A stretch of DNA of 64,000 nucleotides from Jaminaea rosea. Its lineage: Eukaryota; Basidiomycota; Exobasidiomycetes; Microstromatales. The translations under genes and the position numbers were made by a program. Positions 1-64,000 of the stretch are shown one piece after another. The number at the start of each line of letters is the position of its first letter. The first letter of the stretch is position 1. Where the stretch lies: assembly GCF_003144245.1 (NCBI RefSeq), contig NW_020289982.1:310001-374000 (forward strand), written 5' to 3'. The notes under the pieces are model-generated. The model did no database searches. It was not told where the DNA came from and was given only the letters and a program-made list of their open reading frames with translations.

Positions 1-8
1 TTGAAACC

Positions 9-3000
9 TCACGACTCTTGCGGCTTCTTGGGCGATGCCTCTGCTGACTGAGCAGGCGCCTCAGATGCTGGCGCTACCGAAGATTGCTGAGCCATGCTCG
101 CCCGCTTCTTCTTCGGTGGAGGAGCACTGCCATTTGCGCCATCAGCGAGTGGTGCAGCTGTGGAGGAAGCGGTATCGCCAACTTTATCCGCGCCATCTGC
201 TTCGCCGTCACCCGTGCTGGTGCGGGGTCGCTTCTTCGATCCACTAGCAGTGGCGGGGCCGCCTTGCTCCTCATCACCAGCGGCCGGACTTCCATCTTTG
301 GACGCTGCGGTGGCTGTCTTTTTCTTCTTGTTGGGACCCTTAGCGGTGCCGCTCGCAGCGCGCCCACTGCCTGAAGGTCGACCGCGGCCGCGTCCCCTTC
401 CATTCCCACTGGCCGCAGGAGACGCCCTGCTCGAGTCGATCTCCTCAATCTTGGGAGTAGCAGAGGGAGGCTTTGCGCCGAAGAAATCGTCCTCATCGTC
501 GTCTAGCGTCCAGTCCAGCAGCTTGTCCCTCGCATCTTCACCCCTCGACCGTCCTCCACACTGTGCCTGCTCCTTGTTCATCCTCCTCTTCCTGTGCATC
601 TCCCTCGCATTATCCGCCTTGCCCTGCGCCAAGGCAGCCTCCTCCGCCTGTCTGCGCCTGAGCATCGCATCGGCAAGCTGATCGTCGTCCATGAGCAAGC
701 TGACAATCTCCTGCGGCTTGGCGAGACCAGAGGCTTCATTGTACGTCTTGTTGCCGACGACCATGTCCTGGACCTCCTTCTTGTTGCGCGCCATCTTGAT
801 GATGCGCTCGTCGATGGTGCCCTTTGTGATCAATCTGTAGACGGTGACCTGCTTCGTCTGGCCCAGTCGGTGGGCGCGGTCCATCGCCTGCTGGTCATTC
901 GACGGGTTCCAATCAGAGTCGAAGAAGATGACGGTGTCCGCTGCAGTCAAGTTGATTCCCAGTCCACCAGCGCGAGTAGAGAGAAGGAAGACGAACAGCT
1001 CCGGCTTGGTCTGCCAGTCAGTGACCATATCTCTCCTGTCGGAGATCTTGGAGCTACCATCGAGACGCAGGTACTTGTACTGCCGGTAGATCAAGTACTC
1101 CTCCATGAGGTCGATCATCTTTGTCATCTGGAAGTAGATCAAGACGCGATGGTCGTTCGCCTTGAGCTCGCGCAGGAGACGGTCAAGGTGGGCGAGCTTG
1201 CTCGAGTCGATGATCAGCTTGTTGATCTGAGGTACGGTCATCTGAGCTGCGGGAAGCTGGTCGACGGAGGACTCGGCGAGGACACCTCGAGGCGGCAGGC
1301 CAGGCAACGGGACGCGCAATGCCTCGACGAGGTCTTCGCGCTCGCATCCTGGTGGGGGCACGCCGTAGAGCATGCTGGAGACGAGATGGTCGCGACGTTG
1401 ACGCTCTTGTTCGGCTTCGAAAGGCCCATCATCCGCGTAGAGGCGGACCGGAGGCGCGATAGCTGGTCCTTGCCAGACACGAGCTTCGGGATTGGCGAGC
1501 GGTGAGGCTTGCACGTAGGCTTGGCGGACGTCGGTCAGCGGCGGCAGTGATGCTGCGGAGTCGATTGGTCCGATCTCAGCGGCACGAGGCGAGACGCGGG
1601 CGAAGGGGCGCACGGAGCTGGCAGCGAAGTCATTGTCGCAGAGGTAGGGCTCCAAAGCCGCCAGTCTGTCCTCGCGATGGATGTTCTCGATGATTTGTTG
1701 CGCCGTGTGACCGTGGAAGGCAGTCTCGGCCTGCTTGGGCGAGACGTCGACGAGCGGCAGCGCATCGAAGGCAGATCCATCTCGCTGCAATTCCTTGGCG
1801 ATGTGCCCTGCTCGCCAGATGTTGAAGAGCCCATCGAGGTACTTGGTCTCGAAGCCAGCCTCGGTGTGCGGGCCAGGTCGTTTGATGAGGCCTCCCTCGC
1901 GCACAAAGAGCTTGGGCAGCCTCATCTCGATAGCGCTCGTTGCTGAATCGGGGCAGTAGAGCTGGTCACCCTCGCGCGAGAAAGTGCCAGAGCGCGAAAA
2001 GTTGCCAAAATGAACCGGCGCTGTAACGTCTGCCCTCTCAAACAGCTCTGGGTGATTGCACACCTTGCGAAACTGCATGACCAAGTTCATGAGATGCTTG
2101 AGGCCGGCCTCGTCGTGCAGGTTGGACGCTCTGTCCATCAGCTCAGCGATGGATACGTTCTCCCTTAGACCGCGGTAGAGCATCTTCTGCCTCGCGCTCA
2201 TCTCGCACATGACGTCAATCTCGATTTTGTCTCCCAGCTCGTTCTGGACGTTCTTCTTGATACGACGCAGCATGAAAGGTTTGAGGATCATGTGCAGGCG
2301 GCGCAGCTGGCCTTCGTTGAGCGTGCCCTTGTTCTCTGCGTGGCCTTCGATGTCCTTGGAGAACCACTCGCTGAATTCATCGTGCGAGTCGAAGAGTGAG
2401 GGCATGATAAAGTGGAGGAGAGCCCATAGCTCTTGCATCGAGTTCTGCACGGGCGTACCCGTGAGGAGCAGGCGATTGCGGCAGTTGAAGCTCAGCAGTG
2501 TCCTCCAACGGGTACTCTGTGATGACTTGATAGCCTGAGCCTCGTCCAGGATCATGTACTGCCACTTGATGCGCTTGAAGTACTTCTCGTCCGTCACGAC
2601 GAGCTGGTAGCTGGTGACGAGGACGTGGAAGGGCGAATCGCGATTGTATGACATGTGCTTCTTGTTCCAAAACTTGCGCAAGATGTTGCGATCTTTGACA
2701 TTGCCCCAGTATGGCAGGGCCTTGAGGGCTGGCGTGAAGCGGCTGATCTCCTGCTGCCAGTTGTGCAATGTCGAAGAAGGCGCGATGACGAGGAAAGGAC
2801 CCCAGATGTCGTGAACCTCGGCGAGATAGGACATGAGCGAGATACTCTGCACCGTCTTGCCCAGACCCATCTCGTCTGCGAGGATACCGTTGATGCCTTG
2901 CTCGTAGAGGTTGGCCAGCCAGTTGAGACCTTTGAGTTGGTACTCTTTGAGCTGGCAGGTGAGCATCTTGGGCTGTGTGACGTTCATCTGGCCCATCGAA

Positions 3001-5170
3001 GTTGGGTTCTGGAAGTTCATGTCATCCGAGTCGAAAGCCTTGCCCAGATCTTTCTCTTCGATGCGCTTCTCGCTCGTCGATGCCGCTGCGTCCTCGCCTT
3101 CACCGCCTTGCATCTCTTTAATCTTGCGGCGCTCCTCTTCAGCGACGGCGTCAAAGGCCTTTGCCTTGTCCTTAGCCGCCAGGACGGCGGCCTGCGCGTT
3201 TCTCGCAGCGTGTGCTCGCAGATTGCTCTCGTCGTCATCGTCAAAGTCGATGTCCTTGAGCTCCGGGTTGTCCGCTGAATCATGCATCGCCGCATCCTTC
3301 TGTTGATGCGAATCCATTGGTGGCACGCTGGCAGGAGCATCCGTGTTATTCGGCGACGGATCAATGACCTTGGAGCCGCCGGACGTCTCCTCTGACTCCT
3401 CAGCCTCGCTCGTCCTCAGCTTGTTGCCTACGAAGTGCGAGTAGAGCTCCGTCTGTGTGATCAAGAAGTTGAGCTTGCGAGCCTGTCGCTTGGCCTCACG
3501 CATCTCCTCCTCCTTGCGCAGTCGATCCGCGGCTTCCTTCTCTGCCTTGCGACGCAGCTCCTTCTCTTCCTTTTCGTTGCGGCGCCAGAAGACGAGCATT
3601 TCTCGCATCGCCTTGCGCGAGCGCTGCTGGACGTCCTTGGTCGACTTGCTGTTGCGCGCTTGCACACGGCGAGATTCCCGCTCGACAACACCTGCGATGC
3701 GCTTGGCGAAGCTGGCTTTTGAGGACGTGGTTGACTGGACGTAGCGGTAGACCTTGGGGATCTCCTTGCGGGCCATGTTAACCCAGATACGGCGGTGGGC
3801 GTCTTCAAGCTGGCGGACACGTCTGGCGTCGAGCGGCACAGGAGGGCCGTCTGGGTCTGGAATCTGGTCGCCAGCCCCAGCGGGCTCCATTGGCATCGAC
3901 TCGTCTGCGTCTGGAAGGGGCGTGCCGCGATCGCTGCCAGCTGGAGAGCTTGCTCCGGGAAAACCTGTAGGGCCATCTTCCATCCTTCTCTTCTTGTCTC
4001 TCCATCCCCGCGATGGCGTCGAAGCACCGAAGCCGCTCTCGTCGCCGGCCTCGTCTGGCGGCCCTGGCCTGCTGGCATGCTTGCTGTGGCCCTTGCTCGG
4101 CCTCGACTTGTTCTTGCTTCGATGCGCAGTGCTTGGACTGCCCTCCTCCAGGGTGGCAAGCAGCTCCAAATCGAGCTCAGCTTCCTTCTTCCTTCGAGCG
4201 GCCTCTCGCTGCATCTTCGCAGCCGCCTCTGCCCTCTTCTGCTCGATGAGTGCCTTCTCCTCTTCCTTGCGCACGACGGCGCTGAGTCTGGCCTCATATC
4301 CCTCTGCCAGCCGCTTCTCGACGGAGAGGTGACGCTCCTCCCACCGCACTTCGTAGGCTTCCTCGATGGCTTGGGCTCGCAACTGGAGTCGAACGCGATA
4401 AGCCTCGAGCTCGTCCTCCCACATGAAGCGATTGCTCTCGTCTGGCTCTTCGAAGTCGTCTCCTTTCTTACGGCTGCGCTTTGTCTTGTAGCCTGACTTG
4501 CTCTTGGCTGCCATTGATGCTGCTTTGGGTGGACGAAGCTTTGAGTGCGATGCTGCAGCGTCCGTCGGGGGTGAAACGCCATTGGAGTATCCTCGAGGCT
4601 GAGCGGAACAACGTGGTGAGATGAAATTGTCAGCTTCATCTGCTCATAGTAGCTCTGTGCTAGCGTGGAGCTACTCACTCTGCTACTGCTGCCCATTGCT
4701 GGCTCTACTATTGCAGGCCTGCCCCCATCTGCAGAAGGAGAAGCAGGTGACCAGCGCTCCATCGACGAAGCGGCAGCCATGGGTGGTGATTGCTGAGGAT
4801 GCTGAGTATTACGTCTGCTCGCGCGAGGTGGCGATGAGGCAGCGGCGAGACCTGCAGCTGAGCGCTCAGCATGCTGCTGCCGGGTTGAGTGAGCATTGTC
4901 CCAACCTGCTCGGGATGGTGGAGGAGGCGAGAGTGATGATGCTGAAGGAGGCATAGGGGATGCCGAAGTCTTGGAAGGCTGCCGTGCGCCGCCGTCATTG
5001 AGGATGCTAGATATGCTCATCATCGGACGAGAAGGTACAGCAGACGCGGCAACCTCTTGCTCCATCGCGACGCCATTAGCTGCGAAGCCATTGCTATTGG
5101 CCCCATTGGAAGAAGATCCTGATGCGCCAGGCGACGTCAGAGAGGTGTGATGAGATGGCAGGCCGCTCAT
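9..5170 (-). CDS. INO80: INO80 chromatin-remodelling ATPase
   Basis: Catalytic subunit of the INO80 nucleosome-remodelling complex, which slides and exchanges nucleosomes in the nucleus. Two exons are seen: 5170-4679 and 4598-9, with an 80-base GTGAGT...CAG intron that joins in phase 0, giving about 1693 residues. Domains in order: a Ser/Pro/His-rich start containing the INO80-typical SISSILN motif; Lys/Glu-rich coiled coil; a DBINO domain (starting near RIWVNMARKEIPKVYRY and running to the TELYSHFVG segment); a SNF2 ATPase with Walker A LADEMGLGKT and DEAQ box ILDEAQ; a long insertion between the two ATPase lobes, as in this family; the helicase C lobe with STRAGGLGINL and DRAHRLGQ; and a Lys/Ala-rich tail. 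The ATG at 5170 (MSGLPSHH) is the first Met in the open frame. That frame stays open upstream without an ATG, so an additional 5' exon is possible (see 5869-6390). The identity is secure; the N-terminus is not. Confidence 0.92.
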
Positions 5171-5868
5171 CGTGGGCGCGATGTTTGGTCGTCCTCGCGA
5201 CGATGAGGCAAAGGCGGGCCCAGCTGGCGTGGGCACAGGCGTGGGGGCGTGCGTATATGCAAAGGAAGGATGAGGCTGAGCGTGATGGCGGTGGTGATGG
5301 TGTTGGGTACCAGCCTGAAGCACGGCCTAGGGGCGCCGAAGACGGGAACGCGGTAGTGAGCACAACGGGAAAGGGAGGGAAACAAGGGGAGCGGGTCTTG
5401 CTCGCTGGTGGTGGCTGGCTAGTCTTTGCCTCTGGCTCCTCGCTGACGTCCTCCTCGCCTCCCCTTTCTCTCTCTCTCTCTTGGAGACAGAGCGCAGCGT
5501 GCGTGGGCGGAGGCGGCAGTCGGTGTCGGGCGGGCGGGAGAAGTCGAATCGATTTCGCCCAGACCACACACACGCCGCCGCGACCACGCCGCCAGCCGCG
5601 ACCCTTTCCCTCGACGTCTGCAGGCGCGACCCACCGGCAAGCAAGCAAGGCATCTCTCGAGATCGCTCACCACATCGCTCCCGGCCCGCGAGCTAAGGCC
5701 AGCGCGCTCCTGGCCGCTGGCACCTCGTCGTCGCTCAGACGAGGGGTGGCGACGATCAGGCCTGCTCAACACAGTGCCGATCGCCCAACTACCACTACGA
5801 TCTCGTGATACGCGACGCGTTCGAGCTAGGGCTATAGCGAGGATATCAACGCGACCACTCTCACTCAC

Positions 5869-6390
5869 CTTTGCGTCTGCTATCACGCCTCGCTCGCGAT
5901 CTACTGAGTAGGGCAGCCTCGCCGTCGGGTCAGCGCTCGCATATCGATGGTCGTCATGCCCAATCACGTCGATTCTACTACTATGCTGCAAGTGAATAGG
6001 CTCGAGCCTGCCTTCTCGTGACGGTGATGAGGCAGAGGGAGACGTCGAAGTCGAGCCTCTAGCCAGGATCTGCGTCCAGTCTTCTACAGGTATGGGAAAA
6101 CCCTCTGCAGGTAGCGAGGAGAGCCAGGTTGGTCGATTGCAGTGAGGCGGGTACGACGTTGACGAGGAGTGAGGAAGGCCACGAGCAGAAGTCGGCAACA
6201 AGGCTCCAGGTTGGCCAGACTCCTGCTGAAACTGGAGCTGAAGCTGCTGCTGTCGCTGCTGCTGAGCATGCTGCTCTGCCCTGTATGTCATCAGCATACT
6301 CTCGATCCACTCTGCATCACCCTCTTCGCAGCTATCATCATGGACGTGCGGGCCATGCCGGTGCTGACCAGCATCATCTCGACGGGACAT
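5869..6390 (-). CDS. Candidate first coding exon of INO80, or separate small hypothetical gene
   Basis: An ATG at 6390 opens 174 codons (MSRRDDAGQHRHG...) rich in Gln, Ser and Pro, ending in GCAAAG followed by the strong donor GTGAGTGAG. No recognisable domain. If the intron runs to the TAG acceptor at 5327-5329, the join is in phase 0 with the open frame that enters INO80 upstream of its first Met, adding His/Pro-rich sequence and about 226 residues. The intron would be 542 bases, long for this window, and the intervening DNA holds a CT/GA-rich run (5465-5481) as is common in leaders. The alternative is an unrelated short protein or non-coding leader. Confidence 0.35.
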
Positions 6391-6476
6391 GGTGCGCAGC
6401 TAGGGCGGTGTAGGCGAGAAGGCGTGCTGGAATAAGAGGCAGGCGGAGGGGGAGGAGGGGGGGGGGGGGGGGGGAA

Positions 6477-6515
<39 letters not shown>

Positions 6516-7061
6516 GGGAAGAGAGGATGGTAACGAGGCAAGAGTTCGGTGAGGGGAGCCGGCGGCACAAAGGGGCCAATCAGACTCGCTCCCACACGCA
6601 GCCTTGCTGCTCGCCGCTCGCCGTCACAATGCGCGCCCTTCATTAGCGTCAGCCGGCGCCAGCAATGCGCTACCTGCCTGGTATGCCTTCGCTGAGCGTA
6701 CGTGCGTGGCGATTGATTGCTCCGGCTCCATCGTCGCCTTGAGCCTTTGGCCCTCGCGCCCGGCCGCCGAAGCCGCCGCCCACGTCCACCGCTTTGAGTG
6801 TGGGTGCGATACGGGGGTGCGGTTGCTGGGCGGGCGGTGGCGGCGCTGCGCTTGGAAGCGGCAGAGGGCTGAGCGGCCGATGAGCGTTTGTTCTGCGTGC
6901 AAGGATATTAGATTGAGAAACACGGCAGGTGGGCCAACGAGGATGGAACATGACGCTGTGCCTGAATTGACGGACCGTAATCGCCGGGCCCGCCAAAGCA
7001 GCAGCCTACTGTGGCTGGCAGCGAGCAAGCCAGTCCCGGCCACTCCTTCTCCTCACATTCC
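6391..7061. other. Intergenic spacer with long G homopolymer
   Basis: Lies between the putative 5' end of the INO80 locus and the 3' end of the dehydrogenase gene, both on the minus strand, so it should hold the INO80 promoter. The only striking element is the G run described separately. No frame here looks protein-coding. Confidence 0.5.
6457..6514. repeat. Poly-G tract (18 G, AA, 38 G)
   Basis: Direct reading gives 18 consecutive G, two A, then 38 consecutive G, with further G-rich flanks on both sides. Such a run can form G-quadruplexes and lies immediately upstream of the likely INO80 leader. Homopolymers of this length are also error-prone in sequencing and assembly, so the exact length is uncertain. 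Confidence 0.95.
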
Positions 7062-7997
7062 TCAGAAATGCTCTTTCGCTGGCCTCAAATCCATCTCAAA
7101 GGTCCAAGCAGCTCGCTGCTGTTGTGCCAGAAACAAGTAACTCTTCGCCGCCTCGCTGGGCAGCACCACTGTCCCATCCGCAAATCTCTCCCCCTTGCTC
7201 GTATCGAAGCCAAGGAACTTCCTCGCGGTATCCGAATCGATAAGTCCATCGACAAAAACGTGTGCTACGTGGACTCCGTCTGGTCCATGTTCCCTCGCTG
7301 CTACTTCGCAGAGCCGGCGTAGCCCTGTCTTGCCAGAGGAGAAGGCCGCAAATCCCTCCCGGCCGCGAGTGGCAGACGTTGCACCTGTGACTAAGATGTT
7401 GCCGCCAATCGGGCCTTTTCTCTCCTGATTGCCGCTGCTGGTGTCGGCCGCAGGCTTGATCATCTCCCTTACCGTTGCCTGCAAGAAGGCGAAAGCAGAC
7501 ACGACGCTGGCCTGTAGACTGTCCTTGACCTGCTGCTCCGTCTGCTCGATAAAGGGCGCCTTCTTCCTCACAGAGGCGTTGTAGATTGCTGTACCCAGTC
7601 TCCTCGTGGGAAAGAGCCGCAGTGCTTCAGCCATGCCTGCCTTCACCGAGTCTGTATCCAGTACGTCGCAGCTGACCGCCGCAGCTAGCTGCTCCTCTTT
7701 TGGTGCAAGCTGGCCTTCGGACTGAAGCTTCGAACGGGCCGTCTGATCTAGCTCTTCTGCCCAGCCTGCGAGCCGTTGCTTATTTCTGCTCATGATCACG
7801 ACGGCGTATCCTTGAGCGGCGAATACTTGAGCGATGGCCAGTCCCATACCTGGCCCCACGCCGACGACGAGGACGAGATGCTCGTGCCGCGCTGGGCCAT
7901 GCAGAGCGGTAGAGCCGAGGGGACTTGTAGGTGGGAGGGGAGATGTTGTAGGCGTGAGGAGGTCTTGACGACCCGCGCGATCGATCTTGCGTGGCAT
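7062..7997 (-). CDS. Short-chain dehydrogenase/reductase, atypical active site
   Basis: A 311-residue member of the SDR superfamily of NAD(P)-dependent oxidoreductases, single exon. The Rossmann nucleotide-binding loop is VVGVGPGMGLAIA with the following strand ending in IMSRN. A later strand (NILVTGATSA) carries the Ser position. The active-site motif, normally YxxxK, reads FSSGK: the Lys is kept but the Tyr is replaced by Phe. This Phe variant occurs in a known subgroup of SDRs, and the segment HVAHVFVDGLID also fits that subgroup. Substrate unknown; catalysis may differ from classical SDRs. The ATG at 7997 (MPRKID) is chosen because the in-frame sequence upstream runs into the divergent ALG13 promoter; an upstream Met at 8105 would leave only about 55 bases between the two genes. 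Confidence 0.85.
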   Translation of the reverse strand: MPRKIDRAGRQDLLTPTTSPLPPTSPLGSTALHGPARHEHLVLVVGVGPGMGLAIAQVFAAQGYAVVIMSRNKQRLAGWAEELDQTARSKLQSEGQLAPKEEQLAAAVSCDVLDTDSVKAGMAEALRLFPTRRLGTAIYNASVRKKAPFIEQTEQQVKDSLQASVVSAFAFLQATVREMIKPAADTSSGNQERKGPIGGNILVTGATSATRGREGFAAFSSGKTGLRRLCEVAAREHGPDGVHVAHVFVDGLIDSDTARKFLGFDTSKGERFADGTVVLPSEAAKSYLFLAQQQRAAWTFEMDLRPAKEHF

Positions 7998-8159
7998 CGT
8001 AGACTTGCGATGGTATAGAGGGTGAGTGTGTGTCGTACTCGGTCCGGCAACAGGCGAAAGACTCGGGCCGGTGGTGTGCTTCTCCCCGTCCGCTCCACCT
8101 CGCACTCCTGGCTCACTTCCTGCTGCCTTCCATCTTCCCAGTCATCTGCCAATTGCACG

Positions 8160-9098
8160 ATGACACTCCCCTCTCGTCCGCCACGCATATTCGTAACAGT
8201 AGGCTCGACCCAATTCGTCGACCTCATCTCGTACCTCCTCACCCAGCCCTTCCTCAACTCGCTGCCGGCAAAGACGAGCCTGACCATCCAGTACGGCAAG
8301 AGCGATTTGGCTGCAATCCTGACGCGGGAGGACAACGCGCTCACTTCATCGGCATCGTCGACAGCGCAGGATGACGCTAGCTCGTCAGTCGCATCTTCAT
8401 CTGCCATCCGACTGGATGCTGGCAGCGAAAGGGTCCCTGAGCCGGGCCTGAGGGCTTCGAAGCAGCATGGGCTTTCCTGGAAGGGCAGCCAGTTGACAGG
8501 GATGGATCCGGGGAAGACGGGCGCCATTGATGGGTGGCAGCTAGTTGGAGCCGACGAGGGGCAAAGCAGCGAGGAGAGCAGTCGAGAGAGCGAGGCAGAC
8601 GACGAAGAAACAGCGGCGGAGGATAGTCTAGCAGCGCCACCATCCCCGAGACGGCCAGCTGGCGCTAGCTTCACCTCCCTACCCTCCTCTCTCAAGTTCC
8701 GCACCTCCGCTCCCCAATCCATCAGCATAGAGCTCATAGACTTCTTGCCCGACCTATGCTCCCACCTCTCATCAGCGGACATTGTCATCTCCCACGCCGG
8801 GTCGGGGACCATCCTCGAGACGTTGCGCCTGCCGATCCCACCACGCCTCATCGTGGTGCCAAACACGACACTGATGGACAATCATCAGGTAGAGTTGGCT
8901 GATGCAATTGCGAAAGGAGGGTGGGCGACGTGCGCCAGAGTAGAGCTGCCTGGTGTGGGCGGGGCAGGGAAGAATGAGTCCTCGCTGCAGAGGGTGGTGA
9001 GGGAGGCTCTCACGCAAGCGGAGGAGCCGACGCCTTTCCCACCTGCCAAGCCAGAGCGCTTCAGAGGCTTGGTTGACGGAGCGATGGGCTTCGCATGA
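8160..9098 (+). CDS. ALG13: UDP-GlcNAc transferase subunit ALG13
   Basis: Catalytic subunit of the Alg13/Alg14 transferase that adds the second GlcNAc to dolichol-PP-GlcNAc on the cytosolic face of the ER in N-glycosylation. Single exon, 312 residues. The N-terminus (FVTVGSTQFVDLI) and C-terminal sugar-nucleotide site (ADIVISHAGSGTILETL, then VVPNTTLMDNHQVELA) are characteristic of the GT28-type fold. Between about residues 60 and 183 there is a Ser/Glu/Asp-rich segment with no counterpart in the roughly 200-residue compact family members. It lies divergently from the dehydrogenase at 7062-7997; the short shared spacer must hold both promoters. The start at 8160 places the conserved first strand near the N-terminus. 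Confidence 0.9.
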   Translation: MTLPSRPPRIFVTVGSTQFVDLISYLLTQPFLNSLPAKTSLTIQYGKSDLAAILTREDNALTSSASSTAQDDASSSVASSSAIRLDAGSERVPEPGLRASKQHGLSWKGSQLTGMDPGKTGAIDGWQLVGADEGQSSEESSRESEADDEETAAEDSLAAPPSPRRPAGASFTSLPSSLKFRTSAPQSISIELIDFLPDLCSHLSSADIVISHAGSGTILETLRLPIPPRLIVVPNTTLMDNHQVELADAIAKGGWATCARVELPGVGGAGKNESSLQRVVREALTQAEEPTPFPPAKPERFRGLVDGAMGFA

Positions 9099-9343
9099 TC
9101 GTACGAGCATCGAGCAATGCCACAAATACCCTATTGGCTTGATTCGTATCGTCTGTTGCACGACGTCGTGTGCTCTCATAGACGCAGTGGAAGCGGAAGG
9201 CGGACAGGCGCAAGGCCGAGCGCCCCTTCCGTCGTTCGCGCTCGTCTCATCGCTCAGCTCCTTCTTGACTTGCTTCGATCCACCATCCTCCCTTGTGTAC
9301 TTCGAACGTACCACCTCACACCTGCGACTGCCCCTCGCCCAGC

Positions 9344-10158
9344 ATGGATCGCGGAGGCAACAAGGGAGCTGGCATTGCCGGCTCCTCGGAGACCAATGTC
9401 GACAGGCGAGAACGTCTGCGCAAGCTCGCCATGGAATCCATTGACCTCGCCAAAGACCCGTACATCCTTCGCAACCATCTCGGGTCCCTCGAATGTCGTC
9501 TCTGCCTTACCATCCACACCAATGAAGGCTCGTATCTTGCTCACACCCAGGGCAAGAAGCATCAAACCAACTTGGCGCGCAGAGCAGCAAAGGAGGCAAA
9601 GGAGCTGGCGCAGAGAGAACAGAATCAGATGGGCTTGCTTACCATGGGTCCTCCAGGGGCGATGGATCAGACACCCAAGAAGCAATTTGTCAAAATTGGC
9701 CGGCCAGGCTACAAGATTACGAAAGTGCGCGAGCCGGCACCGATGACCAGTGAGGGGCACTACGATGCTCATGCTCGTCAACCGCGCATTGGTCTCCTTT
9801 TCCAGATCCAATATCCCGAGATCAAGGACGGCGTCAAGCCCTTGTACAGATTCATGTCCACCTTTGAGCAGCGGGTCGAGCCACAAAATAGGGCATGGCA
9901 GTACCTGGTGGTAGCGGCGGAGCCGTATGAGAGCGTGGCGTTCAAGCTTCAGGCGAGAGAGATTGAGAGAGGGGAGGAAGAGGATGATCGAGCTGGCGGT
10001 GTCGGAGAGCCACCGACTTGGAGTCATTGGGATCCGGATACAAAGACCTATAGTGAGTGACCAACCGAGACCGATCAGCAAGGGGAGTGCTACGAGCTGC
10101 GTGCTGACATCGACCTGCCCTGCCCGCCTCGACAGCCATTCAAGTCCTCTTCAAGTAG
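9344..10158 (+). CDS. SF3A2: Splicing factor 3A subunit 2 (Prp11 homologue)
   Basis: U2 snRNP component needed for pre-spliceosome formation in the nucleus. Two exons, 9344-10052 and 10136-10158, joined through a GTGAGT...CAG intron; 243 residues. The N-terminus (MDRGGNKGAG) and the C2H2 matrin-type zinc finger CRLC...H...H around residues 55-80 are diagnostic, followed by the conserved core that ends WSHWDPDTKTYTIQVLFK. The last exon is only 23 bases and codes for TIQVLFK plus the stop; without it the protein would lack the conserved end. The metazoan Pro-rich tail is absent, as in other fungi. Confidence 0.93.
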
Positions 10159-10818
10159 CTGCTAGGCGGCGAAACGACACGGCGTCATCCTGTCGACGGT
10201 CTTGTCTCTCTTTCCTCCGCAGATCCCACTCCGCGCCTCAACGCTCCTCGCCCCTCTTTATCTCTCGGTTCATCTGTACCACTACCTCCTCAGATCAGCA
10301 TCAATGACCATTAGTAGCACTCACATCGTCCTCGGAGCACGTCTTCGCTCACGCTCAGTCGAAGCTTAATCTCTTTTTGAATAAATTGAAGGGCAAAAGA
10401 AGGAGACCATAGAAAGAGGAAAGCGAAACAGATTGTCGTCAACCCTTTCGCCTTGGCCAGATGGCAAGCAAGCGAGTAAAGGGAGGGGAAAGGGGGGAAG
10501 GGATGGTGTGGTGGGCGAGAGGGAGCTAGCATGGAGGGGATGCGTGTGAGTGTGGTTTGGGTGTAAGGTGTACGTGACTGTGCGTCGTCGTCATCATCGT
10601 AAGATCCGTCCTTCGGTCATTGTAGCGTCCGCTGTCGCCCTATCCTCTTCTGACCTCGTCCTCCTCCTCATCTTTTTCCTCTTCCTCAGGCTCTCCTCTT
10701 GCTCCTTTTTCAATGGAATCATTCAAAGATGCACATTCGCCCGCCTCGATGCAAAGCAGAGGCGTCGTCGTTACTGGGGCAAATGAGAAGAGAAAAGCGG
10801 CACATGGGTGGTGGCCAT
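10159..10818. other. Convergent intergenic region, SF3A2 / RAC1
   Basis: Holds the 3' ends of two convergent genes. I see T/C-rich runs near 10660-10690 and no convincing coding frame or RNA gene. Confidence 0.4.
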
Positions 10819-11743
10819 CTAGAGGATCAAGCAGTTGTTCTTCTTTCGCGACTTGATGGGTGCCGGTGCGAGAACCGAGCGGATTGCCTGCATGGCGAGG
10901 CAGCAAAGCGAGAATGTCAGTCTTACAACGTCTCTCCTCTCTTCACGCCTTCCGCACTCGCGCCCACGCTCACCTCATCGAAGACCCCCTTGAGCCCCTT
11001 CTGCGTGAGCGCTGAGCACTCCAAGTATCGCGTAGCACCGATGTCCCTCGCCATCTGCACGCCCGACGGGTACGAGATGGGCTGCATCCTCCTGTCGCGC
11101 AGCTTGCCAATCGTCTCCGGGTCCTCACGAAGGTCGAGCTTGGTGCCGACGAGGATGATGGGGATGTTAGGGGCATGGTGGCTGATTTCCGGCCACCACT
11201 GTGAGCGATGACGAGCGAATGGGATGTCAGCCTGCTGTCGCGAGCGCAAGAATATGCTGAGTGCTCTACGAGGAACTCACCTTTGTCCTGACGTTCTCGA
11301 ATGACGGCGGTGAGACGAGGGAGAAGCAGATGAGGAAGACGTCGGTTTGCGGGTACGAGAGGGGACGCAGCCTATCGTAGTCTTCTTGTCCTGCGGTATC
11401 CCAGAGGCCTGCGTGGAATGGCAAAGGATGAGGGTCAGTATCGCGGCTCAGGAGGAGCCTACACCACCTCCCTCGCGCCTGCTCACCCAAGCTGACAGGC
11501 TTGCCGTCTACCATGACATTGGCCGAGTAATTGTCGAAGACCGTAGGGATATATTCGCCGGGAAACGCATTCGTGGTGTAGGAAATGAGCAAGCAGGTCT
11601 GTTTACGTGCGATTCGTGTGGTGGAGGATGGGTTTAGGAGTAGGAGGGGGAGGTGAGTAATGGTTGCTGCGTACGGCTCCGTACGCGTGCCTCACCTTTC
11701 CGACGGCACCGTCACCGACGACGACGCATTTGATCGTCTGCAT
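10819..11743 (-). CDS. RAC1: Rho-family GTPase Rac1
   Basis: Small GTPase that controls polarised growth and actin organisation at the plasma membrane. Five exons (11743-11696, 11598-11487, 11408-11281, 11198-10974, 10887-10819) give 193 residues, the normal family length. P-loop GDGAVGK, switch [10 protein letters not shown], switch [29 protein letters not shown] and SAL guanine motifs are intact. Rac rather than Cdc42 identity is suggested by [16 protein letters not shown], the [15 protein letters not shown] stretch and the basic tail [13 protein letters not shown]. The final CLIL box predicts geranylgeranylation. The leader ends in a CACACAG just before the ATG, so a 5' UTR intron is possible. 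Confidence 0.93.
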
Positions 11744-14001
11744 GGCTGATGACTGGCTGTGTGCGAGAGAAAAAGGGGGGTCAAGAGGTCAATCTGGGGT
11801 CCTCTGAAATGAGCAAGGTGTGGGAGACAGTAGCGTGTCATCAATCGCCAGACCGCGTACGGACGCCGGCGGCAGCGAACAACGAGGAGCTGGCTGCGTC
11901 TTCGATATTCTCGGAATCGCCCGTACCAGTCCGAGGCATCTTCAAACGTGCTCGCCCTGGACCTTCCATCACTTTGCCTGTCCTACTTGCTACGACGCCC
12001 TCGTGATCCTCGATATTCGTCCGGCTTTGCGCCGGCAAAGGTGCTGCCGGATTTCCTCCCCATCGTCCTGCAATATGGCCACCTCTTTCTCAAGCACAGA
12101 TGCCTCCCCTTTCTGACGCTTTTGCGAGCTTTCAAAGCAGGCACCTCGACCCCCTGCCATGATCATCGAGGCGGTGGAAGAGGCCCCTACGGCTGATCGC
12201 ATCCTGATCGCCGGTCCGCGGGTGCTACTCACCTCCTGAGCGCGGGCAGAGGGGCGAGAATTGGCTAGATCAGGAGCAGCGACGGCTTGTCTAGCGATGG
12301 TGATGAAGAAGGAGGTGTCGCGCTTGGGGCGGATATGTCGTCCAGTCCTTGCGGGTCGCTGGTGAGATTTGGATTGAGATCGGGCGAAGTGTGTGTGTGT
12401 GAGTCGTCGAGCGAGCGGAGCCAGTAATGGTTGGTTGAGAGCGAGGGGTCGACATCACGCCCAAAGCCAAGGCGGCGGCAACGCAGCGCGGGGCGGGGCG
12501 GCGAGCCAGACAGAGAGACTGAGAGTCGCGCGCCACGAGGCAGCGAGGCCGAGCGGAACAAGACAGGGAGAGATCGTGACCTCCTGCGTAAGTCATCCAA
12601 CACTCATCATGCGTCATCACCGCGATAGAGTCGAGCGCAGCGGCAAGGGGGCGTCGAGATTGATGATAGCCCTATGCTTGACAGATCGATGAACTGCAAG
12701 ACCGGTATGCGTGGCTCGTGGCCCGCAACGGATGGTGGCCTAGCAGCCTCTTGTTTTCCGGCCTGGTAGCCTCTTGGCCCCTCCTTGTAAGAGCCGCAAA
12801 GTCACTGATGCCTCACGCTCGTATTCATTCGCTCCACTCGATGTCGATCGCCTCACTCGCTTCCATTGACTTGGTTGATCAGACCTCTCACTACTGGCCA
12901 TGCTATCGACCTAGAGCTCGCTCCCTCGGCCGCTTCGCCGGCGAAGACGCCCACGGCGCTTGCTTGGTCCGGCGGCTGCAGCTCGGCGTCGATGGGCGCC
13001 TGAGGCAGAGCGAAGCAACACACGACGTCAAACGCGCCGTCTACGCCGCCGACCTCTCCCTCTCCCTCACTCACACGAGCACCACCTCGACCTCTCAATG
13101 AGTACGTCTCCCGCTTGTTTCTGACTTCTCTTTTCGCTCTGACATCTCGCTTTTCCTCAACAAGGGCGGCGTCAACTCGTCTGGATACCGAGAGCCTTGT
13201 TCTTCGACGCAGCACATCCAATCGTCGCTGCTCGCCGCTCCTTTTCCGCCGCCCCGCCTGACGGTTCAACATCCACCATAGCGAGGTACGCGAGCGCGAG
13301 GGCAGGCGTCATTCTAAGCTCGCCCGTGTCTACGGTAACTCATCTGTTGTACGCAGCATCGCAGCATCGCGGCAGCGAAGGGGCCGAATCTCCGCGACAT
13401 GCAAGCAAGGCTTGCCTTTGCTCTTTGCTCGCAGACATCATCATCAGCCTAGAGGCTTTTGCTTGCAGGCAAGCGCCCACCGACAGGCCACGACTCACGC
13501 GTCTCCTTCGCTCTCCGCCGTCAACGTTCAGCCTCTTCTCCACTCCATTCTCCATCGCTGTCGTTGTCGCTCGCAGGTCGCCGGCGGCCGTCCAAATACC
13601 CAAGTCCTCAAAAGGAACGAGCAAGAAGGAAGGTACCGCCGCCAGTCGCCGATTCGAGATCGTCGTCCTTTTTGGCCATCACCTTCTCCCCCGTCCTCCT
13701 TCTCCTTCTTCTTCGTCACGCAACACGAGCTGGTCTCGACGTCGACACGCTACCGCTGGTTCGGTTTCATCCTCTCACGATATCATAGCTCCTCTGTTGC
13801 GCCCTTTTTGTATTTGCCCTTTGTCGTGTTCGTCAACCCCTCGCCTCACCTTCTCAAGCTCCTCGGGCCGGTCCCAACGCTTTCTCAACCTCAACGATCC
13901 CAGCTCCTGCACCGGCTACCTAGTCAAAGTGAGGGCTCCCCTCGCACTTCGCACCTCATCAAAGAGCCCACGCTGACCCCCACCCTCGTTGGTCACACAG
14001 C
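11744..14001. other. Long intergenic region between divergent RAC1 and a Ser-rich orphan
   Basis: About 2.26 kb that must contain the RAC1 promoter and leader and the promoter and leader of the gene starting at 14002. C/T-rich stretches (for example 13070-13140 and 13680-13730) resemble fungal leaders. A CACACAG directly before the ATG at 14002 looks like an intron acceptor, so the plus-strand gene may have an upstream exon. Several short open frames exist, but none shows domain-like sequence. Confidence 0.4.
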
Positions 14002-15615
14002 ATGCTCGCAGCACGCCCTCATCCCAACGCCGAAGCCGGAATGGCGGCAGGCGCCCTGAAGTCCGTCACATCGACCAGTCTCTCACCCGTCTTGACTCTG
14101 CAGCACAGCCTTGCTGTCGAAGCTTCCGCCTTCTCTGACAGCGGCTCGGAGCCTACGACGTCAGACAGCAGTGACTCGTCAGACTACGAAGATCTGGACG
14201 ACGAAGTCGGCGGAGGCAGGGCGGTTCAAAGCGCACCTGCCATCGTCGGCATCGGTCTCACCGTACCTGGCTCTTCCTTTGGCCAGCACCATCAACTGCA
14301 TAGAGGTGCCCCATCTGATTCGGACAGCAGCGATGAAGAGTACGCAGCAATTGAAGTCGAGCAGGGTGACGATTTCGAAGATCGACCGACCGCACGGCCT
14401 GCTTGGACGCCAGCGATGCAAAGGTCCGCCGCTTCTCGCAAGCTTTTTGCTGCGCTCTCTCGAGACGAGAGTAGTACCGAGAAATCGGCGTCACCGTCTG
14501 TCAAGGTGGCGAACAATCTGTCCTCCCGCCGAGGTCACCATCGTCTTCCTTCCCTTGATCAGCTACGGACAAGAATGTCAGGCTTAGGCATCCGTGACGG
14601 CGCATCGCCAAGGTTACACGGCAGTCCAGCCCCTCGTATCCTCCTCTCGCAACCGTCGCGTGTGTCCTCGCCCGCTTCCAAGATCACCACCCCCCGCCCT
14701 CCTCTCCGCCACAAGCGCAGCGTCAGTTGCCCAAGTCCGAAGCCAGATGAGGGCGAAGTTTGGCAAGTCAATGATGATATGACGATCACGATCACTCCAC
14801 CTACGCCTACACCGCAAGCCAAGTCGCCCGTCATGGGATACATCCTCCAGAACGCGGGGCAACCAGTCCACCCAATCCGGTTCAGGCGTCGTCGCGAGGA
14901 CGCCCTCTTGCTACATCCACCCTGCTTCGAGCTCGCGCCAGGACGCCAGAAGATGGTCGAAGCGCGAGCCAAGCAGGCTATAGAGCAGATGGCGGCCCTA
15001 CACGCTGCCGCCAAGGACCAGCATCGTGTCATTGGGCCCGGAAACGGGGCTCTGGTCGGATTGGGCTGGCCAGGGTCGTCAGGCGGTGGGGGCTTCCCGC
15101 AATCTGCACCTGCTCCCCTATCTTCCAAGTCCATCCGCTCTACGATCCGCGGAGGAGCTCCAGCATGGTCGGCAAACCGCTCTTCCCGCCCGCACCGTGC
15201 GGAGGATAGCCCACCTCGACCAGCGTATCGACGCTCCCGCTCGTCCGAGAAAGACCTGCAGATGCCCAAGTCCCAATCACTCAGCAATCTCTCTGATGAC
15301 TGGCGTCAGCGTGCAAGCACTACGGTGCCTGTACCACCTCGCGCTGCTTCACCGCCGCACGTAGCCAGCGCCAAGTACATTCCACCGTGTCGTCGTCAGG
15401 GCCCGGCGTACCAGCCTCCATCCCCGCCCACGTCGCCTACGAAGGAGGCGGCACAGCCGATTCTCCACGCTCTTCCTCCGCGTCCTGTCTCACCGCCGCG
15501 CAATGCGCCGTCAGTTACTTTTGCTCCCTCGTCGTCCTCACCGCCTTCGGCGCGTGCGGCGGCTGGTCGTAATCTGCTTTCGAGGCTCGGGGAGCGTGGG
15601 GCAAAGTGCTTCTGA
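14002..15615 (+). CDS. Ser/Pro-rich hypothetical protein
   Basis: A single long exon encoding 537 residues; I do not recognise the family. Visible features: an acidic Ser/Asp patch near residues 35-75 (SDSSDSSDYEDLDDE), further Ser/Pro/Arg-rich linkers, and a better-ordered central block near residues 270-340 that includes HPIRFRRRRED and GRQKMVEARAKQAIEQMA. The C-terminus is Pro-rich and ends near RNLLSRLGERG. No signal peptide or membrane segment. The composition suggests a mostly disordered regulatory or scaffold protein. The start is the first Met in frame, but the acceptor-like sequence directly upstream leaves room for an earlier exon. Confidence 0.7.
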   Translation: MLAARPHPNAEAGMAAGALKSVTSTSLSPVLTLQHSLAVEASAFSDSGSEPTTSDSSDSSDYEDLDDEVGGGRAVQSAPAIVGIGLTVPGSSFGQHHQLHRGAPSDSDSSDEEYAAIEVEQGDDFEDRPTARPAWTPAMQRSAASRKLFAALSRDESSTEKSASPSVKVANNLSSRRGHHRLPSLDQLRTRMSGLGIRDGASPRLHGSPAPRILLSQPSRVSSPASKITTPRPPLRHKRSVSCPSPKPDEGEVWQVNDDMTITITPPTPTPQAKSPVMGYILQNAGQPVHPIRFRRRREDALLLHPPCFELAPGRQKMVEARAKQAIEQMAALHAAAKDQHRVIGPGNGALVGLGWPGSSGGGGFPQSAPAPLSSKSIRSTIRGGAPAWSANRSSRPHRAEDSPPRPAYRRSRSSEKDLQMPKSQSLSNLSDDWRQRASTTVPVPPRAASPPHVASAKYIPPCRRQGPAYQPPSPPTSPTKEAAQPILHALPPRPVSPPRNAPSVTFAPSSSSPPSARAAAGRNLLSRLGERGAKCF

Positions 15616-16085
15616 ATGAGGGGCGGAAGAAAGCGTTGACCTGTTGTCGCGACGCACTGTGTCTTGTTCATGACTCCATCGCAATTGCATTGAACAATGA
15701 CGACAATTTCCTCTCTCTACTTGACTTCCTTGACGCGTGAGCCCTCCCCACCTTCTGAGATTGTGATGATGGTGGCTGGCCTAGCCTTGCTTTTGGCCTA
15801 GCCCTCGACGTTGGTGCCTGATCTGCAGTCGGCCCAACTCCTCTTGGCTGCCCCAAAAGGCCCGCGTCGACTCGCCGCCGCCGCCGCCGCCTCCGTCGTG
15901 TCCGCTCCGCTCGGTGCCCTTGCCGCTTTGCTGCCGTTGAGCTTGGAGCTAACTTCTCACTTTCTCACCTTGTACCAACGCCCGCCCGCACGCCCGCCTG
16001 CTTCATACCCGCCCTTACGAGGGAGAGCTCACACTCCTCACTTCACACCATCATCATCATCACCACCACCACCACCACCGCTAGG
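15616..16085. other. Intergenic region upstream of pyruvate dehydrogenase E2
   Basis: Contains the 3' end of the upstream gene and the LAT1 promoter and leader. A CAT/CAC/CCA-type triplet run (about 16048-16079) sits immediately before the ATG. No gene seen. Confidence 0.4.
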
Positions 16086-17684
16086 ATGTCGTCCGCTGCT
16101 GCTTTGCTCCGCCTTGGGCGAGCCTCGACGATGGCTCGCTTCCCGTCGTCGGCTTCTACCGTCCTTCGCAGGAGTGCGTTCGCTGAGCCAGCCATTTCCA
16201 ATATCGACAAAGGGAGCGTGCCATACTGACCGCATCATACCCCCTTCCATGCTCTCTTGCGCACAGACTTCCACCCTTCGGTCTCGGCTCTCGACCTGAC
16301 CAAGTTCGCCATGCCGGCCATGTCGCCCACAATGACTGAGGGAGGCATCGCCCAGTGGAAGAAGAAGGAGGGCGAGGCCTTCTCAGCTGGCGACGTCCTC
16401 CTCGAGATTGAGACGGACAAGGCCACCATGGATGTCGAGGCTCAGGATGACGGTGTTCTCGCCAAGATCGTCGTCGGCGATGGCTCCAAGAACGTTCCTG
16501 TCAACTCGATCATCGCTATCACTGCTGAGGAAGGTGACGATCTGAGTGGGGCAGACAAGATGGCTGAGGAGGCATCAAAGGAGGCGCCGGCATCGAGTGG
16601 GGGTGAAGAGGGCGCAAAGGAGGAGCCCAAGAAGGACGAGCCCAAGAAGGACGAGGCACCAAAGAAGGAGGAGCCTAAGCAGGAGCAGTCTCAGCCTTCT
16701 TCATCGTCGTCGTCGTCAGCCCCGGCATCAGGTGACCGCATCTTCGTCTCTCCCCTTGCCAAGAAGATGGCTCTCGAGCGCGGCATCCCCCTCGCCCAGG
16801 TCAAGGGTACTGGCCCCAATGGCCGCATCATCAAGGCTGATATCGAAGGCTACAAGGGCTCTGCTCCTCAGCAACAGCAGGCCTCCGCCCCGGCCTCTGC
16901 CTCGAAGCAGGCATCCTCCTCTGCCCCCGCCCCCTCGAGCGCCCCTGCTCCGGCCGGCGCCCGCTATGAGGACATCCCCGTCTCCAACATGCGCAAGGTC
17001 ATCGCTCAGCGCCTCACCGAGTCCAAGTCGACCGTCCCGCACTACTACGTCGCCATCGACATCGAGATGGACAAGGTCCTCCGCCTCCGCCAAGTCTTCA
17101 ACGACGCCTCGGCCAAGCGCTTCGCCTCTGACCCGGCACGCTCCAAGGAAGCAAAGCTGTCCGTGGGCGACTTTATCACCAAGGCCGTCGCTGTAGCCCT
17201 CGACGAGGTGCCGGAGGTGCGTGCAGCCTGGATGGGAGACAAGATTCGTCAGTACAGCGACAGCGACATCTCGATTGCCGTCTCTACCCCTACGGGACTG
17301 ATCACGCCCATCGTCAAGGACGTCGGGCACCGCGGTCTGTCAGAGATCTCGAGCGAGACAAAGAAGCTCGCTAAGCTGGCGCGCGACAACAAGCTCAAGA
17401 CGGACCAGTACCAGGGTGGCTCCTTCACCATTAGCAACATGGGCATGTTCGGACCGACGTGGTTCTCCGCCATCATCAACCCGCCCCAGGCCGCCATCCT
17501 CGCCATTGGAACCACGAGGTCGGTGCTGGTGCCCGACGCTAGCGAAGAGCGTGGATTCAGGACGGCGCAGGTTATGAGCGCAACTGCCAGCTTCGACCAC
17601 CGCGTCGTTGATGGAGCGATGGGCGCCAAGTGGTGTGATGCGCTCAAGAGGGCATTGGAGAACCCGTTGAGCTTCATGCTCTAA
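16086..17684 (+). CDS. LAT1: Dihydrolipoamide acetyltransferase, E2 of pyruvate dehydrogenase
   Basis: Core of the mitochondrial pyruvate dehydrogenase complex; transfers acetyl groups from lipoamide to CoA. Two exons, 16086-16173 and 16267-17684, give 501 residues; the intron donor is GTGCGT. Exon 1 supplies an Arg/Ser/Ala-rich mitochondrial presequence. One lipoyl domain follows with the lipoyl-Lys motif ETDKATMD (Lys near residue 81), then a charged Lys/Glu/Pro linker, the peripheral subunit-binding domain (VSPLAKKMALERGI, GTGPNGRI), a Gln/Ala/Ser linker, and the catalytic domain with DHRVVDG near the C-terminus. The second exon has its own in-frame Met, but that would remove the presequence. 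Confidence 0.94.
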
Positions 17685-18137
17685 GCAGGCTGAGGCTTTG
17701 GCAGAGTGTGACTGGGATATATAGTGAGCGAGGGAGCAGGTGGTATGGAGATCCGGGCTTGCAACGAGAAGGAAGGGAGGAGTCGCGGAGAGAGGACCAG
17801 CAGCAGCAGTGCTGCCAATCAGCTCGAAGATGTACGATGAGCTATGTCTGCGGACACAAAAATCATCACCAAGCAACACACAGACAAGTCACCCTTCAAC
17901 GCACGCGAGCAATAAGGGTTGCTATGTCTCGATCGTGTCCCTAAGTTCCCTTGTGGCCCTCGTCGGCAATCATCAAACTATAGAATCCTTACATCGCGCG
18001 TGCCCACGACCGGCCTGGAAGAGCATCAGATGAGGGGCTGCGCCCTGTGTGATGGAATGAAAGGCGCGTCTGAGGATATTGATACAGAAATGAAGAAAGT
18101 CAAGGGACAGAAAGAGCATCGCGCTCATCAAACCGAC
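17685..18137. other. Convergent intergenic region
   Basis: 3' ends of LAT1 (+) and the DCAF11-like gene (-). Nothing coding or structured was recognised. Confidence 0.4.
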
Positions 18138-20800
18138 CTACAGCGCACGTCCCTCCTCCATCTCTGCCTCCTCCCTAGCAAAAGCATCCTCCAGACTCGT
18201 CCCTTTGCCATACCCCTTCCACTCGTGCTTCGCAACACTCCCACGTTGACCGTCGCTGCCGTCCCATGCCGTACTCATGATAGACGACTCGCTCGAGTGC
18301 CACGCAACGTCACGCACCGTGACCGCGTACGATCCACTACCGCCGCGTCGGCTCGCTCCGTAGGCATGAGAGCGAGAGTAGCCACCACCAATCCCGTCGC
18401 CTGGAGTAGCACCAGCACCAGCGCCCTCGTTGTTGTTGTCATCGTCGTCGTCCCTGTCCCATTCGGGAGCAGAAGGATCTGCAGCATTCTGTTGCTCCCC
18501 CTCATCACCGCAGAAAATGCTCTTCGCCTTACTTCTGTCCAGCACGCGGACCACCCGCCCATCCAGGCCCCAGATATGAATTCTCCCATCCGCTGATCCA
18601 GAGTAGACGTACTTCTGCCCCGTTGTCGCTTCAGGACTGAAGTGACATCTAATCAGTGTCTTGAGCACCGCATGGCCGCGATAGGTCATGACGGAACAGT
18701 CCTCGGGGTGTGACTGGTATCGCGGTTTGCGGTAGTACATGTTGCGGTAATCCCAGTTGGAGAGCCCGTAGGACCTGTTCGACTTGGAGGGGTCGGTGCG
18801 CTCGCCGGGTGTGGTGGAAGAGGAGTGCATGGAACGCAGGTCCCATAGCTTGAGAGATTGATCCTTGCCGTTTGAGATGCAGTAGCGACCGTCGCCTTTG
18901 GGGGAGACCTGCAGGCAGGCGAGGAGAGAGAGCATTGGGAGGTCAGCCCGCTACGCAGATTTGTGGGGAGGCCTCAGCTGCGCTCTCTTGCTCACATAAG
19001 TGATGCCCTCCGTATGCCCAGGCAGTACGCCCGCCGGCTTGCCACCAGACAGGGAACGCCTATCCCACACCTTCACAAAGGAGTCGTCACTGCCTGAGAT
19101 GAGGACATTCGAGGAGGCAGAATCCGCGAAAGCGACACCGTTGACGTCGTCTCTATGGCCTTCGACGCGCAGCACTCGGCGACGCGCTTCAATGTCGCTG
19201 CGAGCGAGGGGAGGAGAGAGATAAGTGGTCAGTCGGAAGAACCAAGCGGAGCGGTGCAACTCTGTCGCTGCCTCACTAGACGTAGATGTCACCGAAGTGA
19301 GCGCCAGCAACAATCTCCCTCGAGTCGCCAGAGAAGCGAATGGACCAGATCTATGCGCCAAGAGGGAGGGACGAGAAGGTCAGCTTGAGTTCCAGTGTCT
19401 TGAGCGCAGGCTCTGCCTCACCCCACTGCGATATCTCACCCCACCACCATCATCTGCCGCAGCCCCAAAGTCTAGTGGCACCTGCCTATCGGAAAAGTCC
19501 TGCCCACCCTGACTCTCCGCCCTCGTCGACACCAGATGCACAACCGGCGTGATACTCGAGTAGATCATCCACTGGTTATCCGGACTCAGATTCGCATCCG
19601 TAATCGTCCAGCTGCCCATCCTTCCCTGGATCGTCTTGATTGGCTTCAGGCTCGTGTACTGCGTAGTGCCGAAGGAGGTGTAGTACTGCGATCGCCGAGG
19701 CCCAGCGCGACCTTCGTCCATGCGCAGCGTCCGGCGAGAGTTGGCAGCAGTTGTGTCGTACATCTGAACTCTAAAGTCTTGTGTGCAGGTGTAAAAGAAG
19801 GACGAGTCTTGGCTATATTGCCCGCAGTAGACTCGAGCGGGGTAGCGGGCCACCTCTGTTCCCGAGGAGTTGGGGAGGAGGTCGTCCATCTCGTCCTTGG
19901 GGATGCGGTTGAGCGCCGTTCGTCGCTTAGAGATGCGGTCTGCTACATTACGTCCTGGGTCAAAAGCGCTCTTAGCCGGTGAGTCCACGGGTCGCTTAGG
20001 AGTGCGACCAAAATCTCCACTGAGAAGGAGCTCCTGACCGGCGGGTAGGGGCGATTTGATCGGCTCCCAGAAGTCGGCCATGCCCGTGTGACGTGTGGTG
20101 CCGTACCAGTTGGCACCGTCGTCATCATCGTCATCTTCATCGTCGTCATCATCGCCGCCGGTGGCACGAAGACGGAAACCGCCTTGTGCTAGGAGCTGGC
20201 GAAGACCCGCAATGCCAATGCCTTGGATCGCGCGAGCTGTGCGGCTCTCGCCGGCGCCTGGAGTGGTATCATCGCCTGTAGAGCGCGGGGCGAGTACTCT
20301 TTGTAGGAGCTCTGTGAGCGTGGAGAGAGATGGTTGATCAGTGATTAGCGAAGAGGGGGCGCATACATCCAGCTTTGCTCGAGCGTCTACCCACCCTGTA
20401 CTGTGAATGTGACCCTATCCTCACCCTCATCATCACCGTCGCCTCCTTGCAGCTCGATACGAGCCTCGTCCTCCTCGTCATCTTCGTCTTCGTCTTCGTC
20501 ATCATCATCATCATCATCATCATCATCAATCTCAATTCCCTCGACCTCGACATCCCCCACGACGCCCTCCATATCCTCAACATCGAAATCAATATCATCC
20601 TCGTCCTCGTCCTCCTCGTCCTCGGCATCTTCGTAATCTTCGTCGTCTTCGTCCTCCTCGAAATCTGAGTCTATCAGGGCATTGTCCCGTGCCTCGGCCT
20701 CTTGAGCCATCTCTTCTAGGGCATCAACCATGGCCATACGCTGTTCGGACGAGTCGGACTCGGCGTCGGAGGTTTCTTGCCACTGCGGGCGGGAGGACAT
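18138..20800 (-). CDS. WD40 protein of the DCAF11/WDR23 family
   Basis: Likely a substrate receptor for Cul4-DDB1 ubiquitin ligase, by family resemblance. Five exons (20800-20395, 20311-19422, 19350-19277, 19197-18996, 18908-18138) keep phase throughout and give about 780 residues. The N-terminus is very acidic, with long Asp/Glu runs. WD repeats start after the RYPARVYCGQYSQDSSFF block; clear ones are WSIRFSGDSREIVAGAHFGD, GHRDDVNGVAF...GSDDSFVKVWD, GRYCISNGKDQSLKLWDLR and YVYSGSADGRIHIWGLDG. The linking segment WDYRNMYYRKP matches this family. The donor of exon 2 is ambiguous: an alternative GTGAGA 18 bases upstream keeps the same phase and removes six residues. The C-terminal exon carries an Asp/Asn-rich insertion before the last blade. 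Confidence 0.87.
20500..20528. repeat. ATC/GAT triplet repeat in coding sequence
   Basis: An uninterrupted ATC run that codes for a poly-Asp stretch on the minus strand within the acidic N-terminus of the WD40 protein. Length may vary between strains. Confidence 0.9.
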
Positions 20801-21264
20801 GACAGAATATAGCCAGGCGGACGAAGAGGGAGATGGTGTGGGGGCGAGAAGGGGAGGAAGACGCGGCTGAGGGAAGTGGGAAGCTAGCCTAGCCTCGTAG
20901 TGCCAATGAGTCGGACTCAGATGATGGGAGTTGAGGAGGTGGTGTCGAACGAGGAATCGCTCAAAGTGTCGGATGAGCTGACATTGCCGCCGCTCATGGC
21001 CCCGCCGGCAAGCGTCACGCACGAGCCAGGCCAATCCAAGGCCGCTGCGCGGGAGCGGGCAGACCAAGCAAAAGCAAGCCTTGGCTGACGTCGACTGGGA
21101 TCGCTGATGCAGCAAAGCGGACAAGCGCGCCTCGTGGCCTCCAATCCTCGTTTCAAGGCGGACCGAGGGTGAGGCGAGGGGCTGCGACGAGTGGAGACGG
21201 AGGAACCCTGGCTCCTTTGCTCCTCCAACGTCCTCATAGACTTGTCCTTGAACACTCACACACG
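20801..21264. promoter_or_regulatory. Shared divergent promoter region, WD40 gene / RMD1-like gene
   Basis: About 464 bases separate two head-to-head start codons, so both promoters must lie here. No clear TATA box or known operator was picked out. Confidence 0.45.
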
Positions 21265-22991
21265 ATGCCATCCTCATCGTCGTCGTCAAATTCCTCTTCA
21301 AAACGAAGGGATGCTACTGCCCTCCCGGCTAGCTACTCGTCAAGACGATCCGCCCCTGGTGCTAGGGCTGGACCTCAACGGTGAGTGACTGCGCTGCAGA
21401 CGACGTCGATGAGGCCCTCCTCTCAGGGACACGAGAAGACAAATTGCTGATCACGCCCCGCCTTGTCCATCGCATCGCAGCACTACAAAGGGGTCCGGCA
21501 AACTCAAGATTCTTCCCGAGGAGCCACAGCAGAGCCACTCGTCTACGTCCCAGGATCATCGCCCCGACTCCGAGGAGTCGTCGGACGACGATGACGACGA
21601 TGACAATGAGGCGGATGCGAGCGACCGCAAGGCTGCAAGGGAAGGGCGTGAAGAGGTTTACAAGCAGCTGGCTCAGATTCCAGAGGGAAGCATGAGGAGG
21701 GATGCGCGAAGGCTGACCAGAAAGGGAAGGGCAAGTCTGCCTAGAGTAACGGCATATAGTACTGCGACGTGAGTAACAGGCCCAGTCAGAGGATAAATCA
21801 TCATCCATCGACAGCTGCTGATCATGCTACGCCTTACTCGACCACAGCTCATACCGCATGCGCGAACTCACGCGCTTCCTCCAAGCACGATCCGACTCCC
21901 ACCGCACAAACGTCATGACCTTCGACGAGTGTGTCTACACCACCTATTCCTACGATGTAGTCGACGCAGCTCGTAACGGCTACCCAGTCTCCAGCACCAC
22001 CTCGGGCGCAACATCAAATCATCCGCCCAGCAGTCGCGATAGAAAACATTCGTCGGGAGGCAGCGGTGGCGGTAGTGGCGCCAAGACGGGCGACTTGCTG
22101 GGCATCCCAGAGCTCAATGAGGACGAGGCTGAGCAGCAGCAGGCAGAGGATGGCACCAAGGCAAATGCGGCCGAGAATGGCAACGGTACGTCGTCTTCTA
22201 CCACCCTCGTCGAGACCGACGCAGACGAGGCCCGCCGCCTAGAGCATGAGCGTCTCCTGCGCCGCGAGGAAGCCCGTCGCGAGCGTCGCGAGCGCTTCAC
22301 GGTCAAGGGCGCCACGCCCGAAGTCTTCTTCATGGAGTACGGTACCGTCGTCATCTGGGGTATGACCCAGTCCGAGGAACGTCGCTTGCTTCGCGAGATA
22401 AAGCGCTTCGAAGTGGAGCGCCTCGCCCCGGAAGACGTAGAGAGCGAGGAGCTCAACTGGTACCTCGCCGACTATTCGCGCATCTACAACGACGTCATCA
22501 CCCTGCGTCGAGGCTCTTCCTACATGACGAAACTCTCCCTTTCCCACGCTTTGGCCCAGTCGACCAAGATTAGCTTCTTCGAGGGCGTCATCGACAATAC
22601 CATCGACACGACCAAGGACATCCCGCAGAGCATCGCCGAGTCGGGCAAGATCGGCATGCCGCCCGCTGAGATCATGAAGCAGATCGGTCATCTCTTCATC
22701 TTGCGCATGAATATCCACCTCGTGGGATCCATCGTCGACTCGCCCGAGATCTTCTGGGCGCAACCCGATCTCGAGCCGCTGTACTCGGCAGCGAGGAGCT
22801 ACTTGGAGATTCCGCAGCGTATCGACTTGCTCAACGCCAGGGTCGAGGTGCTGCAAGATATGCTGCAGTTGCTCAAGGATCAGGTGACGAGCAGGCATAG
22901 TGAGAGCCTGGAGATTATCGTTATTATCCTAATCGTGCTGGAGATTATCCTCGGGTTGTTGACCATGTTCGTCGATCTGTACTTCAGCTAG
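21265..22991 (+). CDS. RMD1/Sif2-like membrane protein (DUF155)
   Basis: Member of the Rmd1/Rmd8/Sif2-3 family found in fungal mitochondrial or vacuolar membranes; yeast Rmd1 is linked to sporulation and meiotic division. Three exons (21265-21380, 21481-21768, 21848-22991) give 515 residues. The Ser-rich N-terminus is followed by an acidic DDDDDDDN stretch, then the DUF155 core from YRMRELTRFL through VFFMEYGTVVIWGM and SLSHALAQSTKISFFE. A Ser/Gly/Glu-rich insertion lies between YTTY and the EARRERRERF segment. The C-terminus has one hydrophobic helix (IIVIILIVLEIILGLLTMFV), consistent with a tail anchor. It converges on the MFS gene with only 99 bases between stop codons. Confidence 0.9.
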
Positions 22992-23090
22992 CTGAGCCGA
23001 CGGAGAAGGAGCGCTTTCGATCTTTGTCTATATCCTCTCTTCCACTTTCAATGCAGCATCAGATCCATTAGCACGACGATGCGAAGGCCC

Positions 23091-24850
23091 CTACAACTCG
23101 AGCACAAAGTCCGGGTGCTGATCACCGAGCAACTCTCTCAGCTGCTCCTCGCTCGCGCCAGAGTATCGCTGTCGCGCCTCCTCGAGCTTCACCTTACTCC
23201 TGCTTCCCTCCACCTTCCTCGCACGTCGATCGTAGAAGACGTACAGGTCTGTGAGGACGGTGAAGACCACCCCTGCGATATGAATGATGAGGCAGACGAG
23301 GTAGCCTCGGCGTAGCGTCCCATTCCAGAGCCAGGTTGAGGCAATACCGCCGCTGTTCGTCAGGACGATCATCAGGGCAGCGGAGGTGGCTCGCTGCAGG
23401 TGTCAGAGCAGGCATGAGTCAGTGATCGCCTTGTCTCCAGCCCTTCTTCGTTGTGCCTACGCACCTTGTAATGGCTCGCCGTGCCCACGCTCACCCAGCT
23501 GAGCGTAGCCGATGGACCCGAGTACGCTCCCGCAGCGATGAGCATCAGCCCAGCATACGCCACGCCCGCGCTTCCATTCGACCCATACGCCATAGCGAAG
23601 CCTATCGTCGCAAGCAAGAAGCTCACTGCCGTCGACGGGCCTCTCAGCCTGTACCTATCCGCAGCCAAGGCCAGAGCAATGGACACCAGGAAGGCCAAGG
23701 CGTACGGCGGGGTGACCAGAAGTAGGGACTCGGCCAATGTGAGCTGGCCATTTTTGAGGTTGAGCGACTTGACGATAGTCGGTGCGAAGAAGGCGACCGA
23801 GTAGACGCCCACTGCGGAGCAGAAGTGGACACAGCCCAGCAGCCAGACGAAGGGGTCTACGAAGGTGCGAAGCACGTCGCCGCGGTTGAAGGTGGAAAGG
23901 TGGCGTGCGAGGTCGGCGTTGCCTTGCGGCTTACCGCTCTCCTTCTCGCTAGAAGGTGAGGCGCCATCACCGACGACAGTCGCCGTCTCTCCCTGCTCTT
24001 CTTGCCCTCCCTTCACTGCAGCAAAAGTCGCCTGCCCACCTTTGACGCGATGCACCGCCACCTGTCTCTCCAGCTCAGTCACCCCCTTCAGCTTTTCCGG
24101 CCCGTTCGGGAGCAACCAGAAGCTCGCCAGGCCGAACAAGACCGTGGCTATGCCTTCGATGATGAACAACCAGGACCACGGCTGTAAGCCACCAGCATGC
24201 AAAGGAGAGATGGCCGCAGAGAGCAATGCACCCAGACTACCCGCCAACGAAGCGCCAGAGAAGTTGAGTGCTTGCCTGAGCTGGATCTCCTCGGGGCGGT
24301 AGAAGAAAGAGAAGTAGACGACGATGCCGGGTAGGATGCCCGCCTCTGCCAGGCCGAGGAAGAAGCGATTGATGTACAAGCCAGTCCTCGTCTTGACTAT
24401 GCCCTGCAAAGTAGCCACGATCCCCCAGGCGGTCACCAGAGCAGGGATCAGGCGCGCGGGCCCGACCCTTTTGAGCAGAAGGTTAGAGGGCAGCTCGAAG
24501 ACGATGTAGGGCACATAGAGTACGGTGAGGGCCACCGAATAATCATGAGGAGAGAGGTTGAGCTGCGTTGCGAGACCGAGCAGCTTTGCTTGACCGATGT
24601 TAGAGCGATCCAGGAAGGACCACAGGAAGAGGAGGGCGGCGAGGAGCGTCACTTGGAGATCGGTCTTCCAGAGGACGGAGCGCGAGAGCTGAGAGTACTC
24701 CGTGGGGGAGAGTCGTGACACCAAGTCGTCGTCACGTAGGCCGGACTGCTGACCGGCTGCGATTTCACCGCGGCCCGCGCTGCTGCTTGGATCGCTCGTA
24801 GATGATTGCCGTCTTGATGATGATGCATCCTCGTGCTCTTGAATGGCCAT
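23091..24850 (-). CDS. MFS transporter, Dal5-like anion:cation symporter family
   Basis: Plasma-membrane permease of the major facilitator superfamily. Two exons, 24850-23465 and 23393-23091, 562 residues. The order of about 12 hydrophobic segments and the motifs FLWSFLDRSNIGQAKL (helix 1), YIVFELPSNLLLKRVGP (helix 2 and loop) and RFFLGLAEAGILPGIVVYFS (helices 4-5) are typical of the allantoate/nicotinate/vitamin permease group. A hydrophilic Gln/Glu/Gly-rich loop separates the two six-helix halves. Substrate cannot be assigned; known relatives carry allantoate, ureidosuccinate, nicotinate, biotin or pantothenate. The second exon is needed for the last two helices and the cytosolic tail. Confidence 0.9.
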
Positions 24851-25238
24851 GCTCCCCTCTCTGCGTGGGGGTGACGTGACGGGTAAGAGTCAAAAAAGGC
24901 TCCCGATTTGACCCTTCTTCTCATTCCGCTTGTCCCGCTGCACGACGCCGATGCTCGTCTCGCAGTCCGCTCCCATCTTGCAGGGAAGGCGCGCGCTGGG
25001 GGAGTGCTTGCCCCGCTTTCGTGTCTTGATCATCAATCTTCCGTAACGGCTCGTTATTGTCGTCGCTCTGAACCTCGTCACACTGTTCGTTTAAGGGAGT
25101 TGAAGCGTGATGTGTCGTCCGCTGTGCTGTTCAGCTATTGGCATAGTGATAAGAAGATGGATTGAATGAAAAGAGAGAGAGAAAACAAAAGTTGATCTGG
25201 TGTTGTTGTTGTTGGAGCGCCGCGTCGTAAATTTAACC

Positions 25239-26500
25239 CTCGTTACCCTATTCGCCTCCCTCCTCGTCACCCTCCTCGTCCTCATGCTCGTCCCCCTGCT
25301 AGTCCCCCTGCTCGTCGCCCTCTTCATAGTCTTCCTCGTCACCCTCGCCATCCTCCTCCTCATCGCTTCCATTGTGGCTACCATCGCCACATCCAGACGT
25401 CCAGAATCGTAGGCCCTGGCATTCTGGATCCGACATGCCATTCTGTGAGACCGAATCTTCTCGGTCGTCCGACAGGCTTTGGAGCGATTCTTGATCAGCT
25501 GAATCTCCTCATTCGTCACGGACGACATCGAGGCGCCTTGCAGGTGGCCAAAGAATTTCCACGGGCTTGCGCGCCCGCTCAACACGCTGCTTGATAAGCG
25601 CGGGCGGGTCGGATCCTAGTGCGATATTAGTGAGCCACAATTGGTATTGGTCTGCTCACCGTGGACTGTCTCGGGGTCGTCGTCAGAGGCGGCTCCGAAT
25701 GTCTGCGAGTGGTTGCGGTGCGTCATGAACGATGGCTTGAGGGAAGCACTCTTCGTGCCTGAGAAGTCCATTGAGAGACCCGAAAAACGGCCTCTCGAGG
25801 CTCGGCGCGCCCAGTGCACGATCAAGGTGAACCAGAGCTGTATCCAGCCGTAGCTGTCCCACTCGCAAATGTCGCCGCAAAGGATGATCGCGGGGATGTC
25901 ACAAACAACAAGGCCTCGCAGAGAAGCGCGCAAGAAGAGCTCGAAGAGCTTGTCTGAGTCTTCTTTGTCAAGGGACCTGTGGGGAGGCCGTCATCGTTCC
26001 GCACGCGGGCTTCCTTTTGCACGCCGTGGCGCTTGTCAACCTCGTCCGCGAAGGTGACAATACTCTTTATGAGGCGCCGACGCGCTTGCCGTCCATCTCA
26101 TCGAATGCGTTGATTATCTCGTTGATGAGCTGACAACTTGATGTTGCCCCTGCTCACCGAGGGCGGCGCACATCGTCAGCGAGACGTGGTCAAGCGTGAT
26201 AGCCGCTGAGAGTGGTATCGATTATCGGACAGAGGAGAGACGTAGTTGTCGCGGGCGGTGCGGAGGGCGGCGAAGTCACTGGACGGTATATCCTCGAGAG
26301 TGATTGAAGTGATCAGGCAGGTGAACTCCAGGACGTGCTGATCAGGGCATGCAGATCCTGCTGGAGAGGGGCCATGGTCAATCTTAACGCAGTATGATCG
26401 TGGAAAGAGGTGCTGCACTTACTTTCGAACGGCTGTTGTCGAGAACTCGATGGTTCCGCTTTGTCGTTGCCGTTCTCGGACAGCGATGACGAGAGCGAGA
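25239..26500 (-). pseudogene. Possible decayed or mis-resolved hypothetical gene
   Basis: Several minus-strand stretches look protein-coding yet do not connect into one frame. A segment near 26500-26300 crosses a good intron (GTAAGT...CTCCAG, 62 bases) and reads DQHVLEFTCLITSITLED. A second near 26000-25640 reads DKLFELFLRASLRGLVVCDI and WDSYGWIQLWFTLIVHW, then crosses another plausible GTGAGC...CTAG intron into DPPALIKQRVERARKPVEIL. A strongly acidic Glu/Asp/Gly tail lies near 25400-25240 in the same frame but after a stop. Between these blocks, frame changes and stops are not removed by convincing introns. I do not recognise the family. It is either a degenerate gene or an intact gene with unusual introns. 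Confidence 0.35.
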
Positions 26501-27198
26501 CAGCGACTGCCTTCGTCAGGCGTGTGGCTATAGAGCAGCGCCGTAGCACGGGTGTGGAGCGCACGAGGCTGCTTCACTGCTGAGCTTGTTCCCATTCAAG
26601 TCGTCTGCAAAGGACTCACTGCCGCTGTCGGTTGTTCTGACGAGCGGTACACTCTCACCCGCCGCTCTCGGCCGTGGAGGCGCGCCCGAGGGGGGTGAAG
26701 AGATGGTGATGGTTTGGTGGAGAGGAGAGACGAAGGAGAGAGCCGCGAGGGCTGAGATTATATCAGACCCGCTGACGCGGCCTGGAATCTTTTCAGACTT
26801 GGCCAAGAGTAGCTTCGGCTCGAGATTGGACTGAGAGTGTTCTTGGAATGTTTTCTCTCGCTGGTCGGATCAGCAAGGTAGCTAAACTATCAATCATCTT
26901 TGTGTTAGCCGGTCGGAACGGCGCCTCGAACAAAAAGGGCGAAGGGAGGCCCATCGACGTGGCAGTTACGGTACGGGAATCTGTCTGGCCGCTCGTCCAC
27001 TCCTGCACGTCGCGACGACGAATTTCCTCTGCACGTCCAGATCGGACGTCGTGGGCGAGCTCGAGCATCCTTGCTACGCAAAGGATCGCCACATTTCAGC
27101 AATGGCATCCATCCTGCAGCCTGTCCTCTTCTCTTCGGCCTCACCAGCGGTTCGCAGCGCCTCGTTCTCCGACACCTCTGCTTCCACTGCAGGACCAA

Positions 27199-27236
27199 CC
27201 TCCTCCTCCTCCTCCTCCTCCTCCTCCTCCTCCTCC
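27199..27236. repeat. TCC/GGA triplet repeat
   Basis: About 12 tandem TCC units; on the minus strand they would code for Glu or Gly/Arg runs depending on frame. No confirmed gene covers them. Confidence 0.9.
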
Positions 27237-27465
27237 CCCCCTCGTCGTTGGCTGGCCAATTCGTCAAGCGCTGATAGGTTTCACACAGGCAGAGCGAAGG
27301 AAGATTGTGAAGCAGCGATGCATTGCATGAGTGCTGAATGGCTGAACAGGAGCAACCATTCGCCAAGCACGGTGAGGATCTCGTGCCTGCGCCGCCACCA
27401 CCGTCACCATTCATGCCATCAGTGTGAGTCAAGGCCACACCCATTGCAGCCCACATTTTCGCCCT

Positions 27466-28208
27466 CTAGAGTGCCTCGCCGCATCCTTTATACTCTGGTT
27501 GAGTCACGGGCTCTCCGCTAGGAGCATCGAGGTGAACGTTATACACCGTCCAGTAATAGTGACCGTCTACCTTGTCACCATAGTTGATGAACACGTGTCC
27601 GTTCTGGGGTTGGTAGTATTGAACGGCCGTAAATTGCTGCAGCGCAGAATGGAGAGGAAGACGTTAGATCCTGACTCTCAGACTCCTCGCAATCACCATG
27701 ACTGCGGCGTACTCACGCCGTGCTGGCCAGGGGGCACGTCCATGCTGAAGTCGTTGCCATGGGCCTCGGTCGTCGTGTGGCTGATGCCCGAGGTGAGCGA
27801 GGCAGAGATACCGGGGAAGTCGACCTCAGACGTCTCCGTGAGGGAGAAGGTGCTCGTGAAGGTCGTCGACTCGGAGAAGGTGTGCGTGACGTTCGTCTTG
27901 AGGTTGCCGCAGTTCTCGATGGGCTCGCCAATGACCTTGGTCTTCGTGTACTGAGAGCCGGCGTTGCCGTCGCTAGACCACTTGCAGTTGTCGGCTCCCT
28001 GGACGGAAGACTTCTTGGAAGAGCCAGGGCAGCTGTTGAGCAGGTCGGTCGTGCTAGGCCCGTCACGACGGGAGTTGGGCACGGGTTGGCCAGTGCGGCG
28101 GTCGTACTGAATCGCGTACGAATGGTCCGCGTTGGCAGCGGGGGCTGCGTTGACGGCAGCAAAGGCGGCAAAGAGGCCGAGGAAGACAGAGGTCTTGATG
28201 GAGAACAT
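27466..28208 (-). CDS. Small secreted protein A, aerolysin-like strand pattern
   Basis: Two exons, 28208-27717 and 27636-27466, give 220 residues. Residues 1 to about 27 (MFSIKTSVFLGLFAAFAAVNA...) are a signal peptide. A dibasic SRRDGPS site near residue 47 suggests Kex2 cleavage before DGPS. The mature part has four Cys (NSCPG, NCKW, NCGN, KGCG) and long alternating Ser/Thr-hydrophobic strands (SESTTFTSTFSLTETSEV, SASLTSGISHTTTEA) followed by DVPPGQHG; this pattern is seen in the membrane-insertion domain of aerolysin/ETX-MTX2-type beta-pore-forming proteins. Close paralogue of the gene at 29637-30338; both share the YG-x2-VDGHY[YF]W motif. Fold assignment is inference from pattern only. The gene looks whole. 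Another possibility is a non-lytic secreted lectin-like protein. Confidence 0.8.
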
Positions 28209-29636
28209 GTTGGTGTGGAAGAAGAGGTGCGAGGCAAAAGGAAACTTTGAGATAATACGAAGAAAAAGTCAAGGAGCCAGCCCGAGACTTGAGAGTTGAA
28301 GTGGTAGAAGAAAGAAGCTTGAGAGTCGTTGAGTGATGGTGAAAGGAGGAGACGACGAGGCGAGGGGAGGGATCTTATACCTTTGCGGGTCCAAGTCAAT
28401 CGTCAATCGAGATTTACAAGAGGGCCCATCCGACGCTGTACATCCCCGTATAGAGAGGTCAAAGAGCTGGCTCTACGCCCGCGAACGTCTGCTGAGAGCG
28501 CGCATCGATATGGCGTCACGCCAAGCTCCGTGAACCATACAAGGTCAGCGAGGAAGGTCAATGAGGGGAGACCGTGGTCTGAGAGCATGTTTCAGCTGTA
28601 AACCCATGACATCGACGCTGCGTTGAGCCACATCGCTTGGGAGCGATTCGCAAAGGAGGTTCTCGGGCGCCCGATTGACGAGGGCGTCAGGGCATGACAG
28701 CCAGCTGACTGCGGACATTGAGGTTGGCGAAGTGATGAGCGGAGGTCGCTTCAGCTGTCAGGTACCAGGGCACGCTTGTTTCGATTTGGAAGAAGCTTAC
28801 TTTGGGTATCGAGACGCGTGTCGGCGTCCAATGCTGCGTCATGGACCAGAGAATGTGGAGCAGAAGTGAGATGTAGGCTCGCTGCGCCTGGGCGTTGCGA
28901 CGCCAACAGAAGCGAACGCACGGACGGGCCTCGCGTGGCGCACCCGATTTCAGGCACCAACGACCGAGCGACACGAGCCTGCCGCGCCCCAGCTCAACGG
29001 GCATTGATGCGAGCCGATGCGAATGACAGCTTGAACGCCGCAACCAGACCAACTCAACTTAACTCAATCCCATCTTGACCAAACCACACGAGTTGCTCAA
29101 CCTCATCAATGCAAGCTCTGAGACGAGGCCCGAGCGATCTGGTCCACCATGCTTACAGCTGCGCGGGGCGTCGAGGTCAGCACCTGACGATCTTCAGGGG
29201 CGGGAGGCCACCCTCAAATGTTCCTTTACGCGACCAGATTTTGCCTCACATTGACAACAATGACGCCTCGCTCATCACGATGCCCGATTGAGAGGCGCCT
29301 CTCTGGCTCATCGGAGCTCGCGTACCTCACTATCAAGGTACCCTCGCCCTGATTAACGTCCGAGAAACGCCTGGCGTCGCAATCCCAAGGCAACGACAAT
29401 GGCGACACCCTTCTTCGCTATGGTTCTCGCAGCGTTGCTGTGTAGCTACACGATGAATGCGAAAGATGTCATTGCGATCGTCGAACTTGCTCGAAAGCTA
29501 CAAAAAGGGCGTCCTGCCAACGGTCGTCCTCTTCTTTCCCCATCCTCTCTTCACTCTTCTCTTCTCAGCTTACCACTTCAACAAGTCCCAGCGCCGGTCG
29601 CTAGCCTTTTCAACACCTCCTTCTTAGCTTAGCAAG
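28209..29636. promoter_or_regulatory. Divergent intergenic region between the two secreted paralogues
   Basis: 1.43 kb holding both promoters. C/T-rich leaders precede each ATG, and both leaders contain the word ACTTCAAC shortly before the start. No convincing gene is seen in the middle, though one short minus-strand frame (about 29052-28687) is open. Confidence 0.45.
28373..28380 (-). promoter_or_regulatory. Possible TATA box of secreted protein A
   Basis: The minus strand reads GTATAAGA about 165 bases before the ATG of gene A, followed by a C/T-rich leader typical of strongly expressed fungal genes. The assignment rests on sequence similarity alone. Confidence 0.4.
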
Positions 29637-30338
29637 ATGTTCTCTCTCAACCAATCTCGATCCCTCATCGCCTTCGCCCTGGCCAGCGCAATGATGGTCT
29701 CAGCCCTCCCCGCCGCCATCCCCGGCGATGACATCCACGTCCGCGACTCGAACAGCGTGGTCCGCCGTGACGGTCCCTCGATCGAGCAGCTCCTCGAGTC
29801 GTGCCCTGGTGGATCGACGGGCAACGCGGACAAGTGCACCTTCGAGCCCGACGGAAACACGCAGACTGTCTACCAGTACCTCGTCTCGGACACCATCTCT
29901 AACTGCGACTCCAACTCCCAGGCACCCGCTACGGCCAATGAAGTCGTCACCAAGACTTCGACCGACTCCTTCTCCTTCGGCGGGTCTGTCGGTTCCGGCG
30001 CAGAGTACGAGGGCATCGGAGCCAAGATGACCATCACTGCCACCTACGAGCACGGCAAGACTGTCTCGCACAGCGAGGGCGTCAAGGTCACGGCAAACCC
30101 TGGCCAGCAGGCTGGCCTGGTCGTACAGCAGGGCTACACTCGCCACACCGGCCGCGTCAAGGTGCAGTACGGTAATCAGGTAGACGGCCATTACTTCTGG
30201 TATGTCAATGGGATGAACCAGGACACCGTCAACGAGGGAGACGAGCACAAGAGCGGCTACGGGTTCGATTGCGGCTCTTCGCCTCAGAGCAAGATCGACG
30301 AATGGAACGCCAACCCTACGAACAAGCAGTTCAAGTAG
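29637..30338 (+). CDS. Small secreted protein B, paralogue of A
   Basis: Single exon, 233 residues. Signal peptide MFSLNQSRSLIAFALASAMMV...ALP, then a VVRRDGPS dibasic site that aligns exactly with the one in paralogue A, predicting Kex2 processing in the Golgi. Mature region shows four Cys (ESCPGG, KCTF, NCDS, DCGS) and amphipathic Ser/Thr-rich strands (TKTSTDSFSFGGSVGSGAEY, KMTITATYEHGKTVSHS), then ANPGQQAGLVVQQGY and YGNQVDGHYFW. The same aerolysin-like pattern as A, with a slightly different end (extra CGSSPQSKIDEW tail). Unlike A it has no intron. Function unknown; extracellular competition or host interaction are inferences. The gene looks whole. Confidence 0.82.
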   Translation: MFSLNQSRSLIAFALASAMMVSALPAAIPGDDIHVRDSNSVVRRDGPSIEQLLESCPGGSTGNADKCTFEPDGNTQTVYQYLVSDTISNCDSNSQAPATANEVVTKTSTDSFSFGGSVGSGAEYEGIGAKMTITATYEHGKTVSHSEGVKVTANPGQQAGLVVQQGYTRHTGRVKVQYGNQVDGHYFWYVNGMNQDTVNEGDEHKSGYGFDCGSSPQSKIDEWNANPTNKQFK

Positions 30339-30603
30339 AGCGTGCGCGAATGGCGACGCGGAGGCTCCTTATCTCTCTCTCTTCTCTCGGCACGCTTGAT
30401 GCGGCTGAGCAGCTTTGTCTCTCTAGGCTCCAATTTCATGAGCCTGCTCTGACTCCTCGCTCGATCGATGGCTTTGACTGACGAGTGAGAACGCTCTGCT
30501 CTTATTGACGATATGCAACGATGTTCGAGTGTCACTGCGAGCCCAACGAGTCTGAGAGATGAAAGGTTCCTTCAGCCAAAGAGTCGGATGTCGAAACCAT
30601 CCG

Positions 30604-32903
30604 TTACGCCGCAGCTTGCACAGGCACAGCCTTCTCCCCCTCTTCCTGGGCCGCTCCTCCTGTACCATCCAGAGTAGGTCCGGGAGCGCCGGGCACCTCA
30701 ATAGGCTCAGGCCCTGATCCAGCCGCTTCCTCCAACAAGCGGCACTCCTCCTCCACCTTTGCGTTCTTCTCCGCCAACCATCGCATAAGATCCACAGCTT
30801 GAAACAGGACTGCGCTCTTGCTTCCCGCGCCACCGCCGGCCGATCCGCCTCTTCCTCTTCCCTTGCCCTTGCCGCGAGAAGCAGCAGCCGATGCCGCCGC
30901 CGCCGCCGCTGCGGCAGAAGAGCTCCCGGGCCCACCAGCAGCAGCAGCCGCAGCGAGCGCCGCCGCCTTGGCAGCTTGTAGAGCTTGCGTCTTCTTCTGC
31001 CTCGCCTTCTTCCTTCTCTGCCGCGCGACAGCTCGCATCTCCTCATCACTCTCCTCCTCGCAGCTCTCCACGTCCGTGCGATCATCCAGCCCTTCGTCTT
31101 CGATTCCCGTGCCGGCACCACTGCTCAACCCCAGCCCGCGCGCTCCGTAGAGGCGGCCGAGGTCGAGCAGGGTGACAAGCTCAGTGAAGCCCTCACGGAT
31201 GTGGTTGCGACGACGTTGCTCCGAGAGGATGTGGTTCTGACGCTTCTCCTTCTCGGAGAGGAGCTCGCGCTTTGCGAGGTCGGCAGCCGAGGCGGATGCT
31301 GATGCGGATGATGAAGGGGCACGGGCATGGCGTGAGGGGGACGATGAGTGCTGCTGCTGCTGCTGCTGCGAAAAGGCAGACCAAGCAGCCGAGGGCGGCA
31401 TGAATCCTCCATTGCCCTGCAGACTGCTCTCGGCTTGCTGCTGCGAAATGGCGAGGCTTCCTCTCCTCTTCTCGTCGCCTATTCGCCCATTGAGCGCGGC
31501 GTGGCTGCGCTTGCTGCCTAGTGCGCCTGCTCCTGGTCCCTTGCCGTAGCTCGTGGACCCATCCTCGTCCTCGTCATCCATGTCGTCGAGATGATGAGTT
31601 CCAAAGGCCGCGCTCGAGGTTACGTCGTCCATCGAAGCTGCGCCTCCGGGAGGGGTAGTACTCTCCCCTCGCCCATACGAGTGCGTGCCGGTTCCCACTC
31701 TCCTCCCTCTTCTCCTACCACTGATCGTCCCTTCTCTCGGACTCGTGACGGTCTGTCCACCGGACGAGTTCGAAGACGACCCTCCTGCTTGCCCCGTAGG
31801 CGTTCTCCCATCCGCACTGCTGGAGCTCGCTGCGTACCCTGGCCCACTCGGGTATCTTGCGTGATGCTGTGCGGCCGCAATGGCGAACGAGGGCATGTTC
31901 TCTGGCATGCCGGCCGGGTTGAAGTCCCAGTTTTGCTCAAAACCCTCCAAGAAGCTCGAGAGGAAGTCCGTCTCGCGGGTATCGAAGAGAGGTTGAGGCG
32001 GGGGTGGAGCGGGGAAGGGTGGACCGCCCACACCGTGCCCGGTCGGAAATTGCTGGTGAGGCTGCTGATGCTGGTAATGATGCGGCTGGAGATGAGGATG
32101 TGATGAGGATGAAGGTGGCCAGGGTTGGGATGCATTCGGATTGGAGGAGATGACGAGGCCCGGCATAGTGTTACTGGGGCCAGGTCGTGTCGAGGAAGAG
32201 GCCTCTGTCGGGCTCTTGGCGCCGCCGAAGAGCGAGTCGAAGGAGAACATTCCCTCTCCCTGTGGTGGCGGGGGAGGAGGACCGGTTGGCGGCTGCGGCG
32301 GTCCAGCTGGAGGTTGGCTGCCACTGCCACTCGGCGTGCTCGTCATGACTGAATCTTCGCCTCCATGACCCGTCTGGCCCATCGGCGTGTTCCCCGTCGG
32401 CCCGCCAGTAGCGGCCGCAGGTGTATGCACCGCAGGCGTCGCAGTACCAAAGAGGGCCGACGAGGACACGAGCGAAGGCGTCATGCTGCCTGCGCCGCTA
32501 GAGCCGCCGAAGAGCGTCTCAAAATCGGACGACTGGAGCAGGGAGAGGTCGCTTGCCTGAAGGTTGTCCGGGAGGTCAAGGGAAAAGTGGAAATCTGGGA
32601 GTAGAAGCATAAGGGTCAGGACTCTACGCTGCATTCCTGGAGCTCGAGCCTCTCGCTGAGCTCACCTTCATACGGCACAGGCATAGGCGGAAGATCAAAG
32701 CCAGAAGGCTGTTCCATCCCAGAAGACGTCTTAGACATGGCCGGAGTCGCCTGCTGACTACTGCTTGCTGTTGCCCCACTCGTTGCAATCATCGTCGAGG
32801 TTGATGGTGAGAAGAAAGAAGGCGAAGCGAAGTCCCCGCTACCGGGCGTACTGGCAGCCGTCGTTGGCGGGCGATGTTGGCGTGGAGTCGTCGCAGTGCT
32901 CAT
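30604..32903 (-). CDS. bHLH transcription factor with expanded loop
   Basis: Nuclear DNA-binding regulator. Two exons, 32903-32666 and 32594-30604, 742 residues. The Ser/Pro/Gly/Gln-rich N-terminal two thirds are probably activation or interaction surfaces. The basic region plus helix 1 reads NHILSEQRRRNHIREGF, with the His-Glu-Arg residues that contact E-box DNA (CANNTG). Helix 2 is AVLFQAVDLMRWLAEKN, followed by a short leucine-rich continuation. The loop between the helices is about 115 residues, with Asp/Glu, Lys/Arg and poly-Ala stretches. Long loops are known in the Ino4-like and related fungal bHLH groups, so a lipid-synthesis regulator is one guess, but no target is proven. The ATG at 32903 (MSTATTPR) is the first in frame. 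Confidence 0.85.
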
Positions 32904-34490
32904 GATGACGACGGCAATGGGCACTGCGAGCGGCTAGAGGAGCGGCCTTTGAAGATGAGGATGATTGAACAAAGGAGGGGAGCGAGGACAGGGAGAGGGA
33001 GAGATGCGGCGTCTCCGGCTCTCGTGTGCGTGAGGTCTCAGAGCAAGTCGTGACAAATGGAGATGAGGGCACGCCGGCGTACCGGTTGTATGCAGCTAAC
33101 GTCGCCGCTGACGATGAGAAGCAGCGACTTGGCGAAAAGGAGGACGGCGGTGTTGACGAGGAAAACGAAGGGGCCCGTATGCTCGCCGTTTGCGGGGTAT
33201 AACAGCGATGATGATGATGATCTTGGTGGCCGAGGGCCAGGCTTCGCTGCCTAGCTGCGCGAGCGGGTGACGCTTTCGAGCTGCACAAGTCTGCAGCAGC
33301 AGCCTCGTCCGTCCGTCCGTCTCAGTCGACCGGGCGGAGACGGCGACAATGGGTGAGAGCCTCTCGTACGACGGGGACTGAGATCCAAGCTGAGTCTCAA
33401 GGACGAATACCAAGGTCGACGACGACGTATGCACGCAGCAGCTTGATGGAGTCCGAACGGTGGGTCAGGGGACGACTGATGTGGTGAGGATGATAGGGAA
33501 TGACTTGGTAATGAGGAGAAGAAGAGGGAGATGGGGGAGGGGAAAGTGGCAGCCTAGCCGGGACTGTGGAAGGAGCCCCGCACGGCAAAGTGAACTACTG
33601 GACCCAGGCAGAGGACAAGATGAGAGCCGAGAGCCACAACGACGCCCGGCAGCCAAGAAGCGCTCAACCAGGCATCACAAGCCTTGACAATTGCCATTGA
33701 GACCATCTCGCGCTAGGACATGGCATCCATCTCTGCTGCTTAAGCGCACTACGCCAACGCCATCTGCCGCTGCGCTAAGACGCTGCTGCGCTTAGATTGA
33801 CTGATTGATCGCGAGCCTCGAAGCGCTCGAGGGGGACCCTCCTTTCCTCCCGCTGCGCCTACTCTGCTTTGAGTGGCTCATTCTTTCTGTGCTCCGCTCG
33901 CTCGCACGACCGCTTCGCATCAATAGATCGCTTGTGGCCCTTGGCTCAGACCCGAAGATCGACGCTATATCGTGCGACTTTCTTCGATTTCAGAGACGCT
34001 CCGCTAGGCTGGTGGATCTGGAAGCCGTCCATCGATGCCGTTCAGCAGCAAGGGGCGGATGAGACGACAGGACCTGGAAGCATGACTGATCGGGGTGATA
34101 TTGGATACGGGAGGCTGCATACGATATACGGTGGCTTGAGGCGGAGGCGGGGACGCCGCGGGATCAAGACGTCATGCTCACAAAGCAGCGCAATATCAGC
34201 GCTTCGCACAGCCCGCCATCCTCCTCTCACTATAGTCGCCGTTGAATGAAGGCGTCACGAGTGCTTGCTTGTACTGCTTCATCAGTTCCCACCCCCACGC
34301 TGAGGTCGAAAAGTAGTGTCCTTGGCCGGCTTGCAATGTGGTCCCCGTTCGATCATCGTTGGTCCTGACGCACAGATAGCGAGGCCGCCAGCCAGCCAGC
34401 CAGCCAGCCAGCCATCACTCGGCCTTCCCGTGTCCGCTGCTCCTGCCTCCCGCCTCGCCCCTCACTACTCAACCCCACTCTACGCCAACC
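32904..34490. other. Intergenic region, divergent bHLH / HIU hydrolase
   Basis: 1.59 kb carrying both promoters. Contains a GCCA tandem repeat near 34387 and GAT-rich stretches near 33209. Open frames here show no domain-like sequence. Confidence 0.4.
34387..34414. repeat. GCCA tetranucleotide repeat (7 copies)
   Basis: Seven perfect tandem GCCA units about 75 bases before the ATG of the hydroxyisourate hydrolase, so in its leader or promoter. Confidence 0.95.
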
Positions 34491-34939
34491 ATGACGTCCC
34501 CGATCACCTGCCATGTCCTCGACAGTGCACTTGGCAGGCCAGCTGAAGGTGTAGAGGTCCGTCTGGAGCTGCTCAGTGATCGCGACGACGGCACTAACAG
34601 CTCAGAGCTGCTTGGCACAGGGTGAGCTCAATTGACGTCCGATACTAGCCTCAGCCAAGGGAAGGGCTGCTCGCTCACCACCCTTCACCTTCCCCGATCG
34701 TCAGCCAAACAAATGCAGACGGACGCTGCACCAGCCTCCTCCCATCGTCACACACCCTGACCTCCGCATCGTCGTATCGTCTCACATTCCTCACTGGCCC
34801 CTACTTCGCTCGAGACGCACGCAAGACCTTCTATCCGCGCGTGGAGATCCTGTTCACTGTGAGCGAACCGGCAGAGAAGCATTATCATGTACCACTGCTT
34901 TTGAGCCCCTTTGGTTATACGACCTATAGGGGTTCGTGA
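34491..34939 (+). CDS. 5-hydroxyisourate hydrolase (transthyretin-like)
   Basis: Hydrolyses 5-hydroxyisourate to OHCU in uric acid degradation, downstream of urate oxidase. Two exons, 34491-34621 and 34705-34939, 121 residues, the normal subunit size. The N-terminal ITCHVLDSALGRPA and the C-terminal HYHVPLLLSPFGYTTYRGS carry the family signature, including the active-site His residues and the terminal YRGS; TNADGRC fits the central loop. There is no clear peroxisomal SKL-type end. No other purine-catabolism gene is adjacent, although a Dal5-family permease lies 10 kb away. Confidence 0.93.
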
Positions 34940-35290
34940 GTGTGGGCGAGAGGAGGACGAGAAGGGAGGGGGGGGGGGGTCGAGGTGGAGTAATTTGTAG
35001 ACGAACGACGATGAGTTGCACGACCTCAATATCACACAAAAGGTCACACAACGAGGAGACTTCTCGACGGCTTCAGGATCCATCTGCCTGCCTCTGCGCC
35101 ATCGTCGTCCACGAGCTCAATCGTGATCCCTCATCTTCAGAGTATGAATGCGCGTACGCAGATGTTGAGATTGCTATCTCACCTCACGCACGTCAAGGCG
35201 TGACAGGAGGTTGGGTGTGATGAAGTGTACAAGAGAGTGCGGGAGAGGAAGCCACGACCGACCGAAGAGCTCCAAAGCTAATGGAGAGCT
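34940..35290. other. Convergent intergenic region with 12-G run
   Basis: Lies between the 3' ends of the hydroxyisourate hydrolase and RPL35 genes. A 12-base G run occurs at 34968-34979. No gene was recognised. Confidence 0.4.
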
Positions 35291-36302
35291 TTACGCCTTG
35301 AGGACGTAACGGCGCTGGCCGAAGTGGACCTGCTTCTTGTGCTCGCGCTCAGTCTGCTGGCTGCGCTCGTGCTGGAAGAGGAGGAAGGAAGATGATGAGT
35401 TAGTCGTCTCTTCGATGATAGTGATAGTGATTTCGGACGGCTGGGGCGACGAGGCGAGGGAAGCCCAGCTCAAAGAGAGTCGCTCAAATGAACGCCTTTG
35501 GCCTCTCGACGGCTGTAGCAGGATGTCCGCCCCCGGCCTAGCGCCCGCCGCCTTTGCAACCCTTCATTCCATCGTCTGCATCCCCGCAGCACCGAATCGC
35601 TATTCCTGCCTTTGTTGATCTCGAAGACGTGCTTCAAGCCCCATCCCTCTTTGTGGGACCTGCCGCCCCCGTCTCCCTGCCCAACCCGTCGTCTTCGCTG
35701 GTGCCCTCGCCCTTCGTCTCAGCTTGATAGCGCATGCTCACCTTGGTCAGCCTCCTGCGGATAGCACGAGTCTTCTTGGCACGGAGGTCGAGGGGCTGGT
35801 ACTTCTTGCCCTTATAGAACTCGCGGAGGTTGGCGCGCTGCTTCTGGTTCATGACAGTGAGGACGCGGGCGATCGACTTGCGGGTCGAGTTGCTGCGAGG
35901 GAGAAGGGAGGTGAGGAGTTGATGTGTGAGCAATCATACTCGGTAGATTATTTGGATGATGCCTCCTCCAGGCTGCCTCCTCGTCCATCATCGTCCTGCC
36001 CGCAACGAGAATTCGAACATTTGCTCGAGGCCGAAGAGGGTCGCCCTGCCCAAATAGTCCACCTCCCGATCTCGTCCATGGCCGAGCGATCGCTCTGCTC
36101 CCTCCCTTGCGTCCTCTTCATTTGTCCAGCCATGCCCACGTCACGCCGCCTGCGATGCTCACATCCTGGTCAGCTTGCTGGAAGCACCACCAGCGACCTT
36201 GGCCACACGGAGCTGGAGGAGCTCGCCCTTGAGCTCCTCGAGCTGCTTGGTGAGGTCGGCCTTGGACTTGCCGGTGAGTTCGTGAGCCTTGACCTTTGCC
36301 AT
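35291..36302 (-). CDS. RPL35: 60S ribosomal protein L35 (uL29)
   Basis: Large-subunit ribosomal protein near the exit tunnel. Three exons (36302-36163, 35892-35742, 35371-35291) give exactly 123 residues, the usual eukaryotic length. Conserved stretches: [56 protein letters not shown] and a C-terminal [16 protein letters not shown]. The introns (270 and 370 bases) are longer than most in the window, as is common for fungal ribosomal protein genes. Divergent from the CPSF6-like gene. Confidence 0.96.
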
Positions 36303-36883
36303 TTCGACGATGAAGAATAGGGTGAGGGGATAAGAAGGGGAGGTGGTAGTGAAGAAGATTCGACGATCTCGAAGTTGTCGTCGAGGCGTGCGGCGAGCGA
36401 GGCGGGTGGGCAGGCGGGGCGGCACAACTCGATTCGTCTGGCTGGGCGGCTGCTGCTTGCTTGCCCGCCTTGCTCGCTCGAGACTTTGAATCGAGCAGAG
36501 GGCCAGGCGGAGACCGCGCGCAGCTCAAGGCCTCATCTCCGTCGGCTCCGAGACGCTGCGATGAACCAGCCCTCTTTCCGTCCGACCCAAGCCAGCAACA
36601 ACGGCCGGATGCAGCATCGCTCCTCTGCATCAACAGACAAGACTTCGTGTGGTAACAAGCTGTAGGCCACGGCTCCCACCTGTACCAAACTACCCCGCTG
36701 CGCACATTTGGCAGAAAGCGATCACTTCCTGTACACGTCCGCTAGTTCGCTACCTCAGGCCACTTGGCTGTTGTACCTGTAAAGCAGTTGGCCGAGACGA
36801 ATACGACGAGGCAGACGAACTCGTGGCTCTCTCAATCGCACTGCAGTCGCGTGCTTGTACCTTAGCAAAGTAGACTTGCAGCA
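36303..36883. promoter_or_regulatory. Divergent promoter region, RPL35 / CPSF6-like
   Basis: 580 bases between two head-to-head starts. The RPL35 side has a C/T-rich leader on its coding strand. No specific operator was recognised. Confidence 0.4.
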
Positions 36884-38598
36884 ATGGACGACGACAACTT
36901 TGACCTGTATGGCGTGAGTAGCTGGTCCACATTGCAAGGCTCCGTAATAGCTAGGCAGCGATCGACGGAAGGCAGGCATGGAGAGGATCCATTTCAGTGG
37001 AGGTGGCAGCCTATATGCCACAAAGAGCGCTCGCTGACGCTCGATCATCGCTTGTTTCATGTACATCTCGCTCTCTATTCACCTTGCGCTGCCAGGATAC
37101 GGACCTGTACTCATCGGCTGCTGGAGCAGGTGGAGGCGACGATGAGGAAGACTTGTTGGGCCTTGATGACAACGATGCGCAGGCCGGTGACAAGAGGCGA
37201 CGCGAGGACAGCGTAGGCCGCAATGACGGCGGAAAGGTAAGACAGAGATGACAGTGGGAGGAAGTCATCAGGGTGTGCGCGTGCTGACTCGTAGCGTCTT
37301 CGTCGAAAGGCCGGCACGTCAACTTCGACTCCCTTTTTGCCGCCTCCCCGTGAACAACAGCAGCCTCAGCAACAGCCTCAGCAGCCCTCGCCTGCTCCTC
37401 AACAGCAGTATCAGCAGCCTCCGCCCCAGCAGCAGCAGCAGCAGCCTCCTTCTCAACAGCAGCCCTACTCTCAACAGCAGCTCCCCACATCCCCCATCTC
37501 CGCCCGCCAAGCCCTCGCTGGCCGCCCAAAAGTACAGGACCCCACAATCCAGAACGCTCTGTACATCGGTGACCTCAACTGGTGGACATCAGATGAGGAC
37601 ATTCGCTCCGTCGCCGTCTCCCACGCTGGCGTGGACCTTCTGCTCTCCGATGTGACCTTCTCTGAGCACAAAGTCAACGGCAAGAGCAAGGGGATCGCAT
37701 TCGTAGAGTGTGCGAGCCAGGAGGAGGCTACTAGACTAAAGGAGTGGTTCGATGCGAACGAGTTTCAATTCAAGCGCTGCAACGCCACGCTGACGACGAG
37801 CGCGAATGGAAATCCGTTCAAGACGTGGGTACGAGCGACGCAGGAATGAAGCAAAGGCCGCGAATGCTGACGAACGACCTCTCTGCGACACCTCTCACGC
37901 GCGCACAGCCTGCCGAAGGAAGCACCGCAACGCGACAACGCATCCGGTGGACCCAACCGTGGCGGTGGCATGTTGAATGGCGGGCCCCGTGGAGGCGGTA
38001 TGATGGGCAACAACGCTATGAACCGTGGAGGCGGCAATATGGGTGGGATGGGCCGAGGAGGCGGCAACATGGGTGGAATGCCCATGGCAGGCGCGCCTAT
38101 CCGCATGGGCGGGGGCCAGGGGGGACGTGGTGGCTTCAACAACAATGCCAACAATGGTATGATGGGCGGCGGGATGCAAGGCATGGGCGGGATGAACATG
38201 GGTCAAATGGGTATGGGGATGCCAATGATGGGGATGCAAGGGATGATGGGTGGTGGCGGTGTTGGCGGGAACAACATGAGAGGAGGCATGAGAGGGGGCT
38301 TCCGAGGAGGACGTGGAGGAGGAATGAACATGATGGGTGGAGGGCAGGGTCACTTTGTGAGTCTGAGCATCGCCAAAGCGCTCAGCTTCGTCAGTGTGGG
38401 CGTCAGACTGACCTGACTCCTCTTCGACATCGCTCACAGAACCCCAACTTCTTCGGTGGTGGAGGCGGCAACCCGATGATGATGATGATGGGCAATCAAG
38501 GTCAAGGTCAAGGGCAAGGTATGCCTGGCGCTCCCTCTGGCCCTTCTGCTGACGACAGGGCGCCCAAGCGACCCCGAGGGGACGAGGGTGGGCAGTAG
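36884..38598 (+). CDS. CPSF6/CFIm68-like RNA-binding protein
   Basis: Probable pre-mRNA 3'-end processing factor. Five exons (36884-36913, 37096-37236, 37295-37824, 37909-38356, 38440-38598) give 435 residues. Layout: short acidic start ([10 protein letters not shown], like CPSF6-family N-termini), Gln/Pro-rich linker, one RRM starting at [17 protein letters not shown] with a second conserved block [12 protein letters not shown], then a long Gly/Met/Asn-rich tail with RGG/GRGG motifs, and a basic end [11 protein letters not shown] that may be a nuclear signal. The WWT in the first RRM strand is typical of CPSF6/CPSF7. The metazoan RS-like C-terminus is replaced by the Gly/Met-rich region. Tail-to-tail with CTP synthase. 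Confidence 0.85.
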
Positions 38599-38744
38599 CC
38601 ACGAGAAGGGGGAGGGAGCACGATAACAACAACCCGCAACATTTGCACATATTCACCACGCCTCTTTCTGACATACGAACAATGCTATTATGATTCGAAT
38701 GCACTCAACAGATGCGTGACGAGCAAGAAGTCGTATCGTAGCGC

Positions 38745-41129
<2,385 letters not shown>

Positions 41130-41684
41130 GGCGGGCGACGAGGGGGAGCGCAGCAGGAGCCGAGGGTTGATGGAGAGGTAATGCTAGGATGGGATGGATA
41201 AAGAGTCGGAGACGGCAGCCAACGAGTTCAAGTCGCGTCGACGACGAGCGGACAATCTCAAATTTCGGAAATTGGCTCGCACAGGCGCGCCGCGGCGGCA
41301 ACGAGGGAGGGAGACGGGCGACATCGAGGCGTCCAGCGTGGGTAGGGGAATTAAGAACAATGGCGGCAGAAGCATTGGTGAGGCTATTGTTGGGTTCAAG
41401 TTGAGATGACCCCGTTTGCACAGCCCAAGGCTGACTGACGAGCGACTGCTATTCACACTGCCTGGTTGGACACTGAGAAGAGTCAACCTTCGTCGTCGTG
41501 TTGGCTGCCTGCGTTGCCCGCCCGGCTTGGCTTGCCATCCTGCCCGTTCGCCCGCCCTGCTCCCGTCGTCGTTGGTTGACGCGGCCTCACTCGAGCGAGC
41601 GGGTGGAGCAACCAACGCCGCCTCGCTCGAGCCTTGCAACCTTCTCACCATCATCACCACCATCATCACCCTCGCATCGTCACG
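41130..41684. promoter_or_regulatory. Divergent promoter region, CTP synthase / RPN5
   Basis: 555 bases between head-to-head starts. CAT/CAC repeats precede the RPN5 ATG. Nothing else recognised. Confidence 0.4.
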
Positions 41685-43577
41685 ATGAGCAACGTAGAGA
41701 AGAAGCAGGAGGCGGATCTGTGAGTAGCAGGCACGCCACTTAACAGCTCATCTGCCATCAGACTGACCGTCTGCCCTCCACCGCTCGCAGCACCGCCGAT
41801 GTCGACGCTCTTCTCCCCGAGGCCGAGCAGCTCGCCAAGTCAGGCCAGCTCCCCTCGGCCCTCGAGAAGCTCGCTGTCCTCGAGAAGAAGTCTCGTCAGG
41901 CAGCAGACATGGTCAGCACCACTCGCCTCCTCCTAGCCTCCCTCGCCCTCATCCGCTCCACCCCGTCAACCTCCAAGACAAATTGGCAGCTCATGAACGA
42001 CACCATCATCTCCCTCTCCAGGAAGCATGGTCAGCTCAAGCAAGCCACGACCAAGATGGTACAGGCGGCCATGTGCTACCTTCAGCCTCCGGGATCCGCC
42101 CCTGTTGAGGTGACGGAGCCACCCAAGGAGGAGGAGGACACGAAGATGGAGGAGGCAGCGAAGACGGTCGAGGCTAATGCCAAGGATGGGGTATCAGCCG
42201 CTGAGGAGCCCAAGTCGGAGAGGGAGAAGGACAAGGAGAGGAAGAGGCTGGAGAAAGAGAGGGAAGGGAAAGAGGCAGAGGCTGTCACAAAGCTGCTGGA
42301 GCAGGCGAGGAGAACCGGAGATGAAGGACTTGACCCGACAGCAAGGAGAAAGCTGGTCGAGACGCTGCGACAGGTGACCGAGGGCAAGGTAAGTTCGCGC
42401 GAGAGGCGGAGGTGACGACACGACGTGAATCTCATATTGACGCCTTCTCATTGCCCTTGCAGATCTTTGTCGAAGTTGAGCGAGCTCGCGTCACCCGCAT
42501 GCTCTCGACAATGCTCGTAGAGGAGGGCAACCTCAACAAGGTGCGAGCGAGCGAGGGGAAAGGCAGCATACCGTCTTGATATTGGCGCTTACATCTCAGT
42601 CCTCCTCTACTCGCAGGCCATTGAAGTGCTGCAGGACCTTCAGGTCGAGACTTTCGGCAGCATGGAGCGTAGGGAGAAAACGGAGTTCATCATCGAGCAG
42701 ATGCGCCTCAATCTCGAGAAGAAGTGAGCTGAGCCCATCACAGCATGGAATGACGACCTTGTAGCAGCGAGTGACTAATCTTGACTCTGCCTATCCCTCT
42801 CACAGGGAATATGTCCAACTAGTAATCGCCTCGCGCAAGATCAACACAAAGTTCTTCAAGGACGCAGCCCAGCACGACCTCAAGCTGCAGTACTACGAGT
42901 ACATGATCCAATGGGCTGTCCATGAGAAGAAACACCTCGACGCTTGCAAGTTCTGGCGTGAAGTTCTCGACACGCCCCGCGTCAAGGAAGAAGAAGCCAA
43001 AGCCGCCGAAGCCCTCCGCAATGTGGTCGTCTTCCTCGTGCTGGCGCCCTACGACAATGAGCAGAGCGATTTGATGGCTCGCGTTGAGGCTACGGAGGAT
43101 TTGGACTCAGTGCCCGAGCACAAGAACCTGCTCAAGTGCTTCACCACACCCGAGCTCATGCGCTGGCCTGGTATCGAGGCGCTCTACGGCCCTCTTCTGC
43201 GTGGCACAGCCACCTTCGAATCCAACACGACGGAGGGGCAGTACAGATGGGAAGAGCTGCACAAGCGCGTAGTAGACCACAACATTCGCGTTGTATCCAA
43301 GTACTACACGCGCATCACCCTCGCCCGCCTAGCACAGCTACTCGACCTCCCCGTTAAGGAGGCAGAGCAGGCCCTTTGCGGCTTGGTCACTTCAGGGACC
43401 GTCTGGGCGCGCATCGATCGTCCGGAGGGGGTTGTGTCGTTGCAGAAGAAGCAGGATACGCAGGAGCAGCTCAACAGCTGGAGCGGAGATATCAATAAGT
43501 TGATGACGCTGGTGGAGGAGGCGGCGCATTTGGTCAACAGGGAGAGGGCGGTTGTGAGGGCGGGGTTGGGAGCGTGA
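41685..43577 (+). CDS. RPN5: 26S proteasome regulatory subunit Rpn5 (PSMD12)
   Basis: Lid subunit of the 19S regulatory particle. Five exons (41685-41719, 41791-42388, 42463-42540, 42617-42723, 42806-43577) give 529 residues. The start [20 protein letters not shown] and the helical repeats ([56 protein letters not shown]) match Rpn5, and the PCI domain near the C-terminus contains [20 protein letters not shown] followed by [14 protein letters not shown] Lys/Glu-rich insertion of about 70 residues lies in exon 2 after the first helical block, absent from compact family members. Confidence 0.94.
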
Positions 43578-44096
43578 ATGTGCGCACGCCGGATAGAGCA
43601 ATGAAAACGAGATGACGAAGTGCGGAGCATTGACCTTCCGATGCCGTGAATGGTGGACTCGCTGCTTGAGGTCGTCACCACACGATCCCCTTTCTTCTCA
43701 ACGCCCGTGCGTGACACGCGCTTTTGACCTCAATCGAAGGTGTTGATTGCTGCCTCCTCGCCCGTCCCGCTGCCGCCTGGCGCCTGGAGCTTGTGCCCGC
43801 TGGGCTGGATGGCTCCGCCCGTCTTCCGACGCGACGCCTTGACTTCTCTGCGTGCGTCGTCCTTCCAACCCAACACCATCCGATCCATCCGCTCCCCGCT
43901 CGCCCTCTTTATACCAGTGTATATCCCCACGTCGAGCTCGTTGATCGGACCGTGAGCACGGCGGGACACAGACACCGCGCAAGGAGTATCCTGCTCACAG
44001 CACACCCGCGAATCGAATCACCTCGACATCCCATCGCGCACGCACTCGCAGGCACGCCTCATCTTCTCCCCATTTCCCTGACCCCACTCTACAAGA
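43578..44096. other. Intergenic region upstream of divergent beta-tubulin
   Basis: Contains the RPN5 3' end and the tubulin promoter and leader. A TTTATACC word near 43911 is the only TATA-like element, about 185 bases before the ATG. Confidence 0.4.
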
Positions 44097-45980
44097 ATGA
44101 GGGAAATCGTACGTGTCAAGATCGATGTTTGAGACATTCGGAGCACCACTCTGACACCCATATATCCCCTCTCTGCGCCCGTCGCCGCGCTCAGGTTTCC
44201 ATCGGTGTCGGACAATGTGGTAACCAGGTCAGCCAGGCCTTTTGGGCCGGCCTCCTCTTGGAGCACGGTCTTGATGAGAATGGAGTAAGTAGAGCAGTCA
44301 TAAGCAGGTGAGAAGAGTAGGATACTGACAAAATACTGTCGCTGTACTCGTCGCGCCTCGCAGCAATACGTCGGCAACAACCCAAACCAGATCGACAAGG
44401 CCAACGTTTTCTTTGAACCTAGTGGAGTTGAGGGAAAATGGGTCCCCAGGTGAGCTACGTCGATGCAAAGAGATAATATCAGAGAGCACTGAGTCTGATG
44501 CTATTCCCCGCTGCTCGCACACAGGTCTATTCAGGTTGACTTGGAGCCCGGGACAATGGACGCCTTCCGCAACTCCAAGTGAGGACCAATTCCAATTGCC
44601 GCACGAGATCGTCTACTTCTGCCCACATGCTGACTACGCGCCGCTTTGCCGCAGATACTCGCATCTCTTCCGCCCAGACAACTTCGTGGCAGGCAACAAT
44701 GGAGCGGGCAACAACTTTGCCAAGGGTTACTACACCGAAGGCGCCGAGCTCATCGACTCGGTCCTGGACGTGGCCCGCAAAGAGGCCGAGCGAGCGGAGA
44801 TGCTGCAGGGATTCTCGCTGATGCATTCGCTCGGTGGCGGTACCGGCTCCGGACTGGGTACCAACCTCCTCTCCAAGCTGAGGGAAGAGTTCCCTGACCG
44901 AATGCTCAGCACCTGGAGCGTGCTCCCAAGCCCCAAGGTCTCGGACACCGTCGTTGAGCCGTACAATGCTACGCTGTCGTTCCACCAGCTGGTCGAGCAG
45001 GCTGACATGTCCTTCTGCTTGGACAATGAGGCGCTGTACGACATCTGCCAGCGGACGTTGCGCAAGAAGGATCCCAAGTACGAGGACCTCAACGCTATCA
45101 TCGCGTCGGCCATGAGCGGGTGCACGACCACGCTGCGATTCCCGGGCCAGCTCAATGTGAGTGGGCCTAAGACAAGACAATGTTCGAGAGAGACGGAAGG
45201 CTGACACTGCTGATCATCCCCTCGTCAGGCCGACCTCCGCAAGCTCGGTGTCAACATGGTCCCGTTCCCGCGTCTGCACTTCTTCACCTGCTCCTACACT
45301 CCCCTCATCGCCCCCGGCGCCAAGGCCTACCAAAATCTCTCCGTGCCCGAGCTCACTGCGCAGGGCTTCGATCCCAAGAATGTCATGGCTGCCATCGACC
45401 CTCGTCTGGGCAAGATCCTGACCATGGCCGGTATCTACCGTGGCAAGATCGGCGGCAAGGCAGTAGAGGATGCCATGAATCAGCTGCAGACCAAGCAGAG
45501 CAATCTCTTCGTCGAGTGGATCCCGCAGAATACGCTTCACAGCTTGTGCGATGTGCCGCCGCCGCAGAGCAAGATGTCGGCCACATTCATCTCGAACAAC
45601 ACGGCAATCCAGGAGCTCTTCAAGGTGAGTGTGCGGCTGGCTAAAAACTCGCATCGTCTCTACAAGCGGGCGCAGAGGAACCAGACTGACCCTCGACCTC
45701 ACCCCTCGACCGCCCCTCGCAGCGCACCGCCGACCAGTTCGCGATCATGTTCCGCCGCAAAGCTTTCCTTCACTGGTTCACGGGCGAGGGAATGGACGAG
45801 ATGGAGTTCACAGAGGCCGAGTCCAACTTGCAGGACCTCATCGCCGAGTACCAGCAGTACGAGGCTGCAGGATACGACGAGGACGAGGAGGGCATCTACG
45901 AGGAGGAGTACCTGCCGGAGGGCGAGGATGGTGGTGCTGTGATGCAGCAGGAGGGCGCAGAGGAGTCGTACGTCGAGTAG
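44097..45980 (+). CDS. Divergent beta-tubulin
   Basis: Seven exons (44097-44108, 44195-44284, 44364-44449, 44525-44578, 44655-45156, 45229-45624, 45723-45980) give 465 residues. Beta identity: MREI start, QCGNQ, the tubulin signature [27 protein letters not shown] and [20 protein letters not shown]. The protein is unusually divergent: VSIGVG replaces the near-invariant VHIQAG/VHLQTG start, [13 protein letters not shown] and [16 protein letters not shown] differ strongly, and the acidic tail is longer than usual and ends EESYVE. Residues aligned to canonical positions 6, 165, 167 and 198 are Ser, Ser, Trp and Met instead of His, Ala, Phe and Glu. GTP-binding motifs are intact, so it is probably functional. 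Likely a second, specialised isotype rather than the main one. Confidence 0.93.
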
Positions 45981-46830
45981 CAGAGCGTGCTCACGCAAGA
46001 GGAAAGGAAAGAGATGAGATGAGAGAATGTACGCCGCTGCTCCGGACTCTCTTCTGAATGTATGCGTTGTCGACCATTCACTCGTCCTCTCTCTAGAGCC
46101 TCAGCCATCGTATCGCACTCGCAGCTCGCAGTCGCCTTCGTAGCCGTGCGTTGTCGTCTGCGCCCTATTTGGTCGCTTTCAGGCACGAGAGCAGAGGCCA
46201 GGGGCGGGGCGTCGATCGTTGAGCCGCGGAGCGGATGGATGGATGTGGTCTCAGAGCGGGAGGGAGGGCGGCTCAGGCTGGTTGGCGGCGCGACGGACGA
46301 GCGAGGTGGGCGCGTTCATCTACTCGCCTCGACTTCCACTTCTGGTCCTCGCTCCCACTTGTCACTACGTCGACTAACCCACCCTCTTCCCATCGACCGT
46401 TTCCCCTCTCCCCTCCCCTCGACCCCATCCACGACCTCTACAACGAAACAGATCAAGCGGCCGAGAGGCGGTGACGATTACGACGAACAATAGGAGCAGG
46501 CTCTTTCGCTCGCTCACTTTCTACCGGCTATCAACGCATCATCCGGCAGACATCCTCGATCTGCGCGCAGAAGACCATTGACCCGCCTTGCTTTTACGAC
46601 CAACTTGGCGCCCGACAACGACGCTTAGGACGACCACAAAAGAGCCTGCGGATTGTCACCATCATCTCTTTCACGCTTCACACTCTCCTTTGAGCGTCTT
46701 TGCTGCAGGACTTTCGACTCTGGCAGCCATCCATCCATCCTCGACGCCGATCTGCGCGCCCTCATCTTCACCGTAGAGGCCTCAAGCTTCCCTCCGACAA
46801 TCTTTTCCCCACCCCGTACCGCGCCCAGCC
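45981..46830. other. Intergenic region and leader upstream of Tea1-like gene
   Basis: 850 bases between two plus-strand genes. C/T-rich stretches before 46831 look like a long leader. No gene recognised. Confidence 0.4.
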
Positions 46831-49800
46831 ATGGCCATCTTCGGCAAGAAGAAGGACAAGGGCGACAAGGAGAACTCCTCCGCCGGTACGCAGTCTCCCT
46901 CCATCGATGGCACGCAGGGAGCAGTCGGCCCTAGGGCAGGCAGCGCAGGTCCTCGACAAGCCAGCAGAGAGGTCACGCCAGGCGCAGCTGGCAGTCTCAA
47001 TGGCCACAATACCAGCGGATCTCTCTCTGGCATCGGCATCTCAGGCATTCCACAGCCAGGTAGCTACATGGGCGGAGTTGGACAAGGAGGTCCTCCCGGC
47101 GCAGGCGGTTATGCTGCGCAGCCTGGTCCCAATGGCCCCGTAAGACAACCAGGATCAACCGGAGTCATGCCTGGAGCAGCATCCGGATTCAAGTTCGGCG
47201 GACCTCCGCAGCAGGGGCAGGCACCCAGCGGTATCCCGCAGCCTGGCAGCGTACGCAGTCGCAAGATTAGCCAAGATGTCGGAGGTGGTGGGGAGCAGCA
47301 GGGTAGCTCAATGGCGGGCGGCATGGGTCCCGGCTCGACGATGATGTCACAGGGTGGTAGTCAGAGCGGTTTGCCTCCTTCCTCTACGGGCGGCCCGCCC
47401 AATCTTGGTGGCAGCGGAAGCGGCGGCGATCGAGGTCGTCAAAACGTAGTCTACCCCTGGAGCCAACGGTCCATCACCATGAATCCGCCGCGCTACCTCG
47501 ACGACTCGAGGCAAGGTCCGCCTGGCGCTGTCAGCCCCTCTCCCTTTCCCCGCTACGGTCACGCAGCCAACTCCGCCGCCAGTCCAAGCGGTGAGGTCTA
47601 CCTGTTTGGCGGTCTTGTACGCGAGAGCGTCAAAAACGATCTCTACACAGTTCACGTCGACAAAGTCTCACAGCCGGCGCCCAGCGCTACATCGCCGACA
47701 TCCCCTGCTGCCAACATCAACGGAGCCAGCGCGACTCTGGTGCAGACGACGGGCGAGATCCCGCCGCCTCGAGTCGGGCATGCTACCGTCCTCGTATCCA
47801 ATGTCTTGATTCTCTGGGGAGGAGATACCAAGATCCGCGCCGATGACAAGCAGGACGAAGGGCTCTACCTTCTCAACTTGAGCACGCGGGAGTGGACTCG
47901 AGTAAAGTCAGACGACCCAAATGCAGGCCCCGTCGGTCGCTATGGTCACACCGTCTCCATCGTCGGCTCGCGCTTCTACGTCTTTGGTGGACAAGTTGAC
48001 GGTACGTTCATGAACGACCTTTGGTCCTTTGACCTCAACAGTCTCAAGGGCACGCCGACTTGGGAGCAGCTTCGCCCGGCGACTGCAGACGTCCCACCTC
48101 GTCGTACTGGGCACGCTAGCGTGACTTACAAGGACAAAATCTTCGTCTTCGGTGGGACGGACGGCCAGTATCACTACAACGACACCTGGTGCTACGACGT
48201 GGCGACGAACACTTGGAAAGAGCTCTCCTGCATCGGGTACATCCCTGTCCCCCGAGAAGGACACGCAACCTGTCTCGTCGACGACGTCATGTACATCTTT
48301 GGCGGACGAGGTGTCGATGGCCGCGACCTGGGCGACCTAGCCAGCTTCAAGATCTCAAACCAGCGCTGGTACATGTTTGCCAACATGGGCCCCGCCCCGA
48401 GCGGCAGATCGGGCCACGTTCTCACGACGTATCAGAGTAAGGTCCTCGTCCTTGGCGGAGAGTCTTTCACCGGCGGTAAGCCGGATGATCCGTCCGTCGT
48501 CTACGTCCTCGACACAGCCAAGATCAAGTATCCGCCTGATAACCGCGCAGCGACCGCAGGGAGGAAGACTTCGCTGCAGGGTGGGTCGATGCCGCCTGGC
48601 GTGGGATCGCAGCCCGTCTCGCCTTCTCAGTCGCAAGACCCGACAAGAGCTGTATCCCCGCAGCAGCGAGCCATGTCGCCCATCCAACAGCAGCAGCAAC
48701 AGCAGAACACGGCTCCAAACGGCCTTGTCAGCATGATGCAGTCGACGGAGTCTGCAAAGCCGTCGCCGCAGGATGCGACTCGTGCCTTCTCTCCCACTCA
48801 ACAGCAGCCTCAGCTTCAGCAGCAGCCCCAGTCCGGCTCGATGCGGATGGCAGGTGGTCCACCCCCGCCCAGTCAATTCCAGTCGACTGGTCAGAGGATC
48901 GTCTCGCCGACTGGAGCACCGGCGCCCTACAACGGTCCCCGTAGCCAAAGATCCATAGAGAACATGCGCAATCAAGGCGCCATATCTCCGACCTCTGCTT
49001 TTGCGCCCCGCTCCATCAATGGCACCATGGACCGCAGCGCTTCGCCCTCCAGCAGCGGCGTGCAGGATGGTTTCCACTACGGACGAGGCTCCGACGTAGC
49101 GAGCAATGGGTACGTGCCACCGCGAGGAGAGCTCGAGGCCATGAGGAAGCGCGAAGCCTGGATGAAGGCAGCATTGGTCTTGGCGAACAAGAAGGGCTTC
49201 ATTGCACCTGACGAGCTTGAGATGCCAGATGGCACGAGCGCCTCTGCCCGGGACTCGCAGCTTGATCTCGAGGCTTTGGACACGGGCGCAGACGGCAGCG
49301 ACAAGGACAAGGTGCTGCGTGCTCTCATTGGCCTCAAGTCACAGCTCTCAGCGGCCAAGGCGACCATCGCCCAGCAAAATCAGAGCGAGTCGGATCGCGT
49401 ATCAGAGGCGGACCGTGGTCGTCTTGCAGCTTTGCAGGAGGCTGCCTTCTTCCGTGCCAAGCTCTACGCCCTCGAGAAGGGCGAAGTCGGTGAGGCGACA
49501 CGCCTGGACCGCGAGCGTGCTGCTCACTCGGAGCGACAGCTGTCAGACGCGCTGCGCGAGTCGGCAGAGCTCGAGCGCCAGATTCAGTCGATGCGCGAGG
49601 ATCTTAAGCTGGAGCAGAACCTGCGGTCGAGTGCGGAGGAGAGACTGTCTGATACGGCAAAGCGCGCCATGTCGGCTGAGGCGGCGCAGATGAGGGCGTA
49701 CGACGAGCTGGCAATGCTGCAGAAGCGATCGTACGGGCAGGAGACTCAGCTTAGGGAGCACCAGGAGCAGAATGCCCAGCTCGCTTCGTTGGTGGCGAGA

Positions 49801-51708
49801 CATCGTAGCGATCACGAGACGGCGAGAGGTCAGCTGGACGAGGCTACCTCATCGCTGCGCCAGCACGCCCTTAGCTTCACGCAGCTCCAAGCTGCATTGC
49901 AAGCGGCCGAGACCAGAGCTAAGGAGCACGAGCGCCTGCACTTCCAGCATCGCGACGTCTCCACACAGCACCAGGATACCATCAACCGTCTCCGCTCGGC
50001 CCTCGACGCCAAGACAGCCGAAGCCGATAACCACGCAGCGCGCGTTGCGGACCTGGAGTCATTGGCGAACACCCACAAGAGCGAAGCAGAGGCTCACCGC
50101 GGCGCCCTCAATGGGCACTTGACTCAGCTCATCGCCATGCAGCAACGCAGTGTCTCTCGCGGCCCATCAAGCGAGGTGCCTGAGCATATCCAAGACAAGA
50201 TGGCTGCCCTCGAGACAGAAGCAGAGCAGCTGCGCCAGCTCCATTCTCAATCCCGCAGTGCTGCGGACACCGCTTCCTCTGCCTTGCAGGACCTGCGGGA
50301 TCGCAACCTCGCTCTGGAGAAGCAACACTCCGGCTTGCGTACAGAGCTCTCTGCCATGCGATCGCAGCTGGCCATTGCCCTGCAGGAGGTGGCGCGCCTC
50401 AAGGACCAAGGGTCGAGCAAGGACGTGGAGGTGCGAGACCGTGCTCGCGCTCTCGAAGCTGCGCAGCTCAGGGACAGCCTGCTTCGTCAGTACATCGCCG
50501 ACCGTGGGCTGGACGTACCTGGCGACGAGCAACTCAGCGCCAAAGGCGGTTTTGCAGACAAGCGCATCCGCGAGCTCGAGTCCGAGGTGGATGCCAAGGC
50601 CAAGGAGGCGCAAGAATCGCAACAGCGCCTCCGCGAAGCCACATCTCGCATCGACGAGCTCAGCCGCAGTGGCATCTCTGGCAGCGGTGGCAACGACGAA
50701 GAGCTGGAGCGCCGTGCAGAGCTGGCTGAGCGTGAGCTGGCAGACGCGACCTCTTCGTACAGGGAGCGCATGTCCCAGCTGGAGAGCGACTACCAGACCG
50801 CTGTGCAATTCGTCAAGGGCTCGGAGAAGATGCTCCGCAGGATGAAGGACGAGCTGACCAAGTACAAGACGGAGAATGCAAGCTTGCAGAGCGAGCTTGC
50901 CACGACGCGCAGTGGAGCTGGCGCTTCTTCCTCAAACATGGACGGCACGACCGGCTCATCGGCGGGCGGGTCACACGAAGAAGCAGCAAAAGATATCGAA
51001 GCTCTTCGCACACGCTTGGTAGACGTATCACAGCAAGCGGAGGAGACTGCGGCCGAGAATCGAGACTTGGAGCGCAAGCTTGCCGCGCTGATCGCCGAGC
51101 AGAAGGACTTCCATGATCGCTCAAGGCAGAGGGAAGACCACCAAATCGACCACTCGAGACGAGCTGCTGAACTGGAGGGCGAGGTTTCCAGGCTGAGGAA
51201 GGAGGTGCATGAGATGCTTGCACTCAACCAGCACTTGAGCTCCGAGCTTAAGGCGGCAGGATCGTCCACGACTGGCGTCAACGGCTCTGGAGCGGGCAGC
51301 GCGAGAGATTTGGCTGGCCTTGGCGGCGCAGGAGGAGCGAATGACTACTCGTCGCTCACATCGCACAATGAGCAGCTCCGCAGCGAGAATGAGGGTCTGG
51401 CTCGTCGCCTCCAGGAGACGGAGGACAAGCTTGGTCTCCTTCTCGGTCGCATCGAGTCATCAGTTGATGAGGACGATCTGCGCGGCGGTCCCCAACATAG
51501 CGGTATGGATGGAGCGGCAGGCACAGCCGGTGCGGCTGGCACTCCTTCCATGAACTCATCAGCGCACGATGGCAGCATTGCGACCAGCGGTGGCGGGAAC
51601 GGGCAGCGCTTCAGTATCACGTCGGAGCTGGAGCGATGGGAGAAGGATCAACAGCAGGCACAAGCAGGAGTTGGGCGGGGTTCGGTTGATGGGTACGGGG
51701 TGCCGTAG
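46831..51708 (+). CDS. Tea1-like kelch-repeat and coiled-coil protein
   Basis: Large cell-end marker-type protein; fission yeast Tea1 rides microtubule tips and marks growth sites at the cortex. Single exon, 1625 residues. Residues 1-200 are Gly/Ser/Pro/Gln-rich. From about 205 to 570 there are kelch repeats, each with a YLFGG/YVFGG/FVFGG/YIFGG-type strand and a downstream Trp, e.g. RYGHTVSIVGSRFYVFGGQV, RTGHASVTYKDKIFVFGGTD and GHATCLVDDVMYIFGGRG. A Gln/Ser/Pro-rich linker follows, then long coiled coil from about 815 to 1540 with interruptions, and a Gly/Ser-rich end. The order matches Tea1/Tea3 and KelA-type proteins. It sits directly downstream of the divergent beta-tubulin on the same strand. 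Confidence 0.9.
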   Translation: MAIFGKKKDKGDKENSSAGTQSPSIDGTQGAVGPRAGSAGPRQASREVTPGAAGSLNGHNTSGSLSGIGISGIPQPGSYMGGVGQGGPPGAGGYAAQPGPNGPVRQPGSTGVMPGAASGFKFGGPPQQGQAPSGIPQPGSVRSRKISQDVGGGGEQQGSSMAGGMGPGSTMMSQGGSQSGLPPSSTGGPPNLGGSGSGGDRGRQNVVYPWSQRSITMNPPRYLDDSRQGPPGAVSPSPFPRYGHAANSAASPSGEVYLFGGLVRESVKNDLYTVHVDKVSQPAPSATSPTSPAANINGASATLVQTTGEIPPPRVGHATVLVSNVLILWGGDTKIRADDKQDEGLYLLNLSTREWTRVKSDDPNAGPVGRYGHTVSIVGSRFYVFGGQVDGTFMNDLWSFDLNSLKGTPTWEQLRPATADVPPRRTGHASVTYKDKIFVFGGTDGQYHYNDTWCYDVATNTWKELSCIGYIPVPREGHATCLVDDVMYIFGGRGVDGRDLGDLASFKISNQRWYMFANMGPAPSGRSGHVLTTYQSKVLVLGGESFTGGKPDDPSVVYVLDTAKIKYPPDNRAATAGRKTSLQGGSMPPGVGSQPVSPSQSQDPTRAVSPQQRAMSPIQQQQQQQNTAPNGLVSMMQSTESAKPSPQDATRAFSPTQQQPQLQQQPQSGSMRMAGGPPPPSQFQSTGQRIVSPTGAPAPYNGPRSQRSIENMRNQGAISPTSAFAPRSINGTMDRSASPSSSGVQDGFHYGRGSDVASNGYVPPRGELEAMRKREAWMKAALVLANKKGFIAPDELEMPDGTSASARDSQLDLEALDTGADGSDKDKVLRALIGLKSQLSAAKATIAQQNQSESDRVSEADRGRLAALQEAAFFRAKLYALEKGEVGEATRLDRERAAHSERQLSDALRESAELERQIQSMREDLKLEQNLRSSAEERLSDTAKRAMSAEAAQMRAYDELAMLQKRSYGQETQLREHQEQNAQLASLVARHRSDHETARGQLDEATSSLRQHALSFTQLQAALQAAETRAKEHERLHFQHRDVSTQHQDTINRLRSALDAKTAEADNHAARVADLESLANTHKSEAEAHRGALNGHLTQLIAMQQRSVSRGPSSEVPEHIQDKMAALETEAEQLRQLHSQSRSAADTASSALQDLRDRNLALEKQHSGLRTELSAMRSQLAIALQEVARLKDQGSSKDVEVRDRARALEAAQLRDSLLRQYIADRGLDVPGDEQLSAKGGFADKRIRELESEVDAKAKEAQESQQRLREATSRIDELSRSGISGSGGNDEELERRAELAERELADATSSYRERMSQLESDYQTAVQFVKGSEKMLRRMKDELTKYKTENASLQSELATTRSGAGASSSNMDGTTGSSAGGSHEEAAKDIEALRTRLVDVSQQAEETAAENRDLERKLAALIAEQKDFHDRSRQREDHQIDHSRRAAELEGEVSRLRKEVHEMLALNQHLSSELKAAGSSTTGVNGSGAGSARDLAGLGGAGGANDYSSLTSHNEQLRSENEGLARRLQETEDKLGLLLGRIESSVDEDDLRGGPQHSGMDGAAGTAGAAGTPSMNSSAHDGSIATSGGGNGQRFSITSELERWEKDQQQAQAGVGRGSVDGYGVP

Positions 51709-52031
51709 ACGCTCTCAGATAGCAAGAACAGGCGACGACGGTGGGTAGACGACGGGATGCGACGACGATAGCGACGAAAGCAGAGCGGCAAGAGGGGCAA
51801 AGACTGGAGGGAGTGGCTGATTTGGTTCTCTGGGTACCCGATCTCGATAGTGATGAAGATGGCACATCTCTCTTTTATTCTACCCGTCTCTTGCTCACCT
51901 TCCCTCCCTTCATCTTCCCTTGTACTTCGCCTCCAAAGAAATGACGACTCATTATTGCAAGCTCTCCTCTGCACCGTCAGGATGCGCCGCTCTCTTCCTC
52001 CTATCCTTCACCTTTTGCCAACGCTCCCTGC
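51709..52031. other. Convergent intergenic region
   Basis: 3' ends of the Tea1-like gene (+) and the uL1m gene (-). Nothing recognised. Confidence 0.4.
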
Positions 52032-53173
52032 TCAGATCACCTCCTCAACAGGCAATTTGATCCCGGGACCCATAGTGGAACTGATGTGCACCTGCTTGAC
52101 AATCCCCTTGGCCTTCTTGACAGCATCAGGCGGTGCCCTCTCCCCATCCCCCCTCGCAGCCAAAGTGCTCCACCTCGACCTTCCCGTCGAAGACCTTGAC
52201 GCTGAAGAAGCATTGCCGCTGGTTGAGTTGCCGCCCGACAGGGTAGAGCTCGTTGCGCGGTCCAGTACCGAAGCCATGAATGCCCTCAAGTTTGTCCTGA
52301 CCTCTGGGAGGGAGAAGGAGGTACGAGCAACAGCTGCACGCACGACGGCCTGCTTGTCACCTCTCCAATCCACAGCTCCCACCGCCTCTCCGATGGCCTC
52401 GGCCATCTCTTCCTCTCCCTCGGCAACCGTCCCTCTCTTTGCGTTGGGCATAAGACCCTTCGGTCCCAAGCTCCTAGCCAAGGCCCTGCTTAGCGCAGGC
52501 ATCATCTCCGGGCTTGCAAGAACCTTATCGAAGTTACCCGCGCTACCGTCCACCACGGCTTGGATCAGCTCGGTTCCCCCGACTTGAATCGGGATCGTTG
52601 GATGCGACGATGCGTAGGCTTTCGCCGAGGCCGAGGCGGGTGTACCGTCGGCTGCGAAGATGATGAGGGAAGGGGGCCGACGCGATGTGCTTAGAGGGAG
52701 GGTGAGGCGTCCTCGAAGGGCATTGGATTGGTGCGAGGAGATGGAGGTTACGATGTGTACTTCGAAGCTGGAAAAGGGACGAGCAACCTCGACTGCCTGA
52801 CGAGTGCAACGTGAGAAGGTGAGCTGTGAAAGATAGGTTGCGGGTCGCTGCTGCTCACCTTCAAGATCTCAACGGCCTCCTGCAATGTGTAGAATTCTCG
52901 CTCCTTCTCAATCTCATTCTCGCCACTCTTGGCCATACGCTCAGCCCTTTTGCGACGCTTGATTGCATCCTTGCCCTCGCCTGGGCGTGACTTTCCGTGA
53001 TTGGCAGGGGTGGTAGAGAATAGGCGTGGCGCAGGGTAAGAGGATGAAGGATGAGGAGGGAGGAGAGTGCGGGACGTTGATGCTGCTGATGACGACGCAG
53101 CGCCAAGAGCAGCGGCTTGCTGGGTCAGCACTCTCGCTGCCCTACGAGTCGTTGAGTTGATGAGGATGGTCAT
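52032..53173 (-). CDS. MRPL1: Mitochondrial ribosomal protein uL1m (MRPL1)
   Basis: Large-subunit mitoribosomal L1-stalk protein. Two exons, 53173-52859 and 52796-52032, 359 residues. The start MTILINSTTRRAARVLTQQA is an Arg-rich mitochondrial presequence, extended by a Ser/Pro-rich stretch and a Lys/Arg-rich patch (GKDAIKRRKRAERMAKSG). The L1 core has YTLQEAVEILK at the exon junction, the LPLSTSRRPPSLIIFAADG strand, and the signature-like LARSLGPKGLMPNAKRGTV. The C-terminus ends with HISSTMGPGIKLPVEEV, as in L1 proteins (V-x-SSTMGPGI). A Ser/Gly-rich insertion is present before that end. Confidence 0.92.
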
Positions 53174-53348
53174 GCTGAGTGGTAAGGTGCATACAAAGAC
53201 GAAAGGACCAGACGATGGATCTTCGGGAGCAGCCAGAGAGCGGACCGAGCGAGCGACTTCCTCATCCTCGCTCCCGCCTCTGTCCGCCTCACGCGCACGT
53301 GACACGCTCCCGCTCACAACCATGGCCACTCGTGACGATATGACAATT

Positions 53349-56069
53349 TCAAGCAGCAAGCCCTTCCAGTCTCGCTCTCAAATCTGCCTGCACACTCAAA
53401 CCACTTTTGCCCAGAATCTCCAGAACGACTTTCGCAAGACGTTGTCCTCCAGCTTCACCGCATTCCCTCATCAAGGGCCAAGCGACTCGGGAGACCAGTC
53501 GATCCACCAACGCCTCCAGGACTCTCAGTTGGGCCTCGCCTCCCTTGCTTCGCACCAGTTTCGACAAGCTGAGCAGGTTGAAGAGCAGGCTGCCCTCCCC
53601 TCCCACCAGCCTCGTAGTGAATGCCAGCCGGGCAGGGATACTGAGCGGGTGGAAGCCTGGTGGGGGGAGGGCGGGGGAGGAGCAGAGAAGCACTTCGTCG
53701 AGCCTTCCGATGTGCTCCTCAAACGCTTCTAGCAGAGATGAGACTACGCTCTGAAACCTCGCCCCCGCCTCAGGGAGCACGTCCGCCATCCCAACAAGAA
53801 GGCGTTGCGCCTGCCGTGTCTGCGTCGCGCTCCACGGATCGTAGGCCGTTGAAGCAAGCCGAACCAGGCGGGACATGAAGGCCGAGTTGACCAGGGTGCC
53901 GATGACTTCTTCGTCCTCTCCACCCCCAGCGCCTTCCACAGGTGCATTTGCACACTCTTCCAAATACTGATAGATCGCCCCGAGGCATTCCGACCCCTCT
54001 AAATCGAGTGAAGCCCAGTCGCTCAACGCGACCTCCTTTCGTGCCCAAAATTCCCAGATACCAGCCAGGGCTAGTGAGCCCCACGACTGCGCATAGTCTT
54101 GTGGGTAGCGACGGCGCCACTCATGGAAGCGGCTGTGGACTGACGAGGGGTGCGGCTGGCCGCCCTCGATTGTTACGGCAGGCCAGAGGAATTCGGGCGC
54201 CTTGACGCTACTGAGAAGGGAGGTGAGGCGAGAGTGCAAGGCCGACTGCGCTTGAGTGAAAGCTGCAAGGTCGGCAGGTGCAAGGACGACCTCCCGTAGC
54301 ACGGCGGCGGATTGATTGGCGGGGACAGGTCCACTTTCCCGCCTTTGAGCGCGTAGAGGTGATGTAGCGTCGCCGTCATTGACTGGTGCATGCTCCTTTT
54401 GCGTCGTTCCGGCAGCACCATTCTCGTCGTCCTCCTCCATGTCTCCCATCTTCTTGTCCTTGGCACTGTTCCGCGCAGGCAAGAGCGACTTTCCTGAGAC
54501 ACCCCAAAACAAGCTCAACTCGTCCTCCATCTCCCTCGCCCTGACCCCCTGGACAAGTGCCACCCTCTTCATCAGCACCTCATCCCACTCAACCTCCACC
54601 TCCTCCAACCCCTTCCATCTCTCCTCAAGCAGCTGCGCCAGACTCTCCACAAAGGTAGCAAGCTCGCGAGCCCAGCCCTCTTTCTCGCCCCAGGCGACAA
54701 CTGAACCCTTGTTCGCTTCTTCGTCTGCGTTGAGGGTGCTGAGCGTGTGCGTGGAGCGCTCCACCAGAGCTTCGTGCGAGGCTTGCACCTCTTGGAGGGA
54801 AGTGAGGCGCGCTTCGAGACGTGAGCGCGCCGCACCCAGTCCCGGGAGGGGGGCAATGGCAGGTAGAGGAGCTGACCTGTGCTGCTTTCTAGGCCGGTCG
54901 AGGCTTCTCGCCTCCCTTTCCTGACGTAATGCCGCGCCCATCCTTCTCATCTGTACGCGCTCGAACTCATCATCCTCATCGTCATCGCCACTCCCATCCA
55001 TGTCGGCATCACTGTCCGCTGCGCGTGCTTGCTCTTCGCGACGTTGTCGCTCAATCTCCTTCTGTCGCTTGACAGCATCCAAGCTGATACGCTGTTGCGC
55101 GCCTGTGAAGTCAGCAAATTCGTCCTCGCCTGAGCCTTCTTCATCTTCCTCTCTCCGTAGTGAGGGGACTGTACCGTCCTCGCGACTGCTGCGGGTATCG
55201 AGCTCGTAACCCTTACTGCGCGAGATGAGAGAGCGCTTTTCTATCGCTGAGCCACCTTGATCCAAGGAGTCGAAGTCCTCAGAACCCCCTTCGCCTTCGC
55301 CAGCCGCAGCAGCTGCTCGCCGCCTGCGCTGCTCTTTGGCAGCGTCAATGACGGCTTGGCTAGGCATGGACCCCGAAGCCCCATCCAAGTGCTCAGCGCC
55401 GAAGAAGGCCGCTGAGTCATGTCCACTTGAAGCAGTTGGGTCGGCTAATGTCTGGTACGCTGAAGGGGTAGCGGAGCTGTCGGTGTGATCCATAGAGAAC
55501 AATGGGTTGCCATGCTCATCCAGCTCGACGGTTGCCGACGCACTGTCTTGTTGTAACGTCTCGAGGCGTCGACTGCTCGCTTGTCGAAGGTCGGCGAGGT
55601 GTTGCGCTGAGTAGTGAGAGGAAGGACCGGAAGCAACAGCATCGTTGTCGAGGAGCGAAGGGGCAATGCTGGCTTGATCTAGATTGGAAGGTACAGCCAA
55701 GCCAGAACGAGGTGCCTTGACGGCTATGGGAGCATCGAGCTCAGCATCACCGTCTGCGTCGGTGTCAAGGGCGGATGAGGAGATTGTGCTTCTTGCGTTG
55801 GGTCTTTTTGAGGATGAGGAGGAGGGGGGTATTCTTGAGCTCGACCCGATCGCAGCTCCCCCTCGCCGCCTGCCAGCTGTCCTGACGACGACGCCACCAT
55901 CATCGTCCTCCTCCTCCCCATCATCCGGGGCAGGTGTATGCGCCTTGGAAGATGGCTTCGAGGACGCTGCGCTGCCTGACCCTCCTACTGCCCCTGAAGA
56001 TGTCGCTTTCGGTCCTCTACGCTTCTTTGCGAATGTAACGACGGCCGGACGGGCTTCGTCATCGCTCAT
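53349..56069 (-). CDS. GCFC-domain protein (PAXBP1/ILP1-like)
   Basis: Nuclear protein of the GC-rich-sequence-factor-like family, whose members (PAXBP1, plant ILP1, yeast Ntr2-type) act with spliceosome disassembly helicase complexes. Single exon, 906 residues. The N-terminal third is acidic and Ser-rich, with the family words YSAQHLADLRQAS, MPSQAVIDAAKEQRRRR and DEFERVQMRRM. A predicted coiled coil near LEARLTSLQEVQASHEALV follows, and the C-terminal helical GCFC-type domain includes APEFLWPAVTIEGGQPHPSS and FHEWRRRYPQDYAQSW. The ATG at 56069 (MSDDEARPAVVTFAKKRRG) is the first Met in frame. The gene is 175 bases upstream of the uL1m start, on the same strand. Confidence 0.85.
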   Translation of the reverse strand: MSDDEARPAVVTFAKKRRGPKATSSGAVGGSGSAASSKPSSKAHTPAPDDGEEEDDDGGVVVRTAGRRRGGAAIGSSSRIPPSSSSSKRPNARSTISSSALDTDADGDAELDAPIAVKAPRSGLAVPSNLDQASIAPSLLDNDAVASGPSSHYSAQHLADLRQASSRRLETLQQDSASATVELDEHGNPLFSMDHTDSSATPSAYQTLADPTASSGHDSAAFFGAEHLDGASGSMPSQAVIDAAKEQRRRRAAAAAGEGEGGSEDFDSLDQGGSAIEKRSLISRSKGYELDTRSSREDGTVPSLRREEDEEGSGEDEFADFTGAQQRISLDAVKRQKEIERQRREEQARAADSDADMDGSGDDDEDDEFERVQMRRMGAALRQEREARSLDRPRKQHRSAPLPAIAPLPGLGAARSRLEARLTSLQEVQASHEALVERSTHTLSTLNADEEANKGSVVAWGEKEGWARELATFVESLAQLLEERWKGLEEVEVEWDEVLMKRVALVQGVRAREMEDELSLFWGVSGKSLLPARNSAKDKKMGDMEEDDENGAAGTTQKEHAPVNDGDATSPLRAQRRESGPVPANQSAAVLREVVLAPADLAAFTQAQSALHSRLTSLLSSVKAPEFLWPAVTIEGGQPHPSSVHSRFHEWRRRYPQDYAQSWGSLALAGIWEFWARKEVALSDWASLDLEGSECLGAIYQYLEECANAPVEGAGGGEDEEVIGTLVNSAFMSRLVRLASTAYDPWSATQTRQAQRLLVGMADVLPEAGARFQSVVSSLLEAFEEHIGRLDEVLLCSSPALPPPGFHPLSIPARLAFTTRLVGGEGSLLFNLLSLSKLVRSKGGEAQLRVLEALVDRLVSRVAWPLMRECGEAGGQRLAKVVLEILGKSGLSVQADLRARLEGLAA

Positions 56070-56306
56070 GACAGGGCGAATCGGAGGAGATGTGATGAGG
56101 TGCAAAGGATGCAGCAAGTCTGGAATCAAAGGCGGACTGAGCGTCCGTCAATGAGAACAAGACAAGACGGAAGCGCGAGCCGCGAGCCGCGAGGGGCCAA
56201 CGCTCCACTTTTCACGCTAGACGAGACCCTTTGCCCTTCTTGGCTTCCTTTCCCTCACTACCACCAACTGAGGCGTTCCCTTCCTCCCCTGCGATACCCG
56301 TTCACC

Positions 56307-57635
56307 ATGTCTACCACGACGCAGACGAAGCCACGCCGTCCGCTGACCCTTCGCGGTCTTTCCAGTCCTTATGCTCCCATCCCAGTAACCACTTTCAGCA
56401 GCGCACTCATCGGCCTCCTCTGGCAGCTCTACACCATTCTCCTCGAGCCACTCCTCTGCCACCTCAATCTTGCCCACCCCGGTTCTCTCCCTCGCAACGA
56501 TGCCACGTACGGTCGTGCGCAAGTCCCACTCAACGACTGGGAGAGGCGACTTGTGTACGAGAACCCGGAGGTCAAGCATAGAAGGGGAAAGGTCTACCTG
56601 GATGGTGAAGCTCTCAAGAAGGCAGGAACGTGGGATAAGCCTGGAAGGGCGACTTTTGTCTCTTATACCGTCTTCTGGATTCCGGGCGCCATTGAGAGCG
56701 AGAAGCTCGATGCCGATGTGCTCCTTTTGCATGGCATCAATGACTATTCCGGAAAGCTCGTACCGCACGGCCATCGATTCGCTACACGCGGCTTTCGAGT
56801 CATCTTGGTCGACCTGCCTAGCTTTGGAAGGAGCAGCGGGCTGCACGCCTACCTGCCTAGCATGAAGCTCCTCACAGAATCCGTTCACGCCGTCCTTGCC
56901 GATGTCGCCGAGTACGACCATGGCGCTCGTGGTTCCGGCGCAGGGGACAACGGCGTACGAGCCTCAGTGGACGTCAAGTCACGCAAGCTTTTCCTAGAGG
57001 GTCACTCCATGGGAGGTTTCACTGCCCTCTTCTACGCTTCTCAATTCTCCCCCTCATCCAAGGGGAACAGCATCGATGGCTCCGTTTCGGGCCCAGCACA
57101 CGACGACAGCAGGCATCGCCCCACTATCTCTGGTGTGGCAGTAGCGGCTCCCATGATCGGTATCTCGCCAGAGTCGCGACCACCCTACGTCGTAGAGCTT
57201 ATCGGGCGTTGCCTCAAAGTCTTCCTCGGTCGACTGCCCCTCGCCTCAGCAGTACGCGGGAATGTCAGTGATGACGATCGAGTCGAGGAGGAGTTCCACC
57301 TCGACCCCATGACCTACAAGGGGCGATTGCGCATCGCCACCGGCCTGGCTATCCTTGAAGGGCTCAATGAGCTCGACGCTTCTGTAGAGCAGATCCAGGT
57401 GCCCGTGTGCATCCATCACGGCACTAAAGATCGCGCCACCTCCTACCAGCATTCTCAGCGCTTCTACGAGAGGCTGCCCCTCAAGAAGGACGGGAGGAGC
57501 GAGCTCAAGTTATGGCAGGGGTACGAGCACGTGATGATGAAGCGGGTAAAGGGGCAGAGTAAAGAGGACGATGAGAAGACGGATGCTGTCTTGAATCAGA
57601 TTTGCGATTGGTTGGTGGCGAGGGCGAGGGAGTAG
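56307..57635 (+). CDS. Monoglyceride-lipase-like alpha/beta hydrolase
   Basis: Serine hydrolase of the monoacylglycerol lipase type, probably membrane-associated and acting on acylglycerols. Single exon, 442 residues. A hydrophobic stretch near residues 28-58 (FSSALIGLLWQLYTILLEPL) may anchor it. The oxyanion loop is LLLHGINDYSG; the nucleophile elbow is GHSMGG with Ser near residue 234; the acid is in HHGTKDRATS and the His in WQGYEHVMM. A Gly/Asp/Ser-rich loop lies between the catalytic Ser and the ISGVAVAAPMIGIS strand. Longer than yeast Yju3 (about 310) because of the N-terminal extension and inserts. Substrate is inferred from family only. Confidence 0.88.
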   Translation: MSTTTQTKPRRPLTLRGLSSPYAPIPVTTFSSALIGLLWQLYTILLEPLLCHLNLAHPGSLPRNDATYGRAQVPLNDWERRLVYENPEVKHRRGKVYLDGEALKKAGTWDKPGRATFVSYTVFWIPGAIESEKLDADVLLLHGINDYSGKLVPHGHRFATRGFRVILVDLPSFGRSSGLHAYLPSMKLLTESVHAVLADVAEYDHGARGSGAGDNGVRASVDVKSRKLFLEGHSMGGFTALFYASQFSPSSKGNSIDGSVSGPAHDDSRHRPTISGVAVAAPMIGISPESRPPYVVELIGRCLKVFLGRLPLASAVRGNVSDDDRVEEEFHLDPMTYKGRLRIATGLAILEGLNELDASVEQIQVPVCIHHGTKDRATSYQHSQRFYERLPLKKDGRSELKLWQGYEHVMMKRVKGQSKEDDEKTDAVLNQICDWLVARARE

Positions 57636-57824
57636 GCGGCGAGGAGTCGGAGAACGTGATACCACTTTAGATGGCGAGCATGGACATCGCTGGCTCCTTT
57701 GACAAGGGCACGCTCATTGACACGCTACACTTGCTTTGCAGCAGGATAGACGAGCAGCAGCAGCAGTAGAGAAGGCACAATCTCGAGAATGTCGCGTCTT
57801 CAGCCTTTCTAATGTATGACCATT

Positions 57825-59201
57825 TCAGTCCAAGCCAACAGCCCAAACCTCGACGAAGACAGGCTCGAACTTTTGCTCTCGTTCCACCCCACCGCCTGCA
57901 TCATCGTCTTCCCCGCTCTGAGCAAGTGGCGCATTCTCAAACGTCTCGCACCTCGCCGTTACTCCGCGCGAGAAGTCCTCATCGAGCCAGAGGCCGTAAC
58001 CCGACGATGCTCCTGACGAGCTCGACGACTGCTTAGCCATACTCGAGGGTACAGACCCATTGCGCCTCGCCCTCTCCTCTGCCTCCCTCCTCCTCTCCTC
58101 CTGATACTGAGCGCTCGACCCTCCAAAAGCCAAATAGCCCTTCTCGCCCAGAGCGTAGAAGTTATTCCTAGCAGTCGCAGCATACACTACCACCTCTTCT
58201 CCCCTCGTTTGGCGGAACAGGAAGCATTCTCCATTGCCGTAGTAGCCCCGGTGGACGCGCGTGAGGCGCTCGTTGATAAAGGCGCCGAAGACTTGGTCGC
58301 GTTCGTCTCGCACGGCCAGGATGAGGCCTGCATCGCGCATCGAGGTGAGACCAGAGCCGAGACGGATGCTGTTGCCTGACAGAGAGGATGAGCCGCCTGA
58401 GGTTCTCAATTCGTCGCCGCCCAGCGCCGCTCTGGTGGCAGAGGAAGCCCCACGGAGCCATCCGTCCTGCCTACTGGAGGCACTGCTGCTCCCGCCGTAG
58501 CCATTCCGGTCATCCTGATCACCCGAGCCAGGCTTGGAGTCCATCGCTCTCCCCACTCTGTCGTAGAGCGTTTCAAGGCTAATCCCATGCTGATCACTGG
58601 AGTAGCAGAGTCGCCACGTCCTGCCCAACTTCAGTCGCGGCGGGAGGTGAGGCTGGAGATGTGCAGCGTGCGAGTCTGTGATGACAGGGGAGGAGTCTTC
58701 CCTTCGCCCAGTCAAAGAGACTGGCAGCGGGGCAAGGCGGGTCTGCTTCTTGGTCTGCGAAGTGCTCTTTTCTGAGTGCCCATTGGACGCAGCTGCGGCC
58801 ATGCGCTCAGCGGACGCCATGCGCGCTCGTGAGCTCGTCGAGGGGTCGTCAGCCGGTAAAGTCCAGCCACCTGCATTCCACTTGGGGTTCAGCGAGCTGA
58901 AGTCCACGCCAGGGGCTCCGCTGACCACCTTCGCCGGTGCAGAGCTACCGCTGCTACTACTCCCTGCGGTCCCCTTTCTCTCTGGCTTGCCAGGAATAGG
59001 CGCAGGCGTATTGCCTCTCGCTGGTGTAGCTCCCCCAGCAGGCGTGGCCGTCCGACTATCGAGGTCTATGACTCCCATCTTGCGGGCAAGCTTAAGCTCC
59101 TCGTCCGAAAAGTCCACGCCGGGGTCGAGGTAGTCGGCAGCGCGATGCGCCCAGTCTGAGCCCAGGTGGCGGATAGAGCCCCACCAGGAGTTGTTGGCCG
59201 C

Positions 59202-59239
<38 letters not shown>

Positions 59240-59939
59240 ATGATGATGGAGGTGGTGCGAGTCTGCCTTGCGAGAAGTAGTCGCTGCCCCTTTCCTGAGG
59301 CTTAGGTCGTAAGGGCGTCGGCAAAGGACTTGCATGCGCTTCTTTCATGCTCTCGAGCTGTTCGCTGCCCAGTTCTGCTTGGAGCTGCGAGTCTGATCGA
59401 CCCCTGCCGCTTTTGAGATTGCGCTCGAACTTGGCAAACCAATCCTCATCTGCACCCCCACCTCCTCCCTCCGCCTGGACAATCCCTCCTGCCCTCAACT
59501 GTCTATCCCGCTCCTCTATTCTCCTCTGCTCGAGGTCAATCTCCGGCGGTGAAGGTGGGCGGACGACAGGCGGTGTAGCCACGCCCATGGGGAGTAAGAA
59601 ACCTTCACCACCCCCTGCAGCAGCTGCGGCTGCGGCCGATGCTGTAGCTGATGAAGTTGCTGGGCCCTCGCCAGGCGTTGAGCGCTCCAATGCCGCAAAG
59701 AAGTCATCGTCTGCCTGATTTTGGGCGGAAGGTTGCGAAGTGCGCTTCGCAAAGCTGGGTCGACTGCTGTTGCTAGGGCCTGCGGTAGTCGTAAAGTCGT
59801 CCCACTGATCCCAATCTGGGAGTGACGAGGCAGTCGCTGTTTGCTGGTGATCATCAAAGTCGCTCACCATCGTTGCAGGGGCCCAATCGTCATCTGAGGG
59901 GTTGCGGGCGTGGGCCCCAACGGGCGTGGAGGATGACAT
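57825..59939 (-). CDS. OXR1: TLDc-domain protein, OXR1-like
   Basis: Oxidation-resistance family protein; OXR1/TLDc proteins bind and regulate the V-ATPase and protect against oxidative stress. Single exon, 704 residues. The N-terminal 450 residues are Ser/Pro/Gln/Ala-rich with Trp-Asp motifs (PDWDQWDDF) and a poly-Gln run. The TLDc domain starts near RTWRLCYSSDQHGISLETLY and continues with GAFINERLTRVHRGYYGNGE, CFLFRQT and GYGLWLDEDFSRGVTARCETF. It is interrupted by a Gly/Ser-rich insertion after the GRAMDSKP segment and another after FGGSSAQ. The ATG at 59939 is the first in frame. Confidence 0.9.
59202..59236. repeat. CTG/CAG triplet repeat in OXR1-like gene
   Basis: About 11 CAG units on the coding (minus) strand giving a poly-Gln run next to the SKPPTS-like Ser/Pro linker. 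Confidence 0.9.
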
Positions 59940-60391
59940 GGTGAGGGGCAAACTGGTGTCTTGCTACTCCAATGACCGTGAGATACAGGCAAAGAGGAGC
60001 AGCTGAGGGCGCAAACGACGATGAGAAGCCGATGTTAAGGAGGACAGAAGCGAGCAACAGCCTCGACGTGGCTCGATTTGGTTGCTCCACTGTGCCGCCG
60101 GCTGATGCCCCGCGCGGATTTGGGTGGCCTGAGCGCGACTCATCTTGAGACAGAGAACAAGCATTGTTCATTCATCCTTTCGCTCTGTCTCGAGCTCAAC
60201 TAGTTCAAATGAGCATAGGCACAGGCAAGAATGGCTACTTGTCGATTGCATCAGAGGGCAAGGCATTGATCTCGCGTCGCGCAAGAGCGGAATTACAATG
60301 ATCCGGTGCAATGGACCGATGAGAAGAGGACGCCAGTAACGTACAGAAGATGGCCGTCGTGCTTATTACGCGTCCTCGAGCTACCCGATCA
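59940..60391. other. Intergenic region upstream of OXR1-like gene
   Basis: Promoter side of the OXR1-like gene and 3' end of the Pex14-like gene, both on the minus strand. No gene recognised. Confidence 0.4.
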
Positions 60392-62134
60392 TCACTCCTT
60401 CCCACTAGCCACTGCCAAATTGGCCCTAGGGAAGTTCCTCCTACTGAGCATCAATCCCTTCAATGAACGAATCTCCGCCTTGATCTGTGCACTGAGTTCC
60501 GCAGTCTTGTCCTCTCCTGTGGCTTCTTGCTTCTTGTCAGATGACGAAGCTGGAGCAGGAAGACCAAAGGAGAAGGCAGTCTGATGACGCGAGGAGGAGC
60601 GAGCAGCGCTTGATGAGGCAATGAGGCGGGCGGTGACGCTTGCGTTGAGCGAAGAGAGGGAGGTATAGAGGGGTGAGTCGGGGGGGGAAACGTTCGCAGC
60701 GGATGATGAGGGAGGGGTGGTTGAGGTACTCTTCTTCGCCTTGCTCCCAGAGCCGGCCTTCTTGGCCGTCTTGCTCTTCTTCTTGTCCGCTGACGAGGAG
60801 GCGCCGTGGACCTCAACGAAGGGGTCGAACTCCACATCTTCCTCTTCATCCTCCCAGCTGCCTCCGCTGGCATCGCTGCCCTCTTCGACTTCCTCGTCTT
60901 GTACCGTCGTGGCGCGGGCGGCGACCGATGAGCTTGCGGCATCGTCCTGCCTGTCCTGACGAAGTCTCTGCACGAGCGCGGCGAGGGACTCGCGGATGGG
61001 AGCGCACACGTCGATGGGCTCGAGCTCTTGCTGCTTGGCCGCCTCCTCCTCAGCGGTCTGCTCGCCGTCCTCTTGGCCCTCTGCTTTGAGCGTGGCCTTC
61101 TCGTCATCCTGTACAGCGCCCTCCTTCTTGCCCTGCTTCTCCTTGTCCTCATCAGTGCTGCTCATCTGCGTTACCTTCTTCGGCAAGAGGGGCTCCGTCT
61201 CTCCAGCCTGATGCTGCTCTAAGCTCCCCCCATCTACCTCATCAGCGAATTGCACCTTCTTAGTAAGGCTGCTGCGTCTCTCGCTGCTTCCCTTCCTAGG
61301 TCCCTCCGCCTCCACCTCGGCCTTTGTGACCGCCTTTCTAAGTCCCTCCGGCCCCATACCAGCACCAGCCGCTCCTCCCTTCAGCGCTCTGACCGAACCA
61401 ACAACATTGTCCCACAGCCCGACGTGGTGTTTCAGCAGGAAGCTTCGCCCGTTCAAGGTTGAAGCCAGACGAGGTAGGACGAAGGACCGGTAGAGCAACA
61501 CGGCTACCCCAGTGAGAGCCCCACCGAGTGTGAAGAGGTAGCAAAGGGTTCTGAAAAATGAGAGCAACACATTGTACCGTCGAGCCTTCTCCTGTCGTCG
61601 AATCGCTTCTTCGAGATTGCCTCCTGCGGCAGCGAGCGCAGCATTGTCCCGCTCGTCATCGTCGTAGTAGAGGGCCAGGGGCGAGCGCGGATAGTTGCGC
61701 GAGGGAACATCTGGCATAGGCGTATGCAACGGGTCATCGAACGCGCGAGCTGCTTGATCGAAGGCAGATTGCTCGCTCAGCGACGATGTCGATGTCGATG
61801 ATGATGCTCGAGCGGCCTGCTTTTGCCCCTCCCCATCGCCGGCTTTGCTCAACCCATCCGGCCTCTTTGCATCCCGGAAAGCAGCCTCAATCGCATCTTC
61901 TCCCAAGCCCTTTGAGCGCAAGAATTCTCGCTGCGACTCGAGGGATGAGTCAGGAGAGTGATGTCGAAGTGATGTGAGGAAGCGGACCGCTTGTGCGTGG
62001 AGGGCTTCGGGCGGCGAGGACGAGGGCATCAATGGAGGTGGGGTCAACGCAGTCGACGATGTTGTTGGTGCTGCGGGCGCTGATGAGGAGGAGGAGGAGG
62101 AGGATGGCGCGTCATCTCTGCTGTCGTCGCTCAT
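60392..62134 (-). CDS. PEX14: Pex14-like peroxin
   Basis: Peroxisomal docking protein that receives the Pex5-cargo complex. Single exon, 580 residues. The N-terminal Pex14 domain is recognisable as QAVRFLTSLRHHSP followed by SQREFLRSKGLGEDAIEAAF, the three-helix module that binds WxxxF motifs of Pex5. A Ser-rich linker precedes a hydrophobic segment (LCYLFTLGGALTGVAVLLY) that could insert in the membrane. The rest is low complexity, with Asp/Glu- and Lys/Ser-rich stretches, and contains no proven SH3 or coiled coil. The ATG at 62134 is the first in the frame; it gives the Pex14 domain about 40 residues further in. Assignment rests mainly on the N-terminal domain plus the single membrane segment. 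Confidence 0.78.
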   Translation of the reverse strand: MSDDSRDDAPSSSSSSSSAPAAPTTSSTALTPPPLMPSSSPPEALHAQAVRFLTSLRHHSPDSSLESQREFLRSKGLGEDAIEAAFRDAKRPDGLSKAGDGEGQKQAARASSSTSTSSLSEQSAFDQAARAFDDPLHTPMPDVPSRNYPRSPLALYYDDDERDNAALAAAGGNLEEAIRRQEKARRYNVLLSFFRTLCYLFTLGGALTGVAVLLYRSFVLPRLASTLNGRSFLLKHHVGLWDNVVGSVRALKGGAAGAGMGPEGLRKAVTKAEVEAEGPRKGSSERRSSLTKKVQFADEVDGGSLEQHQAGETEPLLPKKVTQMSSTDEDKEKQGKKEGAVQDDEKATLKAEGQEDGEQTAEEEAAKQQELEPIDVCAPIRESLAALVQRLRQDRQDDAASSSVAARATTVQDEEVEEGSDASGGSWEDEEEDVEFDPFVEVHGASSSADKKKSKTAKKAGSGSKAKKSTSTTPPSSSAANVSPPDSPLYTSLSSLNASVTARLIASSSAARSSSRHQTAFSFGLPAPASSSDKKQEATGEDKTAELSAQIKAEIRSLKGLMLSRRNFPRANLAVASGKE

Positions 62135-62458
62135 AATTGATGGGGATGGTTGTGATGGAAGTGGGGACGATGAATGCAGCTCAGTCGCTTCTCCGCGTGG
62201 GATCGGCCTCCGCCTTGACCTCGTCCCCGGAGCAGTCCAGCGCCGGATCGGACGACCGGCCCGAGTCGACACACGCCGGGGCCTGCTTCTGGCCCCCCTC
62301 CCTCAAATGGATGCACGACGATGAGGCTGCTCAACAGGCAGCTCAGTCAAAGGCAGAAAGTTGGAAAGATGATCATGGGTATTGTCAATCGAAAGTACAC
62401 GAATCAGAACCTCATCGCTCTATCTATCTAATCTTAGTGTCTATCCTCCTCTCCCGCC
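62135..62458. other. Intergenic spacer between Pex14-like gene and orphan
   Basis: 325 bases between two minus-strand genes, containing the PEX14-like promoter. Nothing specific recognised. Confidence 0.4.
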
Positions 62459-64000
62459 TCACGCGTTGACAACATTGCGCAGCTTCGACCCTCGATGAGG
62501 CTGGTACGCATAGCGATAGAAGTACGCAGGAGCCACTCCTGCCCCCTCCGCCGTCGATACGTCGTTGAACTGCTCTGCTTCTTCAACGGCCTCATGGACA
62601 GCCACTGCATCCGGTGCAGGCCCGTCAGTAGCGGCAGCCTCAAGTGCCGCTGCCTCGTCGGCATCATCGCAAGTCGATGAAGCTATCTGCTGCTGACCTC
62701 TCGAAGCGGTAGGTGCAGGCAGGCTAGAAGCCCTCTGCTTCGCCCATCTGACCTTGAGAGGTGCGCTGATCTTCTGGGCACGCATCATCTCGAGCTCAAG
62801 AGAGAGCATCAAGAGATGTGCACTGTTGCTGAGCAGGGTGGGGCGGGCAGGTGTTGGCGGGAGGACAGGAGCCGAGCTCGATGATGAGGATGAGGATTCG
62901 CCATTGTCCTCGCCGCTTGTCGGGGACGCCGCATCCGTGGGTGCACTTCGACTCAGCATGGATGGCAGGGATGGCGATGAAGACGACGATGCCGGGCTTC
63001 CGAACGCAGGCGAGGACATCAGCCCACCGTGCGCCGTCGTCGCCGGGGGCATGACGATCGGCAGCGTCGGCGAAGTCGGAGGCGGTGGTCCACCCGCCGT
63101 GCCCGTCTGCAGCGCTTGAGCGGACATCATACTCTGCCTTCTCGCCATAGACTCCAAGCTCGATGCGGAGGCCGAGCGCGGCAGGCTGTTAGGAGGATGT
63201 TCCGAGTGGGCAAAGGAGGAGCTGGTCACCTTGATGCTGCCGGCACGACCGCGTGATCGACAGGTGTCGTCTTCCGACGATGACGAGGGAGTGTCGTCCT
63301 TGCTGGCTTCTCGACCGCCTGTAGGGCTGTTGCTGCTTGTCGTGCGACTGCGTGAGGAGCGTTGCTGGCTGCCTGCTCTGGTCCCGCTCGCCTGACCTCC
63401 TGACAGCCCACGTCCAATAGCCGCAGCCCCCGCATACGTCAGATCCGGCGAGCTCCTGACAGTCTTCATCGCCGCAGCAAAGCTGTCCTCTGCATCTGCC
63501 CTCCTGCTGCCGGACTTGGAAGAGAACAAGCCGATGGCACATTGTCTGCTTCTCGAAAGGCCAGCGGGTGGTGAGTTGCCACGGCCGGAAGAGGAGCGAG
63601 CACCATGACCTCTGCCACGAGCACGACGGCCTCTTGCGGGTGGGAGAGAATCCTCGTCGAAAGCCGCACCATCCTCGTCGCGATCTTCCACGGATGCGGT
63701 GACAACGCGACTTCTTCGCCCGCCAGTGCGTCGAGCGGCATCCTCATCCCTCGCTTCGACGGTGCTTCGCGAAAGATCCGCATCCGACTCCTCCGAAGAG
63801 GTGTAGCTTCCACCGGCCCAGTGCGAAGGAGAAGGGCCGGGCGTCTCTGCTGCCGGTCTGGAACATCTGGGAGAGAAGGATTTTGAGTGACGCCCGACAA
63901 CCGTGGTAAAGCCCTCGTCATCTACTTGAGGAGGAGCCTTAGCGCGGATAGGAGCTGAGCCGACATCGGCAGCAGGTTCAGGAGCGGAGTCCTCATGCGC
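62459..64000 (-). CDS. Ser-rich hypothetical protein, N-terminus outside window
   Basis: The frame is open to the right edge of the window, so the 5' part is missing. At least 513 residues are seen. I do not recognise the family. The visible part is Ser/Ala/Pro/Arg-rich, with Asp/Glu-Ser stretches (SYTSSEESDADL) typical of a disordered regulatory protein. A better-ordered block near the C-terminus (LLMLSLELEMMRAQKISAPL) could form a helix and be the conserved part. The end AYQPHRGSKLRNVVNA is basic. No signal peptide or membrane segment is visible in this portion. Confidence 0.7.
   Translation of the reverse strand, partial: AHEDSAPEPAADVGSAPIRAKAPPQVDDEGFTTVVGRHSKSFSPRCSRPAAETPGPSPSHWAGGSYTSSEESDADLSRSTVEARDEDAARRTGGRRSRVVTASVEDRDEDGAAFDEDSLPPARGRRARGRGHGARSSSGRGNSPPAGLSRSRQCAIGLFSSKSGSRRADAEDSFAAAMKTVRSSPDLTYAGAAAIGRGLSGGQASGTRAGSQQRSSRSRTTSSNSPTGGREASKDDTPSSSSEDDTCRSRGRAGSIKVTSSSFAHSEHPPNSLPRSASASSLESMARRQSMMSAQALQTGTAGGPPPPTSPTLPIVMPPATTAHGGLMSSPAFGSPASSSSSPSLPSMLSRSAPTDAASPTSGEDNGESSSSSSSSAPVLPPTPARPTLLSNSAHLLMLSLELEMMRAQKISAPLKVRWAKQRASSLPAPTASRGQQQIASSTCDDADEAAALEAAATDGPAPDAVAVHEAVEEAEQFNDVSTAEGAGVAPAYFYRYAYQPHRGSKLRNVVNA

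Follow-up and report, generated by a model that had tools for sequence, protein, structure and literature searches.

Two divergently transcribed paralogues, here called genes A and B, in Jaminaea rosea, a basidiomycete yeast of the smut lineage (genus Jaminaea; Exobasidiomycetes, Ustilaginomycotina), are likely, on the strength of structural models, to represent an aerolysin-fold family that has no name and is organized as a paralogous couple. We propose, giving the idea an even chance of being right, that their products are secreted and join as partner subunits in a two-component beta-barrel pore-forming system of the aerolysin fold. In this proposal the partnership of A and B is read from their paired retention and gene layout, and pore formation from the predicted fold.

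Both genes lie in a stretch of 64,000 nucleotides that was analysed as a whole (the window). Their coordinates and the distance between them (Table 1) agree exactly with the description in the earlier note of divergent paralogues about 1.4 kb apart. The signal type, cysteine arrangement, RRDGPS junction and YGxxVDGHY[YF]W motif that the note had listed as shared were read directly in both proteins: the N-termini are hydrophobic and signal-like (judged by eye), RRDGPS occupies residues 47–52 of A and 43–48 of B, and four cysteines are in register (60, 75, 100 and 216 in A; 56, 67, 90 and 212 in B). Both also contain the PPGQ/NPGQ turn, and B has a tail of approximately 20 residues, predicted to include a helix, for which A has no counterpart. 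The note had further described the two proteins as unlike at most positions and different in intron content; indeed, A and B are 33% identical, with about two thirds of positions differing, and have one intron and none, respectively. Because the alignment of A-type with B-type sequences by hhalign gave a probability of 99.4% (E 1e-21), the homology of A and B is, at the sequence level, beyond chance. Both exons of gene A were recovered again in a six-frame search of the genome, and the spliced product aligns without gaps at the intron site with P0005, an A-type orthologue that is 81% identical to A. The database protein P0006 corresponds to the gene A frame running on into the intron at 27637–27716 and is a gene-prediction artefact.

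Table 1 Features of genes A and B (positions in the window)
Feature	Position	Strand	Description
Gene A CDS	complement(27466..27636, 27717..28208)	-	220 aa
Gene A exon 1, residues 1-164	27717..28208	-	Signal-like segment, propeptide, dibasic junction, start of aerolysin-like core
Gene A intron	27637..27716	-	80 nt, GT-AG (GTGAGT...GCAG), phase 0, after PPGQHG
Gene A exon 2, residues 165-220 + stop	27466..27636	-	Contains YGDKVDGHYYW
Gene B, single exon	29637..30338	+	233 aa
Upstream region common to A and B	28209..29636	.	1,428 bp between start codons; putative bidirectional promoter region
Gene A dibasic site (RR), residues 47-48	28065..28070	-	Candidate Kex2 site, from sequence
Gene B dibasic site (RR), residues 43-44	29763..29768	+	Candidate Kex2 site, from sequence
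Putative membrane-insertion hairpin of A, ~residues 107-150, Ser/Thr rich	27759..27890	-	P0005 model strand order, carried over by alignment
Putative membrane-insertion hairpin of B, residues 112-139	29970..30053	+	DSSP of B model
YGDKVDGHYYW motif of A, residues 183-193	27550..27582	-	Sequence
YGNQVDGHYFW motif of B, residues 178-188	30168..30200	+	Sequence

The surroundings of the couple are gene-poor, as had been noted: nowhere else in the window do open frames of at least 230 aa lie as far apart as on either side of the interval 24889–29628, and six smaller frames scanned in it, outside the A/B coding sense, have no Pfam match at E 0.01. Among the ten long window frames scanned, six could be clearly assigned in Pfam (2-oxoacid dehydrogenase acyltransferase, DUF155/RMND1, MFS transporter, CTP synthase, a member of the tubulin family and a Kelch protein), one has a sub-threshold WD40 match and three have no match at E 0.001. 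One of these three, the frame at 30607–32661, approximately 265 bp past gene B on the opposite strand, contains polyalanine and polyglutamine runs and a sub-threshold Pfam match to helix-loop-helix, and is a candidate transcription factor. Past the 3′ end of gene A there is a run of CTC triplet repeats at 27200–27236.

Structural models point to a likely aerolysin fold for A and B. AlphaFold2 gave a mean pLDDT of 64 for P0005 and 51.5 for B, with values below 50 at residues 129–146 of P0005 and throughout residues 105–145 of B, the lowest confidence falling on the hairpin. Among the matches listed by Foldseek, all 50 rows for the P0005 model and 43 of the 50 for the B model were aerolysin-type pore formers, the remaining 7 being other folds; none of the listed matches of either model had an E-value below 0.001, and the best row for B had a probability of 0.23. 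In VIA-align, by our own reading of the rows listed, 4 of 50 for P0005 (three botulinum haemagglutinin, one other) and 6 of 50 for B (three botulinum haemagglutinin, three others) were not aerolysin-type, with Z below 8 for both models, a range in which chance resemblance is warned of. The two models are not fully independent, as their alignments share members. According to the models, A and B would each consist of hardly anything beyond the aerolysin core, made up of a long sheet and an insertion hairpin, and no separate lectin domain was found in either.

Profile searches of the PDB returned, for the combined A and B family profile, the aerolysin-like mushroom lectin LSLa as the best match, a weak one at E 0.034, and no match for one reversed and one shuffled control profile. 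LSLa was lost with single-type profiles: that of the A type gave no aerolysin-type match (fatty-acid-binding proteins, E 0.48), and that of the B type gave PEX6 (E 2) and CEL-III (E 3.6); B searched alone matched only antibody and RNA polymerase entries (E 0.54–0.55). In Pfam, A and B at E 1 matched only DUF3682 (E 0.42), with no aerolysin-type family, and six members at E 10 matched only DUF481, DUF3682 and Fil_haemagg_2 (best E 0.14–0.51), with no ETX_MTX2; lectin, aegerolysin and MACPF domains were found neither in A and B nor in the members scanned. ETX_MTX2 had no match in the J. rosea genome, but as 14 control genomes were likewise silent, this negative carries no information.

These results bear on three claims of the earlier note. 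The absence of a named family holds for Pfam. The aerolysin-type fold finds support of limited confidence in the B and P0005 models, which lead to aerolysin-type pore formers, and in the best PDB match of the profile; the structure prediction that the note had proposed as a check yielded no confident unrelated fold. The claim of paired amphipathic Ser/Thr-rich strands was not clearly borne out: Ser and Thr together make up 21% of A and 18% of B, but the polar/apolar alternation at the putative hairpin was not significant against shuffles. In the beta hydrophobic-moment test, p was 0.35 for A and 0.033 for B, whose peak lies in a strand other than the putative hairpin, and p fell below 0.05 in three of the eight proteins tested, all of them B-type.

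A second head-to-head couple, B′/A′, is present in the same genome at positions 10339–12701 of contig C5, approximately 10 kb from a contig end. B′ (P0003) runs from 11342 to 10339 on the minus strand and A′ (P0007) from 11695 to 12701 on the plus strand, 352 bp apart. Each has four introns, and the contrast between one intron in all in the window couple and eight in the C5 couple suggests intron loss or gain; no intron position common to A, A′ and B′ was found by eye. B′ carries a fifth cysteine. Whole-genome six-frame searches returned two significant places, the window and C5, and no significant further paralogue beyond the two couples, these counts being lower bounds; a place on contig C1 (E 0.096, query residues 3–79), which contains an internal stop, was taken as chance. 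The intergenic regions of the two couples, 1,428 bp in the window and 352 bp on C5, have no 10-mer in common. When all window frames of at least 60 aa were compared at E 1e-4 with the initial 20 kb of C5, only five matched, all over A/B and two of them on the strand opposite to A/B. A segmental duplication linking the window and C5 was rejected, as only the couple is common to both and no neighbouring frames recur in the first 20 kb of C5.

A search of approximately 5.8 billion public proteins yielded eight clusters, namely A (as P0006), B, A′, B′, P0005, P0002, P0008 and P0004, and the family has so far been seen only in J. rosea and apparent relatives. The longest contig is 11,028 bases for both P0005 and P0002 and 6,166 bases for both P0008 and P0004; from these equal sizes we infer two more A/B couples, each on one contig. 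The RR junction is missing in A′ and in P0008, which looks N-terminally incomplete. When the eight rows were placed in a tree, the branch between the A and B types received 100/100 support, and the forks within each type were mostly without resolution. Given these separate clades, the A/B split, as read from the sequences, predates the divergence of all four loci, and one A type together with one B type occurs at four of four loci or presumed shared contigs. A search by two patterns picked out 10 stretches in bacterial and archaeal genomes, each fitting one of them, and 12 stretches were picked out in viral contigs, with no confirmed homologue in either set. The two-component idea advanced in the earlier note gains support from the second divergent pair, the two presumed couples and the separate A and B clades.

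In the mechanism that we propose, the shared upstream region would coordinate expression of A and B, and Kex2-type cleavage after RR would yield mature proteins of approximately 172 (A) and 189 (B) residues, which may be stabilized by at most two disulfides. The two proteins would then meet on the target membrane and assemble as a mixed ring, in which their hairpins would form a barrel and make the membrane leaky. By analogy, the likeliest targets would be competing fungi or other microbes. We infer joint action, toxicity and target for A and B, and propose that they are co-expressed partner subunits because their anatomy resembles that of the antifungal Saccharomyces paradoxus toxin K62 (PMC12691639), and their layout is the 5′–5′ arrangement of fungal bicomponent toxins. 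Linkage of the two genes could outlive joint function. That A and B make up a hetero-oligomeric killer system, with two obligate aerolysin-fold paralogues as subunits and with inheritance and duplication as a divergent couple, seems to us slightly less probable than an even chance.

Among other explanations, the one that survives best, although we consider it unlikely, is that A and B are diversified aerolysin-fold toxins, each acting singly on a different range of targets and lying side by side through inverted duplication. K62 has been modelled and seen as a self-oligomer (PMC12691639), A and B both seem in the models to hold the whole core, and they are unlike at two thirds of positions. 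However, toxins that act independently should also be lost or multiplied one without the other, so the pairing at four of four loci or presumed shared contigs, a small sample, counts against this explanation. It is improbable, to a clearly greater degree, that one paralogue forms the pore and the other protects the producer by capping it or by acting as a dominant negative: such a guard would be consistent with the paired retention, with the helical tail present in B and missing in A, and with the statement that K62 encodes no immunity to itself (PMC12691639), but both A and B have a signal-like start and a hairpin region. Less probable again is use of the aerolysin fold for a purpose other than killing, such as adhesion to the cell wall, carbohydrate binding or uptake. 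Non-toxic roles exist among aerolysin-fold proteins, and the non-significant alternation in the hairpin would agree with one here, but small secreted proteins that consist of the core only and are conserved as a couple look like toxins, and no Pfam lectin domain was found. Finally, an unrelated all-beta fold, whose low-confidence models drift to long-stranded aerolysin-like targets, would fit the pLDDT of 51–64, the Foldseek E-values above 0.001, the failure of single-type profiles to find LSLa and the name 'Ig-like domain-containing' given to B′ in one source, but is very unlikely, as two models of different queries and a profile with two negative controls agree.

The titles and abstract openings listed in literature searches on Jaminaea, fungal aerolysin-like proteins, K62 and aegerolysin/MACPF toxins do not describe the A/B family, and a search joining aerolysin with Jaminaea found nothing. 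If our two-component reading is true, it would be the first proposal for fungi, within the literature searched, of a two-component system built from aerolysin-type paralogues, and a case from Ustilaginomycotina showing that aerolysin-type toxins can turn two-component in fungi. It would also offer a natural system for studying the split of one subunit gene into two dependent ones, as well as a new antifungal candidate. Two families of 'hypothetical' proteins gain a testable function.

Among known systems, Cry23Aa/Cry37Aa, an entry of which is among the Foldseek rows of both models, and BinA/BinB, whose partners are also paralogous and are larger, are binary insecticidal systems in which an aerolysin-type subunit takes part; they are bacterial, whereas A/B is fungal. 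LSLa, the haemolytic lectin of Laetiporus sulphureus (PDB 1w3a), carries an N-terminal beta-trefoil lectin, whereas no trefoil was found in A and B. The nearest anatomical likeness is to K62, introduced in 2025 as the first yeast member of the aerolysin family (PMC12691639), with a signal peptide, one dibasic site, an aerolysin core, cysteines needed for activity and detergent-resistant oligomers (PMC12691639, PMC13211469), and with a core that may be sufficient alone (PMC13211469). A and B appear to share with K62/KTA the format of a small secreted fungal protein with a signal-like start (by eye), a dibasic site (missing in A′ and P0008), an aerolysin core (modelled at limited confidence), cysteines and a putative Ser/Thr-rich insertion loop. 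K62 is described as acting alone, whereas A and B form a divergent couple; K62 has three predicted disulfides, compared with four conserved cysteines in A and B, and an N-terminal domain of approximately 80 residues before the core, whereas A and B have none of that size. A profile search at E 10 among 3502 candidates with shared 5-residue words found only the eight proteins of the A/B family, K62 itself lying outside this comparison. In layout, both J. rosea loci resemble the aegerolysin/MACPF toxins such as pleurotolysin A/B, which likewise have two partner genes placed 5′–5′ (PMC9505663). That source gives six (putative) fungal aegerolysin pairs in this arrangement and takes it to indicate coordinated expression, not necessarily joint action (PMC9505663). 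The aegerolysin and MACPF partners belong to two unrelated families, whereas A and B are paralogues with neither Pfam domain. By analogy, A/B is best read as resembling the killer toxin K62 in anatomy and the fungal aegerolysin/MACPF pairs in gene layout.
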